From assembly GCF_017302985.1 (NCBI RefSeq), contig NZ_JAFIMU010000007.1, positions 1,426,001 to 1,490,000 on the forward strand: a stretch of DNA of 64,000 bases, read 5' to 3'. A model generated the notes under the pieces. It worked only from the letters and a program-made list of their open reading frames with translations. It was not told where the DNA came from and did no database searches. The position numbers and the translations under genes were made by a program. Shown in pieces: positions 1-64,000 of the stretch; the first letter of the stretch is position 1, and every line of letters begins with the position of its first letter. Origin of the DNA: Corallococcus macrosporus. Its GTDB lineage: Bacteria; Myxococcota; Myxococcia; Myxococcales; Myxococcaceae.

Positions 1-124
1 CGCCGGGGCCGTGCGTCTTCTCGAAGACCTGGACGTCGAAGCCCTGCCGCGCGAGCCTCGCCGCCGCGGCCAGTCCGCCCACTCCCGCGCCCACCACCAC
101 CACCCGCTTGCCCTGTGCGCTCAT
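1..124 (-). CDS. crtI: Phytoene desaturase-type FAD oxidoreductase, N-terminal part only
   Basis: Only the first 41 or so codons lie in the window; the gene runs off the left edge. The N-terminus [20 protein letters not shown] is a Rossmann dinucleotide-binding GxGxxG loop, followed about 20 residues later by a conserved Glu (VFEK) that binds the FAD ribose. This is the start expected of CrtI-family carotene desaturases. It begins 10 nt after the stop of the GGPP synthase gene with a GAGGA ribosome site inside the end of that gene, so the two are co-transcribed. Myxobacterial carotenoid clusters begin with crtE followed by a crtI, which supports the call. Another FAD oxidoreductase is possible because the substrate domain is not visible. 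Confidence 0.72.
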
Positions 125-134
125 GACGGTGTCC

Positions 135-1223
135 TCACGAAGCGCGACGCGCGAGCCGGCCAATGAGGGCGTCCAGCAGGTCCCTCATGCCATGGGGGTT
201 GGGCAGCGCCTGCAGGCTCCGCCGCGCCGCGCGCGACGCTCGATCCACCGCGCGCTCACACGCGGCCCGGCCACCAAAGTGCTCCACCAGCTCCCGGGCG
301 CGGGCCAGCGCCGCGTCGTCCTTGAGCTCCACCGGCAGCGCCCACAGCCGCTCCAGTTCCTCGCGGCCCTCGGGCGTGGCGCGCACGTACGCGGCCACCA
401 CCGGGAAGGTGCGCTTGGCCTGCATGAAGTCGCCGTCGGACGCCTTGCCCGCCACGGAAGTGTCGCCAAACAGGCCGATGAGGTCGTCGCGCAGCTGGTA
501 CGCGAGCCCCACCGAGCGCCCCACCCGCTCCAGCCCCTGCTGGAGCAGCGGATCCGCGCCGCCCAGCATCGCGCCGCACACCAGCGGGGCGCAGAAGCCG
601 TAGCGCGCCGTCTTGAGGTGCGCCACGCGCAGCGTCTGGAAGAGCGTCACCTCCGCCAGCGGCACGCGCGCCAGGTCCAGGTCCAGGTACTGACCGGCGG
701 CCGTGTGCCGGCACACGCCCAGGTAGTAGCGCGCCACGCGCGACGCGCCCGGCATGCCCGACTCCAGCATCGCCTCCAGCGAGCGCGCGAAGAGGTGGTC
801 CCCCATCACCACGGCCAGGTCCTCACCCGGACGGCCCGGGGCCAGCATCCGGTGCAGCACCGGCCCGCCCCGGCGCAGCTCCGCTTGATCCGCCACGTCG
901 TCGTGGATGAGCAGGAACGTGTGCAAGAGCTCCAGCCCCGCGGCGAAGCGCCAGAGCCCCGGCGGCACCGACGTGCCTCCGCGCGCCAGCCCGTGCCCGG
1001 CCAGCACCAGCGCGGGCCTCAGCCGCTTCGCCGGCCGCAGCGCATAGGCCCGCGCCTGCACCTGGGCCTGTGTCCAACGTGCGTCCAGGCCCTGTTCGTC
1101 CGGCAGCTCGAAGAGCTGGGCGAGCGCGGCCTCCACCTGCGCCTGCACGAGCTGCAGCCAGGCGTGCTCGGGGTGTGCCGCTCCGGAGGAGGTCTGCTGC
1201 ACGTTGGGAAGCGGGGTGGCCAT
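135..1223 (-). CDS. crtE: Geranylgeranyl diphosphate synthase (polyprenyl synthetase)
   Basis: 362 residues. It condenses isopentenyl diphosphate with allylic diphosphates to make the C20 precursor of carotenoids. Two Asp-rich motifs are visible: IHDDVADQ (first motif, DDxxD) in the N-terminal half and [11 protein letters not shown] (second motif) in the C-terminal half, with KRLRPAL before the first. The open frame extends to 1334, but the start at 1223 ([10 protein letters not shown]) is chosen because it has GGAG 9 nt upstream and lies downstream of a clear promoter. First gene of an operon that continues into a crtI-like gene. Short-chain farnesyl synthase is an alternative on sequence alone; the carotenoid context favours GGPP synthase. 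Confidence 0.85.
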
Positions 1224-1263
1224 ACAGCGGATCTCCGAAGTCGGGAGCACGGCAGCAGCCTTT

Positions 1264-1328
1264 CCACCTAGAGGTAGCGTTTGCGTACAGAGATTGTCAA
1301 GGCTATGTCTAAGGTTTGCAAAAACCTT
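1264..1328 (-). promoter_or_regulatory. carB-like promoter with palindromic operator upstream of crtE
   Basis: On the minus strand a -35 box TTGACA (1295-1300) is separated by 17-18 nt from a -10-like TACCTC/CTACCT (1271-1277). Just upstream is a perfect interrupted palindrome AAGGTTT-N4-AAACCTT (1311-1328), and a related half-site CCTTAGACAT lies between it and the -35 box. In Myxococcus the carB promoter is repressed in the dark by the MerR-type B12-binding repressors CarA/CarH at such palindromes overlapping the -35 region. The same DNA lies just upstream of the divergent gene at 1347, so binding could affect both genes. Confidence 0.65.
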
Positions 1329-1346
1329 GTACACAGGAGGCTCCCG

Positions 1347-1910
1347 ATGAAGGCGTGGATCACAGGTGCGTTGACGGTGACCCTGGCGGCGGGGAGCGCG
1401 AGCGGCGCCTCCCCGGATCCAGAGCCGGTGGACGCGACGTTAAGCACCTCGAAGGGGGAGCGCGTTCAGCTGGCCCGCTGGCGTGGGAAACCCGTCATCC
1501 TCTTCTACGAGGACAAGGACTCCACGACACTCAACGCCCCTCTGAAGGCGGAGTTGTTCGCTCGGGGACGGGAGCGGGGGCTCCTGCAGAGCGCCTTCGT
1601 GGTCGCCGTGGCCAACCTGGAAAAGTACGACTTCTTCCCCGCCCGGGAGATTGCCCTGTCGTACGTGCGTGACGAGGAGAAGAAGGCCGGCGTGCCCATC
1701 CTGGTGGACCTGAAGGGGACCCTGGGCCAGGCGCCGTTGAAGCTGCCCACCAAGACGTCCACGGTGATGCTGCTGGACGCGGAGGGCACGCTCGTCTTCC
1801 GGCACTCGGGCCGCATGAAGCCGGAGGACCAGGACCGCTTCTTCGCCACCCTGAGCGGGCTGGTGGGCCAGGACCTGACCGCCGAGCGGGACACGGAGGC
1901 CCATCCGTGA
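1347..1910 (+). CDS. Exported thioredoxin-fold protein (YtfJ/peroxiredoxin-like)
   Basis: 187 residues. Residues 1-20 form a signal peptide (MKAWITGALTVTLAAGSASG). The mature part resembles the thioredoxin-like YtfJ family: a core strand (KPVILFYEDKD), a middle region with KYDFFPAREI, and a C-terminal pair of strands (TVMLLDAEGTLVFRHSG). There is no CxxC, so it is unlikely to be a classical disulfide oxidoreductase. The start was set at 1347 because AGGAGG lies 6 nt upstream and the signal peptide begins there, although the frame is open further up. It is divergent from crtE and its stop overlaps the next gene's GTG start (GTGA), so the two are translationally coupled. Confidence 0.7.
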   Translation: MKAWITGALTVTLAAGSASGASPDPEPVDATLSTSKGERVQLARWRGKPVILFYEDKDSTTLNAPLKAELFARGRERGLLQSAFVVAVANLEKYDFFPAREIALSYVRDEEKKAGVPILVDLKGTLGQAPLKLPTKTSTVMLLDAEGTLVFRHSGRMKPEDQDRFFATLSGLVGQDLTAERDTEAHP

Positions 1911-2815
1911 GGGTGACCTGCACGGGCGCCACCGGCTTCCTCGGTCCAGGCCTTGTCCAAGGTTTGTTGGAGGCCGGCCACACGGTGCACGTGCTCAGCC
2001 GGAACGTTGAACACGCGCTCGGCCGGCTGTCCTCCGGCGTGACGGGGTCCTACTTCGACGGCAGCACGCCGCTGTCGCCGGACGCGCTCGCGGGGGCGGA
2101 GGGGGTGGTGCACCTGGCCGGGGAGCCGGTGGACCAACGTTGGACACACGAGGCCAAGCACCGCATCCACCACAGCCGCGTGGAGGGCACGCGCGTGCTG
2201 GTGGAGGCCATGAAGCAGGCCGGGTGCGTGCGGCACTTCGTCTGCGCGTCGGCGGTGGGCTTCTACGGTGGCGCGCGGGCGGCGCAGCCGCTGACGGAGG
2301 AGGACGCGCCCGGCGACGACTTCCTCGCCCACGTGTGCCAGGGCTGGGAGGCGGAGGCCCTGCGCGCGCAGGAGGCGGGCATCCGCACGGTGCGGCTGCG
2401 CATTGGCGTGGTGCTGCACCCGGCGGGCGGCGTGCTGCACCGGATGCTGCCGGTGTTCCGCATGGGCGCGGGCGCGAAGGTGGGCAACGGCCAGCAGTAC
2501 GTCAGCTGGGTGCACCGCGAGGACCTGCTCGGGCTGCTGCGCTTCGCGCTGGAGCACCCCACGCTGTCCGGCCCGGTGAACGCCACGTCGCCGGAGCCCG
2601 TCACCAACGCGGTCTTCGCGCACACGCTGGGCGCGGTGCTGGACCGGCCCGCGGCGCTGACGGTGCCGGGGCTGGTCCTCAAGGCGCGCTTTGGAGAGAT
2701 GGCGCGCGTGGCGCTGGAGGGCCAGCGGGTGATGCCCCAGCGCGCGCTGGAGGCGGGCTTCCAGTTCCGCCACCCGGAGCTGGCCGGAGCGCTGCGCGAC
2801 CTGCTGTGCTCCTGA
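1907..2815 (+). CDS. TIGR01777-type SDR epimerase (YfcH-like)
   Basis: 302 residues, GTG start overlapping the previous stop. The N-terminus shows the extended-SDR NAD(P)-binding loop TGATGFLG, then the family motif AGAEGVVHLAGEPV, and a C-terminal DUF1731-like tail (MPQRALEAGFQFRHPEL) typical of the TIGR01777/YfcH group of sugar-nucleotide-epimerase-like proteins. Substrates of this family are generally unknown; E. coli YfcH is the usual reference. Translational coupling to the exported thioredoxin-fold gene suggests a shared transcript but not an obvious common pathway. Confidence 0.85.
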   Translation: MRVTCTGATGFLGPGLVQGLLEAGHTVHVLSRNVEHALGRLSSGVTGSYFDGSTPLSPDALAGAEGVVHLAGEPVDQRWTHEAKHRIHHSRVEGTRVLVEAMKQAGCVRHFVCASAVGFYGGARAAQPLTEEDAPGDDFLAHVCQGWEAEALRAQEAGIRTVRLRIGVVLHPAGGVLHRMLPVFRMGAGAKVGNGQQYVSWVHREDLLGLLRFALEHPTLSGPVNATSPEPVTNAVFAHTLGAVLDRPAALTVPGLVLKARFGEMARVALEGQRVMPQRALEAGFQFRHPELAGALRDLLCS

Positions 2816-2892
2816 CGATGTCGGCGGGTGGACGGGACGCGCGCGCCTGTCCCCGGGCTTCGCGCGCACGGTGCGTACAGTGCGCGCCACGC

Positions 2893-3945
2893 ATGGACGA
2901 CATCCGGACGCTGGAAGCCCGCGCGCGCCGCGAGGGCACACCGCTCATCGACGGAGACACCGCCACCTTCGTGTGGAGGGGGCCCCGGCAGGTCTTCCTC
3001 CAGGGGGACTTCCAGGACTGGCGCGGCACGCCCCTGCCCCTGGAGCGCGTGGGCAAGGGGCTGTGGGCGCGTTCGCTGGCGCTGCCGGAGGACGCCTACG
3101 TCGAGTACGCGCTCCAGGACGCGAAGGGCCGCCGCGTGCGCGACGTCCTCAACCCGCGCCGCTCCGACAACGGCTTCGGCGACTTCAACCACTGCTTCTG
3201 GATGCCCAAGGGTGAAGCCACGCCACTGGGCCGGCGCATCCGCAACGTGCCGAAGGGCCGCGTGACGCGCCACCAACTGGAGACGCACGAGTGGGCCGTG
3301 GGGAAGAAGCGCGCGGTGGCCCTCTACGCGCCGCCGGTGAAGGGCCCCGTGCCGCTCCTGGTGGTGCTGGACGGCGACGACTACTTGAAGCGCGTGCAGC
3401 TGCCCACGCTGGTGGAGAACCTGGTCGCCGCGGGCCGCATGCGCCCGGTGGCCATGGCCTTCGTGGCCAACGGCGGTTCGGCCCGCACCACCGAGTACGC
3501 GTGCAGCGAGGCCACCGTGGCCTTCCTGGAGCAGCGCGTGCTGCCGCTGGCCCGCGAGCACCTGTCGCTGGTGGACGAGCAGCGCACGCCGGGCGCGCAC
3601 GCGGTGCTGGGCTCGTCCCTGGGCGGCCTCATGGCCCTCTATGCCGCGCAGCGCCTGCCGCGCGTCTTCGGCCGAGTGCTGTCCCAGTCCGGCGCCTTCT
3701 CCATCGAGGGCACCGACATGGTCGTCTTCGACCTGGCCCGGCGCGCGAACCAGCCGCCCCTGCACGTCTGGATGGACTGCGGCCGCTTCGAGGGACTCCA
3801 GGACGGCAACCAGCGCCTGCTGCCCATCCTGGACGCGGCCGGCCACCGCGCCACGTACCGGCCCTACAGCGGGGGCCATAATTACCCCGCGTGGCAGACC
3901 AGCCTCCCGGCCGGCCTGGAAGAAATCTTCTCGCCGGTTGAGTGA
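2893..3945 (+). CDS. Esterase D family alpha/beta hydrolase with N-terminal CBM48-like domain
   Basis: 350 residues, start at MDDIRTLEAR. Residues about 20-95 look like an early-set/CBM48 beta-sandwich (TATFVWRGPRQVFLQGDFQDW), as found in enterochelin esterases (Fes/IroD). The C-terminal esterase D-like domain has the nucleophile elbow GSSLGG, an Asp-containing segment (VWMDCGRFEG) and the catalytic His in GGHNYPAW. No signal peptide, so probably cytoplasmic. It could hydrolyse ferric siderophores or other esters; no siderophore genes lie nearby, so the substrate stays open. The frame is open far upstream, but that extension is antisense-like GC-rich shadow. Confidence 0.8.
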   Translation: MDDIRTLEARARREGTPLIDGDTATFVWRGPRQVFLQGDFQDWRGTPLPLERVGKGLWARSLALPEDAYVEYALQDAKGRRVRDVLNPRRSDNGFGDFNHCFWMPKGEATPLGRRIRNVPKGRVTRHQLETHEWAVGKKRAVALYAPPVKGPVPLLVVLDGDDYLKRVQLPTLVENLVAAGRMRPVAMAFVANGGSARTTEYACSEATVAFLEQRVLPLAREHLSLVDEQRTPGAHAVLGSSLGGLMALYAAQRLPRVFGRVLSQSGAFSIEGTDMVVFDLARRANQPPLHVWMDCGRFEGLQDGNQRLLPILDAAGHRATYRPYSGGHNYPAWQTSLPAGLEEIFSPVE

Positions 3946-4153
3946 CGCGGCGCGGCGGAGAGCCGGATTTCCATCCTGGACGAAAGTCCCATGGATTCAA
4001 GGGCTTGGCTCCGGAGGAAGGCGGCCAAGGCCGGATGATCCAGGATTGGACAGGCCGTTTGACGCGGCAGGCGGGCAGCCGGGCGGGGCTTGTGGACTGG
4101 CAGGCCACGCAACCTGGGGGAAGGCCGATCCGATAACGGATGTAGGTGCGCAA

Positions 4154-4176
4154 CCCGGCGCGAGTACCGCGACGGG
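4154..4176 (+). other. Hairpin in the 5' leader of the gene at 4205
   Basis: The 259-nt gap before the next gene contains a stem-loop CCCGgCGCG-AGTAC-CGCGaCGGG, eight pairs with one internal mismatch, ending 28 nt before the start codon. It fits no riboswitch class I can recognise and has no U-tract. It may be a leader structure or an attenuator. The rest of the gap shows no clear promoter. Confidence 0.3.
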
Positions 4177-4204
4177 CCCCTTCCCCCGCCCCTGGAGTCC
4201 CCTC

Positions 4205-4807
4205 ATGTCTCGCGTCGATGGTGGCAACCGCCCGTCCCTTCCCCCGAAGCGCTCGGAGTTCGAGCGGTCCGAGCGGAGCGACGCCACGCGCGATGGCAAG
4301 ACGGGGACGGCCCGGGGCAAGGCGCCCGCCAACGCCAACGTGCGCTCGTTCCAGGGCCGCAGCGACTTCGAGCCCGCGCGCCCCGCGCCCTCCCGCCCCA
4401 CGCCCCCGCAGACGCCGGCCGTGAAGGCCCCGCCGTCGCCCGCGGAGGCGGAGTCCATTGCCCAGGCGGACATGGAGCTGGGCCTGCTGGCGGAGTTCCC
4501 GGACGCGGACGCGCAGAGCGGCATCGCGTCCGCCATGCTGCACGCGCACTCGGACGCGCCCGCGTCGCAGAACCGCATCGTGGAGCGGCTGAAGCAGGAC
4601 GGCCGCCTGGAGACGCTCTTCGGCGAGGTGTTCCGCGAGGACAACCCGTACGTGGAGCAGCCGCACAAGAAGGCCATCGTGCAGGCGCTCGACACCGCGC
4701 TCAACCGGGGCACGGTGACCAGCGACGACCTGCGCGCCTTCTCCCGTGGCACCTACGCCCAGGAGTGGCAGCAGATTGGCGCCGCGCTGGGTGACGCCCG
4801 GAGGTAG
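4205..4807 (+). CDS. Hypothetical protein with disordered N-terminus
   Basis: 200 residues. I do not recognise the family. Residues 1-85 are low complexity, rich in Pro, Ala, Arg and Ser with charged patches (KRSEFERSERSDATRDGK), so probably disordered. Residues 90-200 look like a compact helical domain (LGLLAEFPDADAQSGIA, ASQNRIVERLKQDGRLETLF, QWQQIG-type end). No signal peptide and no membrane segment. The start was chosen at ATG 4205 because the upstream open frame overlaps the preceding gene and has GC-shadow composition. It stands alone between two unrelated genes on the same strand, so context gives no function. Confidence 0.7.
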   Translation: MSRVDGGNRPSLPPKRSEFERSERSDATRDGKTGTARGKAPANANVRSFQGRSDFEPARPAPSRPTPPQTPAVKAPPSPAEAESIAQADMELGLLAEFPDADAQSGIASAMLHAHSDAPASQNRIVERLKQDGRLETLFGEVFREDNPYVEQPHKKAIVQALDTALNRGTVTSDDLRAFSRGTYAQEWQQIGAALGDARR

Positions 4808-4906
4808 CCGGCCGGGCTCCGGAGGCTCCGGAGCCGTCCGCGCTTCACGCTTCTTCACGCGCATGCCGGTTGCGCCTGGACGCGTGCGCGCCAGGATGGG
4901 CCTCCC

Positions 4907-6175
4907 ATGGTGGAAAGCCCGTTGCGCATCATCCTGTTCATCCTCCTCGTCAGCGTCGCGTCGGTCTACGTCCACATCTATCTGTACCGGCGCCTCTTCC
5001 GCGACACGTCCACGAACCCCGCCTGGCGCACCGCCGGCAAGGTGCTGCTGACGGCGCTGTGCCTGCCGCTGCTCCTGTCCTGGGTGGTGACGCGCATCGT
5101 GCCCTCCGCGTTCATCGTCGCCGTGGCCGCGTGGACGTGGATGGGCGTGGCCGTGTACCTGCTGCTCGCGCTGGCCCTGCTGGGCGGCGTGCGCGGGCTC
5201 GTGGCGCGCACGCGCGGCCACCGGGGCGTCGCCGCGCCGCTCGCCACGCCCGCGCCGGATCCCGCCGCGCCGCCGTCCCTGGCGGATCTGGCCGTCAGCG
5301 TGCCGCCCCCGTCCTCCGCAGTGCCTCCGGTGCCGCCGGTGGACGAGGACCGGCGCCGGTTCCTCGCGCGGGCCACCGCGGGCGGCGCGGTGCTCGCGGC
5401 GGGCGGCCTCACGGGCTACGGCATGTGGAGCGCGTTCCATCCGCCCGTGGTCAACGAGGTCGCGGTGCGGCTGCCCGGCCTGCCCAAGGCGCTGGACGGC
5501 TTCACCCTCGTCCACATGAGCGACATCCACGTGGGCCCCATCATCCAGCGGCGCTTCATGGACGAGCTGGTGCGGCGGGCCAACGCGCTCAAGCCGGACC
5601 TCGTCGCCATCACCGGCGACCTGGTGGACGGCACGGTGGACGACCTGCGCCACTCCGTCGCCGCGCTCCAGAACCTCCAGGCCCGCGCGGGCACGCACTT
5701 CATCACCGGCAACCACGAGTACTACTGGAACGCGAGCAAGTGGGCGGACGCGCTCACCGGCCTGGGCGTCACCGTGTTGCGCAACCGTCACGTGACGGTG
5801 GGTGACGCGGGCGGCGCGTTCGACGTGGTGGGCGTGGACGACTGGTCCATGCGCAACGGTCCCAAGGGCTACAACCTGGACGCCGCGCTCGCGGGCCGCG
5901 ACCCCGGCCGCGCGGCGGTGCTGCTCGCGCACCAGCCCTCCAACTGGGACGTCGCCGCGAAGGCGGGCATGGGGCTGCAACTGTCCGGGCACACCCACGG
6001 CGGACAGTTCTTCCCATTCACCATCGCCGTCTCCACCATCTGGAAGCACGACGCCGGCCTCTTCCAAGAGGGTGAGAATTCCCTCTACGTCAGCCGTGGC
6101 ACCGGCTTCTGGGGCCCGCCCCTGCGCGTCGCCGCGCCTTCGGAAATCGTTAAGGTGACGCTACTGGCAGTGTGA
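4907..6175 (+). CDS. Membrane-anchored metallophosphoesterase (YkuE/YaeI-like)
   Basis: 422 residues. The first 110 residues contain about three hydrophobic segments (IILFILLVSVASVYVHIYLY, VLLTALCLPLLLSWVV and VAVYLLLALALLGGV), then a Pro/Ala linker and an Arg-rich stretch before another hydrophobic patch (DRRRFLARATAGGAVLAAGG) resembling a twin-arginine-like region. The C-terminal calcineurin-like domain from about residue 200 has all metal-binding motifs: MSDIHVG, GDLVDG, GNHEYY and GHTHGGQ. Related proteins act on phospholipid or nucleotide substrates near the membrane. Followed after 19 nt by a TetR gene in the same direction, so possibly one transcript. Confidence 0.88.
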   Translation: MVESPLRIILFILLVSVASVYVHIYLYRRLFRDTSTNPAWRTAGKVLLTALCLPLLLSWVVTRIVPSAFIVAVAAWTWMGVAVYLLLALALLGGVRGLVARTRGHRGVAAPLATPAPDPAAPPSLADLAVSVPPPSSAVPPVPPVDEDRRRFLARATAGGAVLAAGGLTGYGMWSAFHPPVVNEVAVRLPGLPKALDGFTLVHMSDIHVGPIIQRRFMDELVRRANALKPDLVAITGDLVDGTVDDLRHSVAALQNLQARAGTHFITGNHEYYWNASKWADALTGLGVTVLRNRHVTVGDAGGAFDVVGVDDWSMRNGPKGYNLDAALAGRDPGRAAVLLAHQPSNWDVAAKAGMGLQLSGHTHGGQFFPFTIAVSTIWKHDAGLFQEGENSLYVSRGTGFWGPPLRVAAPSEIVKVTLLAV

Positions 6176-6194
6176 GGTGTAGATTTACCCGGAA

Positions 6195-6839
6195 ATGGGC
6201 AAGGAACCAGCGAAGCGCGAAATCAAACAGGAGCGGGCCGCGCGAACGCGGGTCGAAATCCTGGAGGCCGCCATCACGTTGTTCGCCCGGCGAGGCTACC
6301 TGTCGACGACGATGTCGGACCTGGCGAAAGCCATCCGGATGACGCCCGGCGCCCTGTACTGGCACTTCCCCACCAAGGAAGACCTGCTGCTGGCGGCCAT
6401 CGAAGAGCTGCACAACCGCTACCTGATGGAGTTCGCGCCGCTGCTCGCCGAGCGCCGCATCCTGTCCGGCCGGGAGCAGCTGGTGTTCGTGGTGTCGCGC
6501 ACGTCGCAGTTCCTGCGCTACCACCGCGAGTACGGCATCTTCTTCGGGATGCTGTCCGCCGAGTCCGCGGACTCCAACGACCGCGTGGCGGAGGCCCTGC
6601 GCGAGAAGATCTCCCTCTACGTGGCGGTGCTGTCGGGGATGATCCGCTACGGCCAGAAGCGCAATGAGTTCCGCCAGGAGGTGGACCCGGTGCACATGGC
6701 CCACACGATGATGGGCGGATACCTGGGCATCCTGCTGCACCACAACCTGTACCGCGCCACCGTGAACTACGACCCGCTGATGGCGTCGTTGGACATGATC
6801 CTCTCCGGCGGCCTCCACGTGCGCGGCCCGCTGGGCTGA
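6195..6839 (+). CDS. TetR/AcrR family transcriptional regulator
   Basis: 214 residues. Residues about 17-65 form the TetR helix-turn-helix (ARTRVEILEAAITLFARRGY, then MSDLAKAIRMTPGALYWHFP), followed by a ligand-binding helical domain. It starts 19 nt after the metallophosphoesterase and ends 40 nt before a strong hairpin terminator. The ligand and targets cannot be read from sequence. The neighbouring phosphoesterase gene is a plausible but unproven target. Confidence 0.9.
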   Translation: MGKEPAKREIKQERAARTRVEILEAAITLFARRGYLSTTMSDLAKAIRMTPGALYWHFPTKEDLLLAAIEELHNRYLMEFAPLLAERRILSGREQLVFVVSRTSQFLRYHREYGIFFGMLSAESADSNDRVAEALREKISLYVAVLSGMIRYGQKRNEFRQEVDPVHMAHTMMGGYLGILLHHNLYRATVNYDPLMASLDMILSGGLHVRGPLG

Positions 6840-6878
6840 CGCGCGGAAGACACCGGGCCGGGATGCCCGGAACGAAAG

Positions 6879-6914
6879 ACGCCCGGTCCCCCACGCGAGG
6901 GGACCGGGCGTTTT
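6879..6914. terminator. Bidirectional intrinsic terminator
   Basis: Perfect 13-bp stem ACGCCCGGTCCCC / GGGGACCGGGCGT around a 7-nt loop, followed by TTT on the plus strand and preceded by AAAGA (giving U's on the minus strand). It lies between the convergent TetR gene and the large lipoprotein gene and can serve both. Confidence 0.85.
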
Positions 6915-6936
6915 CATTGACAGCGGGAGGCCGTGA

Positions 6937-9900
6937 CTACGGCTTCTCGATGGGGCTCGACGCGTTCTGCGGCTGGCGCACCGTGCGGGGCACGAAGTCC
7001 GACGCGTTGTTGTCGGAGTCGTAGCCGTTGCCCGCCTGCTCATCCGCGCCGCCCACGCCCATGGTCGCGGCGGTGGACGACGCCCGGGCCTTGCGCTCGA
7101 GGCTGCCACCCTTGCCCGCGGGCGCGGGGGCCGCGGCGCCTTCCACCACGGTGCGGCCGGTGCCGAAGCCCACCGTGTCCACCACGCCCGTGAGGACCGT
7201 GGGGTCCAGCGTCACGTCCGCCGTGCCCAGGCGGACGTTGCCCGTGGAGCCGGAGATGTCCGTGTTGCCCCACGTATGGTCCGCGGGGACCGTCGGCGTG
7301 GAGGTGGCGAAGCCGGTCGACGCGACCAGGTAGTAGCCGTGGGCCTTGATGGTCGCGGCGGGCAGCGTGGCCAGCACCGTGAAGTTCGTCGTCGTGCTGG
7401 TGGTGCTCGCCGTGCGGTAGAGCAGCTTCCAGCCGGTGATGTTCACATCGAAGTTCGTCGGGTTGTAGAGCTCGATGTAGTCGTCCGCGTTCACGTCGAC
7501 GCCCTGGCCGGCGATCTCACTGATGACGACGTGGCCCTGCTCCTCGGCCACGGTGACCTCCGCCTGCTTCGTCACGCCCTGGTAGGACGCGGTGAACTGG
7601 CCGGTGCCCGGCGTCTGCGTGGCGGTGAAGACGACGGTGGCGGTCGTCTGGCCCTCCGGCACCGTCACCGTGGAGGCCGGCAGCGAGCCCAGCCCCGCGT
7701 CCGAGAACGCCACGTCCACGACCGCGCCGCCCACGGGGGCCTTGCGGGTCAGCGTGAGGGTGAACGTCTGCGTCCCGCCCACCGTCACCGTCGCCGTGTC
7801 CGGCGTGATGCTGGCGAGCTTCGCGGGCGGAGGCAGCACGGTCAGCGACGCCGAGCGCGTGATGCCGTTGAGCGAGGCGGACACCGTGCCCGCCCCCTCC
7901 CCTTCCGCGTCGGCGGTGAACGTCACCGTCGCCGTCGTCTCACCCGCGGCCACCGTCACCGCCGTGGCGGACAGCGCGCCATAGGGCGTGGCCGGAGGGG
8001 CCAGCGCCAGCAGCACCTGCACGGGCTGCGTCGGCGCGGACTCCAGCGTCACCGTGAACACCTGGGCCGCGCCCGCGTTCACCGTGGCGGTGGACGGGGT
8101 GAGGGACAACAGCCGGGGCACGTCCCTGATGGTGTTCACCGTGGCGCTCAGCGCGCCCAGCGTCACCGTGCCGGAGCCGGTGCTGTCGTCGGCCACGGTC
8201 AGGTCGAAGGTGGCCGTCAGCGCGTCCGTCGTCACGTTCCGGGCCGTGATGGTGCCGAAGCCCGCGGGCGTCACCACCGGGTCCAGCGTGGTGCCCGCCG
8301 GCACCGGCCGGTCGAACGTCACCGTGAAGCGCGCGGTGCCGCCCGGCGCCACACCCGTCGTCGCCGGGGTGAGGTCCGTGGCGGAGGCCGCCTCGTTCTC
8401 GCCCAGCACGCGCAGCGTGGCCGTCTGGGTGGAAGCGCCCAGCGTCGCGGTGAGGGTCACCGAGTCCGCCGGCGCCTTCGCCTCCAGCGCCACCGTGGCG
8501 CTCGTCCGGCCGGCGGGGATGACCACCTTCCCGTCCTTCGCGGTCAGCGCCGCCGTGTCACTCGAGGAGATGTTCACCGTCACGTCCAGCGGGTAGCCGA
8601 ACGCCAGCGTCACCGTCAGGGCCTGCGGGATGGCCTGGGTGCCGCCCACGCGCGCGAAGCCGCCGGACGTGAACGCCGTCAGCGCCGGGAGCGGCAGGGC
8701 CATGTCGGCTCCGTTCCGGGGCAGCAGCTTGTGGTCGTTGAAGTTGAACGTGAGCACGCCGCGCAGCGCGATGTACTCGGTGCCCAGCACCTGCGTGGGA
8801 TAGGCGAAGGCCTGGTCATCCACCATCAGGCCCGAGGACGCCGGGTTGCCGGTCTTGTTCTCGTCCACGATGAACTCGCGGTTGGCGTTCTCCAGGCGGG
8901 TGTTGAAGACGTTGCGGACCTCCACCAGCGCGCCCTCCAGCGCCTTCGCCCGGGGACCATTGGTGCGGATGTCCTCCGTGCGCACCACCTCCGGGGCCGG
9001 CAGCGGGTTGCCCACGCTGTTCTTCGTCACCTTGGAATCAATCACCTCCAGCAGGCCGAAGTACTCCTTCAGCGTGCCCTCCACGCGGATGTTGTCCCCC
9101 ACCGCCACGTCGGACTTGAGGCTGTACATATAGAGGCCGGAGTCATCCACGCCCTTGCCCGCCGGGTAGTGGGCCACCTGCACCCAGTAGCCGCGCTCGG
9201 ACTTCGTCGCGTCCACCGCGGTCACCACCACGTCGTCCAGCAGCACCTTGGTGCCCACCAGGGACTGGTTGCCGAAGCGGGGCGTCGCCTTCACGTCGTA
9301 GATGGTGGCGGGGCACGCGGCGCCGCCGGGGTTGGGCACCGGGCATGCGTCGCACGCGTCACCCACGCCGTCGTTGTCCGAGTCCTTCTGGTCCACGTTG
9401 GCCACGAGCGGGCAGTTGTCACCGGGAGCGGCGATGCCGTCGTAGTCGAAGTCGGACGGGTCCTCGACGGAGCACGAGGCCGCGTCCGCCGGGCAGCCGT
9501 CGCACGCGTCGCCCTTGCCGTCCTTGTCCGTGTCCTTCTGGTCCGCGTTGCCCACGAACGGGCAGTTGTCGCGCCAGGTGGGCACGCCGTCGCGGTCGTC
9601 GTCGTCGCCGCGGAAGGCCTGGCACGCGGTGGTGCCGGCCTCCAGGGGGCACGGGTCGCACGCGTCACCCACGCCGTCGCCGTCCGTGTCCAGCTGCCGC
9701 CCGTTGTCCATGGGGCGCACGGGGTTGAAGATGGTGGGGCAGTTGTCGTTCGCGGCCGGGATGCCGTCCGCGTCCGCGTCCTCCGCGCTCGCCACGCCCG
9801 AGTAGACGGTGGAGCCGTTGACGGCGGCCACCGGGAAGCTGGTGTTCACCGCGCTGCGCGCGGGCTCGCAGGAGGGCTCGTTGGCGGGGGTGCCGCACGC

Positions 9901-11550
9901 GAACAGCGGGTAGAGGTTCCGGGTGTCCGAGGAGCCCTGGAACTCCGCCAGCGTCATCTTGATCTCCGACTTCAAGCACGCGGACTTCTGGGTGCCGCAC
10001 ACGTCCAGCGCGTCGCAGGTGTCCTCACCCTTGAGGCCGTCCACCAGCGCCTGGTCGCCGTAGAGCGGCTTGCCGCCGCGCACCGTCAGCACCACGTCCT
10101 GCGGATCCGCGGCGATGACCGCGCGGAACGGCGAGCCCGCGTTCGTGCCCAGGCGGAAGATGGCCAGGTCCGCCATCCGGCCCGGCGCGATGCGGCCCAC
10201 GCGCTCGTAGATGTCCACCGCGTCCGCGGCGTTGGCCGTCACCATGCGCCACAGGTCCTCGTCCGTGAAGGTCCTGGCGTAGCGCGTGGTGTTGAGGTGA
10301 TCCGCGCAGCGCAGCTCGCGCAGCAGGTTCATGGAGCCGGAGCGGATCCAGTCCGTGCCCAGGGAGATGGGCACGCCCAGCCGCTTGAAGGTCGTCACCA
10401 TCGCCGTGTCGCCGTACAGCGAGACGTTGGTGCGCGGCGACCAGACGAGGCCCGTGCCGTGCGCCGCCATCTCCGAAATCTCCCGCGCGGTGAGGCCCAC
10501 GCCGTGGATGACGGCCGAGCGCGGGAACAGCACGTTGCCCGCGCCCGTGGACAGGCAGCGGAACTCGTTGAGCGCCGTGACCGCGATGCCCTCCGCGATG
10601 TGCGGCAGGTACGCGGACGTGCGCGAGGTGATGGTCGCCGACGACGGGAACGAGGCGTAGGAGCAGCCCTCCGCCAGCGTGGTGCCGGTGCTGTCACCCA
10701 GCGGGAAGGTGTCCGAGTCCGCGTACGGCTCCGACAGGCCCTCCTGGTTCGCGATGCCCGCCGTGCCGCCCGTGTCCAGGTTGCGCAGGAGCCCGGGCTG
10801 CCCGCCCGCGCCCGCGATGGAGGTGGTGCCCGCCATCACCTGGCGCAGCTCCGACCAGCTGATGGCCGCCGCCTTGGAGTTGGACGGGTTGCTCAGCCGG
10901 GTGTGGTTGTTCTTGCCCTCGCGCCAGTCGTGGCGGTGCTCGTAGCGCTCCACGCTGGTGCTGGCCAGCGGCGCGCCCGGGAAGGTGATGTGGTCATGCG
11001 GGTTGATGAGGCCCGGGGAGATGACGCCCGTGGGGCACGTCACCACCGTGGCCTCCGCGGCGCCGGCCGCCTTCGAGCAGTCGCACTCGGAGCAGGTGAT
11101 GACGCCCTGGGCGTCCACCAGCACCTGGCCGCCCGCCAGCACCTGGCCGTCCTTGAGCACGGTGCCGACGAAGAGCTTGCCCGCCGTGCCCGCCTTCGTC
11201 ACCTCGCAGGTGGCGCCGTTCGCCAGCGGCGCGGGAGGCGTGGCCCAACACTGCACGGTCTGGGTGGGCGTGACGGTACAGTCCGCCTCGCACCCGTCGC
11301 CGCTCACCGTGTTGCCGTCGTCGCACGCCTCGGTGGGCGCCTGCTTGCCGTCGCCACACTTCGCCCCGGGCAGCGTGCAGTTCGCCTCGCACGCGTCGCC
11401 GCCGGTGGTGTTGCCGTCATCGCACTGCTCGGCGCCTTCCTTCTTTCCGTCACCGCAGACCGCCACGACCTCTGGATCATCGGATCCGCAGGCACTGCCC
11501 AACAACAGGACCGCGCCCAGGGCGGCCAGCAATAAACGGGAGCTGCGCAT
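6937..11550 (-). CDS. Giant multidomain lipoprotein: Cys-rich repeats, amidohydrolase, TSP3 repeats, lamin-tail domain
   Basis: 1537 residues, start set by AGGAGG 6 nt upstream. Order of parts: lipoprotein signal ending in LLLGSAC (residues 1-21); two DUF4215 Cys-rich repeats ([20 protein letters not shown], about 30-95); an amidohydrolase-like domain (about 110-510) with metal motif PHDHITF near 185, a later VIHG, and SLGTDW near 400; four thrombospondin-3 calcium repeats ([15 protein letters not shown] type, about 590-745); an OB-like segment; a run of beta-sandwich repeats of Ig/Calx type (about 930-1330); and a lamin-tail domain ([15 protein letters not shown], about 1360-1480). Expected on the outer surface, hydrolysing an unknown amide or ester. 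Not in an operon; flanked by a terminator and a divergent kinase. Confidence 0.85.
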
Positions 11551-11788
11551 GAAGCCTCCTGCCCGAAGGCAGTGCCGTGAAGGAAGAGACGGTGTGACGT
11601 GAAAGCCCCCCGTGCCTCGCACGCGGCGTAGGACGTGGGTGCAACATTTCAGCGATACCTGACCCGTGAAGTCCACTTCGTGGGGCTCCAAGGGCCTTCC
11701 GTGTGGCGGGAGGTGTGGTAGGAGCACACCCAACGTGTGGGGGAGCAGGCGGATGACGCGTCCTGCCACGTTCTAGAGTGGGGGGGAC

Positions 11789-13396
11789 ATGATCACCCGG
11801 AATCCATCCAGCACCGTGTCGCGCTTCCTGGACGCGCACCTGCGCCGCGACGCACAGACGCGCGAGCTGTCAGTGGCGCGTTTCATGAGCATCCTGTCCG
11901 CCATCTGCGTGGTGGTGGCCGCGGCGCTCGGCCCCGCGATGGGCTGGGACCTGACGTTCGCGTTGATGGGGCTGTCGACGGTGCTGTCGGGCTACTACGC
12001 GTGCATGTGGTGGGTCTTGCGCTCCGGCGCGTTCCACCCGGCCATCCCGTGGCTCAACGTCTTCATTGAAGTGAGCATCCCGGCGGTGGTGCTCACGTTC
12101 GACCTGCGCTACCAGGGCCCCGTCTACGCGCTCACCGCGCCCACGCTGGTCATCTGGGGCACGCTGGTGACGCTGGCGGGCCTGCGCAGCAACCCGCGCC
12201 TGGGGCTGGCGGCGGGCGCGCTGGTGGCGGCGGAGTACCTGGCGCTCTACTTCGGCTTCGTGCGGCCGCTGTTGCCGGATCAGCCGCTGGTGACGCTGGC
12301 GCCGCTGTTCATCTGCGTGCGCGCGTTCTTCTTCGTGGCCACGGGCGCGCTGACGGCCACGCTGGCGCGGCACTTCCTGGAGCGCACGCGCAGCGCGCTG
12401 GCGGCGCTGCGCGAGCAGGAGGTCATGGGCAAGTACGTGCTGCACGAACGGCTGGGCGCGGGCGGCATGGCGGAGGTGTACCGGGCCACGTACTCGCCGG
12501 AGGGCGGCTTCGAGAAGCAGGTGGCGCTCAAGCGCATCCTGCCGTCGTACGCGGACGACGCGGCCTTCGTGACGATGTTCCGGCGCGAGGCGGAGCTGTG
12601 CTCGTCGCTCTACCACCCCAACATCGTCCAGGTGTTCGACCTGGGCCGCCACGGCGGCACCTACTTCCTGGCCATGGAGTACGTGGACGGCCTGCCCCTG
12701 AGCGCGCTGCTCAGGCCGCGCAACCGCCGGCCGCTGCCCGTGTCCGCCGCGACCTTCCTGGCCGCGGAGCTGGCGTCCGCGCTGGACTACCTGCACCGTC
12801 GCACCAGCGCGGACGGCGTCCCGCTGCGGCTGGTCCACCGCGACCTGAACCCGCCCAACATCCTGGTGTCGCGCATCGGCGAGGTGAAGCTGTCGGACTT
12901 CGGCATCGCGCGCGACGCGGTCCGCGCGAACCTCACCGTGGCCGGCAGCGTGCGCGGCAAGCTGGGCTACATGGCGCCGGAGCAGGCCATGGGCAAGGAC
13001 ATCGACGGGCGGGCGGACCTCTTCGCCCTGGGGCTCACGCTGCATGAGGCCCTCACCGGCCGGCGCGCGCTGAGCGGCCACTCGGAGGAGGTGCTGCTGC
13101 GCGCGGCGGTGGACCAGGAGGTCGTCCCGCCCTCGCAGCTCAACCCCGCCGTGCCGCTGGCGCTGGACCTCATCGTCATGCAGCTGCTCCAGAAGGACCC
13201 GGCCCGGCGCACGCCCGACGGCGCGACGCTGCGTCAGCAGCTGCTGGCGCTGGACGGCCCCGCGGCCCCCTTCCCCCATGGCCAGGCGGAGCTGGCGCGG
13301 GTGGCGCGCGAGGCGAAGACGCTGGCGGAGCAGCTGAACGTGGACACCGTGGAGACGGTGGCCGTGGACAAGCCGGCCGTGGTGCGCTCGGCCTGA
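11789..13396 (+). CDS. Membrane Ser/Thr protein kinase with N-terminal transmembrane sensor
   Basis: 535 residues. Residues about 30-200 carry around six hydrophobic helices (FMSILSAICVVVAAALG, VVLTFDL, FFFVATGALTATLA). A Hanks-type kinase follows from about 215: glycine loop LGAGGMAEVYRA, Lys in VALKRIL, catalytic loop HRDLNPPN (Asn replaces the usual Lys-Pro pair, as often in myxobacteria), DFG in LSDFGIAR and GYMAPEQ. The sensor is placed before the kinase, the reverse of most bacterial kinases. Upstream 238 nt contain no recognisable operator. Target proteins are unknown. Confidence 0.9.
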   Translation: MITRNPSSTVSRFLDAHLRRDAQTRELSVARFMSILSAICVVVAAALGPAMGWDLTFALMGLSTVLSGYYACMWWVLRSGAFHPAIPWLNVFIEVSIPAVVLTFDLRYQGPVYALTAPTLVIWGTLVTLAGLRSNPRLGLAAGALVAAEYLALYFGFVRPLLPDQPLVTLAPLFICVRAFFFVATGALTATLARHFLERTRSALAALREQEVMGKYVLHERLGAGGMAEVYRATYSPEGGFEKQVALKRILPSYADDAAFVTMFRREAELCSSLYHPNIVQVFDLGRHGGTYFLAMEYVDGLPLSALLRPRNRRPLPVSAATFLAAELASALDYLHRRTSADGVPLRLVHRDLNPPNILVSRIGEVKLSDFGIARDAVRANLTVAGSVRGKLGYMAPEQAMGKDIDGRADLFALGLTLHEALTGRRALSGHSEEVLLRAAVDQEVVPPSQLNPAVPLALDLIVMQLLQKDPARRTPDGATLRQQLLALDGPAAPFPHGQAELARVAREAKTLAEQLNVDTVETVAVDKPAVVRSA

Positions 13397-13474
13397 CGTG
13401 GAAGGCACAGGCTGCGCGGGCCCCGGGAGCGCGTTAGAACGCGGCGCGTTTCCTCCTGCCGGGAGCCCTCCGCC

Positions 13475-14329
13475 TTGGACATCGCCGTCATCACCTACGC
13501 CGGACTGCCGCAACTCCACCCGCTGGACGCGCCGCTGGTGCCCGCGCTGCGGGCGCTGGGGCTGGACGCGCAGCCCATCCGCTGGGACGACCCGGACGTG
13601 GACTGGAGCCGCGTGCGCGCCGCGGTGGTGCGCAACGCCTGGGACAGCCACCTGCGCCGCGAGGAGTTCGTCGCCTGGGCGGACCGCGTGGGCAGCGTCA
13701 CGCGGCTGTTCAACCCGGCGGACGTGCTCCGGTGGAACACGCACAAGGCCTACCTCAAGACGCTGGAGGCGCGCGGCCTGCCCCTGACGCCCACCGTCTG
13801 GGTGCCGCCCGGCGGCACGCTGGACGTGGCGGCGACGGCGCGCGAGCGCGGCTGGGACGCGGTGGTGCTCAAGCCCGCGGTGGCGGCGGGCGGGATGAAG
13901 ACCTTCATCCTGCGGCGTGAGGAGTGGGACGCCGCGAGCGCGCAGGTGACGGAGCTGGCCAGGGAGGGGGACGTGATGGTGCAGCCCTACCTGCGCGCCT
14001 TCGAGACGGAGGGCGAGCGCTCGTACATCTTCTTCAACGGCGTCTTCAGCCACGCGGTGCGCCGCCCGCCCACGCTGACCACCGCGCCCCGGGGCTTCGC
14101 GGAGCCGCACGGCTTCACGCCGGAGGACGCGGCGGAGCAGCGGTTGGCGCACGACGTGATGGAGGCGTCCGGGGGCGCGCGGCTGCTGTACGCGCGCGTG
14201 GACGTGGCCACGGACAACGAGGGGCGCACGCGGCTGCAGGAGGTGGAGGTGACGGAGCCGTGCCTCTTCCTGCCCATGGACGCGGGCGCGCCGGAGCGGA
14301 TGGCCCGGGCCGTGGTCGCCCGGTTGTAG
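13475..14329 (+). CDS. ATP-grasp domain protein
   Basis: 284 residues with a TTG start (weak GGGAG site upstream). The pattern of an N-terminal strand/helix domain (DIAVITYAGLP), a conserved DVLRWNTHKAYL, an ATP-grasp lysine in VVLKPAVAAGGM, MVQPYL, GERSYIFFNG and a C-terminal acidic metal motif (QEVEVTEPCLFL) matches the ATP-grasp fold related to glutathione synthetase and to the cycloserine ligase DcsG. It should couple a carboxylate to an amine or similar nucleophile with ATP. No biosynthetic partners are adjacent, so the product is unknown. The FHA protein gene follows in the same direction. Confidence 0.8.
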   Translation: MDIAVITYAGLPQLHPLDAPLVPALRALGLDAQPIRWDDPDVDWSRVRAAVVRNAWDSHLRREEFVAWADRVGSVTRLFNPADVLRWNTHKAYLKTLEARGLPLTPTVWVPPGGTLDVAATARERGWDAVVLKPAVAAGGMKTFILRREEWDAASAQVTELAREGDVMVQPYLRAFETEGERSYIFFNGVFSHAVRRPPTLTTAPRGFAEPHGFTPEDAAEQRLAHDVMEASGGARLLYARVDVATDNEGRTRLQEVEVTEPCLFLPMDAGAPERMARAVVARL

Positions 14330-14406
14330 GCAGTGGGCGGCCCCATTCGCCCACTCGTGGACACCTGGGAAGCCATCCGGGCGACGCGGGGGCGGCGGAT
14401 GGGGTT

Positions 14407-14955
14407 ATGACGGGAGATATGCGAGCCCTGTTGCTCTCGCTGCTCATCCGGCAGCACATGGCACTCCAGGAGAAGTTCAACGCCAAGTACCCGCACGCGT
14501 GGCTGGTGTGGGAGGCGGGCGCGTGGAACGTCCCCGAGGAGCAGAACGTGGCGGCCACGCGGCTGCCCATGATGGACCTGCGCGACTGTCTGCCCGCGGG
14601 CGACGCGCTGTGCTTCGAGCTGATGGGGGTGGCGGACCGCGGCCCCCTCAAGCTGGGGCGCGCGTCGCACAACACCTTCGTGGTCAACGACGCCACGGTG
14701 TCGCGCGAGCAGTTCGCCCTGCACCCCACGCCGGAAGGCGGCTGGAAGGTGGAGCGGCTGGCGCAGTCCCGGCCGGTGACGGTGAACGGCGAGCCGCTGG
14801 AGGCCGAGCAGCCGCGCCTCCTGAGCACGGGCGACGAGCTGAAGGTGGGCGACGTGCGCCTCACCTTCCACGACGCCCCGTCGTTCCACGCGCGCATCGG
14901 CCGCATCGCCGCGCAGGTGCTGGCGCAGGCCGCCGCCACACCGCCGCCGCGCTGA
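14407..14955 (+). CDS. FHA domain protein
   Basis: About 182 residues. Residues about 78-150 form a forkhead-associated domain (LKLGRASHNTFVV, VSREQFAL, VTVNGEPL), a phosphothreonine-binding module, though the usual SRxH His is Gln here. The N-terminal part (LLSLLIRQHMALQEKFNAKY) is helical. Two ATGs compete (14407 and 14419); the first is used because the GGGAG before the second is only 2 nt away. In myxobacteria such proteins read out Ser/Thr kinase signalling, and two kinase genes lie within 3 kb on either side. No enzymatic domain is seen. Confidence 0.8.
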   Translation: MTGDMRALLLSLLIRQHMALQEKFNAKYPHAWLVWEAGAWNVPEEQNVAATRLPMMDLRDCLPAGDALCFELMGVADRGPLKLGRASHNTFVVNDATVSREQFALHPTPEGGWKVERLAQSRPVTVNGEPLEAEQPRLLSTGDELKVGDVRLTFHDAPSFHARIGRIAAQVLAQAAATPPPR

Positions 14956-15046
14956 AGCCCCCGGCGCTGGCGCGCTGAAGCCGCCATGCTGGCGCCGGGG
15001 CACGTGCCGCCCCGGGCCGTGGCGTCAACGCGGCGCTCCGGGCGCC

Positions 15047-15784
15047 TTAACGCCCCACGGTGCCGAGCGTCGTGTCCCGGGGATTGGGCGCCGTGGCCAT
15101 CCACACGGCGCCGCCCGCGAGCAGCGCCACCGCGCCCGCGCCCGCCCAGACGTACCAGCGGCGCGACCACGGCTTGGACGGGCTGGCCTCCGTCTTCACG
15201 GACGCCTCCGGCACCTGCATGGCCAGGGCCTCGGAGGCCCCGTTCCTCTCCGGCGCGGCGGCCGGGGTCGCCGTGGAGGCGAGCCTCGCCTCGTTGGCGC
15301 GGGCCTCCGCCAGCGCGGCCTGCTCCCGCGCCCGCTGCAGGTCGCGGTCCCGCGCGAAGCGCTCGCGCTCCCGGCGCTGCTCCTCCTGGACGCGCGCCTT
15401 CGTGTCCATCTCCGCGATGAGCTCGCGCACCACGTCCGCGTTCGCGGGCTCCCCCTGCGACAGCGCCAGGTAGCGCCGGTAGAAGAAGGCCGCGCGCGAC
15501 GGGTTGTTCAGCTGCCGGTGGCACTGCGCGATGTTGAAGAGGAACGCGGGCAGCGGCTTGAGGCGGTACGCCTCGCTGAAGGCCTTGAGCGCCCGGTCGA
15601 ACTCGCCCAGGTCGTAGGCCAGGTTGCCCTCGGAGAACTTCTCCCGCGCCTGGTCTTCCGACGCCGTGGCCGCCGTCGCGTCCGCCGCCTGCGCCACCGC
15701 CGGGAACGGCGTCCCCAGCGCGAGCACGAGCCCCAGGCTCAGCGCCCGGGACTCACTGCGACGAGAACGGATCAATGACCGCAT
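15047..15784 (-). CDS. Exported TPR protein with C-terminal membrane anchor
   Basis: 245 residues. Signal peptide about residues 14-33 (LSLGLVLALGTPFPAVAQAA), then two to three tetratricopeptide-like units (GNLAYDLGEFDRALKAFSEA, FLFNIAQCHRQLNNPSRAAF), a charged coiled coil (about 125-165) and a C-terminal transmembrane helix (WYVWAGAGAVALLAGGAVWM). This is the common myxobacterial partner architecture encoded beside Ser/Thr kinases. Its start lies 32 nt inside the end of the upstream kinase gene in another frame; the only Met candidate is this one, so the overlap is real or the gene starts at a rarer codon. It is probably a scaffold in the kinase pathway. Confidence 0.82.
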   Translation of the reverse strand: MRSLIRSRRSESRALSLGLVLALGTPFPAVAQAADATAATASEDQAREKFSEGNLAYDLGEFDRALKAFSEAYRLKPLPAFLFNIAQCHRQLNNPSRAAFFYRRYLALSQGEPANADVVRELIAEMDTKARVQEEQRRERERFARDRDLQRAREQAALAEARANEARLASTATPAAAPERNGASEALAMQVPEASVKTEASPSKPWSRRWYVWAGAGAVALLAGGAVWMATAPNPRDTTLGTVGR

Positions 15785-17273
15785 CCCTGCTTCCTCCCTT
15801 GCGGCCCGGCGCGCGCGCGGGAGCGCGGCGCGGTCCCGCGCTCGCCTTCACGAGCGGCACGGTCAACTCGGCGGCGGCGGCACCCTGCTTCAGCTCCACC
15901 GCCCGCTCCAGCGGAACGTAGCCCGTCAGTTCGACGCGCAACTGTGGCGGCACCGCCTGCCGGGTCAGCGCCTTCGTCAGCGGCGTGGTGCCCAGCTCCT
16001 CGCCCGTGTCCACGCGGACCACCTTCGCGCCCGGCGGCGACGAGTGCACCGTCAGCGTCACCGCGTCCATCGCGCCCGCGACCGGCGCCGCGCCCGGAGC
16101 GGCCACCGCCACCGCCGCCGGAGCCTGCGCATCACTGGAAGCGCGCATCGAGCGCAGGCCCGTCCACGTCGTGATGCCGGACACCAGCGCGAGCGCCGCC
16201 AGCCCCACCGACACCTGGATGCGCCGGTCGCGCAGCATGCCCGGCACCTTCATGCGCAGGGTGGGCCGCTCGGCCTCCTCCACCAGCGCCTCCATGCGCG
16301 GCGCGGCGGCCGGAGCGGTGGGCATCAGCAGCAGCGACGTGGTGACCTCCGCCAGGTGCTGCGGCCGGGCTTCCGGCTCCTTCGCCAGGCAGCGCATCAC
16401 CAGGTCCGCCAGCTCCGCGGGCACGCGCTCCCCGGACGGCAGGTGCGTGGGCAGCGGCGGCGGCGGCTGGGTGATGATCTGCACCACCAACTGCCCGAAG
16501 GCGGAGGCCTGGAAGGGCGGGTGGCCGCAGAGCATCTCGTAGAGGATGTTGCCCACCGCGTAGATGTCCGCGCGCGCGTCCACCGGCAGCCCCGCGGCCT
16601 GCTCCGGCGCCATGTACGCCGGCGTGCCGATGATGGTGCCGTCCAGCGTGCCCGTGAGGCTCACGCCCGTCTGCGTGGTGATGAGCTTCGCGACGCCGAA
16701 GTCCAGCACCTTCACGAAGTCCTGCTGCCCGGAGCGCTGCGTGACGAAGAGGTTGTCCGGCTTGATGTCCCGGTGCACCACGCCCACCTGATGGGCCGCG
16801 CCCAGCGCCGCGCACACCTGCACGCCCATGCGCTGCACGCGCTCCAGCGTCAGCCCCTCCTCCTTCAGGAGCGCCGCCAGGCTCTGCCCGCGAAGCAGCT
16901 CCATCACGCAGTAGACGTGCCCCCCGGGCGACTCGTCCACGAAGTCGAAGACCTCCACGATGTGCTCGTGGTTGATCTGATTGACGGTGCGCGCCTCCTG
17001 GAAGAAGCGCTGCACGAAGGAGCTGTCCCGCGCGTGCTCCGGCTTGAGCACCTTGAGCGCCACCTGGCGTCCCAGCCGCACGTGCCGCGCCTGGAAGACG
17101 CGCCCCATGGAGCCTTCGCCCAGCAGCTTCTCCAGCTGGTAGTTCCCCAGCACCATGCCCTCCTGGACCTCCTGTCCAGGGGGCGACATCACGGCCGGCA
17201 TCCCGCCACTGTCGGTCACGGCATCACCCGAGTCAGACAGCACGGTGTGAGCGAGGAGGTCGTCGGTGCCCAT
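15753..17273 (-). CDS. Ser/Thr protein kinase with C-terminal PEGA-like domain
   Basis: 506 residues from the Met at 17273 (MGTDDLLAHT); the frame is open to 17315 and neither start has a good ribosome site. Kinase domain about residues 40-300: LGEGSMGRVFQA, VALKVLK, HRDIKPDN, LDFGVAK, GTPAYMAPEQAAG. A transmembrane helix follows (VSVGLAALALVSGITTW) and the extracytoplasmic part has a PEGA-type repeat (LTVHSSPPGAKVVRV, PPQLRVELTGYVPLER). Unlike the kinase at 11789 this is the usual cytoplasmic kinase/outer sensor layout. It overlaps the TPR gene by 32 nt and should be co-translated with it. Confidence 0.9.
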   Translation of the reverse strand: MGTDDLLAHTVLSDSGDAVTDSGGMPAVMSPPGQEVQEGMVLGNYQLEKLLGEGSMGRVFQARHVRLGRQVALKVLKPEHARDSSFVQRFFQEARTVNQINHEHIVEVFDFVDESPGGHVYCVMELLRGQSLAALLKEEGLTLERVQRMGVQVCAALGAAHQVGVVHRDIKPDNLFVTQRSGQQDFVKVLDFGVAKLITTQTGVSLTGTLDGTIIGTPAYMAPEQAAGLPVDARADIYAVGNILYEMLCGHPPFQASAFGQLVVQIITQPPPPLPTHLPSGERVPAELADLVMRCLAKEPEARPQHLAEVTTSLLLMPTAPAAAPRMEALVEEAERPTLRMKVPGMLRDRRIQVSVGLAALALVSGITTWTGLRSMRASSDAQAPAAVAVAAPGAAPVAGAMDAVTLTVHSSPPGAKVVRVDTGEELGTTPLTKALTRQAVPPQLRVELTGYVPLERAVELKQGAAAAELTVPLVKASAGPRRAPARAPGRKGGSRDAVIDPFSSQ

Positions 17274-17677
17274 GGGGGGATCAGGTTTCCATGGCGAGGC
17301 GACCCTGCAACCCACGGGAGGGCATCTATCGCGCGAGAGACGGAAAAACTTTCGGCACGTGACGATTCACCGGCCGTGCGGCACGTGGACAGGTGGCATG
17401 TGCGGCGACCGCGCACCTCTTGTCCACGGACATTGAAATACTTCTCCATACAGCCCACTCCCGTCCTGTTCCCCCGCGCGGATGGTCGCCGCTCGGATGC
17501 GGTTGGTCAACGTGGGCGGAGGTCGTCAGCACCGGGGGACAGGCGGAGTGTTCCCGGGCCGGAAGGGGGCGGCGGGCAGGCTGCCTGGACTCCGCGCGGC
17601 GGGGAGTCTGCTCGCTGGGGGAAGCTTGCCGGGGGCGGGGGGGGTCCGCACTCCTCAAGAGACAAGGAGGCGTGAAG
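17274..17677. other. Divergent intergenic region with two CACGTG motifs
   Basis: About 400 nt between divergent genes, with no convincing coding frame. It contains two copies of the palindrome GGCACGTG (cores at 17356-17361 and 17382-17387), 26 nt apart start to start, and a locally AT-richer stretch around 17430-17455 (ATTGAAATACTT) that could hold a promoter. No terminator or RNA gene is visible. Confidence 0.4.
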
Positions 17678-18115
17678 ATGGCGGACAAGAGGCTCTGGAT
17701 CCTGGTGGCCAACGCGAGTCGCGCCCGGCTCTTCGCCACGGATGCGAAGGCGGAGAAGTGGGACCTCATCGAGCAGTTCCAGCATGACGAGAGCCGGGCC
17801 AAGCCCGTCGACCTGTTCAATCAGCCGGACAACCCCAACGCGGGCACGCTGCACCGCCCGGTGCCGGAGAACGAGCCGGATGGCCGGCGGCAACTGGAGC
17901 ACGAGCGCTTCGCGCGCGAGCTCTCCGCGCGGCTGGACCGGGGCGTGGACTCGCACATGTTCGACCAGCTGGTCATCGCGGCGCCTCCGGGGTTCCTGGG
18001 GCTGCTGCGGGGGCTCTTGAGCACGCGCGTGAAGCAGCGGGTGCGGCTGGACCTGGACGCGGACTACTCCAACCTGCCCGCGCGGGACCTGCCTGACCGG
18101 GTGCCCGTGTTGTAG
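17678..18115 (+). CDS. Host attachment protein family (COG5622-like)
   Basis: 145 residues, AGGAGG 7 nt before the ATG. The sequence matches the 'protein required for attachment to host cells' family: LWILVANASRARLF at the start, FNQPDNPNAGTLHRPVPE in the middle, then the conserved HERFARELSARLDRGV and FDQLVIAAPPGFLGLLR. The fold resembles release-factor eRF1 domain 2 and the family is often stress-linked; the name comes from a rhizobial mutant and should not be read as a function here. It stands alone between a divergent kinase and a chemoreceptor. Confidence 0.82.
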   Translation: MADKRLWILVANASRARLFATDAKAEKWDLIEQFQHDESRAKPVDLFNQPDNPNAGTLHRPVPENEPDGRRQLEHERFARELSARLDRGVDSHMFDQLVIAAPPGFLGLLRGLLSTRVKQRVRLDLDADYSNLPARDLPDRVPVL

Positions 18116-18192
18116 GCGGCCAGTCGGCCAGGGGGTTCGGGGCCCGGGTTCTGGTATAGGAACCCGGGTCCTCTTCTTCGCGCCGGCGTGCC

Positions 18193-20085
18193 ATGCCTTC
18201 TTCCAAACTGCCGTCCCTGACGCTGCGTGGGCGGCTGCTGCTGTACATGACCCTGGTGTCGTGCGTGCCGCTGCTGGCGCTGACCGGGCTGCAGGACCGG
18301 CTGATGCGCCAGCAGACGGAGGCGCAGCTGGACGCCTCGCTGCGCATGGAGGCGGAGGGCTTCAAGGACCTGCTGGAGTCCACCCTGGCGGAGCGCGAGG
18401 CGAGCGCCCACAGCTGGGCGGAGGACCCCATTTTGCGCCAGGCGCTGCGCACGAAGGACGCCGCGGACAGCGACGCGACGCTGGCGCTCCTGCAGCGGCG
18501 CTACCTCACCCTCAACGGCATCGTGCTCTTCAGCGACGACGGCGCGGTGGTCTCCGCCAGCCGGCCCGACCTCAAGGCGGCGTACGGGGGGCGCGCGGAG
18601 GCCGTGCGGCAGGCGGCGTGGTTCCGTCAGGCGCAGGCCGGCGCCACCACCGCCGAGGGCGTGGAGCAGGTGGACCCCATCTACGACGTGCAGGTGCTGC
18701 CCCTGGCGGTGCCGGTGATGGACGAGCGCGGCCAGCGGCTGGGCGTGCTGCTCGCGGCGTTCGACTGGGGCCAGGTGGGGGAGCTGGTGAAGCCCGCGCT
18801 CGCCCGGGCCCAGCACCGCGGCCACCACACCTTCTCCCTGGAGCTGCAGCGCGCGGATGGCCGGACGCTGTTCGACACGCGCAAGGGCGAGCACGACGAC
18901 ACGGGCCGCGTGGCCGTGCTCGCGGTGAACGGCTCGGACGTGCGCGACGTGGGGGACGGCTGGAGGTTCCTGGCCCAGTTGGATCCGGACGAGGCCTACG
19001 CGCCCCTCAACCAGATGCGCCAGCTGGTGCTGGGGCTGGCCGCCCTGCTCGTGGCGGGGGTGGGGCTGGGCTCGTGGATGCTGGCGCGCGGCATCACCCG
19101 GCCGCTGCGCGCGCTCAGCGAAGTGGTCCGCCGCGTGGTGAAGGAAGGCGACCTCACGCAGGTGATGGAGGTCCAGGCGGGGCGCGACGAGGTGGGCGAG
19201 CTCACCCAGGCCTTCGGGCAGATGATGAAGAACCTGCGCGAGACGGCCACCAGCCTCCAGGAGGCCACCCACGTCCTCAGCGAGACGGTGGCGGAGCTCA
19301 ACCTCGCCTCCGAGGTCCAGGAGCGCAACGTGGCCCGTCAGGCCGCCGCGCTCCAGGAGACGCAGGTGACGGCGCAGGAGATCAAGCAGACGTCGCTGCT
19401 GGCCGCGGAGAAGGCGGAGACGGTGCTGGGCGTGGCGGCGCGCGCGGAGGAGGTGGGCCGCGCGGGCGAGGTCGCCATCCGCGACAGCCTGGGCGGCTTC
19501 CAGGGCCTGCACGAGCAGTCCGGCGAGATGGCCATGCGCATCGTGCAGCTCAACGAGCGCACGCAGCAGATTGGCGGCATCACCCAGACGGTGAAGGACC
19601 TGGCGGACCAGTCCAACATGCTCGCGCTCAACGCGGCCATCGAGGCCGTGCGCTCCGGTGAGCACGGCAAGGGCTTCAGCGTGGTGGCGCGGGAGATCCG
19701 CAACCTGGCGGACCAGTCCATCCAGGCCACGGAGAAGGTGCGCGACATCCTGGGGGACCTGGGCCACGCCATCATCTCCACGGCGAAGATGACCGAGCAG
19801 AGCCACTCCAGCGTCGCGGAGGGCCTGGAGCAGGTGCGCACCAGCGGCGAGCATCTGAAGGAGCTGGCCACCATCGTCCAGGACAACGCCGCGGCGGCGC
19901 GGCAGATCGCCGGGGCGGTGAACCAGCAGAACGCGGGCATCGCGCAGATTTTCAGCGCGGTGACGGACCTGTCCTCCATGATGACGGAGACGCAGACCAG
20001 CCTGAAGTCCACCACCGGCGCGGCGAAGCGGCTGCAGGAAGTCGCGGGCCAGATGGAAGGCGTCGCGCGGTCCTACCGCATCTGA
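18193..20085 (+). CDS. Methyl-accepting chemotaxis protein
   Basis: 630 residues. First transmembrane helix about 15-35 (LLLYMTLVSCVPLLALTGL), a periplasmic double-Cache-like sensor about 36-275, second helix about 278-300 (QLVLGLAALLVAGVGLGSWM), HAMP domain about 300-355 (ITRPLRALSEVVRRV) and a cytoplasmic signalling hairpin about 370-605. The conserved tip reads LADQSNMLALNAAIEAVRSG, which contacts CheA/CheW. No C-terminal pentapeptide for CheR docking. No che genes are adjacent, so it is an orphan receptor feeding one of the host's Che/Frz-type systems. The HAD gene follows 18 nt downstream. Confidence 0.93.
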   Translation: MPSSKLPSLTLRGRLLLYMTLVSCVPLLALTGLQDRLMRQQTEAQLDASLRMEAEGFKDLLESTLAEREASAHSWAEDPILRQALRTKDAADSDATLALLQRRYLTLNGIVLFSDDGAVVSASRPDLKAAYGGRAEAVRQAAWFRQAQAGATTAEGVEQVDPIYDVQVLPLAVPVMDERGQRLGVLLAAFDWGQVGELVKPALARAQHRGHHTFSLELQRADGRTLFDTRKGEHDDTGRVAVLAVNGSDVRDVGDGWRFLAQLDPDEAYAPLNQMRQLVLGLAALLVAGVGLGSWMLARGITRPLRALSEVVRRVVKEGDLTQVMEVQAGRDEVGELTQAFGQMMKNLRETATSLQEATHVLSETVAELNLASEVQERNVARQAAALQETQVTAQEIKQTSLLAAEKAETVLGVAARAEEVGRAGEVAIRDSLGGFQGLHEQSGEMAMRIVQLNERTQQIGGITQTVKDLADQSNMLALNAAIEAVRSGEHGKGFSVVAREIRNLADQSIQATEKVRDILGDLGHAIISTAKMTEQSHSSVAEGLEQVRTSGEHLKELATIVQDNAAAARQIAGAVNQQNAGIAQIFSAVTDLSSMMTETQTSLKSTTGAAKRLQEVAGQMEGVARSYRI

Positions 20086-20103
20086 AACCGGGAGCGTCCC
20101 TTC

Positions 20104-20712
20104 GTGTCCGCCGTCCCCGCCGTGAAGGCCGTGCTGCTGGACCTGGGCAACGTGCTGGTGTTCCACGACAACGCGCTGCTCTTCGCGCGCCTCGCGGCGC
20201 GGGCGGGGCTGGAGCCGCAAGAGGCCTCCAGGCGGCTCACCGGCGCGGGGTGGACGGCGGCGAACCGGGGCCTGCTGGACGCGGAGGGCATCCGTCAGGA
20301 CGTCTGCGGCGCGCTGGGCGTGGACCTGTCCATGGCGGAGTTCGCGCCCCTGTGGAGCAGCCACTTCGCGGTGCACGACGCGGTGCTGCCGCGCGTGGAG
20401 GGGCTGGCGGGCCGCGTGAGGTTGGTGCTGGTGTCCAACACCAACGCGCTGCACGTGGCCTATCTGAAGCCGCTGCTGCCCGTGCTCCAGCGCTTCGACG
20501 CGCTGGTGATGAGCTGTGAGGTGGGGCACGTGAAGCCGGAGCCGGCCATCTACCGGCTCGCGCTGGAGAAGGCCGGCTGCGCGCCGCAAGAGGCCGCCTT
20601 CTTCGACGACCTGCCGGAGTTCGTGGACGCGGCGCGGGCGCTGGGGCTGCGCGGGCACGTCTTCACGGACGCGCCCACGTTCGACACGCAGCTCAAGTCG
20701 CTGGGGCTGTGA
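20104..20712 (+). CDS. HAD-superfamily hydrolase (YihX-like)
   Basis: 202 residues, GTG start with GGGAG 9 nt upstream. HAD motifs: I, LLDLGNVLV (nucleophile Asp); II, VLVSNTN; III, the Lys in VGHVKPEPAIYRLAL; IV, FFDDLPEFVDAA. The DLGN form of motif I is typical of the YihX/glucose-1-phosphate phosphatase group of haloacid dehalogenase-like phosphatases. Cytoplasmic. Its stop codon is one base away from the stop of the convergent GST gene. Confidence 0.85.
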   Translation: MSAVPAVKAVLLDLGNVLVFHDNALLFARLAARAGLEPQEASRRLTGAGWTAANRGLLDAEGIRQDVCGALGVDLSMAEFAPLWSSHFAVHDAVLPRVEGLAGRVRLVLVSNTNALHVAYLKPLLPVLQRFDALVMSCEVGHVKPEPAIYRLALEKAGCAPQEAAFFDDLPEFVDAARALGLRGHVFTDAPTFDTQLKSLGL

Positions 20713-20713
20713 G

Positions 20714-21364
20714 CTACCGGTAGCGCGCCAGGGGCGGCTCGGACCGGGCGGCCTCCGTCCACTTGAGCATCGCGGGCAGGCCCAGGACCGCGTCGCGGTA
20801 CGCGGCGTTCTCCGGGCGGAACGGGACGCCGTAGGTGACGAAGCGGGTGATGACGGGCGCGTAGAACGCGTCCGCGATGCTGAAGGTGCCGAAGAGGAAG
20901 GGCCCGCCCTTTCCGTAGCGCTCGCGGCAGCCCGCCCACAGCCCCTGGATGCGCGCGATGTCCGCGTGCACGCCCGGCGCGTCCAGCCCCGGCACCGTCT
21001 TGCGCGCGCTGATGTCCATGGGGAGGTTCGTGCGCAGGGCCGTGAAGCCGGAGTGCATCTCCGACGTCACCGAGCGCGCCATCGCGCGCGCCGCGCGGTC
21101 CTCCGGCCACAGCTTCGCTTCCGGGAAGGCCTCCGCCACGTACTCGCAGATGGACAGCGAATCCCACACCACGGTGTCGCCGTGCTTGAGCACGGGCACC
21201 CGCCCGCTGGGCGAGTGCATGGCGATGAGCGCCGCCGTCTCCGGCGTGTCCAGCGGCACCACCACCTCGCGGAACGGCTGGCCGGTGTGGGCCAGGGCCA
21301 GGTAGGGGCGCAGCGACCACGAAGAGAAGTTCTTGGAACCAACGACCAGGGTGAGCTCGGACAT
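20714..21364 (-). CDS. Glutathione S-transferase family protein
   Basis: 216 residues starting at MSELTLVVGSKNFSSWSLRP; the frame is open 14 codons further up but the conserved thioredoxin-like domain begins here. The N-terminal domain has the GST catalytic region SKNFSSWSLRPYLAL, the cis-Pro strand GRVPVLKHGD and the glutathione-gamma-Glu motif DSLSICEYVAE. The C-terminal helical domain includes FLFGTFSIADAFYAP. The Ser-rich N-terminus resembles zeta/beta-like bacterial GSTs. It follows the cyclase-domain gene after 38 nt on the same strand. Confidence 0.85.
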   Translation of the reverse strand: MSELTLVVGSKNFSSWSLRPYLALAHTGQPFREVVVPLDTPETAALIAMHSPSGRVPVLKHGDTVVWDSLSICEYVAEAFPEAKLWPEDRAARAMARSVTSEMHSGFTALRTNLPMDISARKTVPGLDAPGVHADIARIQGLWAGCRERYGKGGPFLFGTFSIADAFYAPVITRFVTYGVPFRPENAAYRDAVLGLPAMLKWTEAARSEPPLARYR

Positions 21365-21402
21365 GGCGCGGCACCTTACCGCCGCGCGCCCGGCCACGAA
21401 CC

Positions 21403-22014
21403 TCAACCGTCCGCGGGAGCCCGCTTACGGCCCAGCAGTGAACGCACGCGCGACAGGAGCGCCCGCTCGTTGCGGCCCTCCTTCGGCGAGTCGATGCGGA
21501 ACACCGCCACCGGCAGCCGGATGTTCTTCAGCTCGTTGCGGCCCAGGCGCACGGGCGGCGCCTTCAGGCGGCCCTCCAATTGCGCGGCCAGCGTCTCGCT
21601 GACGTAGACGGTGCCCGGACGCGCCAGGGACTCGATGCGGGCCGCCAGGTTGACGCCCTCGCCGAACACGTCGCCGTCGCGGTGCACCACCATGCCCAGG
21701 TGCGCGCCGGCGCGGACGGACACGCGCTGCTCGGTGGGCACGGCGCGGTTGCGCGCGTCCACGGCGGCGCGCCACTCCAGCGCGAACGCGACCGCGGGCA
21801 GGCCCGATTCGAACTCCAGGAGGAAGCCGCCCTCCTCCAGCCGCTTCACCTCGCGGCCACCGTGGCGCGCGAGCAACCCGCGCACCAGCTGACCGTGCTC
21901 CTCGTGCAGCGCTTGTTGTAGCGACTCATCCCGCCAGCGTTGACCTTCGGGGGCCTCCATGTCCGTGAACATGATGGCCGACATCGTCCGGGGCTCCGGA
22001 GCCTCCACCACCAT
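21403..22014 (-). CDS. Class III nucleotidyl cyclase-domain protein
   Basis: 203 residues, start with AGGGAGG-type site upstream. One guanylate/adenylate cyclase catalytic domain spans about 10-170: metal Asp in IMFTDMEA, FLLEFESGLPAV, RAGAHLGMV, and GDVFGEGVNLAARI. The second metal Asp normally in the EGDGF(F/L) segment is replaced (EEGGFLLEF), so catalytic activity is doubtful and it may act as a nucleotide-binding regulator. No membrane segment. Upstream gene of a two-gene run with the GST. Confidence 0.75.
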   Translation of the reverse strand: MVVEAPEPRTMSAIMFTDMEAPEGQRWRDESLQQALHEEHGQLVRGLLARHGGREVKRLEEGGFLLEFESGLPAVAFALEWRAAVDARNRAVPTEQRVSVRAGAHLGMVVHRDGDVFGEGVNLAARIESLARPGTVYVSETLAAQLEGRLKAPPVRLGRNELKNIRLPVAVFRIDSPKEGRNERALLSRVRSLLGRKRAPADG

Positions 22015-22320
22015 CGTGCATCCTCCCTCCCCCCGGCGTGAGACGACCGTGATGCTACCGCACGACGGGCGCCGGCTCCCAACCACCCCGGGAAGGCGCC
22101 CGGACGGCGACGTTCCGGGGAACGCAACCGTGCGAAGACAGAGGCGGACTGAAGATCCGCACTCTCACGGTAGCGCCCTCCTGACGCGGCGCACCAAGCA
22201 CCCACGAGGTTCTGGGTCGGGGTTGTCCTGCACCCGACGCGGGGTGTTGGGAGACGTCCAGTGCGCGTCAGGTGATGGGCGCACGCCACGTCCGCGCCGG
22301 CCACGGAGGGTCCGCGGACG
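22015..22320. other. Divergent intergenic region
   Basis: 306 nt between the cyclase gene and the first of the tandem paralogs. It contains a short palindrome CGTTCCGGGGAACG (22111-22124) and a small hairpin GCGGA-N7-TCCGC (around 22144-22160). No coding frame, RNA gene or clear promoter boxes are seen. Confidence 0.35.
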
Positions 22321-23169
22321 ATGATCCACTCAGACGAGAAGGTCCGGCAGATGGCGCGCTCGCTGCTGCCATCGAAGAACCGGGAGGCGTCGCGAGCCGC
22401 GCGAGCCCACATCCATCGTGCGGCCCGCAAGGAGGTCCGCCAGGAGCTGGCGCTGTGGTTGCGGTGCAACGACCTGGATGAGGACGTGCCGCCCTGCGCA
22501 CCGTGGGAGGACGCGGCCATCCGCCGGCAGGTGAACTGGCGTCAGAGCGGTGACAAGGTGAAGCCCTTCATCCGCTGGGCCACCGCGCGCACGCGCCACC
22601 TGCCGCGCGAGCACCGCCGGAGCCACGTGCGGGGCCTGCTGCCCAAGAGCGTCATCGGCGAGCACGCGCTGGGCCACCTGGAGCGCACGCCCGCGTTCGA
22701 GGACCCCGTCGAAGCCGCGTGGCGCAATCGCTACTGGCTGCGCCAGCGTCAGCAACGCAAGGGCGCGCTGCTGGACCGGGGTGAACAGGCGCGACTCCTG
22801 CGCGCGCTCCTGCTGGAGCCCGAGGGCCACCGCACCTTCAACCGCTACCTGCGCGAGCGCTACACGGTGACGGGGACGCTGAACGGCGAATCCCCCGCGA
22901 ACCGCAAGCTCGCGCAGGTGCCGTCGCACCGCCCGCTGCTCGGCGTGCACGACGTGGAGCCCTTCCTGGATTCGCTCCAGCCCAACGCGTGGGGTTCGCA
23001 CTTCCACACGTGGGGCACGCTGACGCCACCGCTGGACTGGGTGCGCTGGTTCCTCCAGCGCTTCAAAGCCCACCGGGGTCACATCCCGTCCGTGCGCGCC
23101 GCGCTGGAGGCGGAAGGGCTGCTGAGGCGTGTCGTCACGGCGCGGCCACGAAAGACCCACGGGCGATGA
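22321..23169 (+). CDS. Unrecognised protein, first of a tandem paralog pair
   Basis: 282 residues. I do not recognise the family. It starts MIHSDEKVRQMARSLLPSKN, is highly basic (many Arg/His) and predicted helical, with Trp-rich motifs VNWRQSGDKVKPFIRWATAR and NAWGSHFHTWGTLTPPLDWV. No signal peptide, membrane helix or classical catalytic motif. The C-terminal FKAHRGHIPSVRAALEAEGL is nearly identical in the next gene. The high positive charge would suit nucleic-acid or polyanion binding, but that is only a guess. The stop overlaps the next start (ATGA), so the two are co-translated. Confidence 0.75.
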   Translation: MIHSDEKVRQMARSLLPSKNREASRAARAHIHRAARKEVRQELALWLRCNDLDEDVPPCAPWEDAAIRRQVNWRQSGDKVKPFIRWATARTRHLPREHRRSHVRGLLPKSVIGEHALGHLERTPAFEDPVEAAWRNRYWLRQRQQRKGALLDRGEQARLLRALLLEPEGHRTFNRYLRERYTVTGTLNGESPANRKLAQVPSHRPLLGVHDVEPFLDSLQPNAWGSHFHTWGTLTPPLDWVRWFLQRFKAHRGHIPSVRAALEAEGLLRRVVTARPRKTHGR

Positions 23170-24038
23170 TCCACTCCGACGAGAAGGTCCGGCAGATGGC
23201 GCGCTCGCTGCTGCCGAGCACGAACCGCAAGGGCGCGCGCCGGGCTCGCGCGGGCATCCACCGTGCGGCGCGCAGGCAGGTCCAGCAGGAGCTGGACGCG
23301 TGGCTGAGCCACGGAGACCTGGAGCGGGACACGCCGCCCCTGGCCCCATGGGAGGGGGTGACGATCCACCGCCAGGTGTCCCGGCGGCGCTCGGCCGACA
23401 AGGTGAACCCGTTCATCCGCTGGGCCACGGCCCGCACGCGCGACCTCCCATGGGAAGCGCGCTGGGGCCATGTGCGCGGTATCCTTCCCCAGAGCGTCAT
23501 CGGGGAGCACGCGCTGAGCCACCTGGAGAACACGGCCGCCTTCGAGGATCCGTTCGAAGCCGAGCAGCGCCAGCGCCTCCGGAAGTGCCTGGCCCGGCGC
23601 CACAAGGGAAGAGTGCGGGACCGGGGTGAGCAGGCCGGGCTGCTGCGCAGGCTGTTGGAACAACCCGATGGCCAGCGCACCTTCAACCGCTTCCTGCGCG
23701 AGCGGCACGCCTGGGCGGCCTCACCCCGCAATGTCGCGTCCCGGCCCCGCGACGGGATCCTTCCGCCGCACCGGCCGCTGCTGGGCGCGCACGACGTGCT
23801 CCCCTTCCTGGACACGCTGAAGCGGCATCCCTGGGGCAACGATGTCCGCGTCTGGGGGACGCTGGATCCGCCGGCGCACTGGGTGCGGCTGTTCCTCCAG
23901 CGCTTCAAGTCGCACCGGGGCCACATCCCTTCCGTGCGCGCCGCGCTGGAGGAGGAAGGGCTGCTGGGGCGTGACCCGCTGGCGGTCCTCGGCGGAAGGG
24001 CCGCGGCGGCCCGGGCACGCAAGCCCCTGGGACGCTGA
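23166..24038 (+). CDS. Unrecognised protein, second of a tandem paralog pair
   Basis: 290 residues, sharing the start MIHSDEKVRQMARSLLPS and the same order of motifs with its upstream neighbour (PFIRWATARTRDLP, LPQSVIGEHALSHLE, RTFNRFLRERHAW, HRPLLGAHDVLPFLD, WVRLFLQRFKSHRGHIPSVR). The two proteins are similar along their whole length, so this is a gene duplication that has diverged. The N-terminal coding DNA is still almost identical (about 50 nt). Overlapping ATGA junction indicates stoichiometric expression, perhaps of a heteromer. Function unknown. A long perfect inverted repeat lies just downstream. Confidence 0.75.
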   Translation: MIHSDEKVRQMARSLLPSTNRKGARRARAGIHRAARRQVQQELDAWLSHGDLERDTPPLAPWEGVTIHRQVSRRRSADKVNPFIRWATARTRDLPWEARWGHVRGILPQSVIGEHALSHLENTAAFEDPFEAEQRQRLRKCLARRHKGRVRDRGEQAGLLRRLLEQPDGQRTFNRFLRERHAWAASPRNVASRPRDGILPPHRPLLGAHDVLPFLDTLKRHPWGNDVRVWGTLDPPAHWVRLFLQRFKSHRGHIPSVRAALEEEGLLGRDPLAVLGGRAAAARARKPLGR

Positions 24039-24060
24039 GCCCTCCCGGCGGCGTCGCCCT

Positions 24061-24095
24061 GCCCGAACCTGTCCGACTGTCGGACAGGTTCGGGC
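24061..24095. terminator. 17-bp perfect inverted repeat between convergent genes
   Basis: GCCCGAACCTGTCCGAC and its exact reverse complement are separated by one base (T at 24078). It lies 22 nt after the tandem paralog stop and 39 nt before the convergent S46 peptidase stop, the position of a shared terminator. There is no U-tract on either strand, so a strong hairpin terminator is likely but a protein-binding dyad is not excluded. Confidence 0.6.
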
Positions 24096-24134
24096 CGCAT
24101 GGAGCGGCGGTGGGCCGCCCCGGGTTCCCGGGGC

Positions 24135-26213
24135 CTAGCGGGCCGGAGCGGCGGACGCGGACTGCGCGCCCTTCAGCTCGTTGACCACGCGGGTGGCGCC
24201 GTAGACGTGCTCCAGCGCGGCCATGATGCCGTCGCCGTGCACCGCCACCGCGCGGTGCGTCTCCGGCACGTAGAGGTAGCGGCCGCCGAGCGACGGCAGG
24301 TTGCCGTCGAAGATGAGCCCCACCACCTGCCCGTCGCGGTTCACCACCGGCGAGCCCGAGTTGCCGCCGATGATGTCGTTGGTCGTCGCCATGTCCAGCG
24401 GCGTCGCGTCCGGCACCTTGCCCTTCGCCTTCACCCACGGCGCCGGCAGCTTGAAGGGCTCCTTGCCCGTGTCACGCCCGTACGCACCGCCGAACGTGGT
24501 CAGCGCGGGCACGGCCTTGCCGTTGTCGTCCCAGCCCTTCACCTGCCCGTAGTTGAGCCGCAGCGTGAACGTCGCGTCCGGTGCGCCCGCGGTGCCGTTC
24601 ACCAGCAGGTACGCCTTCGCCAGCCGCTCGCCGTTGCGCTTGAGCACCGCCTCCACCGTGTCCTCGTAGCGCTTGCGCGACGCGCGCGTCTCCGCGTCCA
24701 CCTTGCGCGCCAGGACGATCATCGGATCCTTCGACGCGGCCACCGCCGCCTTGCCGCCCTCCAGCAGCGCCTGGCGCACCTTCACGTCGCCCAGCTTCGA
24801 GCCCTTCACCAGCGCCTTCGCCAGGTCCGCCGGGGCCTCCTTCTCCAGCACCGTGCGCACGAACGGATCATCCGCGCCCAGCGTCTCGCGCAGCTTGTTG
24901 AAGCCGAACGTCAGCGTCAGCGCCTCCAGCTCCGCGGGAATGGGCGCCTCACGCAGCAGCCGCTGCTTCAGCGCCGGGAGCTGGCCGTCGGTGTACTCGC
25001 GCAGGCGCTCCCCGTTGGGCTTGGGCAGCTCGTCCGCCGCGCGCACCAGCGCCTGGGCGTAGGAGAACAGGTCGGAGCGGAACGCGTCCCCCGCGCCCTT
25101 CATCCGGTAGTCGTTCATCATCCGGCGCCACGCGTCCAGCGCCTGCGCCGTCTCCTCCCACATGCCCTGCGTCAGCGCCTTCGCCTGGGGGTTCGCGTCG
25201 ATGCGCTTGCGCAGCTCCGCCTCCTCCTGCCGCTTGCGCGCGAGCACCGCGGGGTCCGCCAGCGTCTCCTGCCGGCCCTTCAGCGCCTTGAGCCCGTTCT
25301 CCACGCCGCGCAGGCTGGAGCGCGCCACGCGGTAGCGCTCCGGCGACGCGCTGGTGAACTCGCGCAGCGCGCCGCGCATCTCCGCCAGCTGGAGCAGCGT
25401 CTGGGGCAGCGCCACGTCGCGCTGGAACTCCAGCTCCGCCACCGTGCTCTTGCGCTCCGTGCCGCCCGGGTGGCCGGAGACGAAGACGAGGTCGCCCTCC
25501 TTCGCCCCCTCCTTCGCCCACGGCAGGAAGTCCGGGCTCTTCGCCGGCGCGTCGTCCTGCCACACGCGCACGAAGGACACGTCGTAGCCGTAGCGCGGGA
25601 AGTTGAAGTTGTCCGCGTCACCGCCAAAGGCGGCCATGGAGAACTCCGGCGCGAACACGAGCCGCACGTCCTGGAAGCGGCGGTACTTGTAGAGCTGGTA
25701 CTTGCCGCCGTTGTAGAGCGTCACCACGTCGCAGCGCACGTCCGCGCCGGTGGTGCACGCGGCCTCCACCGCGGCCATCTCCTTCTTGAGCGCGGTGTTG
25801 AAGGCGGCGCCGGACAGGCCCTTCGTCGCCGTGTTCATCCGCTCGGTGACGTCCGTCATCTCCACCAGTTGGTTGGCTTCAATCTTGGGACAGCGCCGCT
25901 CCTCCTTCGCCGTCTTCGCCTGGAAGCCCTTCGCCAAGAGGTCGTCCTTCGCGGTCGTCAGCTCCTCGATGCAGCTGCGCACGCAGTGGTGGTTCGTCAT
26001 CACCAGGCCGTCCGGCGACACGAAGCTCGCGGAGCAGCCGCCCGCGAGCCGCACGGAGCCCAGGCGCACCTTGTCCAGCCAGGCCTGCGTGGGCTCGAAG
26101 CCGTAGGCCTTCTTCACCTGGGCGGCGGGAAAGGCATCGTAGGTCCACATGCCCTCGTCCGCCGCGGCGGGGAGGGACGACAGCAGGCCAAGCGCGAGCA
26201 GTCTGCGGTACAC
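24135..26213 (-). CDS. S46 family dipeptidyl-peptidase
   Basis: 692 residues with a GTG start preceded by AAGGAAG. Signal peptide about 1-18. Chymotrypsin-like S46 catalytic residues are visible: His in VMTNHHCVRSC (about 75), Asp in GGDADNFNFPRYG (about 200) and Ser in GGNSGSPVVN (about 619). The family cleaves dipeptides from N-termini outside the cytoplasm. The specificity position after the Ser loop reads IFDGN with Gly, as in DPP7 (hydrophobic P1 preference) rather than the Arg of DPP11; this is inference from the known family. It suits a predatory bacterium that feeds on protein. Divergent from the lipase gene. Confidence 0.92.
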   Translation of the reverse strand: MYRRLLALGLLSSLPAAADEGMWTYDAFPAAQVKKAYGFEPTQAWLDKVRLGSVRLAGGCSASFVSPDGLVMTNHHCVRSCIEELTTAKDDLLAKGFQAKTAKEERRCPKIEANQLVEMTDVTERMNTATKGLSGAAFNTALKKEMAAVEAACTTGADVRCDVVTLYNGGKYQLYKYRRFQDVRLVFAPEFSMAAFGGDADNFNFPRYGYDVSFVRVWQDDAPAKSPDFLPWAKEGAKEGDLVFVSGHPGGTERKSTVAELEFQRDVALPQTLLQLAEMRGALREFTSASPERYRVARSSLRGVENGLKALKGRQETLADPAVLARKRQEEAELRKRIDANPQAKALTQGMWEETAQALDAWRRMMNDYRMKGAGDAFRSDLFSYAQALVRAADELPKPNGERLREYTDGQLPALKQRLLREAPIPAELEALTLTFGFNKLRETLGADDPFVRTVLEKEAPADLAKALVKGSKLGDVKVRQALLEGGKAAVAASKDPMIVLARKVDAETRASRKRYEDTVEAVLKRNGERLAKAYLLVNGTAGAPDATFTLRLNYGQVKGWDDNGKAVPALTTFGGAYGRDTGKEPFKLPAPWVKAKGKVPDATPLDMATTNDIIGGNSGSPVVNRDGQVVGLIFDGNLPSLGGRYLYVPETHRAVAVHGDGIMAALEHVYGATRVVNELKGAQSASAAPAR

Positions 26214-26343
26214 GGGGAGTCTTCCTTCGTGGGTAGGGGAAACGGACGGCCGGTTTTGTCAACGCGGCCGGGCGCGCGTCAACCGCTCGGGACGCCGGGT
26301 ATTCCAAGCCCATCCCGGGAGCGTGGGGTATGCTGGCGAGCCC

Positions 26344-27486
26344 ATGTCCGTGAAGCACCACGTCTACCTCGTCCCCGGCTTCTTCGGGTTCACCAACCTG
26401 GGCGAGCTCCTCTACTTCGGCCACGCGTACGAGTTCCTGAAGCAGGACCTCGCCCGCCGGGGAGTCGACGCGGAGGTGGTGACGATCGTCTCCCACCCCA
26501 CGGCCTCCATCCGCCAGCGCACCGCGGATCTGCTCAAGGCCGTGAGCGAGACGGCCTCCGGGGACGACGGCCCCATCCACCTGGTGGGCCACTCCACCGG
26601 CGGACTGGACGCCCGGCTCTTCGTCTCCCCCGGCGCGCAGGTGTCTGAGTCCCTGGAGCTGGAGCCCTTCGCGCGCCGCGTGCGCACGGTGGTGACGCTG
26701 TCCGCGCCCCACGCGGGCACGCCGCTGGCCACGTTCTTCCTGGGCCTCTTCGGCCAGCAGCTCCTGAAGCTCCTGTCGCTGTTCACCATGTACGTGCTGC
26801 GCTTCGGCCGGCTGCCCCTGAGCGTGGTGTTCCGCTTCGGGCACCTGATGGCGCGGGCGGATGATCAGCTGGGCTGGAAGGCGACGCTGCTGGATCAGCT
26901 CTTCGACCAGCTCCTGGGGGACTTCTCCAGCGAGCGGCGCGACGCGGTGACGAAGTTCCTGTGGGACGTGGGCCGTGACACGTCGCTCATCCCGCAGCTC
27001 ACGCCGGAGGGCATCGACCTGTTCAATGGCGGCACGCATGACCGGCCCGGCGTGCGCTACGGCTCCGTGGTGACGCAGGCCCGGCCCCCGTCCCTGCGCA
27101 CGCGCCTGGCCGCGGGCCTGGATCCGTACGCGCAGCTCACGCACACCATCTACGCGTTCGTGTACGGCCAGACGCAGCGGATGCCGCTCACGCAACTGCC
27201 CCTGCACACGCCCGCGCAGACGGCGGCGCTGGTGCAGGCCTATGGCGCCATGCCCGGCCCCACCGCGTGTGACGGCATCGTGCCCACGCGCTCGCAGGTG
27301 TACGGCCGCGTGCTGGCGGCGGTGCGCGCGGACCACCTGGATGCCATTGGCCACTTCGACCAGCCGGCGCACCAGCCCCCGCACGTGGACTGGCTCATCT
27401 CCGGCTCCGGCTTCCGCCGCCCCCAGTTCGAGGCGATGTGGAAGACCATTGGCGACTTCCTCATGGAAGAGGAGCCGGCGCGGTAG
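26344..27486 (+). CDS. Triacylglycerol lipase-like alpha/beta hydrolase
   Basis: 380 residues. The oxyanion region VYLVPGFFGFTNLG, the nucleophile elbow GHSTGGLDAR and the family segment TLSAPHAGTPLATFFLG match lipases of the bacterial I.1/PGAP1-like esterase group. An Asp in CDGIVPTRSQ and a His in HLDAIGHFDQ are likely remaining triad members. A hydrophobic stretch (QQLLKLLSLFTMYVL) near 135-150 may be a lid. No signal peptide is evident. Ten nt before the lactonase-like lipoprotein gene, so probably co-transcribed. Confidence 0.82.
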   Translation: MSVKHHVYLVPGFFGFTNLGELLYFGHAYEFLKQDLARRGVDAEVVTIVSHPTASIRQRTADLLKAVSETASGDDGPIHLVGHSTGGLDARLFVSPGAQVSESLELEPFARRVRTVVTLSAPHAGTPLATFFLGLFGQQLLKLLSLFTMYVLRFGRLPLSVVFRFGHLMARADDQLGWKATLLDQLFDQLLGDFSSERRDAVTKFLWDVGRDTSLIPQLTPEGIDLFNGGTHDRPGVRYGSVVTQARPPSLRTRLAAGLDPYAQLTHTIYAFVYGQTQRMPLTQLPLHTPAQTAALVQAYGAMPGPTACDGIVPTRSQVYGRVLAAVRADHLDAIGHFDQPAHQPPHVDWLISGSGFRRPQFEAMWKTIGDFLMEEEPAR

Positions 27487-27496
27487 CCTCCGCGTC

Positions 27497-28360
27497 ATGA
27501 AGACCCTTCGCCTGTGGTCCGCCTGTGTCGCGCTCACCGCCTGCGCCAGCACACCTCCCGCTGTGCAGACGTCCACGGCCGAGCCCGGCGTGAAGCTCTA
27601 CGCCATCCACTGTGGCCGCGTGGAGCTGGGTGACTCCGGCTTCATGGCGGACGACGGTTCGCTGAAGGGCGTGCCCGCGGAGACCGTCGTCCCGTGCTAC
27701 CTGATCCGCCACCCGAAGGGGGACCTGCTCTGGGACAGCGGCCTCTCCGAGAGCATCGCGGACCTGCCGGACGGCATGCGTCCGCAGGGGCAGCCCGTGC
27801 ACTTCGTGGTGAAGAAGAAGCTCACGTCTTCGCTCGGTGAGCTGGGGCTCTCACCGGCGGACATCGAGTTCGTCTCCTTCTCCCACCTGCACTTCGACCA
27901 CGCGGGCAACGCCAACCTGTTCGCGGGCTCGACGTGGCTCGTGGACGCGGAGGAGCGTGACAACGCCTTCTCCGAACAGGCCCACCGGCGCGGGGAGGTC
28001 CCCCACTACAGCGCCCTGGAGCACGCGAAGACCGTGCGCATCGAAGGCGACGCCGCCCACGACGTGTTCGGCGACGGCGCCGTCACCATCCACCAGGCCC
28101 CCGGGCACACGCCTGGACACACCGTGCTGCTGGTGAAGACGGCGAAGTCCGGTGCCGTCCTGCTGACCGGCGACCTGTGGCCCCTGCGCGAGTCCCGCGA
28201 GCGGCGGCTGGTGCCGGTCTACAATTCCAACCGCGAGCAGACGCTGGAGTCCATGAAGCGCGTGGAGGCCCTGGCCAGGGACACCCACGCGCGGATCATC
28301 CGCGAGCACGTGCCCGAGGACTTCGCCGCGCTGCCCGCGTTCCCCGCGCCGCTGGAGTAG
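27497..28360 (+). CDS. Metallo-beta-lactamase-fold lipoprotein, AHL-lactonase-like
   Basis: 287 residues. Lipoprotein signal MKTLRLWSACVALTACAS with Cys at 16. The MBL domain has the two-metal motif SHLHFDHAGN, a downstream His in APGHTPGHTV, an Asp in LLTGDLWP and a terminal His (IREHVPEDF). The N-terminal pattern (VPCYLIRHPKGDLLWDSGLS) and overall length resemble the N-acyl-homoserine-lactonase group (AiiA/AttM). A membrane-anchored version would act on substrates outside the cytoplasm. Other lactones are possible substrates. Follows the lipase gene after 10 nt. Confidence 0.82.
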   Translation: MKTLRLWSACVALTACASTPPAVQTSTAEPGVKLYAIHCGRVELGDSGFMADDGSLKGVPAETVVPCYLIRHPKGDLLWDSGLSESIADLPDGMRPQGQPVHFVVKKKLTSSLGELGLSPADIEFVSFSHLHFDHAGNANLFAGSTWLVDAEERDNAFSEQAHRRGEVPHYSALEHAKTVRIEGDAAHDVFGDGAVTIHQAPGHTPGHTVLLVKTAKSGAVLLTGDLWPLRESRERRLVPVYNSNREQTLESMKRVEALARDTHARIIREHVPEDFAALPAFPAPLE

Positions 28361-28384
28361 GCCCAGCTTGAATGAGGTAAGCGG

Positions 28385-28735
28385 GTGGGCCACGCGACCG
28401 TGAATCGAGTGCCGCACCGCTTGGGGCTGACGCTAAAAAAGAGTCACTCCATCCAGTGCAGAGCGATAGCTCGGCCGTAGAGGCACTGCGCTGGCAGTAC
28501 GCGTGGACCCTGCGGCGCGTGGTGGCCGAAGCGCTCGTCGAGGTGGACGAGACGGCTGCCGCACGGACATGACCCTCACGCATGGGCGCGCACCTCGCGG
28601 AGAGCGGTTGAAGGGCGAAGCCATCCCTTGCAATCGAGGCTGCGGCACGACGGTCATCGGCGCCCTGGCGCTTCAGGGCATCACTCCGTGGACAGGTTGC
28701 AGGACGAGTGGGTCCACGACTGCGACCTCGTCGGA
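28385..28735 (+). pseudogene. Decayed IS630-family transposase
   Basis: Three fragments in shifting frames line up with an IS630/Tc1-type transposase: HATVNRVPHRLGLTLKK (from 28385), then after a shift VEALRW and VVAEALVEVDET (28456 to about 28560, holding the catalytic DE), then after another shift THGRAPRGERLKG and IPCNRGCGTTVIGALALQGI (about 28570-28685). At least two frameshifts and loss of the N- and C-terminal parts make it non-functional. No terminal inverted repeats were found. It marks old mobile DNA just after the lactonase gene. Confidence 0.72.
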
Positions 28736-28750
28736 CAGGACATCACCACC

Positions 28751-29038
28751 ATGAGCGCACAGTTCGTGGTGGCGGAGGGACATGGCCCGAACGCCACCCA
28801 GCGTCAGCAGGCGCTCGACCGGGGCGCGAAGGTGAAGGGCGCCGCCATTCCGCCCACGGCCGTGCTCACCCGCTCGCCGCTGGTGCGCGGCAGCGTCACC
28901 CTCTTCAACCTCCAGCGCGTGCAGGAGCTGCGCCCGCTGCTCCACGGGGAGCACCCGGTCATCCTGAGGGATCGCACCACGCTGAAGCTCAGCCGGGGCT
29001 ACCGCGAGCGCCTGGACACGCTGCTGGCCCAGGGCTGA
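28751..29038 (+). pseudogene. Remnant of a LytTR-type DNA-binding domain
   Basis: A 95-residue open frame (start at 28751) whose last 50 residues, VRGSVTLFNLQRVQELRPLL then HGEHPVILRDRTTLKLSRGY, match the C-terminal half of LytTR DNA-binding domains (pattern F.VNL..V.EV.P.FHG...V.L.DG..L.LSR.Y). The receiver domain and the start of LytTR are missing and the usual DGT is DRT. It is likely the tail of a lost AlgR/LytR response regulator beside the IS630 remnant. Whether the short frame is still translated cannot be told. Confidence 0.6.
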
Positions 29039-29041
29039 TGG

Positions 29042-31213
29042 CTACCGCGTCCTCCCGGCAGGAGCCCGGGCGGACCAGGTCGGCTGGACGTGGGGGCCGG
29101 CGGCGGAGGCCTGGAGGCGGCAGCGCGCTTCGGCGGCCCGCGCCCGCACGGCGTCCTCCAACTGGCCCGTGGCCACCATGAGGGCGGCGGCCCGGGCGTA
29201 GTGGTCCGCCGCCTGCTCCGGTGGCAGCACCTGTTCATCGGAGTGCGCCGAGGCCAGCAGGTGCGGCAGTCCCCGCTCCACGCGCCCCGCTTCAATCCAG
29301 TGGTGGGCCAGGAGGATGGCGGGGGCCGCGTCCTCCTCCAGCGCCGTGGCGAGCCGGCCGTGCAGCGCCCGCTCCTCCCCGGGCAGCATCCCGGCCCGCA
29401 CGGCCTCCATCACCAGGTCGTGGCTGAAGCGCTCTCCCAACAGGATCTGGGCCGACTCCAGCTCCACGAGCGCGTCGTGCGCGGCCGCCGCCGTCACCTG
29501 GAGCACCCGGGGCACGAGCGACGTGCGGAAGAAGGCGCCCGCCAGCGCCGCGAGCCGGGCGCACTGGAGCGCCAGCGCGGACAGCCGCTCCAGCCGCAAT
29601 TGGATGAGGGGCCCCACCCGGTCCGGGGGCGGCAGCCGCTGGGGCCAGCCCCGGAGCAGCGAGTCCGTCTCCAGCAGGTGCTTCAGGGTCTCCACCACGT
29701 ACAGGGGATTGCCGCCCGTGTAGCGCGTGAGGTTGTCCGCGTGCGCCTCCGCGCCGGGCAGCCCCATGGCCGCCACCATGTGCTTCACCTCCTCGCCCGT
29801 CAGCGCCTCCAGCTCCACGACACGCGCCAGCCCCGCGTCGAGGAGCCGCGCCACGTGGGCCCGCGTCTGGGCGGGCAGCTCACCCCGGCGGTAGCAGTCG
29901 ATGAAGCGAAGGGGCTGGGCGCCCCTGGAGGCGGCTTCGAACATCCGGGGGAGCGCGAAGAAGAAGGACTTGGCGCTGGCCGCGTCCCAGTACTGCACGT
30001 CGTCCGCGATGCTGATGGCGTCGTGCTCGTGGAGCAGGTAGAGCGCCACCGCGCCCGCGTCGTAGAAGCGCAGCATCCCGGTCTCGGAGTCCAGCGGCGG
30101 CAGCAGCCGCGTCTCCCCCAGCTCCGGGAGGATGCGCGACAGCTCGGTGCGCACCCAGTCCGGCAGCTTCACGTCCGGCCAGCGCGCCAGCTGCGTGCGG
30201 AAGGCGCGCGCCTGCGAGGCGAACGGCACGTCGCTGTCTCCTTCCCGCCCCTCGACGCGTCCCCAGCGTCCCTTCGCGTTCGCGAACTCCTCCGCCAGCC
30301 GCGTCTTGCCGCTGCCGGGGGTGCCGGAGATGAACAGCATCTGGCCCGCCTCCCAGCCGGCCTCCAACTGCCGCCACGCGGCCTCCCGGCCCACCAGCAC
30401 CGGCGGGCGCAGGACGGACAGGGGCAGCGCCGGGCGCGGGCTCGCCGTGGGGTGGGGGCGCTGCGTGCCCTTCTCCACCTCCCGCACCAGCGCGAGCGTC
30501 TCCGGCAGGGGCGTGACGCCCAGCTCGCGCTCGAGCACGCCGCGCAGTTGTTCGAAGGCCGCGAGCGCCGCGCCCCGGTCTCCCTGCAGGTAGAGCAGGC
30601 GGATGAGGTGACGTCCGGCCAGCTCGGACTCGGGCTCCTGGCGCGCCCAGGCCTGCGCGAGCCCCAGGGCAGCGCTCCAGTCGCCCCCGGACGTCAGGTG
30701 CCCGATTCGCGCCTCGCGCGCCTCGCGCACCCAGCCCTCGACGCCCGCGCGGGCCCCGTCCAGCCAGCGCGCGAGCTCCGGGCAGTCATCGAAGTCGAAG
30801 CCGTCCAGCAGCGTGCCGCCTTCGGCCCCGACGGACTCCAGCGCCTGGGCATAGGCCCGGGCCTCGGTGGTGGACTTCAGGCAGGCGACGTCCACGTTCG
30901 ACGGCGCCACCAATGCCAGCCGCTCGGTGTCGCCCTCCACCAGGGCCTCCCCACCGCTGGCGAGCCGCAGGCGGCGCAGCAGCTGCCGCATGTTGTTGCG
31001 CGCCGTGGTGGGAGGGGAGTCCGGCCAGAGGAGGGACGCCAGGGCGTACTTGGACGAAGGGCCCTGCAACCCCAGCCACGCCAGCAGCGCCGCGGCGCGC
31101 CGCTCCAACCTCACTCCCTGGCCTTCAGGGCCCCACAGCTGCGCCAGCCCCAGCACCTGCACCCGCCATTGCGTCCCAGCCACCCGCCACCCTCCACGGT
31201 CTCGCGCCGTCAT
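29042..31213 (-). CDS. SARP-like transcriptional activator with BTAD and AAA ATPase domains
   Basis: 723 residues from the Met at 31213 (the frame is open to 31309; no strong ribosome site decides). Residues about 15-90 resemble an OmpR-like winged helix (WRVQVLGLAQLWGPEGQGVR, YALASLLWPDSPPTTARNNM), followed by a bacterial transcriptional activation domain to about 240, then an ATPase with Walker A SGTPGSGKTRL near 300 and a long TPR-like C-terminus. This is the LAL/SARP-style ATP-dependent activator layout. No obvious target operon lies beside it. It sits between transposase debris and a truncated tRNA, so it may have arrived with that patch. Confidence 0.82.
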   Translation of the reverse strand: MTARDRGGWRVAGTQWRVQVLGLAQLWGPEGQGVRLERRAAALLAWLGLQGPSSKYALASLLWPDSPPTTARNNMRQLLRRLRLASGGEALVEGDTERLALVAPSNVDVACLKSTTEARAYAQALESVGAEGGTLLDGFDFDDCPELARWLDGARAGVEGWVREAREARIGHLTSGGDWSAALGLAQAWARQEPESELAGRHLIRLLYLQGDRGAALAAFEQLRGVLERELGVTPLPETLALVREVEKGTQRPHPTASPRPALPLSVLRPPVLVGREAAWRQLEAGWEAGQMLFISGTPGSGKTRLAEEFANAKGRWGRVEGREGDSDVPFASQARAFRTQLARWPDVKLPDWVRTELSRILPELGETRLLPPLDSETGMLRFYDAGAVALYLLHEHDAISIADDVQYWDAASAKSFFFALPRMFEAASRGAQPLRFIDCYRRGELPAQTRAHVARLLDAGLARVVELEALTGEEVKHMVAAMGLPGAEAHADNLTRYTGGNPLYVVETLKHLLETDSLLRGWPQRLPPPDRVGPLIQLRLERLSALALQCARLAALAGAFFRTSLVPRVLQVTAAAAHDALVELESAQILLGERFSHDLVMEAVRAGMLPGEERALHGRLATALEEDAAPAILLAHHWIEAGRVERGLPHLLASAHSDEQVLPPEQAADHYARAAALMVATGQLEDAVRARAAEARCRLQASAAGPHVQPTWSARAPAGRTR

Positions 31214-31340
31214 GCGGCTTCGTTGCGCCCCGGAGTCTACGGGGAGAATGCCCGGGCGATTTCCGCATACTGGGCCATCCGCGTTTTTCCAGCATGAGCG
31301 TCTGGCCACGGAACGGCTGGGACCGCGGGGCGCGGGGGCC

Positions 31341-31389
31341 GGCCTGCGGTTCAGGAAACCGCCGCTCCATCCAACCGAGCTACGGGGGA
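31341..31389 (-). pseudogene. 5' half of a tRNA-Arg(CCT) gene
   Basis: Read on the minus strand, the first acceptor strand (TCCCCCG), TA, a D-arm (GCTC...GAGC) and a perfect anticodon arm GCGGT-TTCCTGA-ACCGC with anticodon CCT are intact. After the AGGCC variable loop the sequence becomes GC-rich with no T-arm (no TTCGA loop) and no CGGGGGA acceptor strand. This is a truncated tRNA-Arg gene, presumably cut by recombination or a past integration event. It cannot make a functional tRNA as it stands. Confidence 0.75.
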
Positions 31390-31399
31390 GGCGCGGTCG

Positions 31400-31891
31400 C
31401 TACCCGCGCTTGAAGACGGCCAGGAAGCGTGACTCCGCGACGCACTGGCCGTCGGTGCCCAGGAGGCGCACCGGAATCCACGCCTCCGCCTTGTCTCCCG
31501 TCGCGCGCAGCTCCGACGCGAGCTTCTGGAGCAGTTCCTCCGGGGGCTCGCACACCGCGCTCACCGCCGTCTTCGCCTTGGCGTGGAAGGCGACCTCCAT
31601 GCGGTTGACCAGCATCTTGTATTGGCTGGGCGGGAAGCGGCGGAAGAGCATCACGCCCATCGTCAGCTCCATCACCGTCACCTGGGCGCCCAGGTACACG
31701 CTGCCCACGTGGTTCTTCGTCTTGCGGTCCAGCGGCACCGTCGCCTTCACGCGCGAGTCCGTCACCTCGTCGATGCGGTAGCCCATGGCCGAAGCCAGCG
31801 GGACGATGTTCTTCACCGCGAGCGTCGTCAGCGCATTCGCCACGCCCGGCGACACCTGCCGCACCTTCTCCACCAGCTCCAACGCGAACAT
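31400..31891 (-). CDS. DUF4442-type hotdog-fold protein (thioesterase-like)
   Basis: 163 residues, start at MFALELVEKV because GGAGG lies 5 nt upstream; a Met 13 codons earlier lacks a site. The pattern SAMGYRIDEVTDSRVKATVP, then NHVGSVYLGAQVTVMELTMG and a C-terminal RFLAVFKRG fits the single hotdog fold of DUF4442/acyl-CoA-thioesterase-like proteins. The catalytic Asp/Glu is not obvious, so activity is uncertain. Divergent from the amine oxidase gene, with 79 nt between. Confidence 0.78.
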   Translation of the reverse strand: MFALELVEKVRQVSPGVANALTTLAVKNIVPLASAMGYRIDEVTDSRVKATVPLDRKTKNHVGSVYLGAQVTVMELTMGVMLFRRFPPSQYKMLVNRMEVAFHAKAKTAVSAVCEPPEELLQKLASELRATGDKAEAWIPVRLLGTDGQCVAESRFLAVFKRG

Positions 31892-31970
31892 CCGGTCCTC
31901 CACCCTTCCCGTCTGACGTCCCGCGCGCATCCTATCCACCCGGCGCTTCCGGCGTAGAGTCCGCGGCCCT

Positions 31971-33341
31971 ATGGACGCAAGCGTGGACGTGGTCGTCATC
32001 GGCGCGGGCCTCGCGGGACTCACCGCGGCCCGGGACATCGCTCGCACCGGCGCCACCGTCGCCGTGCTGGAGGCGCGCGACCGCGTGGGCGGCCGCACCC
32101 TCACGCGCGACGTGGGTGGCGGCCTCGTGGACCTGGGCGGCCAGTGGGTGGGCCCCCGGCAGCGCCACGTGCTGAGGCTCGCGGACAGCCTGGGCCTCCA
32201 GCGCTTCCCCCAGCACCACCAGGGCACCAAGGTGCTGGAGGTGCGCGGCGAGCGCCGCACGTACCAGGGCAAGGTGCCCTCCCTGCCCCTGCTGTCGCTG
32301 CTGGACTTGCAGCGCATCGTCTGGAAGCTGGATGGCCTGGCGAAGCGCGTCCCCCGCGAACAGCCCGCCGCCGCGCCGAAGGCCGCCGAGTGGGACGCCC
32401 TCACCGTGGAGGAATGGAAGCAGCGCCACGTGCCCACCTGGGGCGCTCGCGCCGCGCTGGACATCGCCACGCGCGCGGTGTTCGCGGCGGAGCCCTCCGA
32501 GCTGTCCTTCCTGCACTTCCTCTCCTACGTGCACTCCAACGGCGGCCTCATGCCGCTCACCGAAATCGAAGGCGGTGCCCAGGCGGAGCGCTTCGTGGAC
32601 GGCGCGCAATCCCTCTCACGGCGGCTGGCGGAAGGACTTCCCCCGGAGCGCGTCGTGCTCTCCGCGCCCGTGAAGGCCTTGATCCAGGATGCTCGCGGCG
32701 TCACCGCCACCACGGAGGACGGCCGCACCTTCCGCGCGCGCTACGCGGTGGTGGCCACGCCGCCCGCGCTCGCGGAGCGCATCGACTTTGGCGCGGACCT
32801 CCCCTCGGGCCGCCGCCGCGCGCACGCGGACATCCCCATGGGCAGCGTCATCAAGGTCGTGGCGACCTACGCCACGCCCTTCTGGCGCGAAGCGGGCCTG
32901 TCCGGCGAGGCCGTCAGCGACGTGGGCCCGGTGCGCCTGTGCTTCGACGACTGCGGCCCCGGCGGCCACCACCCCGCCCTCGTGGGCTTCCTCCTGGGCG
33001 ACACCGCGCGCGCGTGGACGGGCCGGCCCGCGGAGGATCTCCACCGCGTGGCGCTGGCGGACTTCGCGCGCTTCTTCGGCCCCCAGGCCCTCACGCCCGT
33101 GGCCATCGCGGCGCTGGACTGGAAGCAGGAGGCGTTCAGCACCGGCTGCTACGTGGGCCTGCCCCGCCCCGGCACCCTCACCGCCATTGGTGACGCGCTC
33201 CGGGCACCGTTCGGCCGCGTGCACTGGGCGGGCACCGAGACGGCCATCGAGGGCTGCGGCTACCTGGACGGCGCGGTGGAGTCCGGCGAGCGCGCCGCAA
33301 CTGAGGTCGCCGCCCGGCTGACCGCTCCGCACCTGGGTTGA
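31971..33341 (+). CDS. Flavin monoamine oxidase
   Basis: 456 residues. FAD-binding N-terminus VVVIGAGLAGLTAARDIART, then LEARDRVGGRTLT and LGGQWVGPRQ, which are hallmarks of MAO/LSD1-type amine oxidases. The C-terminal FAD motif is WAGTETAIEGCGYLDGAVES. The segment STGCYVGLPRPG aligns with the SGGCY of mammalian MAO, where the Cys carries 8-alpha-S-cysteinyl FAD, so the cofactor may be covalent. It should oxidise a primary or secondary amine to aldehyde, H2O2 and ammonia. No signal peptide. Dps follows downstream, which would fit peroxide protection but may be coincidence. Confidence 0.9.
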   Translation: MDASVDVVVIGAGLAGLTAARDIARTGATVAVLEARDRVGGRTLTRDVGGGLVDLGGQWVGPRQRHVLRLADSLGLQRFPQHHQGTKVLEVRGERRTYQGKVPSLPLLSLLDLQRIVWKLDGLAKRVPREQPAAAPKAAEWDALTVEEWKQRHVPTWGARAALDIATRAVFAAEPSELSFLHFLSYVHSNGGLMPLTEIEGGAQAERFVDGAQSLSRRLAEGLPPERVVLSAPVKALIQDARGVTATTEDGRTFRARYAVVATPPALAERIDFGADLPSGRRRAHADIPMGSVIKVVATYATPFWREAGLSGEAVSDVGPVRLCFDDCGPGGHHPALVGFLLGDTARAWTGRPAEDLHRVALADFARFFGPQALTPVAIAALDWKQEAFSTGCYVGLPRPGTLTAIGDALRAPFGRVHWAGTETAIEGCGYLDGAVESGERAATEVAARLTAPHLG

Positions 33342-33495
33342 GCTGCCTGTCCGCCTGTCCTGCAAGCCAGCCGTGCAGCCAGGCGTCGTACGCCGCGCCG
33401 TGGCCAAGGGCCCGGGCCATCCCCACCCTGTGGGAAGCGCCGAGACGTCATGCCGACGGCCTGCCGCGCGCAAACCACCACGAGGGATCCGGACC

Positions 33496-34059
33496 ATGTA
33501 CTCGACCAGCCACGTGAACCTTCCCCAGGATGCGCGCGAAGGGCTCATCGACATGCTCAACACGCTGCTCGCCAACGCCATCGATCTGCACTGGCAGGTG
33601 AAGCAGGCGCACTGGAACATCCGGGGCACGCACTTCTACAGCCGCCACCTGCTCTTCGACGAAGTGGCCAAGCATGCGCGCAAGCACGCGGACTCCTACG
33701 CCGAGCGCGCGGGCGCGCTGGGCGGCTACGCCCAGGGCACCATCCGCCTGGCCACCAACAACAGCGAGCTGCCGGAATACGACCTGCAGGCCGTGGACGG
33801 CGAGGCCCACATCCGCGCGCTCGTGGAGCGCGTGGGCCGCTACGCCGCCAGCCTCCGCGACGGCATCACCAAGTCCGACGACGTGAATGACCCGGTCACC
33901 GCGGACCTCCTCACCCAGACCCTGGGCGAGACCGAGGAGGACCTCTGGTTCCTGGAGAGCCACCTCAACGGCGACGCTCGCGCGGGAATGGTGATGCCCA
34001 CCAAGGGCGGCAACCGCCGCGGCCGCCCCGCCGAGGACATCAGCCAGGTCACCACCTGA
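33496..34059 (+). CDS. dps: Dps-family ferritin-like DNA protection protein
   Basis: 187 residues, GAGGG site upstream of the ATG at 33496. The ferroxidase signature is clear: AIDLHWQVKQAHWNIRG then FDEVAKHARKHADSYAERAG, giving the inter-subunit His/Asp/Glu centre of Dps. It oxidises iron with peroxide and coats DNA under stress. The C-terminus has a basic tail (KGGNRRGRPAED) that could help DNA binding. Monocistronic by spacing; no OxyR or Fur site is obvious in the 150 nt upstream. Confidence 0.92.
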   Translation: MYSTSHVNLPQDAREGLIDMLNTLLANAIDLHWQVKQAHWNIRGTHFYSRHLLFDEVAKHARKHADSYAERAGALGGYAQGTIRLATNNSELPEYDLQAVDGEAHIRALVERVGRYAASLRDGITKSDDVNDPVTADLLTQTLGETEEDLWFLESHLNGDARAGMVMPTKGGNRRGRPAEDISQVTT

Positions 34060-34160
34060 CGTAAGCCAGCTCACGCTCCCCCTCCCCGGACAGGTTCTCC
34101 TGCGCCGGGAAGGGGCGGAGCGTATAGAACGCGTCCCCGGACTCCAGGAGGACGCGTTCC

Positions 34161-35033
34161 ATGGCAGAGCTTCCCGCAGACCGTCTGGACGGCAAGGTGT
34201 GCCTCATCACCGGGGCCACCGGTGGCATTGGCCAGGAGACGGCGAAGGCGCTGGCGAAGCGCGGCGCCACGCTGGTGCTGTCCGGCAGGGACGCGGCCCG
34301 CACGGCGGCCACGGTCGCCGCGGTGCGGGAGGCCGCCCCCGGCGCGCAGGTGGAGTCGCTGCTCGCGGACCTGTCCTCGCTCCAGTCCGTGCGCGACCTG
34401 GCCCAGGCGTTCAAGGCCCGTCACTCGCGGCTGGACGTGCTCCTCAACAACGCGGGCCTCATCATCGACCGGCGCCAGGTGACGGTGGACGGCTACGAAG
34501 CCACGTTCGCCACGAACCACCTGTCCCACTTCCTCCTCACGCACCTGCTGCGCGACCTGCTGGTGGCCAGCGGCCCCGCGCGCATCATCAACGTGTCCTC
34601 CGAAGGGCACCGCCTGGCGCGCGCGGACTTCCTGGATGATCCGCAGACGGCGAACCGCCGCTATGAAGGCATCCGCGTCTACGGCAACGCCAAGCTCTCC
34701 AACATCCTCTTCTCGCGCGGGCTGACGAAGCGGCTGGCCGGCACGCAGGTGACCGCGAACGCGCTGCACCCCGGCGCGGTGGCCACGGGCTTCGGGCACA
34801 ACAGCCAGGGCATCTTCAAGCACCTCATCAAGGTGGCCTCGCCCTTCATGCTCTCTCCGGAGAAGGGCGCGAGGACGTCCATCTACCTGGCGTCGTCGCC
34901 GGAGGTGGCGGGCGTCAGCGGCGAGTACTTCATCAAATGCCGCAAGGCGAAGCCGTCGTCCGCCGCCCGGGATGACACGCTCGCGGAGCGGCTCTGGCAG
35001 GTGAGCGAACAACTCACGGGAGTGAAGGCATGA
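34161..35033 (+). CDS. Short-chain dehydrogenase/reductase (retinol-dehydrogenase-like)
   Basis: 290 residues, AGGAGG upstream. Classical SDR motifs: cofactor loop ITGATGGIGQET, LLNNAGLI, catalytic Ser in INVSSEG and YGNAKLSN (YxxxK). The C-terminal part resembles retinol dehydrogenase/WW-oxidoreductase-like SDRs (AVATGFGHNSQG). NADP is likely from the Arg after the second strand (LSGRDAART). Its stop overlaps the start of the GST gene (ATGA), and SelO follows, giving a three-gene redox cluster. Confidence 0.9.
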   Translation: MAELPADRLDGKVCLITGATGGIGQETAKALAKRGATLVLSGRDAARTAATVAAVREAAPGAQVESLLADLSSLQSVRDLAQAFKARHSRLDVLLNNAGLIIDRRQVTVDGYEATFATNHLSHFLLTHLLRDLLVASGPARIINVSSEGHRLARADFLDDPQTANRRYEGIRVYGNAKLSNILFSRGLTKRLAGTQVTANALHPGAVATGFGHNSQGIFKHLIKVASPFMLSPEKGARTSIYLASSPEVAGVSGEYFIKCRKAKPSSAARDDTLAERLWQVSEQLTGVKA

Positions 35034-35653
35034 TCGACATCGACCTGTACACGTTCAAGACCCCCAACGGCCGCAAGATCTCCATCGCCCTGGAGGAGCT
35101 GGGCATCCCGTACAAGACGCACTCGGTGGACATCACCCAGGGGGAGCAGTTCAAGCCCGAGTTCCTGGCCATCAACCCCAACAACAAGATTCCCGCCATC
35201 GTGGACCACGACGCGCCGGGAGGCCGTCCCCTGGCCCTCTTCGAGTCCGGCGCCATCCTGTTGTACCTGGCGGAGAAGACGGGCTCGCTGATGCCCACCG
35301 ACCCGCGCGGCAAGGCGGAGGTGACGCAGTGGCTGATGTTCCAGATGGGCGGCCTGGGGCCCATGCTCGGGCAGCTCAACCACTTCGGCCGCTTCGCCTC
35401 CACGAAGGTCCCCTACGCCATCGACCGCTTCCAGACGGAGGCGAAGCGCCTCCTGGGCGTGGTGGAGCAGCAACTGTCGTCGCGGGACTACCTGGCCACC
35501 ACGTACTCCATCGCGGACATCGCCACGTACCCGTGGCTGAAGACCTCGCGGGACTTCTTCCCGGAGCTCTTCATCAGCACGCCCAACATCACCCAGTACC
35601 TGCACCGCGTGGGCAGCCGCCCCGCGGTCCAGCGGGGCATGCACATCCCCTGA
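35030..35653 (+). CDS. Nu-class glutathione transferase (YfcG/YghU-like)
   Basis: 207 residues. The N-terminal signature LYTFKTPNGRKISIALEELG (Thr-Pro-Asn replacing the usual Cys/Ser/Tyr) is that of Nu-class GSTs, which act as disulfide-bond reductases with two bound glutathiones. FLAINPNNKIPAIVDHD and LFESGAILLYLAEKTG are the glutathione-binding elements. The C-terminal helix segment YSIADIATYPWL is typical. Overlaps the SDR gene by 4 nt and precedes selO by 18 nt, so probably one transcript. Confidence 0.9.
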   Translation: MIDIDLYTFKTPNGRKISIALEELGIPYKTHSVDITQGEQFKPEFLAINPNNKIPAIVDHDAPGGRPLALFESGAILLYLAEKTGSLMPTDPRGKAEVTQWLMFQMGGLGPMLGQLNHFGRFASTKVPYAIDRFQTEAKRLLGVVEQQLSSRDYLATTYSIADIATYPWLKTSRDFFPELFISTPNITQYLHRVGSRPAVQRGMHIP

Positions 35654-35671
35654 CCGTTGTTCCTCCAGACC

Positions 35672-37138
35672 ATGGCCTCGCTCGAACAGCTCGTCTTCGA
35701 CAACACCTACGCCCGCCTGCCCCCCGGGTTCGCCGCCCGGGTGGCGCCCGCGCCCTTCCCGGACGCGCACGTCGTGAGCGTGAGCCCGGCGGCCCTGCGG
35801 CTGCTGGGGTTGGACGCGGAAGAGGCCGCGCGCCCGGAGTTCGCGCGCGTGTTCGGCGGGGCCACGCCGCTGCCCGGCATGGAGCCGCTGGCCATGGTCT
35901 ACGCGGGGCACCAGTTCGGCGTGTACGTGCCGCGCCTGGGAGACGGCCGCGCGCTGCTCCTGGGCGAGGTCCGCGCCCCGGACGGCCAGAAGTGGGACCT
36001 GCACCTGAAGGGCGGAGGGCCCACGCCCTTCTCGCGCGGCGGTGACGGACGCGCCGTGCTGCGCTCCACGGTGCGCGAGTACCTGGCCAGCGAGGCCCTG
36101 CACGCGCTGGGCATCCCCACCACCCGCGCCCTGTGCATCCTGGGCAGCCAGCGGCCGGTGTACCGCGAGGACGTGGAGACCGGCGCCATGCTGGTGCGCC
36201 TGGCCCCGTCCCACGTGCGCTTCGGCACCTTCGAGTACTTCCACCACACCGAGCAGCCGGGCCACGTGGCCACGCTCGCGGACCACGTCATCGCGGGGCA
36301 CTTCCCGGAGTGGGTGGGCCAGGAGGGCCGCCACGCGCGCTTCTTCGCGGAGGTGGTGGAGCGCACCGCGCAGCTCGTCGCGAGGTGGCAGGCGGTGGGC
36401 TTCGCGCACGGCGTGATGAACACCGACAACATGTCCATCCTGGGGCTCACGCTGGACTACGGGCCCTATGGGTTCCTGGACGACTTCGACCCCGGCTTCA
36501 TCTGCAACCACTCCGACCCGCAGGGCCGCTACGCGTTCGACCAGCAGCCGCGCGTCGCGCTGTGGAACCTGGCCTGCCTGGGGGAGGCGCTGCTCACGCT
36601 CATCAGCGAGGACGAGGCGCGCGCCACGCTGACCCTCTTCCAGCCCACGTTCGCCCGTCACTTCCTCGCGCGCATGCGGGAGAAGCTGGGCCTGATGGAC
36701 GCGCGCGACGAGGACCGCGAGCTGGTGCAGGACCTGTTCGGGCTGATGGCCGGCTCGCACGTGGACTACACGCGCTTCTTCCGCGCGCTGAACCGGTTCG
36801 ACTCCAGCGAGGGCGCGCGCAACGACGCGCTCCGCGACCATTTCCTGCCGCCCGAGGGCTTCGACACCTGGGCCGTGCGCTACCGCGAGCGGCTGGGGTC
36901 GGAAGGCAGCGTGGACGGCGAACGCCAGGCGCGCATGGACCGCGTGAATCCCAAGTACGTCCTGCGCAACTGGGTGGCGCAGCAGGCCATCGCCCGCGCG
37001 CAGGAGGGGGACTTCGCGGAGGTGGACCGCGTGCTCGCGCTGGTGTCCGCGCCGTTCGACGAACACCCCGGCCAGGAGTCCTACGCGGAGGCCCCGCCAA
37101 CGTGGGGACGGCACCTCGTGGTGAGCTGCAGCTCCTGA
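35672..37138 (+). CDS. selO: Protein adenylyltransferase SelO
   Basis: 488 residues from the ATG at 35672. A pseudokinase-fold enzyme that AMPylates proteins, linked in E. coli to glutathionylation under oxidative stress. Conserved blocks: MVYAGHQFGVYVPRLGDGRA, LHLKGGGPTPFSRGGDGRAV, REYLASEALHALGIPTTRAL, FAHGVMNTDNMSILG and YGPYGFLDDFDP (metal-binding Asn/Asp). The C-terminus ends in VSCSS, the bacterial Cys version of the selenocysteine end of eukaryotic SelO. Pairing with a Nu-class GST suggests a shared role in thiol redox control. Full length, with no odd changes. Confidence 0.95.
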   Translation: MASLEQLVFDNTYARLPPGFAARVAPAPFPDAHVVSVSPAALRLLGLDAEEAARPEFARVFGGATPLPGMEPLAMVYAGHQFGVYVPRLGDGRALLLGEVRAPDGQKWDLHLKGGGPTPFSRGGDGRAVLRSTVREYLASEALHALGIPTTRALCILGSQRPVYREDVETGAMLVRLAPSHVRFGTFEYFHHTEQPGHVATLADHVIAGHFPEWVGQEGRHARFFAEVVERTAQLVARWQAVGFAHGVMNTDNMSILGLTLDYGPYGFLDDFDPGFICNHSDPQGRYAFDQQPRVALWNLACLGEALLTLISEDEARATLTLFQPTFARHFLARMREKLGLMDARDEDRELVQDLFGLMAGSHVDYTRFFRALNRFDSSEGARNDALRDHFLPPEGFDTWAVRYRERLGSEGSVDGERQARMDRVNPKYVLRNWVAQQAIARAQEGDFAEVDRVLALVSAPFDEHPGQESYAEAPPTWGRHLVVSCSS

Positions 37139-37222
37139 CGCAAGGGCACAACGGCCTGCCGGGCAGGCGGGCGGGCTGACCTGGGAGGGAATCCCCGCCA
37201 CGCGGTGCCTAGCTTGGAGGGC

Positions 37223-37723
37223 ATGATCGAACCTCCCGCTCCGCCCCGCATCGTGTTCCGAGCCCTGGGTCCCGGCCTCTACGGCGCCGCCGCGCTGACG
37301 CTGGTGCACGAGAGCGCCCGGCGCGTGTTGAAGCACCCGCCGCGCATGGACGTGCTGGGCATGCGCTCCCTGGAGAAGGGCATCCGCTTCTTCGGCGGCG
37401 TGCCCGCGAAGGGGCGCGAGCTGCACCGCCAGACGTTGGTGGGAGACATCCTGTCCAACGGCCTCTACTTCTCACTGGTGGCGCTGGGACGCCCCAAGCG
37501 CCCGTACCTGCGCGGCGCGATGCTGGGCCTGCTCGCCGGCCTGGGCGCGGTGGTGCTGCCCCCGAAGCTGGGGCTGGGCCGGGCGCCTTCACAGGCCCGT
37601 CCGTCCACGTCGCTGCTCACCGTGGCCTGGTACACGTTGGGAGGTCTGGCCGCCGCCCGCGCCACGCGCAAGCTGATGGCGCGCCGTCAGCCGGAGCTGC
37701 CCCTGGGCCGGCCCCTGCATTAG
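37223..37723 (+). CDS. Hypothetical membrane protein
   Basis: 166 residues from ATG 37223 (a GTG six codons earlier is possible; GGAGG lies close to the ATG). Family not recognised. Hydrophobic stretches LGPGLYGAAALTLV, the segment YLRGAMLGLLAGLGAVVLPP and LLTVAWYTLGGLAAARATRK suggest two to three membrane helices, ending in a basic tail. Located 84 nt after selO in the same direction with no evident link. Confidence 0.65.
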   Translation: MIEPPAPPRIVFRALGPGLYGAAALTLVHESARRVLKHPPRMDVLGMRSLEKGIRFFGGVPAKGRELHRQTLVGDILSNGLYFSLVALGRPKRPYLRGAMLGLLAGLGAVVLPPKLGLGRAPSQARPSTSLLTVAWYTLGGLAAARATRKLMARRQPELPLGRPLH

Positions 37724-37772
37724 CGGCCGGTGACTGGAATGCGTTGCACGCGGTGGATTACAAATCCCCGCG

Positions 37773-38726
37773 ATGCATTCCATCGACATCCCTGCCGGGG
37801 AGCTGAACGAGTTCGACCTGCCACCCATCTGCATCGTCACGGGTGAGCGGCAGGGCGTGGTCTTCAAGCCGGTGCATTTCTCCTGGTATCCGCGCTGGAT
37901 TGGCATTCTCGCGATCCTCAACCTGCTCATCGCCATCATCGTCGCGTCCGTGATGACGAAGCGGGTGAAGGGCACCCTGCCCTTCACGGAGGAGGCCTGG
38001 AGCCGGTGGAGGCGTGGACAGGTCCTCATGGGCGTGTCGGTGGTGGTCGCGATCGCGCTGCTCATCCTGTCGTTCTCCCTGCTGGCGTCCGACGCGCCGG
38101 AGTGGCAGGGCCTGGTCGCGATGGCGTCGAGCGTGGCCCTCCCCGTGCTCGCCTGGGTGTTCCTCCTGCGCAACCGGGGGCCCCAGGTGCGGCGCATCGA
38201 CAAGGACACCCTCTCGCTCGCCATCCCCAACGGCCTCGCCGCGCATGCCATCACGAGCCACTTCCTGACCGGGCTGCGCGCCCCGGCAGGGGATGAAGCG
38301 GCGGGCCTGGACGTGAACGACGCTCCGGCTCGAGCCGTCTGCGCGAGGCACGAAGGCATCGTCGCGAACCATGCGTGTCTCCGCTGCGGCACGTTCATGT
38401 GCCCGCGGTGTGAGCGCCGCAGCCGCCGGGAGGCGATGCCGATGTGCCCGGGCTGCTGGGAGCTGCGGATCCGCTCCATCGAGAAGCCCCCGGCCTCTGT
38501 CTTCACGGCACCGAACGTGGGCCTGCAGTTGGCGCTCGTGTCGCTCATCCCCTTCTGCGTCATCCTCCAGCCCGTGTCACTGGTGCTCAACGTCGTGAAC
38601 CTGGTGAAGGCCCGGCGCGAGGGCGGATCCCGGGCCGACCAGCGCAAGGCCATTGCCAGCCTCATCCTCACCGGGCTGGGCACGATCCTGACCGTCGCGC
38701 TGTACGTCCTGGGCTCCCAGCCCTGA
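37773..38726 (+). CDS. Membrane protein with internal B-box-like zinc finger
   Basis: 317 residues. Paired helices near 45-62 (IGILAILNLLIAIIVASVM), 85-105 (VLMGVSVVVAIALLILSFSL) and 112-130, then a soluble middle part with a Cys/His cluster about 190-230: CARHEGIVANHACLRCGTFM followed by CPRC and MCPGC. This spacing matches the B-box zinc finger used in bacterial membrane proteins. Two more helices (LQLALVSLIPFCVILQP, ASLILTGLGTILTVALYVL) follow in a DUF4190-like pattern. Its function is unknown; zinc-bound protein interaction is likely. Confidence 0.75.
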   Translation: MHSIDIPAGELNEFDLPPICIVTGERQGVVFKPVHFSWYPRWIGILAILNLLIAIIVASVMTKRVKGTLPFTEEAWSRWRRGQVLMGVSVVVAIALLILSFSLLASDAPEWQGLVAMASSVALPVLAWVFLLRNRGPQVRRIDKDTLSLAIPNGLAAHAITSHFLTGLRAPAGDEAAGLDVNDAPARAVCARHEGIVANHACLRCGTFMCPRCERRSRREAMPMCPGCWELRIRSIEKPPASVFTAPNVGLQLALVSLIPFCVILQPVSLVLNVVNLVKARREGGSRADQRKAIASLILTGLGTILTVALYVLGSQP

Positions 38727-38813
38727 CAGAAGCGCGGGCCAAGGTTGGCGAGTGAAAGCCCTGTCACGAGGGCACTTGCCGGGGACGGAAGGGCGACCCC
38801 AGCCTGAGGGTCA

Positions 38814-39353
38814 ATGGCCACCGACTTCACCCGCCTGCCCCTGCGCGGCGAACAGGATGCGTTGCACGTCGTCGTCGAATCGCCCCGCGGTTCGACGGTG
38901 AAGCTGAAATACGACCCGAAGCTCCAGGCCTTCACGCTGTCCCGGCCGCTGACGCGCGGCTTCCGCTACCCGTTCGACTGGGGCTTCATCCCCAGCACGA
39001 AGGGGCCGGACGGGGACCCGCTGGACGCGCTGGTGTACTGGGACGTGCCCACCTGGCCCGGCGTGGTGCTGCCCTGCCGGGCGCTGGGCGTGCTGATGGT
39101 GGACCAGAAGCAGAAGGGGGCGAAGAACGGCGAGCGCGAGCGCAATGACCGGCTGCTGCTCGTGCCGGTCAACACCCTGCGTTCGGACCACCTCAATTCC
39201 TACCAGGACCTGTCCCGGCGCGAGCGCGAGGAGCTGGAGCACTTCTTCCTCGCGGTGGTGCACTTCGCGGACAAGGACGCGCGCATCCTCGGCTGGGAGG
39301 GCCCGGACGCCGCGGAGCGCATGGTCCAGCAATACGCCCTCAAGGAGGACTGA
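38814..39353 (+). CDS. ppa: Inorganic pyrophosphatase (family I)
   Basis: 179 residues. Conserved metal/phosphate-binding motifs: KLKYDPK, YPFDWGFIPST and DGDPLDALVYWD (the PPase signature is D-[SGDN]-D-[PE]-[LIVMF]-D). It hydrolyses pyrophosphate to phosphate. The next gene, a CHAD-domain protein, starts 6 nt after the stop, so the two are one transcript; both concern (poly)phosphate. It diverges from the E. coli enzyme in having GVLMVDQKQKGAKNGERERN, like plant/animal-type short PPases. Confidence 0.9.
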   Translation: MATDFTRLPLRGEQDALHVVVESPRGSTVKLKYDPKLQAFTLSRPLTRGFRYPFDWGFIPSTKGPDGDPLDALVYWDVPTWPGVVLPCRALGVLMVDQKQKGAKNGERERNDRLLLVPVNTLRSDHLNSYQDLSRREREELEHFFLAVVHFADKDARILGWEGPDAAERMVQQYALKED

Positions 39354-39359
39354 CACGCG

Positions 39360-40247
39360 ATGCCGCCTCCCACTCCCATCCGGGGCCTGGGCCCCGACAC
39401 CGCGCTGGGCGACGCCGCCCGCCGCATCCTCGCCGGCCGGCTCGCGGACGTGCGTCACCCGGAGAGCCAGCTGGACGGAGAGCTGGACGAGGACGGCGTG
39501 CACGACATGCGCGTGGCCACCCGCCGCCTGCGCGCCGCGCTCCAGGTGTTCCAGGCCACCGGCAAGCTCTCCAAGCTGGAGGCGGACGTGAAGCGCCTCC
39601 AGGACGCGCTGGGCGACGTGCGCGACCTGCACGTCCAGGACAAGTGGCTGGACACCGCCGCGAAGGGCAAGAAGGACACGGGCAAGGCGCTGGCGGGCCT
39701 GCGCGAGTCCCACCTGTCCGGCCTGAAGGACAAGGAGAAGACGCTGCGCAAGGAATTGGAGCGCTGGACGGACCGCACCGTGCCGCGCCTCCTGAAGAAG
39801 CTGGACACGCTGGAGGACGCGCACCGCTTCGCCGGCAAGCGCGTGCGGGGCCACCTGCGCCAGCGCCTGCGCCGCGTGGAGAAGCGCCTGGAGCGCTACG
39901 CGGACGCGCCCGACGCCACGTCCGCGCACGCCCTGCGCAAGGACCTGAAGAAGCTGCGCTACGAGCTGGAGATCTTCCAGCCCGCCTTCCGCCGCACCGT
40001 GGGCGCGCTGCTGGAGGTCCTGGTGCCGCTCCAGGACGGCCTGGGCGAGCTGCACGACGCGGACGTGCGCCTGGAGCTCTTCGAGCGCGCCGCCGCGGAA
40101 GCTCCGCCCGGCCAGCGCAAGGCCGCGCGCAAGCTGCTGCCCCAGGCCCGCGACGAGCGCGCGGAGCGGTCCGCGGAGATCGCCCGCGAGGTGCAGCGCT
40201 GGCATGCGGAGGCCATTCCCAAGCGGCTGCGCAAGGCATTGACCTGA
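39360..40247 (+). CDS. CHAD domain protein
   Basis: 295 residues. The conserved histidine alpha-helical domain is recognised by VHDMRVATRRLRAALQVFQ, DALGDVRDLHVQD, HALRKDLKKLRYELEIFQP and GELHDADVRLELF. CHAD domains bind inorganic polyphosphate through their basic helices; Lys/Arg content is high here. There is no CYTH domain fused to it. Six nt after ppa, so the pair links pyrophosphate hydrolysis and polyphosphate binding. Probably associated with polyphosphate granules; no catalytic activity is expected. Confidence 0.92.
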   Translation: MPPPTPIRGLGPDTALGDAARRILAGRLADVRHPESQLDGELDEDGVHDMRVATRRLRAALQVFQATGKLSKLEADVKRLQDALGDVRDLHVQDKWLDTAAKGKKDTGKALAGLRESHLSGLKDKEKTLRKELERWTDRTVPRLLKKLDTLEDAHRFAGKRVRGHLRQRLRRVEKRLERYADAPDATSAHALRKDLKKLRYELEIFQPAFRRTVGALLEVLVPLQDGLGELHDADVRLELFERAAAEAPPGQRKAARKLLPQARDERAERSAEIAREVQRWHAEAIPKRLRKALT

Positions 40248-40322
40248 CGCACTCCGAGGCGCTCCTCCGCTGTCAGGCCATTCTGGTAGACCCTGGGCCG
40301 TCCCATCCCCAGGAGTCTGTCC

Positions 40323-42446
40323 TTGCACCTCCATCGCGTCCGCCGCCTGGCCTTCATGGCCGGGGGCGTCTTGTCTGCCATTGCCCTGCCCCCTTCCGCC
40401 CACGCGCAGGTGACGCCCACGGCGGTCTACCTTCCGCCCCAGCTCACCCACGCCACGCAGTCCACGGCCACCGTCCACCCGGGTGAGACGGCATGGCTCC
40501 AGCTCCAGGCCACGGATCCGCAGGGCAGCCCGCTCACGTTCTCCTGGGGCGCCACCACGGGCATGCCCGGCACGCCGGTGTCGGATGCAAGCTCCAGCAC
40601 CCTGGCGTGGACCGCGCCGCAGTGCCTGACGAACGGCACGCCCCAGGTGACGGGCTCCGTGACCAACGCCTACGGCCTGTCCACGCAGGCGCTGTTCGAC
40701 TTCGGCTTCACGCAGTCCCTGGACTTCGACTACCAGCCGGACTTCACGCCCTCGGGCTTCGCCGGGCTCACCAACATGGTGGTCACGGATGAGCGCACGC
40801 TGCGCCTCAACCCGTACCTGGGACAGCTGAACGGCGAGCGCATCCTGTTCCCCGACGACCGGAACCTGAGCGTCACGTTCGTCCACGAGTCCGCGGGCGC
40901 CAGCCACTCGCTGGGCTACGTGTACTACGACGACCTCGTGACGCGCGGGTACGTGAACCCCATGACTGACACGCTACTGGATACCAATGGCAACGGCATC
41001 GCGGACCTGCACGAGGACCTCTACAACCTGGCCCCCACCACCGGTGCGCAGGCCCGCCCGTACATCGGGACGGCCCGCCGCTGTCCGGCCCGCCCCTTCA
41101 CTTCACAGGGCATCACCTACAGCCAGCCCGAGCTGGCGCTCAACGCCTCCTGCGCGTCCGCCTTCGTCCGGCAGACCCTCCCGGACGCCCGGCCCGGCTC
41201 GCACCCGCCCATCGCCGTGGACGTCGTCGGCAACTCGCCCACGGAGACCACCGCGCCCAGCACCTCGGCCTGGTCGGACCTGGGCCTCTATCCGCGCATC
41301 CCCAACCTGCTGGAGCCCGCCCACGCGCTGAACAACCAGCGCGGCCTGGGGCACCTGGTGTTCCTCCTGGCGGACGACGACGACGACCGGACGACCTTCA
41401 ACCAACTGGGCGTGGTCCCGGACACCGGCGACTTCACGGACGGCATCCCCGACTACGACGTCTCCCGGTACGACGCCAACGGCCTCATGCGCACCGTCAA
41501 CCCGGATCCGGGCATCACGCCCAATGACCGCACCGTGGAGCTGGGCACCGTTCCGGCCAACAGGGAGCTCGTCTTCTTCCTGGTGACCCAGTACCAGTCC
41601 ATCCACGACCTGGACAACGGCACCGTCTTCCCGTGCCTGCGCAAGGCGCCCGACGGCCAGTGCACGCTGCACCTGAAGGCGCCCATCCACGTCTTCTTCT
41701 CCAAGTCGAAGTGGAACCTGGACCAGGACCCCGTGGGCACGGTGCCCACCGCGCAGCGCAACATCGGCTGCGCCTACGACGACCAGTGCAACCCGGCCTA
41801 TCCCCAGGGCTCCCCGACGGCCTGCACCGTGGCCACCTCCTCGCAGCGGCTGTGCGGGTGGCTGGACCCGGATGCGCTCATGCGCCTGCGGCAGCCCGCG
41901 TACGGCAACGTCTCCCTGCCCATGACCGCCGCCAGCGTCACCACGCCGGGCAACGGCAGCATGCCGCACCTGTTGATGACCACGCCCCCCACGAACCCCG
42001 GCCATTGGCTGATGGGCTTCGAGGACCTTCCCGGCGGCGCCGACCGCGACTTCAACGACGTCGTCTTCCTCCTGCGCGGCGTGACGGGGGGCAGCGTGCG
42101 CTCGCACGTGCTCAACCAGTACGACGCGCGCTGCCGGATGACCCAGGTGGCCTTCACCAAGTCCGACGCGATGGGACTGGAGTGTGACGCCACGGCCGCC
42201 ATCCGCTACGAGCTGGCCACCGACTGCACCGTGTGCATGGGGGACGGCTGCTTCCCCAACCCCACGCCCACCTGGCACCCGATGATGCTGCCCGCGGGCC
42301 CGGCCAGCACCACCGTGGACGTCTCCGGCACGCCGGGCCAGCAGCTCTGCTGGAGGGCCCTCGTGGCGCAGGGGACGAACCCCACCTGCCTGCCGGAGAT
42401 CCGCTCCGTGGACGTGGGCTACCTCTCCGAGCCCGTCACGCCCTAA
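40323..42446 (+). CDS. Secreted LruC/DUF4114-domain protein
   Basis: 707 residues with a TTG start well placed behind AGGAG (7 nt). Signal peptide about 8-28 (LAFMAGGVLSAIALPPSAHA). Residues 40-125 resemble an Ig/cadherin-like sandwich, followed by a long segment with an EF-hand-like DTNGNGIADLHED (about 220). The DUF4114 motif PGGADRDFNDVVFLLRG (about 575) is typical of LruC-type and other exported bacterial proteins. Cysteine pairs near the end (CTVCMGDGCFP) suggest disulfides outside the cell. Function unknown; calcium-dependent surface or matrix protein is plausible. Confidence 0.8.
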   Translation: MHLHRVRRLAFMAGGVLSAIALPPSAHAQVTPTAVYLPPQLTHATQSTATVHPGETAWLQLQATDPQGSPLTFSWGATTGMPGTPVSDASSSTLAWTAPQCLTNGTPQVTGSVTNAYGLSTQALFDFGFTQSLDFDYQPDFTPSGFAGLTNMVVTDERTLRLNPYLGQLNGERILFPDDRNLSVTFVHESAGASHSLGYVYYDDLVTRGYVNPMTDTLLDTNGNGIADLHEDLYNLAPTTGAQARPYIGTARRCPARPFTSQGITYSQPELALNASCASAFVRQTLPDARPGSHPPIAVDVVGNSPTETTAPSTSAWSDLGLYPRIPNLLEPAHALNNQRGLGHLVFLLADDDDDRTTFNQLGVVPDTGDFTDGIPDYDVSRYDANGLMRTVNPDPGITPNDRTVELGTVPANRELVFFLVTQYQSIHDLDNGTVFPCLRKAPDGQCTLHLKAPIHVFFSKSKWNLDQDPVGTVPTAQRNIGCAYDDQCNPAYPQGSPTACTVATSSQRLCGWLDPDALMRLRQPAYGNVSLPMTAASVTTPGNGSMPHLLMTTPPTNPGHWLMGFEDLPGGADRDFNDVVFLLRGVTGGSVRSHVLNQYDARCRMTQVAFTKSDAMGLECDATAAIRYELATDCTVCMGDGCFPNPTPTWHPMMLPAGPASTTVDVSGTPGQQLCWRALVAQGTNPTCLPEIRSVDVGYLSEPVTP

Positions 42447-42772
42447 CGGCGTGAGGGGCTGCTCCTCGACGCGTTGTTCGACCGCTGCGCCGCGTTCGCC
42501 GCGGCCTGGATGACGGCGCCTGACGCCGCGGCGGTGCCCGACACCGCCGCGTTCGTTCCCGCCTCCGGCTTCGGCTCACACACGCAGCCGGAGGAGTTCA
42601 TGATGATGACCACCGCGCTCAGCTTCATGCCGATCTGCTCGCAGAGCTGGCCACACTCCTGGGCCCGCTCCTTGGGCAGCGGAAGCTGTGTCGGGCTCGC
42701 CGTCGTCAGACAGGCCGAGAGCGGAACCACCAGGGACAGCGCCAGGAGGCGGGGCATGTGGGTCGTACGCAT
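42443..42772 (-). CDS. Small lipoprotein, unknown function
   Basis: 109 residues from the Met at 42772 (MRTTHMPRLL); Met at 42757 is an alternative and the frame is open to 42898. Lipoprotein signal LLALSLVVPLSACLTT with Cys. The mature part has four more Cys (ECGQLCEQIG, SGCVCEP), which probably form two disulfides, then an Ala-rich tail. Convergent with the LruC gene; the two stop codons overlap by 3 nt. Confidence 0.65.
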   Translation of the reverse strand: MRTTHMPRLLALSLVVPLSACLTTASPTQLPLPKERAQECGQLCEQIGMKLSAVVIIMNSSGCVCEPKPEAGTNAAVSGTAAASGAVIQAAANAAQRSNNASRSSPSRR

Positions 42773-43026
42773 GGAGGGCAGCCTGCCATGCGTCATGAGC
42801 GGACACCTGCTTCCCCGGTCCCCTGGTGTGGGGGCCGGGCCGTGCCTACATCCCTGCTGGATGTGATCCGCCCTGTGCCCGGGTCGGAGGGCAGGCAACC
42901 CTCCCTTCAGGGCACCCGGAAGAAGTGTCGGAACCCCGCGCTGTAAAAACTGCCGGGTTCCGCCCTAAGCATTGAAGCCTTTTCGCGCAACGCCCTGAAA
43001 TCATTGAGGTTGCCCGTCGGCTGGCA

Positions 43027-43043
43027 TTGGCCCGTGCGTTGCT
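43027..43043 (+). promoter_or_regulatory. Sigma-54 (RpoN)-type promoter upstream of rpoH-like gene
   Basis: TTGGCCCGTGCGTTGCT matches the -24/-12 consensus TTGGCACGnnnnTTGCT with one mismatch in the -24 block (C for A) and the exact 10-nt spacing between GG (43029-43030) and GC (43041-43042). It lies 65 nt before the ATG of the sigma factor gene, a usual leader length. No enhancer-binding site was identified. Confidence 0.62.
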
Positions 43044-43108
43044 AAAGGTCTCCCCGTCGCAGCAAACGGCGGTCACACACACCGCCCTCTTCCCCGAGAG
43101 AGACCCCC

Positions 43109-43999
43109 ATGCAGGCTTCCAACTCCTTCTCTTCCGCTGACTCGCTCTCCACGTACCTCTCGGAGATCAACCAGTACCCGCTGCTGAACCCGCAGGACGA
43201 GCAGTCGCTGTCCCGCGCCTTCCGCGCCGGCGACCTGTCCGCGGGTCACCGCCTGGTGACGAGCAACCTGCGCTTCGTGGTGAAGGTCGCCTACGAGTAC
43301 CGCTCCTACGGCCTGAAGATGTCCGACCTCATCCAGGAGGCGAACATCGGCCTGATGAAGGCGGTCCAGAAGTTCGACCCGGAGAAGGGCATCCGCCTCA
43401 TCTCCTACGCGGTGTGGTGGATCCGCGCGTACATCCAGAACTACGTGCTCCGCAACTGGAGCCTGGTGAAGCTGGGCACGACGCAGGCGCAGCGCCGCCT
43501 GTTCTTCAGCCTGGCCCGCACGCGCCGCGAGCTGGAGAAGCTGGGCGCCGGCGAGGGTGGCCACATCGTCAACGCGGACGAAATCGCCAAGAAGCTGAAC
43601 GTGAAGCCCGCGGAAGTGCGTGAGATGGAGCAGCGCATGGGCGGCCGGGACCTGTCCCTGGACGCGCCGGTGGGCGAGGACGGCGACGCCACGCACCTGG
43701 ACTTCGTGGAGTCTGAGTCGGCCTCTCACGCGGACGAGGTCGCGGACCGGCAGCAGGCGGGCCTCACCCGCACGCTGGTGCAGCGCGCGCTGATGCGCCT
43801 GGACCCCCGCGAGCGCTTCATCATCGAGCAGCGCGTGATGAGCGACTCCGAGATGACCCTGAGCGAGCTGGGCGAGCACTTCGGCTTCTCCCGTGAGCGC
43901 GCCCGTCAGCTGGAGATCCGCGCCAAGGACAAGCTGAAGGCGGAGCTGGCGAACCTGATGGCCGAGGCCGGTCTGGACCAGGCCGAGCTGGCCGCGTAA
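43109..43999 (+). CDS. rpoH: RpoH/SigC-like alternative sigma factor
   Basis: 296 residues. Sigma-70 family regions are in order: region 1.2 ([14 protein letters not shown]), region 2 ([55 protein letters not shown]), the RpoH-box-like [15 protein letters not shown], and region 4 ([20 protein letters not shown]). No region 1.1. Length and start resemble the SigB/SigC group of Myxococcus developmental sigma factors, which are RpoH relatives, so sigC is an equally valid name. A sigma-54-type promoter upstream suggests starvation or developmental control rather than heat alone. Confidence 0.9.
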
Positions 44000-44037
44000 C
44001 GAAGGACGGAAAAAGCGCCTTCACGGCTGCGACACTT

Positions 44038-44085
44038 CACGGCCCCGGACCCTCGCGTTGGGAAGCGCGAAGGCACGGGGCCGTG
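44038..44085. terminator. Long hairpin between convergent rpoH and lipoprotein genes
   Basis: Outer arms CACGGCCCCG (44038-44047) and CGGGGCCGTG (44076-44085) pair perfectly, and the interior can form a second small stem (TCGCG/CGCGA). It sits 38 nt after the sigma gene stop and 18 nt from the lipoprotein gene stop, so it is likely a shared terminator although no U-tract follows. Confidence 0.6.
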
Positions 44086-44103
44086 GCATGTCCGGCGTCT
44101 GTC

Positions 44104-44970
44104 TTACCGGGGCACGCCGGGCGAGGACTCGCCGCTCTCCGGCGCGGCGGGCGTGGCCGGCTGCGCGCGGGACGTGGCGTCGATGCGCAAGGCCTGCGGC
44201 TCGCCGCTGCTCGCGTCCGTGCGGTACGAGGCCCGGACCTGCGCGCCCTCCTGGATGTCCGCCGCGCTCGCGGCCCGGCCGTCCACCTGCACCTGCGTGC
44301 TGGGGCCCACCTTCAGGCGCAGCTGCGGCTCGCCGGCCTGGCTCACCAGCACCTCCTGGGCGCTCGCGCTCAGCACGTCACCGGAGATCTGCTGCTCCTG
44401 CTGCACGGCCTGCGTGTTCTGCGCGGGGGCGGCCTGCTGCGTGTTCCGGGCGATGGCGGCCTGCTGCGTGGCGGCGTTCTGGTTCGCGGCCTGCTGCTGC
44501 TGGGCGCTCTCCTGGGCGAGCTGCTGGTTCGCGGCGGCGTTCTCGTTGGAGGCCTGCTGCTGCTGGGAGGCGAAGTTCTGCTGCGCCCGGCGCTGGGCCT
44601 CCAGCGCGCTGGCCTGGGCCTGCTGGGCCACGGACTGGGCCTGCTGGGTGCGGGACTGCGCCTGCTGCTGGCTGGACTGGGCCTCCTGGGCCTCCTTCTG
44701 GGCCTTGGCCTGGGCCTCCTGCAGCTCCTGCTGCTTGCGCTGCACGTCCTCCTGGGCGCGGGCGGCCTCGCGCTGCTCGCTGGAGGCCTGCTTCTGCGCG
44801 TCGCGCGCGTCGTCGAAGGCCTTCTCCGACTGGGCCTGGGCCTGCTCCACCTGGTGTTCAGGGCTGTTGTCCGCCTTGTCCTGGCGGGAGCGGTCCTGGT
44901 CCTGGCAGGCGGTGGTACCCACCAGCAGTGCGGCGACTCCGGCACCCAGCCATGCTGCGCGCGATTTCAT
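44104..44970 (-). CDS. Coiled-coil Gln/Ala-rich lipoprotein
   Basis: 288 residues. Lipoprotein signal ending LLVGTTACQD (Cys at 22). Residues about 40-175 are an almost uninterrupted Gln/Ala/Glu coiled coil (QEAQAKAQKEAQEAQSSQQQ type). The C-terminal 90 residues form a small beta-rich domain (EPQLRLKVGPSTQVQVDGRA, DIQEGAQVRASYRTD) repeated in other myxobacterial lipoproteins and resembling DUF5666-like sandwich folds. It probably spans part of the periplasm from the membrane. The AGGAG site lies inside an inverted repeat just upstream. Confidence 0.8.
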   Translation of the reverse strand: MKSRAAWLGAGVAALLVGTTACQDQDRSRQDKADNSPEHQVEQAQAQSEKAFDDARDAQKQASSEQREAARAQEDVQRKQQELQEAQAKAQKEAQEAQSSQQQAQSRTQQAQSVAQQAQASALEAQRRAQQNFASQQQQASNENAAANQQLAQESAQQQQAANQNAATQQAAIARNTQQAAPAQNTQAVQQEQQISGDVLSASAQEVLVSQAGEPQLRLKVGPSTQVQVDGRAASAADIQEGAQVRASYRTDASSGEPQALRIDATSRAQPATPAAPESGESSPGVPR

Positions 44971-44976
44971 GGGGTT

Positions 44977-45000
44977 CTCCTGTCAAAGGGATGACAGGAG
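44977..45000 (-). promoter_or_regulatory. Inverted repeat covering the ribosome-binding site
   Basis: On the minus strand CTCCTGTCA-TCCCTT-TGACAGGAG forms a 9-bp perfect stem with a 6-nt loop. Its 3' arm contains AGGAG, the ribosome site of the lipoprotein gene, ending 6 nt before the ATG at 44970. In RNA the site would be paired and hidden, so translation could depend on melting or a factor. A DNA-level operator is the alternative. Confidence 0.5.
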
Positions 45001-45129
45001 AAAGATGGCGGTGGCCCGTGGAGCGCCAAGCCGTGCCGCCGCGAGCCCCCGCTCGTCCGCCCGCCCTGCGGCAGGCGCTCACTTTGGGGCTACCGCGTCC
45101 GGAGGAATGGCGATAAGGGGCGCCCCCCC

Positions 45130-46386
45130 ATGCGCGCCTGCGGACTCGACTTCGGAACCAGCAATACCGCCCTGGCCCTGCCGGACGGCACGGTGTTGCC
45201 GCTGCAGCCCCACACCCCGGAGCCCCGGCTGTTCCGCTCCGTGCTCTTCTTCGCGGAGGACGAGCGCGAGGTCTTCACGGGCGCGGACGCCATCCAGCGC
45301 TACCTGGAGGACAACAACGGCCGGTTCATCCAGTCCGTGAAGTCCTTCCTGCACAGCTCGTCCTTCCGGGCCACGCAGGTGAAGGGGCGCACGTTCACCA
45401 TCGAGGACCTGGTGGCCATCCTCCTGCGCCGCGTGCGCGAGGCGGCCGGCGCCCACCTGGGCGAGGCGCCGGACGCGGTGGTGCTGGGCCGGCCCGCGGT
45501 CTTCACGCCGGATCCAGAAGCGGACGCACTGGCGGAGAAGCGGCTGCGCAAGGCGGCGGAGCTGGCGGGCTTCACGCACGTGCAGTTCCTGATTGAACCC
45601 ATCGCGGCGGCGCTCGCGTACGAGGCGCGGCTGCAGAAGGACGAGCTGGTGCTGGTGGCGGACTTCGGCGCCGGCACGACGGACCTGACGCTGATGCGGC
45701 TGGGGCCGTCGCGGCGGGGGAACCTGGACCGGCGGCCGGACGTGGTGGGGTCCACGGGTGTGCGCATCGGTGGTGACCGCTTCGACGCGGAGATCATGCG
45801 GCACAAGCTGTTGCCGCGCTTCGGTGCGGGGTCCACGTACAAGGTGAAGGGTTTCAGCCACAAGCGGCTGCCCATTCCGCAGCACGTGCTGGCGAAGCTG
45901 CTCAACTGGCACGAGATGTCCTTCATCCGGGAGAAGTCCACGCAGGAGCTGCTGGAGGTGATGCTCGACACGAGCGACCACCCGGCGGAGATTCAAGCGC
46001 TCTACGACCTGGTGATGGACAACCTGGGCTACCGGCTGTTCCGGTCGATTGAAGCGGCGAAGGTGAAGCTGTCGAGCGAGGACCAGGCGACCATCGACTT
46101 CGACGAGGCGCGCATCCACCTGCACGAGCCGATGACGCGCGGGGAGTTCGAGACAGCGAGCCGCACGTTGCTGGATGAACTGTCGCAGTGCACGGAAGGG
46201 CTGTTGGCGAAGCACCCGGAGGCCAGGGACATTGACGCGGTCTTCCTGACGGGAGGTTCGTCGCAGATTCCGGCGGTGCGGGAGCTGTACGTGAAGCGCT
46301 TCGGAGAGGAGCGCGTGCGCACGGCGGACGCCTTCACCTCCGTGGCGGAGGGCCTGGGCCGCGCGTCCGCGTGGCTGACGGGGTGA
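45130..46386 (+). CDS. yegD: Hsp70-family protein, YegD-like
   Basis: 418 residues. Hsp70/actin ATPase motifs: phosphate 1 GLDFGTSNTALAL, phosphate 2 LVADFGAGTTDLTLM, adenosine LTGGSSQIPAVRELY and IEPIAAALAYEA. The substrate-binding domain of DnaK is absent; length matches YegD, a short Hsp70 homolog of unclear clients. It is divergent from the coiled-coil lipoprotein gene and shares the neighbourhood with an RpoH-like sigma factor, but no RpoH-type promoter is evident before it. Confidence 0.88.
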   Translation: MRACGLDFGTSNTALALPDGTVLPLQPHTPEPRLFRSVLFFAEDEREVFTGADAIQRYLEDNNGRFIQSVKSFLHSSSFRATQVKGRTFTIEDLVAILLRRVREAAGAHLGEAPDAVVLGRPAVFTPDPEADALAEKRLRKAAELAGFTHVQFLIEPIAAALAYEARLQKDELVLVADFGAGTTDLTLMRLGPSRRGNLDRRPDVVGSTGVRIGGDRFDAEIMRHKLLPRFGAGSTYKVKGFSHKRLPIPQHVLAKLLNWHEMSFIREKSTQELLEVMLDTSDHPAEIQALYDLVMDNLGYRLFRSIEAAKVKLSSEDQATIDFDEARIHLHEPMTRGEFETASRTLLDELSQCTEGLLAKHPEARDIDAVFLTGGSSQIPAVRELYVKRFGEERVRTADAFTSVAEGLGRASAWLTG

Positions 46387-46392
46387 AGTCGG

Positions 46393-46908
46393 CTACGGGG
46401 CTCCGCCATCCGGTGGGAGCCCCTCCACGCCTGCATCCAGTTCCGGAGGCACCAGCAAGGCTTCCGGTTCCGCCCCCACGCTGCGCCGCAGGATTCGGCC
46501 GTCCAGGCTGACCGCGTAGCGCGCGCCGGTGTCCACGCCGATGAAGGCGTCGCCACACGCGCCCGGGGCCTCGTGGATCAGGATGAAGAAGAGAGCTCCC
46601 TGAAGGATGACCCGGTAGCGATAAGCCTCCGGCGTTCCCCAGCACGGCGTGTCCTTGGACCGGGGAGGAAAGAAGTCCGCCATTGCGACCTGGACGGCAT
46701 GAATCAACCGGCCGTCCAGTTCATAGGTCTTTCCGTCAGCGCCCACCTGCACCGCGGACTGCGCGTAGAACGATGGGAACGCGATGCTCCGGTCTCCCTC
46801 CCAGTCAGGAGGCCGGGTTCCCTGCCCGCGCAGGCACCCCATCAGCAACAGCGCGCCGCCCACCAGGGTCAGCCCTCCGCAACGCATCGCGCCTGTCAGT
46901 CGTGGCAT
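46393..46908 (-). CDS. Lipoprotein, unknown function
   Basis: 171 residues. Lipoprotein signal LTLVGGALLLMGCLRG (Cys at 25). Mature part has DGRLIHAVQVAMADFFPP, CWGTPEAYRYRVILQGALFF and GDAFIGVDTGARYAVSLDGR; no family recognised. Last gene of a five-gene minus-strand operon behind the OmpA-like gene, starting 15 nt after the preceding stop. Its stop is 6 nt from the convergent yegD stop. Confidence 0.7.
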   Translation of the reverse strand: MPRLTGAMRCGGLTLVGGALLLMGCLRGQGTRPPDWEGDRSIAFPSFYAQSAVQVGADGKTYELDGRLIHAVQVAMADFFPPRSKDTPCWGTPEAYRYRVILQGALFFILIHEAPGACGDAFIGVDTGARYAVSLDGRILRRSVGAEPEALLVPPELDAGVEGLPPDGGAP

Positions 46909-46923
46909 CCGCGGTGCTCCTGC

Positions 46924-47628
46924 CTAGCGTGTCGGGACGAACCGGAACTCCGTCTCGCTGTCCCAGGTGACCGAGCCTGCCCGCGTCCGGCGCCAATGGC
47001 CTTCTGCATCGGGCGTCCATCGCACCACTTCCGTGCTTCCGTAGGTGTACTCGTAGAAGCCGTCGCAGCCCGCGGAGTTCCCTGAGGTTCCCTCGGAGAA
47101 GAAGGCGACGATTCCAATAGGAAGCCGTCCTGCCTTCGTTTCGACGTATCCCCCATGGATCCGCACCATCTTCGCCAACGCGGCGAGGTCGCGCTCCGAG
47201 AGATGGGTGGGCGTCGCGGGGTGGTCGTGGAGGAAGTAGAGGTACTTGAGGCTGTTGGGTGGATATCGCGAGTCCTCGACGAACGCGGGGGCACGGCAGC
47301 CCTGCTCGAACTGGCTCCGGGTGGCATCGGAGCTCTCCACCAGCTTGCTCAACGCATACCGGTCATCCGGGACGTAATACAGCCAGGCGCAACACTCCTT
47401 CGACATGCGCCAACGCACGTCGAAGTTCGCTGCCGCCGCGTTCCCCGCCGTGGCGTTGCGTTGGGACAGGATGAGGGGGCAGACCGCCAGGAGCGCATCC
47501 CAGGCACTCTCGAACAGCGGCGTCCCTGGCATCGGGCCTTCCAGCCTGGCCGGCATTCCCGAGGGGTCGAAGCGCACGACGCCGGGGGCGGCGGCGAAGC
47601 ACACCCTCCCAGAAACAAGGCGCCCCAC
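46924..47628 (-). CDS. Probable lipoprotein with apparent frameshift at the N-terminus
   Basis: The long frame gives 234 residues from a GTG at 47628, with blocks RWRMSKECCAWLYYVPDDRY, YLYFLHDHPATPTHL, SAGCDGFYEY and SVTWDSETEFRFV. Its first residues make no signal peptide. In the neighbouring frame an ATG at 47639 encodes MGALWGALFLGGCASPPPPA, a perfect lipoprotein signal, and the two frames join if one C is added in the run GCCGCCGCCCCC (about 47583-47597). So the gene is either broken here, phase-variable at that run, or affected by a sequencing error. It follows the third operon gene by 14 nt when the ATG is used. Confidence 0.6.
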   Translation of the reverse strand: MGRLVSGRVCFAAAPGVVRFDPSGMPARLEGPMPGTPLFESAWDALLAVCPLILSQRNATAGNAAAANFDVRWRMSKECCAWLYYVPDDRYALSKLVESSDATRSQFEQGCRAPAFVEDSRYPPNSLKYLYFLHDHPATPTHLSERDLAALAKMVRIHGGYVETKAGRLPIGIVAFFSEGTSGNSAGCDGFYEYTYGSTEVVRWTPDAEGHWRRTRAGSVTWDSETEFRFVPTR

Positions 47629-47653
47629 AACGCCCCCATGAAGGCCCGGTTCC

Positions 47654-48547
47654 TCAGGGCCCCACGTCCACCGTGCGCGTCGTCCAGTCCGTGCCGCCTC
47701 GGCCGTCGCGGGCCACCACCCAGAAGGTGATTCGCTCGGGGGTCCTGGCCGTCGTGTACTTCGTCGTCGGGTCTCCGGGCTTGCCGTCCACCGGCTCCAG
47801 CGAACGGAACGAACCCACCTCGCCCTCGCCTGTCGCGAACCAGCTGTAGAAGACCTGCTCCGTCCGCGTCCCGTCCTCCGTCGCGTAGGACTCCTCGCTG
47901 CCCTCCCCCAGCACCGGCGTGAACGTCACCTCCGTGTCCAGCGGCAGCGGCCCCGCCAGCGGCGCGTCGTTCCACAGCACGTCCTGCATCACCGGGTTCT
48001 GGTTCGGCGCGTCCGTCGAACGCAGCGTGATGCGCCGCACGCCCCGCTCCACGCCCCCCGGCGTCCCGCTGCCGTCCGTCGCCTCGTAGCCCACGAACAG
48101 CGGCAGCCCCACCCGCAGCGCCTCCTGCACCGCCGGGTCGTTGAAGTCGAACGTGCCGCCGTTCCCGCCGCCCGTGTTGCCCGTGGCCTTCTGGAAGGAC
48201 TCGATGAGCAGCGCCTGCACCGCCGGGTCGCTCAGCGACAGCACGCCGTCCTGCAGCGCCACCCCGCTGTCCCCCGGACACGCCGTGTCCCCGTAGGGGT
48301 TCACGTCCGGCCGGCACAGCGCGTACGTCACCGTCACCGGCCTTGCGTCCGGCGTCACCGCCAGCGCGCTGAACGTCACCGGCGGCGGCAGCGTGGAGGC
48401 GTTCGGATCCAACGCCAGCTCCGGCGGCTCCGCCTTGATGGCCAGCACCCGCACGCTGCGAATCTCACTCTGGGCGTCGAAGTCGGCGCCACCGCACGCG
48501 CTCAACCCCAAGAAGGCAATGACACACACGAGGACGGGAGTGCGCAT
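47654..48547 (-). CDS. Lipoprotein, unknown function
   Basis: 297 residues. Lipoprotein signal MRTPVLVCVIAFLGLSACGG. The remainder looks like two beta-sandwich domains (TFSALAVTPDARPVTVTYAL; ITFWVVARDGRGGTDW), resembling Ig-like folds seen in myxobacterial outer-membrane partners of TonB receptors. Begins 4 nt after the receptor stop, so it is tightly co-translated and probably works with that receptor at the outer membrane. Confidence 0.72.
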   Translation of the reverse strand: MRTPVLVCVIAFLGLSACGGADFDAQSEIRSVRVLAIKAEPPELALDPNASTLPPPVTFSALAVTPDARPVTVTYALCRPDVNPYGDTACPGDSGVALQDGVLSLSDPAVQALLIESFQKATGNTGGGNGGTFDFNDPAVQEALRVGLPLFVGYEATDGSGTPGGVERGVRRITLRSTDAPNQNPVMQDVLWNDAPLAGPLPLDTEVTFTPVLGEGSEESYATEDGTRTEQVFYSWFATGEGEVGSFRSLEPVDGKPGDPTTKYTTARTPERITFWVVARDGRGGTDWTTRTVDVGP

Positions 48548-48551
48548 GGCG

Positions 48552-51173
48552 TCAGAAGGCTCCCTTCAGGCCGAGCACGGGCAGGATGGGCAGGCCCTTG
48601 AAGAACTCACGCTCGGAATAGTTGTAGTTGTAGGCCACGCCTTCAACCGACTGGTTGTTGTAGGCGTTCGTCAGGTCCAGGTAGACGTCCAGGTTCCACG
48701 TGTCGAAGACGAAGTTCTTGTCCACGCGGATGTCCAACTGGTTGAACGACGGCAGCCGCTGCGAATTGACCAGCCCGTAGTACGGGATGAACACGTCCGA
48801 CGTGTCGTCGCGCTTCGCCCCCCGCACCGGCGTCGTCGGGTTGCCCGACGCGTAGCGGAACCGCGCGCCCACCTCCCAGCCCTTCGGCAGCTTGTAGCTG
48901 GCGATGGCCGTCAGCACGTGCGTCTGGTCGTTGTCGAACAGGCGCCAGCGCGCCCCCGGCGCGTCCCGGCGCTCGCTGCGGCTGAGCGTGTACGAAATCC
49001 AGCCGAACAGCCGGTCCGTCAGCGCGCGGCGCACCAGCAATTCAAAGCCGTAGATGCGCCCCACGCCGCCGTTCTTCAGGTTCTCCGGCACCGACTCGCC
49101 GTTGCGCACCACGCGCGCGTCCGAGCGCACGATGAGGTCGTCCAGGTCGTTGTAGAAGACCTCCGACCCCACGAACCACTCCGGCCGCGCCTGCCACTCC
49201 GCGCCCACGCTGTACTGCAGCGACCGCTTCGCCCCCAGGTCCGGGTTGCCGAACCCCGGCGACGGCTCATCCTGCACCGGAGGGCTGTGGTACACGCCCG
49301 CGCCGCCCTTCAAGGTCAGCGTCTCCGTGAGCGCGTAGCGCACCGCGAGCCGCGGGTTCACCGTGCGCTTCACCTCCTGCTGATCCGTGAAGACGTAGCT
49401 CTCCGTGCGCACGCCCGGCACCACCAGCAGGTCCTGGATGGGCCGCCACCGCACCTCCGCCCAGGCGGACGGGTAGTACTGGGTGAACTTCCCGTCGATG
49501 TTGATGAGGTCCTCCGCCACCAGCGGCGACGGCGGCTCGCCCTCGCGCGGCGGCTGCTGGATGCTGGCCCTCACATCCGCCAGGTTCGTCACCACGTCCA
49601 GGCCGCCCGCCACCGTCACGCTGTCGTTGAAGGCGTACTCAATCGTGGGCCGCAGGAACAGGTCCGTGGACGCGATGCGCAGCCCGCGCTCGCCAATCTG
49701 GAAGTCCAGGATCGTGTTGCCGATGAGCCCCTGCGTGTCGAGCGTCAGCTTGCCCTCGCGGAACTGGTGCCGCAGGCGCAGCTGGTTGAAGCCCGTCGTC
49801 ACGTCCAGGTTGCCGTTGACGGACGGGTCGCCCTCCGCCGGCTGGTCCAACAGCAGCGCCAGCCGGTCGCGCGACGTCAGGCCCTGCAACGAGAAGGTGT
49901 TGCGGCTGTTGGGCTTCCACACCAGCTTCGCCTGCGCGTCGTAGTAGCGCGGCGCCACCTGGAGGCTGTCGTCGTCGAACGGCACCGCCTTGAGCACCAG
50001 GTCGATGTACGAGCGCCGGCCGCCGATGGCGAAGCTCAGCGTGTCCGTGATGGGGCCTTCAATCACCGCGTTGGATTCAATGAGGTTGATGCCCACCGTG
50101 GCGTGGAGCCGGTCCGTGCGGGGCTCGCGGCTGCGCACGTTGATGACGCCGCCGGTGATGTCGCCGTAGTACGCGGAGAAGTTGCCGGGCAGGTAGTCCA
50201 CCGCCTCCAGCAGCTCCGAGTTGTACACGGAGGTGAGGCCACCGAAGTGGTACAGGATGGGGATGCGCAGGCCGTCCAGGAAGACGCCGGACTCCTGGGG
50301 GCTGGTGCCGCGGATGACCAGCGCGCCGCCGTTGAACGCGGGCCGCGCCACGCCCGGCAGGTTCTGCACCACCTTGAGCGTGTCACCCTGCGTGCCCGGA
50401 ACGCGCTGCACCTCCGCCACGGTGATGGTCGTGCGCGTGACCTCCTTGCGCTCGCGGTCGCTGCGGACCACCGTCTCGTACTGGCTGAAGATGCGCTTCT
50501 GCACGTAGTACGTGGCCTGCGTGAGCTTGCCCTCTTCGATGGTCTCCTGCGTCTTGAAGCGGTCGTAGTTGCCCAGCACCACGACGACGGGGTGCGTGCC
50601 CACGGGGACGCCCCGGAAGCTGAAGCGCCCTTCGTTGTCCGTGACGGCGGAGCGGTCCAGCTCCGTGAGCACCACCTCCGCGCCCACCAGCGGCTTGCGC
50701 GTGCCGCGCTCCAGCGCCTGGCCGCTGAAGTTCACCGGCCCCTGCGGCTCCTGCACGCCGCCGTCCGCGGACGGGGCCTCCGGCGGCGCTTCCGGCGCGC
50801 GGAAGACGAACTGGTAGGCGTACTGGATGCGAACGGGCGCGGGGACGTGGTCCACCTCCGCGGGCTCGAACTGGAACTGCTTCACCGCCTCCACCGCGGC
50901 CTCGTCGAAGCCGTGGCCCGCGGGCTGGGTGATTTCGACGTTCGTGACGGCGCCCGTCTCCGAGATGTCGATGAACATCACCACCGTGCCCTCGAGCTGC
51001 TGGGCGGCGGCGTCCGGCGGGTAGGCCGCTTCGACCTGGCGCAGGAGCGCGGGCGGCTTCGTCAGCACGCCCGTGGGAGCGCCGGCATCGCCAGCGAGGG
51101 TTCCTGCGTCCGGAGCCTGTGCCACGGCTCCGGTCGCAAGCAATACACAGACGACGCAGAGGAGCGTTCTCAT
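48552..51173 (-). CDS. TonB-dependent receptor with an N-terminal TonB C-terminal domain
   Basis: 873 residues. Signal peptide 1-20. Residues about 40-130 match the TonB C-terminal domain (AAYPPDAAAQQLEGTVVMFI, VEITQPAGHGFDEAAVEAVK, FQFEPAE), normally found in the inner-membrane energiser TonB. A carboxypeptidase-regulatory-like domain follows (about 148-230, EVVLTELDRSAVTDNEGRFS), then the plug (LPGVARPAFNGGALVIRG, FLDGLRIPILYHFGG) and a 22-strand-type barrel ending in Phe (LPVLGLKGAF), as outer-membrane proteins do. A substrate is not obvious. Second gene of the operon, 30 nt after the OmpA-like gene. Confidence 0.9.
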   Translation of the reverse strand: MRTLLCVVCVLLATGAVAQAPDAGTLAGDAGAPTGVLTKPPALLRQVEAAYPPDAAAQQLEGTVVMFIDISETGAVTNVEITQPAGHGFDEAAVEAVKQFQFEPAEVDHVPAPVRIQYAYQFVFRAPEAPPEAPSADGGVQEPQGPVNFSGQALERGTRKPLVGAEVVLTELDRSAVTDNEGRFSFRGVPVGTHPVVVVLGNYDRFKTQETIEEGKLTQATYYVQKRIFSQYETVVRSDRERKEVTRTTITVAEVQRVPGTQGDTLKVVQNLPGVARPAFNGGALVIRGTSPQESGVFLDGLRIPILYHFGGLTSVYNSELLEAVDYLPGNFSAYYGDITGGVINVRSREPRTDRLHATVGINLIESNAVIEGPITDTLSFAIGGRRSYIDLVLKAVPFDDDSLQVAPRYYDAQAKLVWKPNSRNTFSLQGLTSRDRLALLLDQPAEGDPSVNGNLDVTTGFNQLRLRHQFREGKLTLDTQGLIGNTILDFQIGERGLRIASTDLFLRPTIEYAFNDSVTVAGGLDVVTNLADVRASIQQPPREGEPPSPLVAEDLINIDGKFTQYYPSAWAEVRWRPIQDLLVVPGVRTESYVFTDQQEVKRTVNPRLAVRYALTETLTLKGGAGVYHSPPVQDEPSPGFGNPDLGAKRSLQYSVGAEWQARPEWFVGSEVFYNDLDDLIVRSDARVVRNGESVPENLKNGGVGRIYGFELLVRRALTDRLFGWISYTLSRSERRDAPGARWRLFDNDQTHVLTAIASYKLPKGWEVGARFRYASGNPTTPVRGAKRDDTSDVFIPYYGLVNSQRLPSFNQLDIRVDKNFVFDTWNLDVYLDLTNAYNNQSVEGVAYNYNYSEREFFKGLPILPVLGLKGAF

Positions 51174-51203
51174 GACGGGTGCGCGGGTCTCCCGCGCACC
51201 GTC

Positions 51204-52016
51204 CTAGCGCCCTCCGAGGCTGGGAGCGAGCACGATCTCGATGCGCCGGTTCTGGCTCTTGTGCTCCGGCGTGTCGTTGGGGACCAGCGGCTGGTACTGC
51301 CCGTAGCCCGCCGCGGACAGCATCGTCGGGTCCACGCCCGAGTCCTGGAGCGAGCGCACCACCGCCATCGCGCGCGCCAGGCTCAGCTCCCAGTTGGTGG
51401 GGAACTGTCCGCCGCCGGTGGGCACGTCGTCCGTGTGGCCTTCCACGCGCACGATGCGGCCCTGCACCGTCTTGAGCGCGTCGGCGATCTTCACCAGCGC
51501 CTCCTGCCCTTCCTTGCCCACGCGCGCGGAGCCGGACGCGAAGAGGATCTTGTCCTTGAGCTGCACCGTCATGCGGCCCTTCATCTCCGACAGCTCGATC
51601 TTGCCGTCGGAGATCTCCTGCTTGAGCGACTGGGCCAGGTTCTCGTACTCGGAGCTCTTCTTCTCCAGCTCCTCCTTCGCCTGCGCCAGCTTCTTGGCGT
51701 TGCGCCCCAGCTCGTCGTTGAGCGCGGCCAACTGCGCGTTCTTCTCCTCCAGCGCGCGGCGCTCGGCCGCGGCGGAGGTGAGGCGGTTCTCGGAGGCGTC
51801 CAGGCGCGTCTGCAGCGCGGTCTTCTCCTGCTCCAGCGCGGCCTGCTTCTCCTCCAGCTCCTTGATCTTCGCCTCGGCCGCCGTGCGGGCCGCCTTCTCA
51901 TCCGTGAGGTTCTTCGTCAGCCCTTCCGCCTCCAGGGCCTTCTCGTTGAACTTCCCCTGAGAGACGCAGCCCGTGGAGAGGGCGATGAGGGCAGCGAGAA
52001 CCAGACGTGTCCGCAT
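51204..52016 (-). CDS. OmpA-family peptidoglycan-binding lipoprotein
   Basis: 270 residues from the Met at 52016, with AGGAGG 10 nt upstream. Lipoprotein signal LVLAALIALSTGCVSQ. Residues about 20-140 form a coiled coil (EEKQAALEQEKTALQTRLDA type) and about 150-265 the OmpA-like domain (ILFASGSARVGKEGQEAL, VEGHTDDVPTGGG, LSLARAMAVVRSL, NRRIEIVLAP), which binds peptidoglycan. The TDDVP loop is the MotB-like variant. First gene of the five-gene operon; it may anchor the receptor complex to the wall. Confidence 0.88.
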   Translation of the reverse strand: MRTRLVLAALIALSTGCVSQGKFNEKALEAEGLTKNLTDEKAARTAAEAKIKELEEKQAALEQEKTALQTRLDASENRLTSAAAERRALEEKNAQLAALNDELGRNAKKLAQAKEELEKKSSEYENLAQSLKQEISDGKIELSEMKGRMTVQLKDKILFASGSARVGKEGQEALVKIADALKTVQGRIVRVEGHTDDVPTGGGQFPTNWELSLARAMAVVRSLQDSGVDPTMLSAAGYGQYQPLVPNDTPEHKSQNRRIEIVLAPSLGGR

Positions 52017-52044
52017 AGGTGCGATTCCTCCTGACAAGGATGGT

Positions 52045-52077
52045 GGTGGGTCTGAGAGTACCGCTCTCAGGCCCACC
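52045..52077. terminator. Hairpin between the chalcone-isomerase-like and OmpA-like genes
   Basis: GGTGGGTCTGAGAG and CTCTCAGGCCCACC pair over 14 positions with one G-T around the loop TACCG. It is downstream of the stop at 52134 on the minus strand and upstream of the OmpA-like gene; it likely ends the upstream transcript. No U-tract, so an operator is possible. Confidence 0.45.
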
Positions 52078-52133
52078 GGCTAGGAGAAACGCGCATCCAA
52101 TTTGAGGCCAAACCTCCCCGCTGGACGAGCAGC

Positions 52134-52685
52134 CTACTTGGGGAAGATGGGGTGGGTGTCCAGCCAGGAGCTGAAGAGGGCGTCGGCGAAGGACTTGCCC
52201 GGGATGTGGACGCCGCCGGACGCGCCGCCGGAGACGTGGAGGCCGGAGCCGGGCAGGTAGGTGAGGACGAGGTCGTCGCCCTTGCGGACGTCATGGAGGG
52301 ACGACAGGAGCTTCTCCAGGGACTGGCTGAGGGCGTCCTCGCGCATGGCCGGGTTCTGGCGCAGGCCTTCACGGAAGCTGCCGACGAGCTGGTCCTTGGT
52401 GATGGTGCGCAGGAAGCGGAAGTGCAGGCGTTTCAGGCTGTTGGACGCCACGGCCTCCTTGAAGCAGGAGGGCTCCTCTTCCATGTAGAGGCTCCAGACG
52501 TAGACATTGAAGAAGAGCTTCTTCTTCAGCTCCATGTGGGTGAGCGCCAGCGTGCGCCCCTCCACCTGGAGGGAATCCGGCATGTTGACCCCGCCCGCCT
52601 GTCCCGCATGGGCGGCAGCGCCCACGAGCAGGAGCATCCCCAGCGCGAACCCTCGCGCCCCCTTTTTCCACGCCGTCCCCGTCAT
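52134..52685 (-). CDS. Exported chalcone-isomerase-like protein
   Basis: 183 residues from the Met at 52685 (the frame is open further up, but the signal peptide begins here: ARGFALGMLLLVGAAAHAG). The segments MPDSLQVEGRTLALTHMELK, then KLFFNVYVWSLYMEE and KSFADALFSSWLDTHPIFPK match the bacterial chalcone isomerase-like family, which has the fold but not the flavonoid activity of the plant enzyme. The related proteins may bind fatty acids. Periplasmic. Located between the hybrid kinase gene and the OmpA operon. Confidence 0.82.
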   Translation of the reverse strand: MTGTAWKKGARGFALGMLLLVGAAAHAGQAGGVNMPDSLQVEGRTLALTHMELKKKLFFNVYVWSLYMEEEPSCFKEAVASNSLKRLHFRFLRTITKDQLVGSFREGLRQNPAMREDALSQSLEKLLSSLHDVRKGDDLVLTYLPGSGLHVSGGASGGVHIPGKSFADALFSSWLDTHPIFPK

Positions 52686-52816
52686 CGCCTTCCCCTTCAC
52701 CCCTGAGTCGGTGATCGCTACGGTGCGCATGCTCCTGAAAACCGCCACCGGCCGCGATCATTGGTTTGTGCACCATTGGACGGCAACGGACGGCTCAAGG
52801 CAAGGCTGTTGGGGGC

Positions 52817-55800
52817 TCAATTGACTCCCCGGTTGTCAAGTAGCCGGGGATGGATGGCGCGGGGCGTCACGGAACCCGTGCTCCGGGGCAGCAGCACCAC
52901 GAAGCAGGCGCCTCCTCCTGGCGCGTCCTCCACGGAGATGCTCCCGCCGTGGGCGGTGACGATCTGCTTGGAGATGAAGAGGCCCAGGCCCAGGCCTCCC
53001 GTGTGGCGGTTCGCGAGGCCGCGGTCGAACCGGTCGAAGATGCTCTCCCGCTGCGCCTCCGGAACACCGGGGCCGTGGTCGCGCACCTCGATGCGCACCC
53101 CGTCTCCCTGCTCCTGCAACCGCACCACCAGCGGGCCGCCGGGCGCGTACCGCATCGCGTTCGTGATGAGGTTCGTCAGCACCTGCTCCAACCGGTGCAG
53201 GTCCACGTGCCACGGCAGCGCGTGCGGCGCGTCCAGCCGCGTCGGGCACCCCGTCTGCGTGAGCTGCCCGGACAGCCGCTCCAACACGTCCGAGGCCAGC
53301 TGCGCCAGGTCCACCTCCCGGACGTCGAGCGCGAACGTGCCCGTCCGGATGCGGGCCACGTCCAGCAGGTCCTCCACCAGGCGCGTCAGCCGGTCCACCT
53401 GGACCAGCGACACCTTCAGCGCTCGCGGCAGCCGCTCGGGGCTCACGACACGCCCCTCCGCCGGCTTCACGTACCGCTCCGCCATCTGCAATTGCAGCAG
53501 CAGGGAGGTGATGGGCGTCTTCAATTCATGGGAGGCGATGGAGAGGAATTCATCACGGGTCTTGAGCAGCGACTCCAACGCCTGCTGATGCTGTTCCAAC
53601 TGCTTCGCGTGCGCGGCCTGCTCCGCCGCCCGCAGCCGCATGGCCGCCATGGTGAGCTGCGTCCGCACGCGGGCCAAGAGCTCCTTCGCCGCGAACGGCT
53701 TCGTCAGGTAGTCGTCCGCGCCCAGCTCCAGCCCGCTCGCCGTCTCCTCCTCGCCCGCGCGCGCGGACAGCAGGATGACCGGCAGCGTGCGCAGCGCTTC
53801 GTCCGCGCGCAGCTCGCGCACCAGTTGGACGCCGTCCATCACCGGCATCATCACGTCCGACAGCAGCAGGTCCGGCCGCGACTCCCGCGCCGAGCGGAGG
53901 GCCTCCGCCCCGTTCGCCACCGCCGTCACGTCGTAGCGCGAGGCCAGCAGGCGCCCGACGTAGTCGCGCATGTCCGCGTTGTCGTCCGCGAGCAGGATGC
54001 GCTGCCGGGGCCCCGGCTCCGTCACCGGCACTGGCGACGCCTCGGGGCCCGCCGACCAGTGCAGCGACTCCTCCACGAAGGCATCGATGCGCACGGGGTT
54101 GGCGGGCAGCCGCTCCGCGTCCTTCGGCGCGGCCACTCCCGCCCAGGCCCCCTTGCCGAACGGCACCCGGACGGAGAAGGAGGAGCCCTGCCCCTCCACG
54201 CTCTTCACCTCCACCGAGCCACCGTGGAGCTTCGCCAGGTCCTGCACGAGCGCGAGCCCGATGCCGCTGCCCTCGTGCGTGCGTCCCCGGGCCTCCTTCA
54301 CCCGGTGGAAGCGCTGGAACACCTTCTCCAGCTCCTGCTCCGGAATGCCGATGCCCGTGTCCCGCACCGTCAGCCGCGCGAAGCCGCCGTCGCGCTTCAG
54401 CTCGACGCGGATCTCCCCGGCGTGCGTGAACTTGAACGCGTTCGACACGAGGTTGAGGACGATCTTCTCCCACATCTCCCGGTCCACGAAGACCGGCTCC
54501 TCCAGGGGCTCCGCGTCCACCACCAGCCGCATGCCCGCGCGCTCGAAGGCGGAGCGGAACGCGCTCGCCACGTCGCGGGTGAGGACGGACAGGTCCGTGG
54601 GCTCGACGTGCGCCTGGGCGCGGCCCGCCTCGATGCGGGAGAAGTCGAGCAGCGCGTTCACCAGCTTGAGCAGCCGCAAGGCATTGCGGTGCACGACCGC
54701 CAGCTCCCCGCGAGCCTCCTCCGGCAACGCCCCTCTCAATCCCGCCAGCAGGTCCTCCAGCGGCCCCAGCATCAGCGTGAGCGGCGTGCGGAACTCGTGG
54801 CTCACGTTGCTGAAGAAGGCCGTCTTCGCCTGATCAATCTCCAGCAGCGCCTCCGCCCGGCGCCGCTCCGCCTCGTAGGCCCGCGCGTTCCCGAGCGCCG
54901 CGTTCACCGCGCCGCTCAGCACCTCCACGAAGGTGCGGTAGGAGTCGTTGAGAGGGAGCCGCTGGCTCACCCCGATGACCAGGTACCCGATGGGCGCGTC
55001 CACGCCCGCCACGCGCACCGGGAGCACGAACGACGACTTCAGGGGCTCCGGGTACGGCCCCGCGACGACCAGCCCGAACCGGGCCTCCAGGTCCGTGACG
55101 GGCTCCGCCCGTCCGCTCCTCGCCGCGCGCGCCAGCGGCCACGTCCCCTCCTCCCCGGCGTCCTGGAGGCGGATGACGTCCGGCGCGAACGGCGCGCCCG
55201 CGGGCACTCCGCATTGCCCCTGGAGCCGGGCCTGGGTGCCGTCGGGAGCGGTCACATAGAGCAGCGCGAAGGGCAGGTCGAAGGCGTACTCGCCCAGCGT
55301 CGCGAGGAGCAGGCTGCACGCCTCGTCGAACATCAACGCCTGCCCCGCGCTGTCGGCGATGTCGCGCAGGGCCCGTGTCCGCCGCTCGGCGAGCATCGTG
55401 GCCGTCGTCTCCGTCACCGGATGGAAGAGGCCCACCACCTTGCCGGACCCGTCGCGGATGGGGCTCAGCGAGTAGGTGAAGAACGTCTCCTCCGGGTAGC
55501 CGTTGCGCTCGAGGAACATCCGCTCGTTCTCGAGAAAGGAGGTCTCCCCGGCGAGCGCCCGCTCGAACGGTTCACCAATCGCGGGCCAGGCCGACGCCCA
55601 GGTGACCCGGTAGCTCTCCCCCATCGCGCGAGGGTGCGCCGCGCCGCACACCACGCGGTAGCCGGCGTTGTAGATCTGGGTGTGACCCTCGCCCCAGATG
55701 ATGTTGATGGGGAAGTTCGACGCGAGGCACAGGCTCACCGTCGTGCGCAGGCTCTGGGGCCACGACTCGATGGGCCCCAGCGGGGACTTCGACCAGTCGA

Positions 55801-55942
55801 GTGAGGCGATGAGGGCGGCCATCTCGCCCCCGCCTGCAAGCCATTCGAGCTTCCCGGGGAGCGGCGCCATCGTGAGGAGATAAGTACCCCGGTACGAGCC
55901 CTCAAGGAGAAAGACCGATTCCCGGGCATTTGGACCGTCCAT
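52817..55942 (-). CDS. Hybrid sensor histidine kinase with two kinase modules (PAS-GAF-HK-REC-HK)
   Basis: About 1041 residues; start uncertain between 55987, 55942 and 55870. Order: PAS-like sensor (about 30-180, IIWGEGHTQIYNAGYRVVCG), GAF (about 195-345), first HisKA with NVSHEFRTPLTLMLGPLEDL, first ATPase (NLVSNAFKFTHAGEI, GTGIGIP-type DTGIGIPEQELE, GSGIGLALV), receiver domain (LLADDNADMRDYVG, LLLSDVMMPVMDG phospho-Asp), second HisKA with SIASHELKTPITSLLLQLQM, second ATPase (NLITNAMRYAPGGPL, GLGLGLFISKQI). No membrane segment, so cytoplasmic. Signal and partner regulator unknown. Divergent from the original start of the molybdopterin oxidoreductase gene, 47 nt away. Confidence 0.9.
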   Translation of the reverse strand: MDGPNARESVFLLEGSYRGTYLLTMAPLPGKLEWLAGGGEMAALIASLDWSKSPLGPIESWPQSLRTTVSLCLASNFPINIIWGEGHTQIYNAGYRVVCGAAHPRAMGESYRVTWASAWPAIGEPFERALAGETSFLENERMFLERNGYPEETFFTYSLSPIRDGSGKVVGLFHPVTETTATMLAERRTRALRDIADSAGQALMFDEACSLLLATLGEYAFDLPFALLYVTAPDGTQARLQGQCGVPAGAPFAPDVIRLQDAGEEGTWPLARAARSGRAEPVTDLEARFGLVVAGPYPEPLKSSFVLPVRVAGVDAPIGYLVIGVSQRLPLNDSYRTFVEVLSGAVNAALGNARAYEAERRRAEALLEIDQAKTAFFSNVSHEFRTPLTLMLGPLEDLLAGLRGALPEEARGELAVVHRNALRLLKLVNALLDFSRIEAGRAQAHVEPTDLSVLTRDVASAFRSAFERAGMRLVVDAEPLEEPVFVDREMWEKIVLNLVSNAFKFTHAGEIRVELKRDGGFARLTVRDTGIGIPEQELEKVFQRFHRVKEARGRTHEGSGIGLALVQDLAKLHGGSVEVKSVEGQGSSFSVRVPFGKGAWAGVAAPKDAERLPANPVRIDAFVEESLHWSAGPEASPVPVTEPGPRQRILLADDNADMRDYVGRLLASRYDVTAVANGAEALRSARESRPDLLLSDVMMPVMDGVQLVRELRADEALRTLPVILLSARAGEEETASGLELGADDYLTKPFAAKELLARVRTQLTMAAMRLRAAEQAAHAKQLEQHQQALESLLKTRDEFLSIASHELKTPITSLLLQLQMAERYVKPAEGRVVSPERLPRALKVSLVQVDRLTRLVEDLLDVARIRTGTFALDVREVDLAQLASDVLERLSGQLTQTGCPTRLDAPHALPWHVDLHRLEQVLTNLITNAMRYAPGGPLVVRLQEQGDGVRIEVRDHGPGVPEAQRESIFDRFDRGLANRHTGGLGLGLFISKQIVTAHGGSISVEDAPGGGACFVVLLPRSTGSVTPRAIHPRLLDNRGVN

Positions 55943-55989
55943 CACCCAACGGTCCCCCACGCGGGGAAGCCGGCGTAGGCTCCCCACCC

Positions 55990-56106
55990 ATGAGCACTCC
56001 CGGTCCGTCCCAGGTCCACTTCCGCACCTGCAACCTGTGTGAGGCCATGTGCGGCGTGCGCATCGAGGTGGCGGAGGCGGTGAGCGTCAAGGTAGTTGTC
56101 GCGTGA
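55990..56106 (+). pseudogene. 5' stump of the molybdopterin oxidoreductase gene
   Basis: Starts at ATG 55990 and encodes MSTPGPSQVHFRTCNLCEAM then CGVRIEVAE, after which it leaves the family and stops at 56104-56106 (AEAVSVKVVVA). The Fe-S cluster-binding CNLCEAMC part is identical at the DNA level to the start of the full gene at 61418. It is the original 5' end of that gene, cut off by the inserted island. The upstream promoter and start context of the ancestral gene should still be here. Confidence 0.85.
56014..56075 (+). repeat. 62-bp direct repeat, left copy
   Basis: Identical to 61451-61512 over 62 nt, from GTCCACTTCC to GAGGTGGCGGA, and different on both sides. It bounds the island and codes for the Fe-S cluster region of the oxidoreductase in both copies. 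This is the layout of attL/attR of an integrated element or of a duplication by recombination. Confidence 0.95.
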
Positions 56107-56220
56107 GCGGATACAACCGATGCGCTTCAGCTCATGCACTTCCCGTGAGGGGCTGAGGCGCACGGGGCCTGCTGACGTCCAGTCGCGGGTGTCGCGGCTC
56201 CAGCGCTCGGGGTGGCGGAC
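56076..56220 (-). pseudogene. C-terminal fragment of a transposase (IS3-like)
   Basis: The minus-strand frame reads RHPERWSRDTRDWTSAGPVR then LSPSREVHELKR, similar to the HPERW...RNW...V.LNPE ending of IS3-type transposases. It has no start and runs without a stop into the 62-bp repeat, so it was cut by the junction. The match is short and the family call is tentative. Confidence 0.42.
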
Positions 56221-56285
56221 ACGAGCGCGCTGCTACACTTGGTGGCGCTGGGCGAGCAGCGCGGCGTCGCGGCCGAAGTGCCTTA

Positions 56286-57161
56286 GGGGCTGTCCTTGAT
56301 CTCCAGCCCGAAAATCAACCTGGCGGATCGAACCTTGGGACTGGACCCAGCGCCGAAGCGGCTCTGGAGGTTTCCAGCCAGCGTCAGGCGTGATCAACGC
56401 TGGCTGTGCGCCGACATAAGCTGACCGATGCCGAATGGAGCCGCCTTGAGCCCCTCCTGGGCTCTCGCAGCGGACCACCTTCGAAGCGTGGGGACCGCGA
56501 CTTCATCAACGCCGTCATCTGGCGGGTGAAGACGGGCGTGCAGTGGCGCGACCTGCCCGAGAGGTTCGGCCACTGGAAGACGGTCTACAACCGTTTCCAC
56601 CGCTGGGTGCAGGCCGGCAGATGGGAAGCCATCTTCAAGGCCCTGCGACTGGAAGTGGATGAGCGCGGCTCGCTCGCGGATGCATCTGTCGTCCGAGCGC
56701 ACCAGGACGCCTCGGGCGAAAAGGGGGCCGAAGAAATGCTCTGGGGCGTTTTCGAGGAGGTTTTTCAACGAAGGTTCATGCCGTCACAACGACGGGCGGT
56801 AAGCCGCTCCACATCGAGGTAACGCCCGGCCAGCAGCATGAGTCCACCATAGCGGAGGAGTTGCTGGTGCACGCCGAGGGCGACGCCTTCATTGCGGACA
56901 CCGGCTATGACGCCGAGCGTATTCGCACCAATGCCGAGAAGGCGGGGATGACGCCTGTGATTCATCCCACCCCAGCAGAAAGCAGCCGCCTCCGCTGGAC
57001 CGCGCCCTCTATCGGCTGCGCTACCGGGTGTAGTGCTTCTTCCACGACCTCAAGCGCTTTCGCGCTGCGGCTACCCGCTACGACAAGACGGCGACCTGCT
57101 ACCTCGCCGTCCTCCACGTCGCATCCATGCTTCTCTGGCTGCGTTAATCAGGGACAGCCCC
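56286..57161 (+). mobile_element. IS5-family insertion sequence, inactive
   Basis: 876 bp bounded by near-perfect terminal inverted repeats: GGGGCTGTCCTTGAT at the left and ATCAGGGACAGCCCC at the right (14 of 15 match), each flanked by TA (56284-56285 and 57162-57163), the likely target duplication. The interior encodes a DDE transposase in broken frames. Size, ends and protein match the IS427-type branch of IS5. It lies just beside the hamB stop. Confidence 0.8.
56406..57147 (+). pseudogene. IS5-family (IS427-type) transposase, broken
   Basis: First frame to about 56735: KLTDAEWSRLEPLLGSRSGP, FINAVIWRVKTGVQWRDLPE, DASVVRAHQDASG (first catalytic Asp). At AAAAGGGGG (56720-56728) the coding frame moves by -1 and continues ALGRFRGGFSTKVHAVTTTG, TPGQQHESTIAEELL, FIADTGYDAERIR (second Asp). 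A second frame change near 56970 leads to KQPPPLDRALYRLRYRV, then TAG at 57031-57033 where the catalytic Glu codon (GAG) is expected, then CFFHDLKRFRAAATRYDKTA to a stop at 57145. The first shift could be programmed, as in this group; the second shift and the nonsense codon make it dead. Confidence 0.82.
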
Positions 57162-57204
57162 TAGTCTTCTCCAAGCCATACTCACCGACGACACCCACGA
57201 TTCA

Positions 57205-60200
57205 CTACGACGATTGAACAATCCCATCAAACACTCCTGCAAAGTAGGATGGGTACCTAAGAAGCACTTCACGCACCGCAGCATGTTCTTGGGACAGCGC
57301 CCACAACACTGCTTCCCGCGAATAGCACTCACCAATACATCCAGCAACCTCCTGCGCCAATTCCCTGTCAGCCAAACCAAGCTCATACACAAAAACAGAA
57401 GCCCCATCTGGCAGGCCGTACTTCACCCGAGCCTGGAGCGTACGCAGCGCCATTCCAAGCTGCTGCAAGTCAGGACGAACCAACCCTAGAGCCTCAGCCA
57501 CGGCCCCCAGAGCAAGTGCACCCTCGAATCCCACACATCCCTCACACAACTCAACTAAATGCTCAACTCGAACAGCACGCCCGACCTCCCCATGAACAAA
57601 ACGCGCCTGAACAAAGTCCACAACTTGAGAAATCTCCCCGAAAGAAAATCCATCAATCCACAAACTGGCCACATAAAAAAGAAAATCATTTGGTTCAAAC
57701 TTATGAAAAGCATGCCCCCTAAACCGAGCAACCATCAACGGCCAAACAACCGACAACAGGCCAAACTCACCACCCGAGCCTTCCATTCGCTCAACATTGT
57801 CAACAACCCACAGATTAATTGAAACCGCCTCATCAACACCATACATCATCCTTGAGAACACGGGGCGCCGTTCAGATATCCCAATCTTCTCTTGAACATT
57901 CCTGGCCAACAACGCACACACTTCCACCAACCTGTCTCGCTCATCATCCTCAGCCAAGTAGAAAGCCAAGGTCTCGCCCACCACATCCAACAGGCGTGCA
58001 TCCAAGTCTTCAGGCTCGCCGTCCTCAAGATGTGCCATCAGGAAGCTTTCCACAGCTGCAAAACTAGCCCACCTCTCCAGAAACTGTCGTTCTAAGCTGG
58101 GTATCGAAAACCCTATCTCAGCATGGGCCGAAGCCATTTCGAACGCCCACACAGCTCCAACTGAAGCGCCTGCAACGTACGACTCTGCAATTGAATACGG
58201 ATCTACATCCAACTGAACACCAGGTTGATCGCCATCTAGAGGCAAAACCATTTTCAACAACGAGCTAGCACATGGGGCCGCCGACTCAAACCTCAACAAA
58301 TCCTTAACCTCAGACCACAACCGCCTACCAGCATAACTCTTTCTCAGGTCGTATACTTCTGGATTCGAGAAGATGACACTACCTTCAGTGTGCATTCCCG
58401 ATCTGCCGACACGCCCAATCAGGTTGTGAAAGTCTCTAGCAGTAACTTTCTCCGCCCCTTGCCACACACTCGAAACAATCAAATACCGTATTGGGAGATT
58501 CACCCCTTGCGCCAAGGTGGAGGTACATATCACCACCTTTGCGAGATTCATTTTCATTGCATACTCAACAGCTAGCCGAACACCGTGGGGAATATTGCCG
58601 TGGTGGCTAAAGACGCCGGCTCGCGCGCTAGCAGTCACAGCCGCATCCTCACCCATGTTGCTCGCAAACAAGTCTCCCAACAGGCGCACCTCAGCACTAT
58701 CTGAGTGCACAGCCGGGGCAATCATTGGAACATTTCGCTCAAAAATATCCACCACGAGATCGCACATGGCCATTGCAACGGCCTTCGTTCCACAAAAGAC
58801 CGCTACACTACCCTGGGCAGACAGCTTAATCCCCAGATACAATGCGATTGACGTTCCACTATCCTTATTGGGGAAATAGCGAACTGCTCGCTCGCGCGGC
58901 TTCAATTGAAGCTGCAATTCCTCAATCACACGCGGCACGAAAAACCGCTGCTGTTCAGGAGCAAGCGGCTCAACAAATTCGAGCCTCCCTAGCCTATCTT
59001 GCCAACTCGCAAAGGCAACTGTTCTTTCCGTAGGGAGCAAATCGCGCCCTGATACAACCCGCAGGCGCTCTCCGCCAAGCCAATCACCAATGCTTTCCGC
59101 GTTTGATATAACTGCGGAAATCATCACCACCTGAACATGACCAGGAAGCATTCGCTTCAGTGACGTTAGAAGCAATTCATACGTGACGCCGCGAACACCG
59201 GCATCGAACTGGTGCCCCTCATCAAAGAAGATCAAACCAACCTTATGGGCCAGTTCCGGCGCATGCCGCAGGACGTAAGCGAGTTTTTCTGGCGTCACAA
59301 CAACTACGCCATACCCAGACGTTATCTCGTCGACATCAAGATCCATTCTAAAAACATCCGTCAATTCGTTAACGGAAACCAACTCGCCACGAAACGCCTC
59401 TGCTAGGTTGTCGCGGATCTCGTGACAAAGGGCGCGAAATGGAGCAACAACAACTGCCAGGGAGGCTCGTCCGCCCAAAAATGCAGCCCGAATAATAATT
59501 TCAATTGCCCGGCTCTTTCCGGCGCTTGTGGGCATTTGAATCACTGCGGAACCGCCCTTCAACACTCCTTGCTCTCCAATTAAGCGCTGAGCCGGCCAAA
59601 ATTCTCGAATGAATTTCGGGTTGCTCAAAACATCTGCCCAAACTCCCTCTTCAAGACCTGAGTAGAGCGGCAGACAGCGCCAACTAGAGTTCTCACACTT
59701 ACGCCGAACAACAGCAGCTATCACATCCGCAAAAAGCAACTCACGCGCAGTTCCAGCACTATACGCATAGGCTCGCAACCGACCCACTAAATCCAAAAGA
59801 AGCGACGTCTCACCGCCGCCAGACATATGCCCCACCAGCGCTCGACCAATCACATGGATCGACTCTTCATACCTACCGCGCCTAGCAACAGGAGGACTAA
59901 TCAAGTCTCCCTGCAATACCCATGAAAGCAAAACCTCCAATCCATCTACCTCTAGCTCCAAATTATCCAAGTCGACTTCATCAACTAGAACTTTTGCACT
60001 CCCGGGCAACCCGCATAGATAGTACGCTGCGGCCCCAAGCACCAACAGATAGGTATCCAACGAGCCTGCAAGATGAGACTGCCTAAATGCATCAAAGTAG
60101 CGAGCCGCAAAGCGCAATGACTCTCCCGTTGGATTCTCGTCGCCACCCGAACCATTACTCTCTGCAGTCAAGTCACCTAAAATACCTATCGTAAGAACAA

Positions 60201-60321
60201 GCAGATCAGCGGGCCGTGAGGAGAGCTCAATATGCTCTCCAGCTGGAACTGCATATTCATACATCTTCGCCTTTGCCCTTGTCACACGCAGCAAGCCCAA
60301 CGACTTTGCATCAGGCCTCAT
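57205..60321 (-). CDS. hamB: Hachiman system helicase HamB
   Basis: 1038 residues starting at MRPDAKSLGLL, with AGGAGG 8 nt upstream; this ATG overlaps the hamA stop by 11 nt. A superfamily 2 helicase of Ski2/Hel308 type: Walker A in VIQMPTSAGKSRAIE (about 262-270), TPEKLAYVLR, DExH box IFFDEGHQFD (about 367-370), motif III-like ISAVISNAES, motif V CTSTLAQGVNLP (about 600-610) and motif VI NLIGRVGRSG (about 633-642). HamB loads on DNA and partners HamA in the anti-phage system Hachiman. Codon use is much more AT-rich than in the host. Full length with intact motifs. Confidence 0.92.
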   Translation of the reverse strand: MRPDAKSLGLLRVTRAKAKMYEYAVPAGEHIELSSRPADLLVLTIGILGDLTAESNGSGGDENPTGESLRFAARYFDAFRQSHLAGSLDTYLLVLGAAAYYLCGLPGSAKVLVDEVDLDNLELEVDGLEVLLSWVLQGDLISPPVARRGRYEESIHVIGRALVGHMSGGGETSLLLDLVGRLRAYAYSAGTARELLFADVIAAVVRRKCENSSWRCLPLYSGLEEGVWADVLSNPKFIREFWPAQRLIGEQGVLKGGSAVIQMPTSAGKSRAIEIIIRAAFLGGRASLAVVVAPFRALCHEIRDNLAEAFRGELVSVNELTDVFRMDLDVDEITSGYGVVVVTPEKLAYVLRHAPELAHKVGLIFFDEGHQFDAGVRGVTYELLLTSLKRMLPGHVQVVMISAVISNAESIGDWLGGERLRVVSGRDLLPTERTVAFASWQDRLGRLEFVEPLAPEQQRFFVPRVIEELQLQLKPRERAVRYFPNKDSGTSIALYLGIKLSAQGSVAVFCGTKAVAMAMCDLVVDIFERNVPMIAPAVHSDSAEVRLLGDLFASNMGEDAAVTASARAGVFSHHGNIPHGVRLAVEYAMKMNLAKVVICTSTLAQGVNLPIRYLIVSSVWQGAEKVTARDFHNLIGRVGRSGMHTEGSVIFSNPEVYDLRKSYAGRRLWSEVKDLLRFESAAPCASSLLKMVLPLDGDQPGVQLDVDPYSIAESYVAGASVGAVWAFEMASAHAEIGFSIPSLERQFLERWASFAAVESFLMAHLEDGEPEDLDARLLDVVGETLAFYLAEDDERDRLVEVCALLARNVQEKIGISERRPVFSRMMYGVDEAVSINLWVVDNVERMEGSGGEFGLLSVVWPLMVARFRGHAFHKFEPNDFLFYVASLWIDGFSFGEISQVVDFVQARFVHGEVGRAVRVEHLVELCEGCVGFEGALALGAVAEALGLVRPDLQQLGMALRTLQARVKYGLPDGASVFVYELGLADRELAQEVAGCIGECYSREAVLWALSQEHAAVREVLLRYPSYFAGVFDGIVQSS

Positions 60322-61153
60322 CTGCAGCCCTCCTGTACAGCTCATGCACCAAGGACATCAGATTGACGCCATGAACAACCAGGAGCTGCACATTAGCCCT
60401 TGCCGGATGTGCCGCCACATCGGTCAGCCTAATGACATTTCGATCAAAGGCATCCGACGAAATAACTGCCGCAGCACCGAATTTTTCTTTATACGGCCGA
60501 GCAACTAGGTCTTGAAACCTCGCCACTCTCTTAGCTTGACTTAGCGAGAGACTCCCCCCTTCAGCCACCAAGCGTTGCTTGATAGCGTTTAGCGACTCGG
60601 CCCGTCTCCTCAGGTCTTTTGCTGAATCATCGACCGCATCCTGTAGTCTGCTTGAGGGGGAGTCACTAGAAAGCCTTGCTTTAATCTCAAAAACCAACAA
60701 CAAATCATCTACAGACTCTCGGCCAGCAGACACGACCTTAAACCCAACAACGTCACTTCCCTTCGGCGATTCATTTCGAACCATCTTGTCTGCATACCGG
60801 GTGCGCGGAACCCAGAAGCCAAGTAAATATTCAACATAATCGGCTATCAATATTTCCGCGAAATCTCCGGCCCGGATACTGGGACCTGGGGCAACGGCGG
60901 GATCAGGGAACTTCAAGGTATTAAGATACTCACCACGCGAATGGCCTGTCCCATCCCGCAGAATGTCGATTTTATTGTCCGCACAGTAGTGGCTTCGAAA
61001 ATGACGAGCCCAGTCAGATAGGACGCCATCGTCATTCTCGTGTCTCAACTCCCAAACCGATATTTCGCAGCCATTAGCGCCCTGCAGCTTTTCGCCCGTA
61101 TCAAACAGCCATCGAACCTGCAGCGGGGGGCGCACTTTGCTTCTAGAAGGCAC
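60311..61153 (-). CDS. hamA: Hachiman system nuclease HamA (DUF1837)
   Basis: 280 residues from the GTG at 61153, chosen because GGAG lies 7 nt upstream; a TTG at 61159 is the alternative. DUF1837 is recognised by the C-terminal nuclease core of PD-(D/E)xK type: AGDFAEILIADYVEYLLGFW (Glu about 100), KGSDVVGFKV (Asp about 134) and LLLVFEIKARL (Glu 156, Lys 158). HamA is held inactive by HamB and degrades DNA when phage-like DNA damage frees it. The order hamA-hamB with an 11-nt overlap is the standard Hachiman operon. AT-rich codons match hamB. Confidence 0.92.
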   Translation of the reverse strand: MPSRSKVRPPLQVRWLFDTGEKLQGANGCEISVWELRHENDDGVLSDWARHFRSHYCADNKIDILRDGTGHSRGEYLNTLKFPDPAVAPGPSIRAGDFAEILIADYVEYLLGFWVPRTRYADKMVRNESPKGSDVVGFKVVSAGRESVDDLLLVFEIKARLSSDSPSSRLQDAVDDSAKDLRRRAESLNAIKQRLVAEGGSLSLSQAKRVARFQDLVARPYKEKFGAAAVISSDAFDRNVIRLTDVAAHPARANVQLLVVHGVNLMSLVHELYRRAADEA

Positions 61154-61326
61154 AAACAAGCTCCAGTATCTATTGACCGTTTAAGCTCTGTGATGCCGCA
61201 ATAGCAATCTAGCATACTGCCGCTGTGCCTTATGGAGAGCCACAGGCGTAACGCCGAGCCAAATTCCTTGAGCCTCTTGGTGTCCTTCACGACCCGGCGT
61301 CAACCCTTCACCGAAGGCCGCTGCGG

Positions 61327-61440
61327 TTAGGTTGCTGTACGGTTTCCTGAGTACTCACGCCCAGCCCAGTAAAACCGCAGCTTCGGCTCACTCATCAAAT
61401 TGAGATAGGCTAAGTCAATGGCATTGCGCGCAATCTCAAG
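61327..61440 (-). other. Short reading-frame remnant at the right edge of the island
   Basis: A 37-codon open stretch on the minus strand ending at TAA (61327-61329) encodes EIARNAIDLAYLNLMSEPKL then RFYWAGREYSG. It has no start codon and is cut close to the repeat. The composition looks like real protein rather than a shadow, so it may be the tail of a gene lost at integration. No family is recognised. The rest of the 258 nt between hamA and the next start shows no feature. Confidence 0.3.
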
Positions 61441-63604
61441 TCAGAATAACGTCCACTTCCGCACCTGCAACCTGTGTGAGGCCATGTGCGGCGTGCGCAT
61501 CGAGGTGGCGGACGGGCGCATCACGTCCATCAAGGGCGACGCGGAGGACCCGTTCAGCCGAGGGCACATCTGTCCCAAGGCCGTGGCGCTGCGCGACCTG
61601 CACGAGGACCCGGACCGGCTGCGCCACCCCATGAAGCGCACCGCGTCCGGCTGGGAGCGCGTGTCCTGGGAGGACGCGTTCCGCGACATCAGCCAGCGGC
61701 TCCATGACCTCCAGAAGGAGCACGGACCGAACGCCGTGGGCGCGTACCTGGGCAACCCCAACGTGCACAACCTGGGCGCGATGATGTTCGGGCCCATGCT
61801 GCTTCGCGCGCTGCGCTCACGGAACCGGTTCTCCGCGACGTCTGTTGATCAGCTCCCCCACCAGCTCGCGGCCCACCTCATGTTCGGCCACCAGTTGCTG
61901 GTGCCCATCCCGGATATCGACCGCACCCGGTACATGCTCATGCTGGGCGCGAACCCGCTTGCGTCCAATGGCAGCCTGATGACGACGCCGGACGTGCGGG
62001 CCCGGCTGCGCGCCATCCAGGAGCGCGGCGGCAAGGTGGTGGTCATCGACCCGCGCCGCACGGAGACGGCGGGCATCGCGGACCAGCACGTCTTCATCCG
62101 TCCTGGCACGGACGCGCTCGCGCTGTTCTCCCTGCTGCACGTCGTCTTGGAAGGCAACGCGCACCGCATGGGCCGGCTCGCGGCGTTCGTGGACGGCTTG
62201 GACACCGTGGTGCCGCTCGTCCGGGACTTCGCTCCGGAGCGCACGGCCCTGCACACCGGCATCGCGCCGGAGGTGCTTCGCGGCATCGCGCGGGGCTTCC
62301 TCGCCGCGGATGGGGCCGTCTGCTACGGGCGCGTCGGCGTGTCCACGCAGCCGTTCGGCTCGCTCTGCCAGTGGCTCATCAACGTCCTCAACATCGTCAC
62401 CGGCAACCTGGACCGGGAGGGCGGCGCGCTCTTCACCCTGCCCGCCTTCGACCTCATCGGCGGGCCTCGCGCGTTCGGCGTGGGCCCTGGCAGCCATGGC
62501 CGCTGGAAGAGCCGGGTCCGCGGCCTGCCGGAATCCTCCGGGGAGCTGCCCGTCGCGGCGCTCGCGGAGGAGATCCTCACTCCAGGCGAGGGACGCATCC
62601 GCGCGCTCATCACCGTGGCCGGCAACCCCGTGCTGTCCACGCCCAATGGCACGCAGCTGGACGCCGCGCTGGGGCAGCTCGACTTCATGGTGAGCGTGGA
62701 TCCGTACCTCAACGAGACCACGCGCCACGCGCACTACATCCTGCCGCCCGCGTCGCTGCTGGAGCGCGGGCACTACGACCTCGTGTTCCACGTGCTCGCG
62801 GTGCGCAACACGGCGAAGTACTCGCCGCCGGTGTTCCAAGCGGGTCCGGACTCCTTGCAGGACTGGGAGATTGCCCTGGAGCTCCAGCACCGGCTGGAAA
62901 CCCTGCGCAAGGGGCGGAGCGTTCGTGCCCGGCTCCAGCACCAGGCCCTCAAGCGGCTGGGGCCGGAGCGCATCCTCGACCTGGGCCTTCGCATGGGGCC
63001 GTATGGCACTCGCTTCCATCCGCTCAAGAAGCACGGCCTGTCGCTCGCGAAGCTTCGCGCCGCGCCGCATGGCATCGACCTGGGGCCGTTGAAGCCCAGC
63101 CTGCCCGGCCGGCTCCGCAACCGCTCCAAGCGCATCCAGTTGGCGCCGGAGCTGTTCGTCGCGGACGTGGCCCGGCTTCGCGCCGCGTTCCCGGACGACG
63201 CGGCCCCCCGCGAGGGCGAGCTGCTGCTCATCGGCCGGCGGCACCTGCGCGACAACAACTCCTGGATGCACAACGTGGCGGGACTGGTGAAGGGCCGCCC
63301 GCGCTGCACGCTGATGATCCACCCGGACGACGCCTCACGCATCGGGCTCACCGATGGCGTGAACGCCACCATCCGCTCGCGCGTGGGTGAAGTGACCGTG
63401 CCCGTCGCCGTCACCGCCGACGTGATGCCCGGCGTCGTCAGCCTGCCGCACGGCTACGGCCACCAGCGTCCGGGCATCCGCCAGCAGGTCGCCAGCGCGC
63501 ATGCGGGCGCCAGCATCAACGACCTCACGGATGATCAAGCGCTGGACGTCGTCAGTGGCAACGCGGCCTTCAGCGGGACGCCCGTGCAGGTGCGTCCGGC
63601 CTGA
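61418..63604 (+). CDS. Molybdopterin-dependent oxidoreductase, start supplied by the island
   Basis: 728 residues. The 4Fe-4S motif CNLCEAMCGVRIEV plus GHICPKA (Cys 17, 20, 24, 52), the MGD-binding domains (YMLMLGANPLASNGS, VVVIDPRRTETAGIADQHVF, RIRALITVAGNPVLS) and a C-terminal molydopterin dinucleotide-binding domain (DNNSWMHNV, GVVSLPHGYGH) define the BisC/formate-dehydrogenase-like family. Residue after the MGD site does not show an obvious Sec or Cys ligand pattern. The first 11 residues (MALRAISSQNN) come from island DNA; the ancestral start is at 55990 (MSTPGPSQ). No Tat signal. Expression now depends on island-derived upstream sequence. Confidence 0.9.
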   Translation: MALRAISSQNNVHFRTCNLCEAMCGVRIEVADGRITSIKGDAEDPFSRGHICPKAVALRDLHEDPDRLRHPMKRTASGWERVSWEDAFRDISQRLHDLQKEHGPNAVGAYLGNPNVHNLGAMMFGPMLLRALRSRNRFSATSVDQLPHQLAAHLMFGHQLLVPIPDIDRTRYMLMLGANPLASNGSLMTTPDVRARLRAIQERGGKVVVIDPRRTETAGIADQHVFIRPGTDALALFSLLHVVLEGNAHRMGRLAAFVDGLDTVVPLVRDFAPERTALHTGIAPEVLRGIARGFLAADGAVCYGRVGVSTQPFGSLCQWLINVLNIVTGNLDREGGALFTLPAFDLIGGPRAFGVGPGSHGRWKSRVRGLPESSGELPVAALAEEILTPGEGRIRALITVAGNPVLSTPNGTQLDAALGQLDFMVSVDPYLNETTRHAHYILPPASLLERGHYDLVFHVLAVRNTAKYSPPVFQAGPDSLQDWEIALELQHRLETLRKGRSVRARLQHQALKRLGPERILDLGLRMGPYGTRFHPLKKHGLSLAKLRAAPHGIDLGPLKPSLPGRLRNRSKRIQLAPELFVADVARLRAAFPDDAAPREGELLLIGRRHLRDNNSWMHNVAGLVKGRPRCTLMIHPDDASRIGLTDGVNATIRSRVGEVTVPVAVTADVMPGVVSLPHGYGHQRPGIRQQVASAHAGASINDLTDDQALDVVSGNAAFSGTPVQVRPA
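61451..61512 (+). repeat. 62-bp direct repeat, right copy
   Basis: Second copy of the repeat at 56014-56075, codons 12-32 of the oxidoreductase. To its right the native gene continues (GACGGGCGC), whereas the left copy continues into unrelated sequence. No substitutions between the copies, so the duplication is recent or is maintained by exchange. Confidence 0.95.
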
Positions 63605-63610
63605 GGCTCT

Positions 63611-64000
63611 TCAGCGGTACACGGGCGCGGGCAGCACGGGCGGCACCACCGGCGCGGCGGCCGCCACCTTCGCCTTCGCGCGCCACACCAGCGGCGTGAG
63701 CGCCCCCACCAGCACGAACACCGCCTGCACCGTGTGCGCGAGCAGCGCGATGGACATGGCCTTCGCGGCCGTGGTCCCCATCGCTCCCGCCGCCAGCGAG
63801 AACATGCCGTCCGTCACGCCCACCTGCCCGGGCACCAGCGAGCCCATCGCCAGCGCCACCAGGTAGAGCCCCTGCGTGAACAGCGCCTGCACCACCGTCG
63901 CGTCGATGCCCACCGCGTGCGCCAGCACCGCGTACTGCATCACCTGCAACACCCGGCTGCCCAGGAACGCCAGCATTGGCCGCCACGGACACAGCCCTCC
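63611..64000 (-). CDS. Flippase-like / LPG-synthase transmembrane domain protein, C-terminal part
   Basis: The gene enters from the right edge; at least 129 residues are visible. Hydrophobic helices (RVLQVMQYAVLAHAVGI, ALFTQGLYLVALAMGSLV, AKAMSIALLAHTVQAVFVLV) surround SLVPGQVGVTDGMFSLAAGA, which resembles the conserved P-x-x-G-x-x-(E/D)G segment of the lysylphosphatidylglycerol synthase transmembrane/UPF0104 family. Convergent with the oxidoreductase, with 6 nt between stops. The N-terminal half is outside the window, so the call is moderate. Confidence 0.6.
   Translation of the reverse strand, partial: GGLCPWRPMLAFLGSRVLQVMQYAVLAHAVGIDATVVQALFTQGLYLVALAMGSLVPGQVGVTDGMFSLAAGAMGTTAAKAMSIALLAHTVQAVFVLVGALTPLVWRAKAKVAAAAPVVPPVLPAPVYR

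What the first reader, a model, noticed from the sequence alone, without database searches (positions are those of the whole stretch)
57205..61153. Complete Hachiman (HamAB) anti-phage operon in AT-rich imported DNA
HamA shows the DUF1837 nuclease core (Glu, Asp, ExK) and HamB all SF2 helicase motifs, overlapping by 11 nt in the order hamA-hamB. Base and codon use is sharply unlike the GC-rich surroundings. The operon is intact while its companion insertion sequence is dead, so selection may be keeping it.
Basis: partly seen in the sequence, partly recalled or inferred. Interest (0 to 1): 0.8.

Follow-up and report, generated by a model that had tools for sequence, protein, structure and literature searches.

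The report
Hachiman anti-phage operon in a myxobacterium
A soil bacterium has picked up a complete two-gene anti-virus system of a known type (Hachiman); it is an ordinary member of that type, but its two genes overlap in a precisely conserved way that probably keeps the dangerous DNA-cutting half made together with its restraint.

Summary
Window 57205-61159 (- strand) encodes an intact HamA nuclease (282 aa) and HamB helicase: PADLOC 350 and 1181 bits. The AlphaFold model of HamA has solved E. coli HamA as its only PDB match at E<=0.001; Z 13.4. Catalytic residues are present; GC is 0.52 in a 0.65-0.75 window; 15 of 15 congeners lack this HamA.

It is a new member of a known system. Three corrections or additions:
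(1) The island sits inside the 5' end of a molybdopterin-oxidoreductase gene that is uninterrupted in 15 of 15 congeners, between exact 62-bp repeats of that gene. How these arose is unexplained.
(2) The "companion IS" is two remnants: an IS3-family end and an IS5-family element with a broken transposase.
(3) The 11-nt hamA/hamB overlap is a branch signature (87 of 89 relatives; absent in 14 of 14 other-branch loci). hamA's last Arg codons, AGGAGG here, look like hamB's ribosome-binding site and are under strong synonymous constraint. I infer translational coupling of nuclease and restraint.

Selection for retention is not shown; recent arrival fits equally well.

The parts
55990..56075 (+). 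Native start and first 86 nt of the molybdopterin-oxidoreductase gene, cut off from its body; 56014-56075 is the left copy of the 62-bp repeat
56078..56284 (-). End fragment of an IS3-family element; many copies in congeners
   Evidence: DNA matches; the matching copy in L158 encodes an IS3 transposase (NF033516, 180.9 bits, cut-off 160)
56285..57163 (+). IS5-family element with 17-nt terminal inverted repeats; transposase broken
   Evidence: inverted repeat I3; NF033580 118.3 bits (cut-off 110) for the first ORF; frame change and stop relative to L158
57205..60321 (-). hamB, SF2 (Ski2-like) sensor helicase; an upstream ATG at 60345 is also in frame
60311..60321 (-). 11-nt overlap of the end of hamA with the start of hamB
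60330..60335 (-). AGGAGG (hamA codons 276-277), proposed ribosome-binding site of hamB
   Evidence: sequence; codon statistics
60311..61159 (-). hamA, DUF1837 nuclease with D136, E158, K160 (start TTG 61159 or GTG 61153)
61160..61450 (.). AT-richer DNA upstream of hamA, presumably with its promoter; no match elsewhere in 16 genomes of the genus; no sigma-70-like promoter found here by consensus scan
61451..61512 (+). Right copy of the 62-bp repeat, continuous with the gene body; the gene now opens at ATG 61418 in the insert

Best explanation
This is a horizontally acquired Hachiman anti-phage system. By homology, the helicase HamB holds the nuclease HamA inactive while it surveys intact dsDNA; when it meets damaged or aberrant DNA, as in a phage infection, its helicase activity activates HamA, which degrades phage and host DNA and so ends the infection. 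In this branch hamB appears to have its ribosome-binding site inside the last codons of hamA and starts 11 nt before the hamA gene ends, so that hamB should be translated by ribosomes that have just finished hamA and the nuclease is made together with its restraint. Shown here: both genes intact, family membership, fold, catalytic residues, conserved overlap, synonymous constraint, foreign composition, insertion into a gene uninterrupted in congeners. Inferred: activity, mechanism (from the E. coli system), translational coupling, recent arrival.
For: PADLOC HamA and HamB hits. HamA model pLDDT 92.3; 8vx9_A (HamA) is the only PDB match at E<=0.001 (1.2e-6) and ranks first at Z 13.4, rmsd 4.2, 229 aligned. 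HamB aligns with solved HamB at E 5.3e-45 with shared helicase motifs. 89 of 89 relatives keep the five residues and have hamB next to hamA; 87 of 89 keep the 11-nt overlap. AGG in 94 of 131 Arg codons at the two positions against 170 of 1454 elsewhere in hamA; R277 z 25.6 and R276 z 13.8 in the codon scan. Published mechanism: PMC12278908, abstract and sections 8, 9 and 10.
Against: No experiment. Pfam HamA score is below cut-off. Sequence match to the characterised HamA is insignificant (E 0.24). In 30 of 89 relatives no 4-mer of AGGAGG lies upstream of the overlap start, so the ribosome-binding site is not universal. Relatives were chosen by HamA similarity, so part of the conservation is shared descent. 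The consensus scan found no promoter-like site upstream of hamA and no more such sites than in shuffles (2 against a mean of 2.5); expression in this host is unknown.
Confidence: 0.9

Rival explanations
1. The operon is genuine by sequence but a silent passenger: it arrived recently, is not expressed or not useful in this host, and is drifting.
For: GC3 0.50-0.51 shows no amelioration; a lone insert between IS remnants that disturbed a host gene; no promoter-like site found upstream.
Against: Both ORFs, 282 and about 1038-1046 codons, are free of stops and frameshifts, and the overlap is kept.
Confidence: 0.3
2. The island came in by site-specific integration, and the 62-bp repeats are its att sites in the 5' end of the oxidoreductase gene.
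For: Exact 62-bp direct repeat at both ends; the right copy has a replacement in-frame start, ATG 61418; truncated copies of the same gene end are joined to other DNA in two congeners.
Against: No integrase match in hamA, hamB, the transposase ORF or ten further small ORFs in or at the edges of the insert; the left copy runs within 2 bp into an IS3-family end; both copies carry a G at position 24 that none of 15 congeners has, which suggests duplicated DNA of this species, though a same-species donor would look alike.
Confidence: 0.1
3. The conserved overlap reflects only protein constraint on the HamA and HamB ends, not translational coupling.
For: A282 and D280 lie in the overlap and are explained by dual coding; the HamA C-terminus is conserved as protein; 30 of 89 have no Shine-Dalgarno-like 4-mer.
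Against: R276 and R277 lie outside the overlap, yet their synonymous choice is strongly skewed to AGG/AGA.
Confidence: 0.25

Closest known systems
E. coli Hachiman HamAB (8vx9 and related entries; PMC12278908)
   Same: Nuclease-helicase pair, same HamA fold (Z 13.4), E158/K160 align with the chain's E138/K140 (positions counted from the aligned range), DEGH helicase
   Different: Only about 15% identical over the HamA structural alignment; a different HamA branch
Hachiman of Myxococcus sp. CA023 (L062/L063)
   Same: HamA 56% identical, HamB about 50%, 11-nt overlap, low GC in a GC-rich genome
   Different: Different species; its tail has A-R at the two Arg positions and no AGGAGG. Tree grouping with the window is not firmly supported (97/73)
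Hachiman on an IncY E. coli plasmid, CP083496.1 (L056)
   Same: HamA 55% identical, 11-nt overlap
   Different: hamB is annotated there as three ORFs

Membership tests
Hachiman (HamAB) | HamA / DUF1837 profile match | tested here: met
   PADLOC 350.2 bits; Pfam PF08878 20.9 bits, below its cut-off of 25
Hachiman (HamAB) | HamA nuclease fold | tested here: met
   8vx9_A first in Foldseek (E 1.2e-6) and VIA-align (Z 13.4)
Hachiman (HamAB) | D-E(X)K catalytic motif in HamA | tested here: met
   D136, E158, K160; 89 of 89 relatives; motif named in PMC12278908 section 9
Hachiman (HamAB) | HamB SF2 helicase with DEGH box, adjacent to hamA | tested here: met
   PADLOC 1180.7 bits; alignment to 8vx9_B; overlap with hamA
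Hachiman (HamAB) | HamA-HamB complex formation | not testable with these tools
   Needs co-purification; the complex was not modelled here
Hachiman (HamAB) | Protection against phage | not testable with these tools
   Needs plaque assays
Site-specific integrative element | Integrase or site-specific recombinase gene in the element | tested here: inconclusive
   No match in hamA, hamB, the transposase ORF and ten small ORFs; an integrase acting from elsewhere or lost later cannot be excluded
Site-specific integrative element | Direct repeats at both ends | tested here: met
   62 bp, exact

The most novel reading that the evidence does not exclude
One branch of Hachiman, spread over many phyla, has fixed a dual-coded 11-nt overlap, usually with the hamB ribosome-binding site inside the last codons of hamA, so that the suicidal nuclease is made together with its restraint: a translational safety lock that travels with the operon into hosts of very different GC content.
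Probability: 0.6. Interest if true: 0.4.

Novelty: new member of a known kind. Interest (0 to 1): 0.3.

Why it matters
As a Hachiman operon it adds one occurrence, in a genus where the other 15 genomes held lack this HamA. The more general point is that a phage-defence suicide nuclease seems tied to its restraint by a conserved translational overlap. That would help explain how such operons move between very different hosts without harming them, and it can be tested by recoding two codons. The insertion site is also a clean before/after comparison with congeners.

Tried and rejected
Selection for retention: not testable, as no homologue is close enough for dN/dS (about 58% identity at best).

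Donor: not found. The first genome-contig scan, with HamA alone, found no relative; the second, with alignment A1, found 164, of which the best 80 were kept. The HamA tree puts the window beside Myxococcus sp. CA023 without firm support (97/73). No match in phages; 13 plasmid records matched.

A 37-aa reading frame at 61340-61450 (-) looked protein-like, but found only one E=4 match in plasmids and nothing convincing in the loci held. Rejected.

Insertion hotspot: the same gene's 5' end is joined to other DNA in G001 contig 2 (42 bp of the repeat) and G006 contig 432 (399 bp). The truncation points differ, and both genomes also hold a complete copy, so these may be decayed second copies. Not claimed.

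The 11-nt overlap as a trait of all Hachiman: rejected. Of 16 Pfam-HamA loci listed for the phylum, the 2 with a HamA tail of this branch have it and the other 14 do not; in 2 of those 14 no downstream ORF of 200 codons was found at all.

Constraint at S94 (z 15.6) is the AGY/TCN serine class rather than ordinary synonymous constraint (recalled reasoning) and was set aside. L084 was dropped from the protein alignment and the codon scan because of an internal stop; it is counted in the 89.

The 18 reference genes were picked by a filter that includes GC3 above 0.85, so their mean (0.939) is biased; I therefore rest the contrast on the unfiltered GC profile and the two neighbouring genes.

In one search chains other than Hachiman HamA scored Z 5.9 or less; I draw nothing from them.

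Full report
What is there. On the minus strand hamA (60311-61159) is followed by hamB (57205-60345, or to 60321 from its second Met). PADLOC gives 350.2 bits for HamA and 1180.7 bits for HamB over almost the full length. Pfam's HamA model scores 20.9 bits, below its cut-off of 25, NCBIfam has no HamA hit, and a Pfam HamA search lists no match at E<=0.001 in the window's own genome. phmmer against solved HamA is insignificant (E 0.24), but that alignment pairs E158 and K160 with the chain's E138 and K140 (positions counted back from the aligned range). Mutating E138 and K140 together abolished E. coli Hachiman defence (PMC12278908, section 9).

Fold. Because similarity to the characterised HamA is weak, I tested the fold. 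AlphaFold2 on 38 aligned sequences (A2: the window and 37 of the 84 genome and viral loci fetched) gave pLDDT 92.3 and pTM 0.91. Foldseek's only PDB match at E<=0.001 is HamA 8vx9_A (1.2e-6). VIA-align ranks Hachiman chains first: 8vx9_A Z 13.4 (rmsd 4.2, 229 aligned), 8vxy_A Z 11.7, 8zue_A Z 10.5; the next row has Z 5.9. HamB aligns with solved HamB over residues 241-660, E 5.3e-45, sharing PTSAGK, DEGH, TLAQG and IGR-GR motifs.

Relatives. In the genome collection 164 stretches encode relatives; the best 80 were kept. With 4 viral contigs and 5 of the 13 matching plasmids I compared 89 loci. All 89 have D99, E102, D136, E158 and K160 and a hamB match directly downstream. 87 of 89 have a start codon for hamB exactly 11 nt before the end of the hamA stop codon; the exceptions are L084 and L135. 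The tree mixes phyla: 16 phylum groups need 32 changes where 15 is the least possible.

The overlap. In the window the join reads TAC AGG AGG GCT GCA GAT GAG GCC TGA: the codons of Arg276-Arg277 form AGGAGG eight nt upstream of the hamB ATG. In the 89 relatives AGG is used for 94 of 131 Arg codons at these two positions, against 170 of 1454 in the rest of hamA. Upstream of the overlap start AGGAGG is present in 31 of 89, a 5-mer of it in 13, a 4-mer in 15 and none in 30. A codon scan on 58 sequences under 80% identity (window included; 155 columns tested, mean z 1.32) has as its top five columns A282 (z 45.3), R277 (25.6), S94 (15.6), R276 (13.8) and D280 (10.3). A282 and D280 lie in the overlap and are explained by dual coding; S94 is a serine codon-class effect; the two Arg codons lie outside the overlap and point to a ribosome-binding site. 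Of 16 Pfam-HamA loci in the phylum, the 2 with this tail have the 11-nt overlap (L173 is the same place as L063; L174 is new), and the 14 others do not. I infer translational coupling in this branch. It fits the published finding that HamB alone, not HamA alone, was soluble and that the complex is 1:1 (PMC12278908, section 8). The words overlap and operon do not occur in that paper's main text, and no held paper has both Hachiman and translational coupling; other wordings and papers outside that library were not searched.

Origin. GC3 is 0.512 (hamA) and 0.502 (hamB), against 0.936 and 0.919 in the neighbouring histidine kinase and oxidoreductase genes; the 1-kb GC profile shows the same step. 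This HamA is absent from 15 of 15 congeners and present in 2 of 96 genomes of the family, the window's own included; the other is Myxococcus sp. CA023, by equal contig length. No call names the window's genus; Corallococcus is a guess from recall. Other HamA branches occur in 2 of the 15 congeners (G007, G014). A search for papers with Hachiman and Myxococc found one, on marine biofilms, seen as a listing only.

Insertion site. The island lies inside the 5' end of a molybdopterin-oxidoreductase gene. An exact 62-bp repeat stands at 56014-56075 and 61451-61512. In 15 of 15 congeners the corresponding stretch is uninterrupted, followed by the gene body, with an ATG shortly before it. Both window copies carry a G at position 24 that none of the 15 has; each congener differs from them at 3-7 of 62 positions. 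That suggests duplication of DNA of this species. The left copy runs after 2 bp into the end of an IS3-family element (56078-56284), which is cut by an IS5-family element (56285-57163). DNA of both kinds recurs in congeners; a copy of the first in L158 encodes an IS3 transposase. The window's IS5 transposase has a frame change and a stop that the L158 copy lacks. How a 62-bp duplication arose is unexplained; no integrase was found.

Verdict. The finding is real and correctly named: a new member of a known system, with some extra interest from the conserved overlap. That selection keeps it is not shown.

Noticed in passing
L023:3-900: In congener G006, two AT-richer ORFs abut a copy of the same oxidoreductase gene cut at 399 bp; they resemble a toxin tail with a partner protein only by eye, and Pfam and NCBIfam gave no match over cut-off.
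   Followed up: partly
L020:1451-1542: In congener G001 the first part of the same gene (42 bp of the repeat, plus its upstream) stands alone in a second place on another contig, followed by unrelated DNA.
   Followed up: partly
L056:5983-9948: The E. coli IncY plasmid CP083496.1 carries a close relative of this Hachiman whose hamB is annotated as three ORFs, so it may be broken.
   Followed up: no
L167, L178 (G007 contig 737): Congener G007 has two HamA genes of another branch 4.4 kb apart with identical C-terminal tails, possibly a duplicated Hachiman.
   Followed up: no
61418-63604: The oxidoreductase gene has lost its native start but keeps an open frame through a new ATG inside the insert; whether it is still expressed is unknown.
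   Followed up: no
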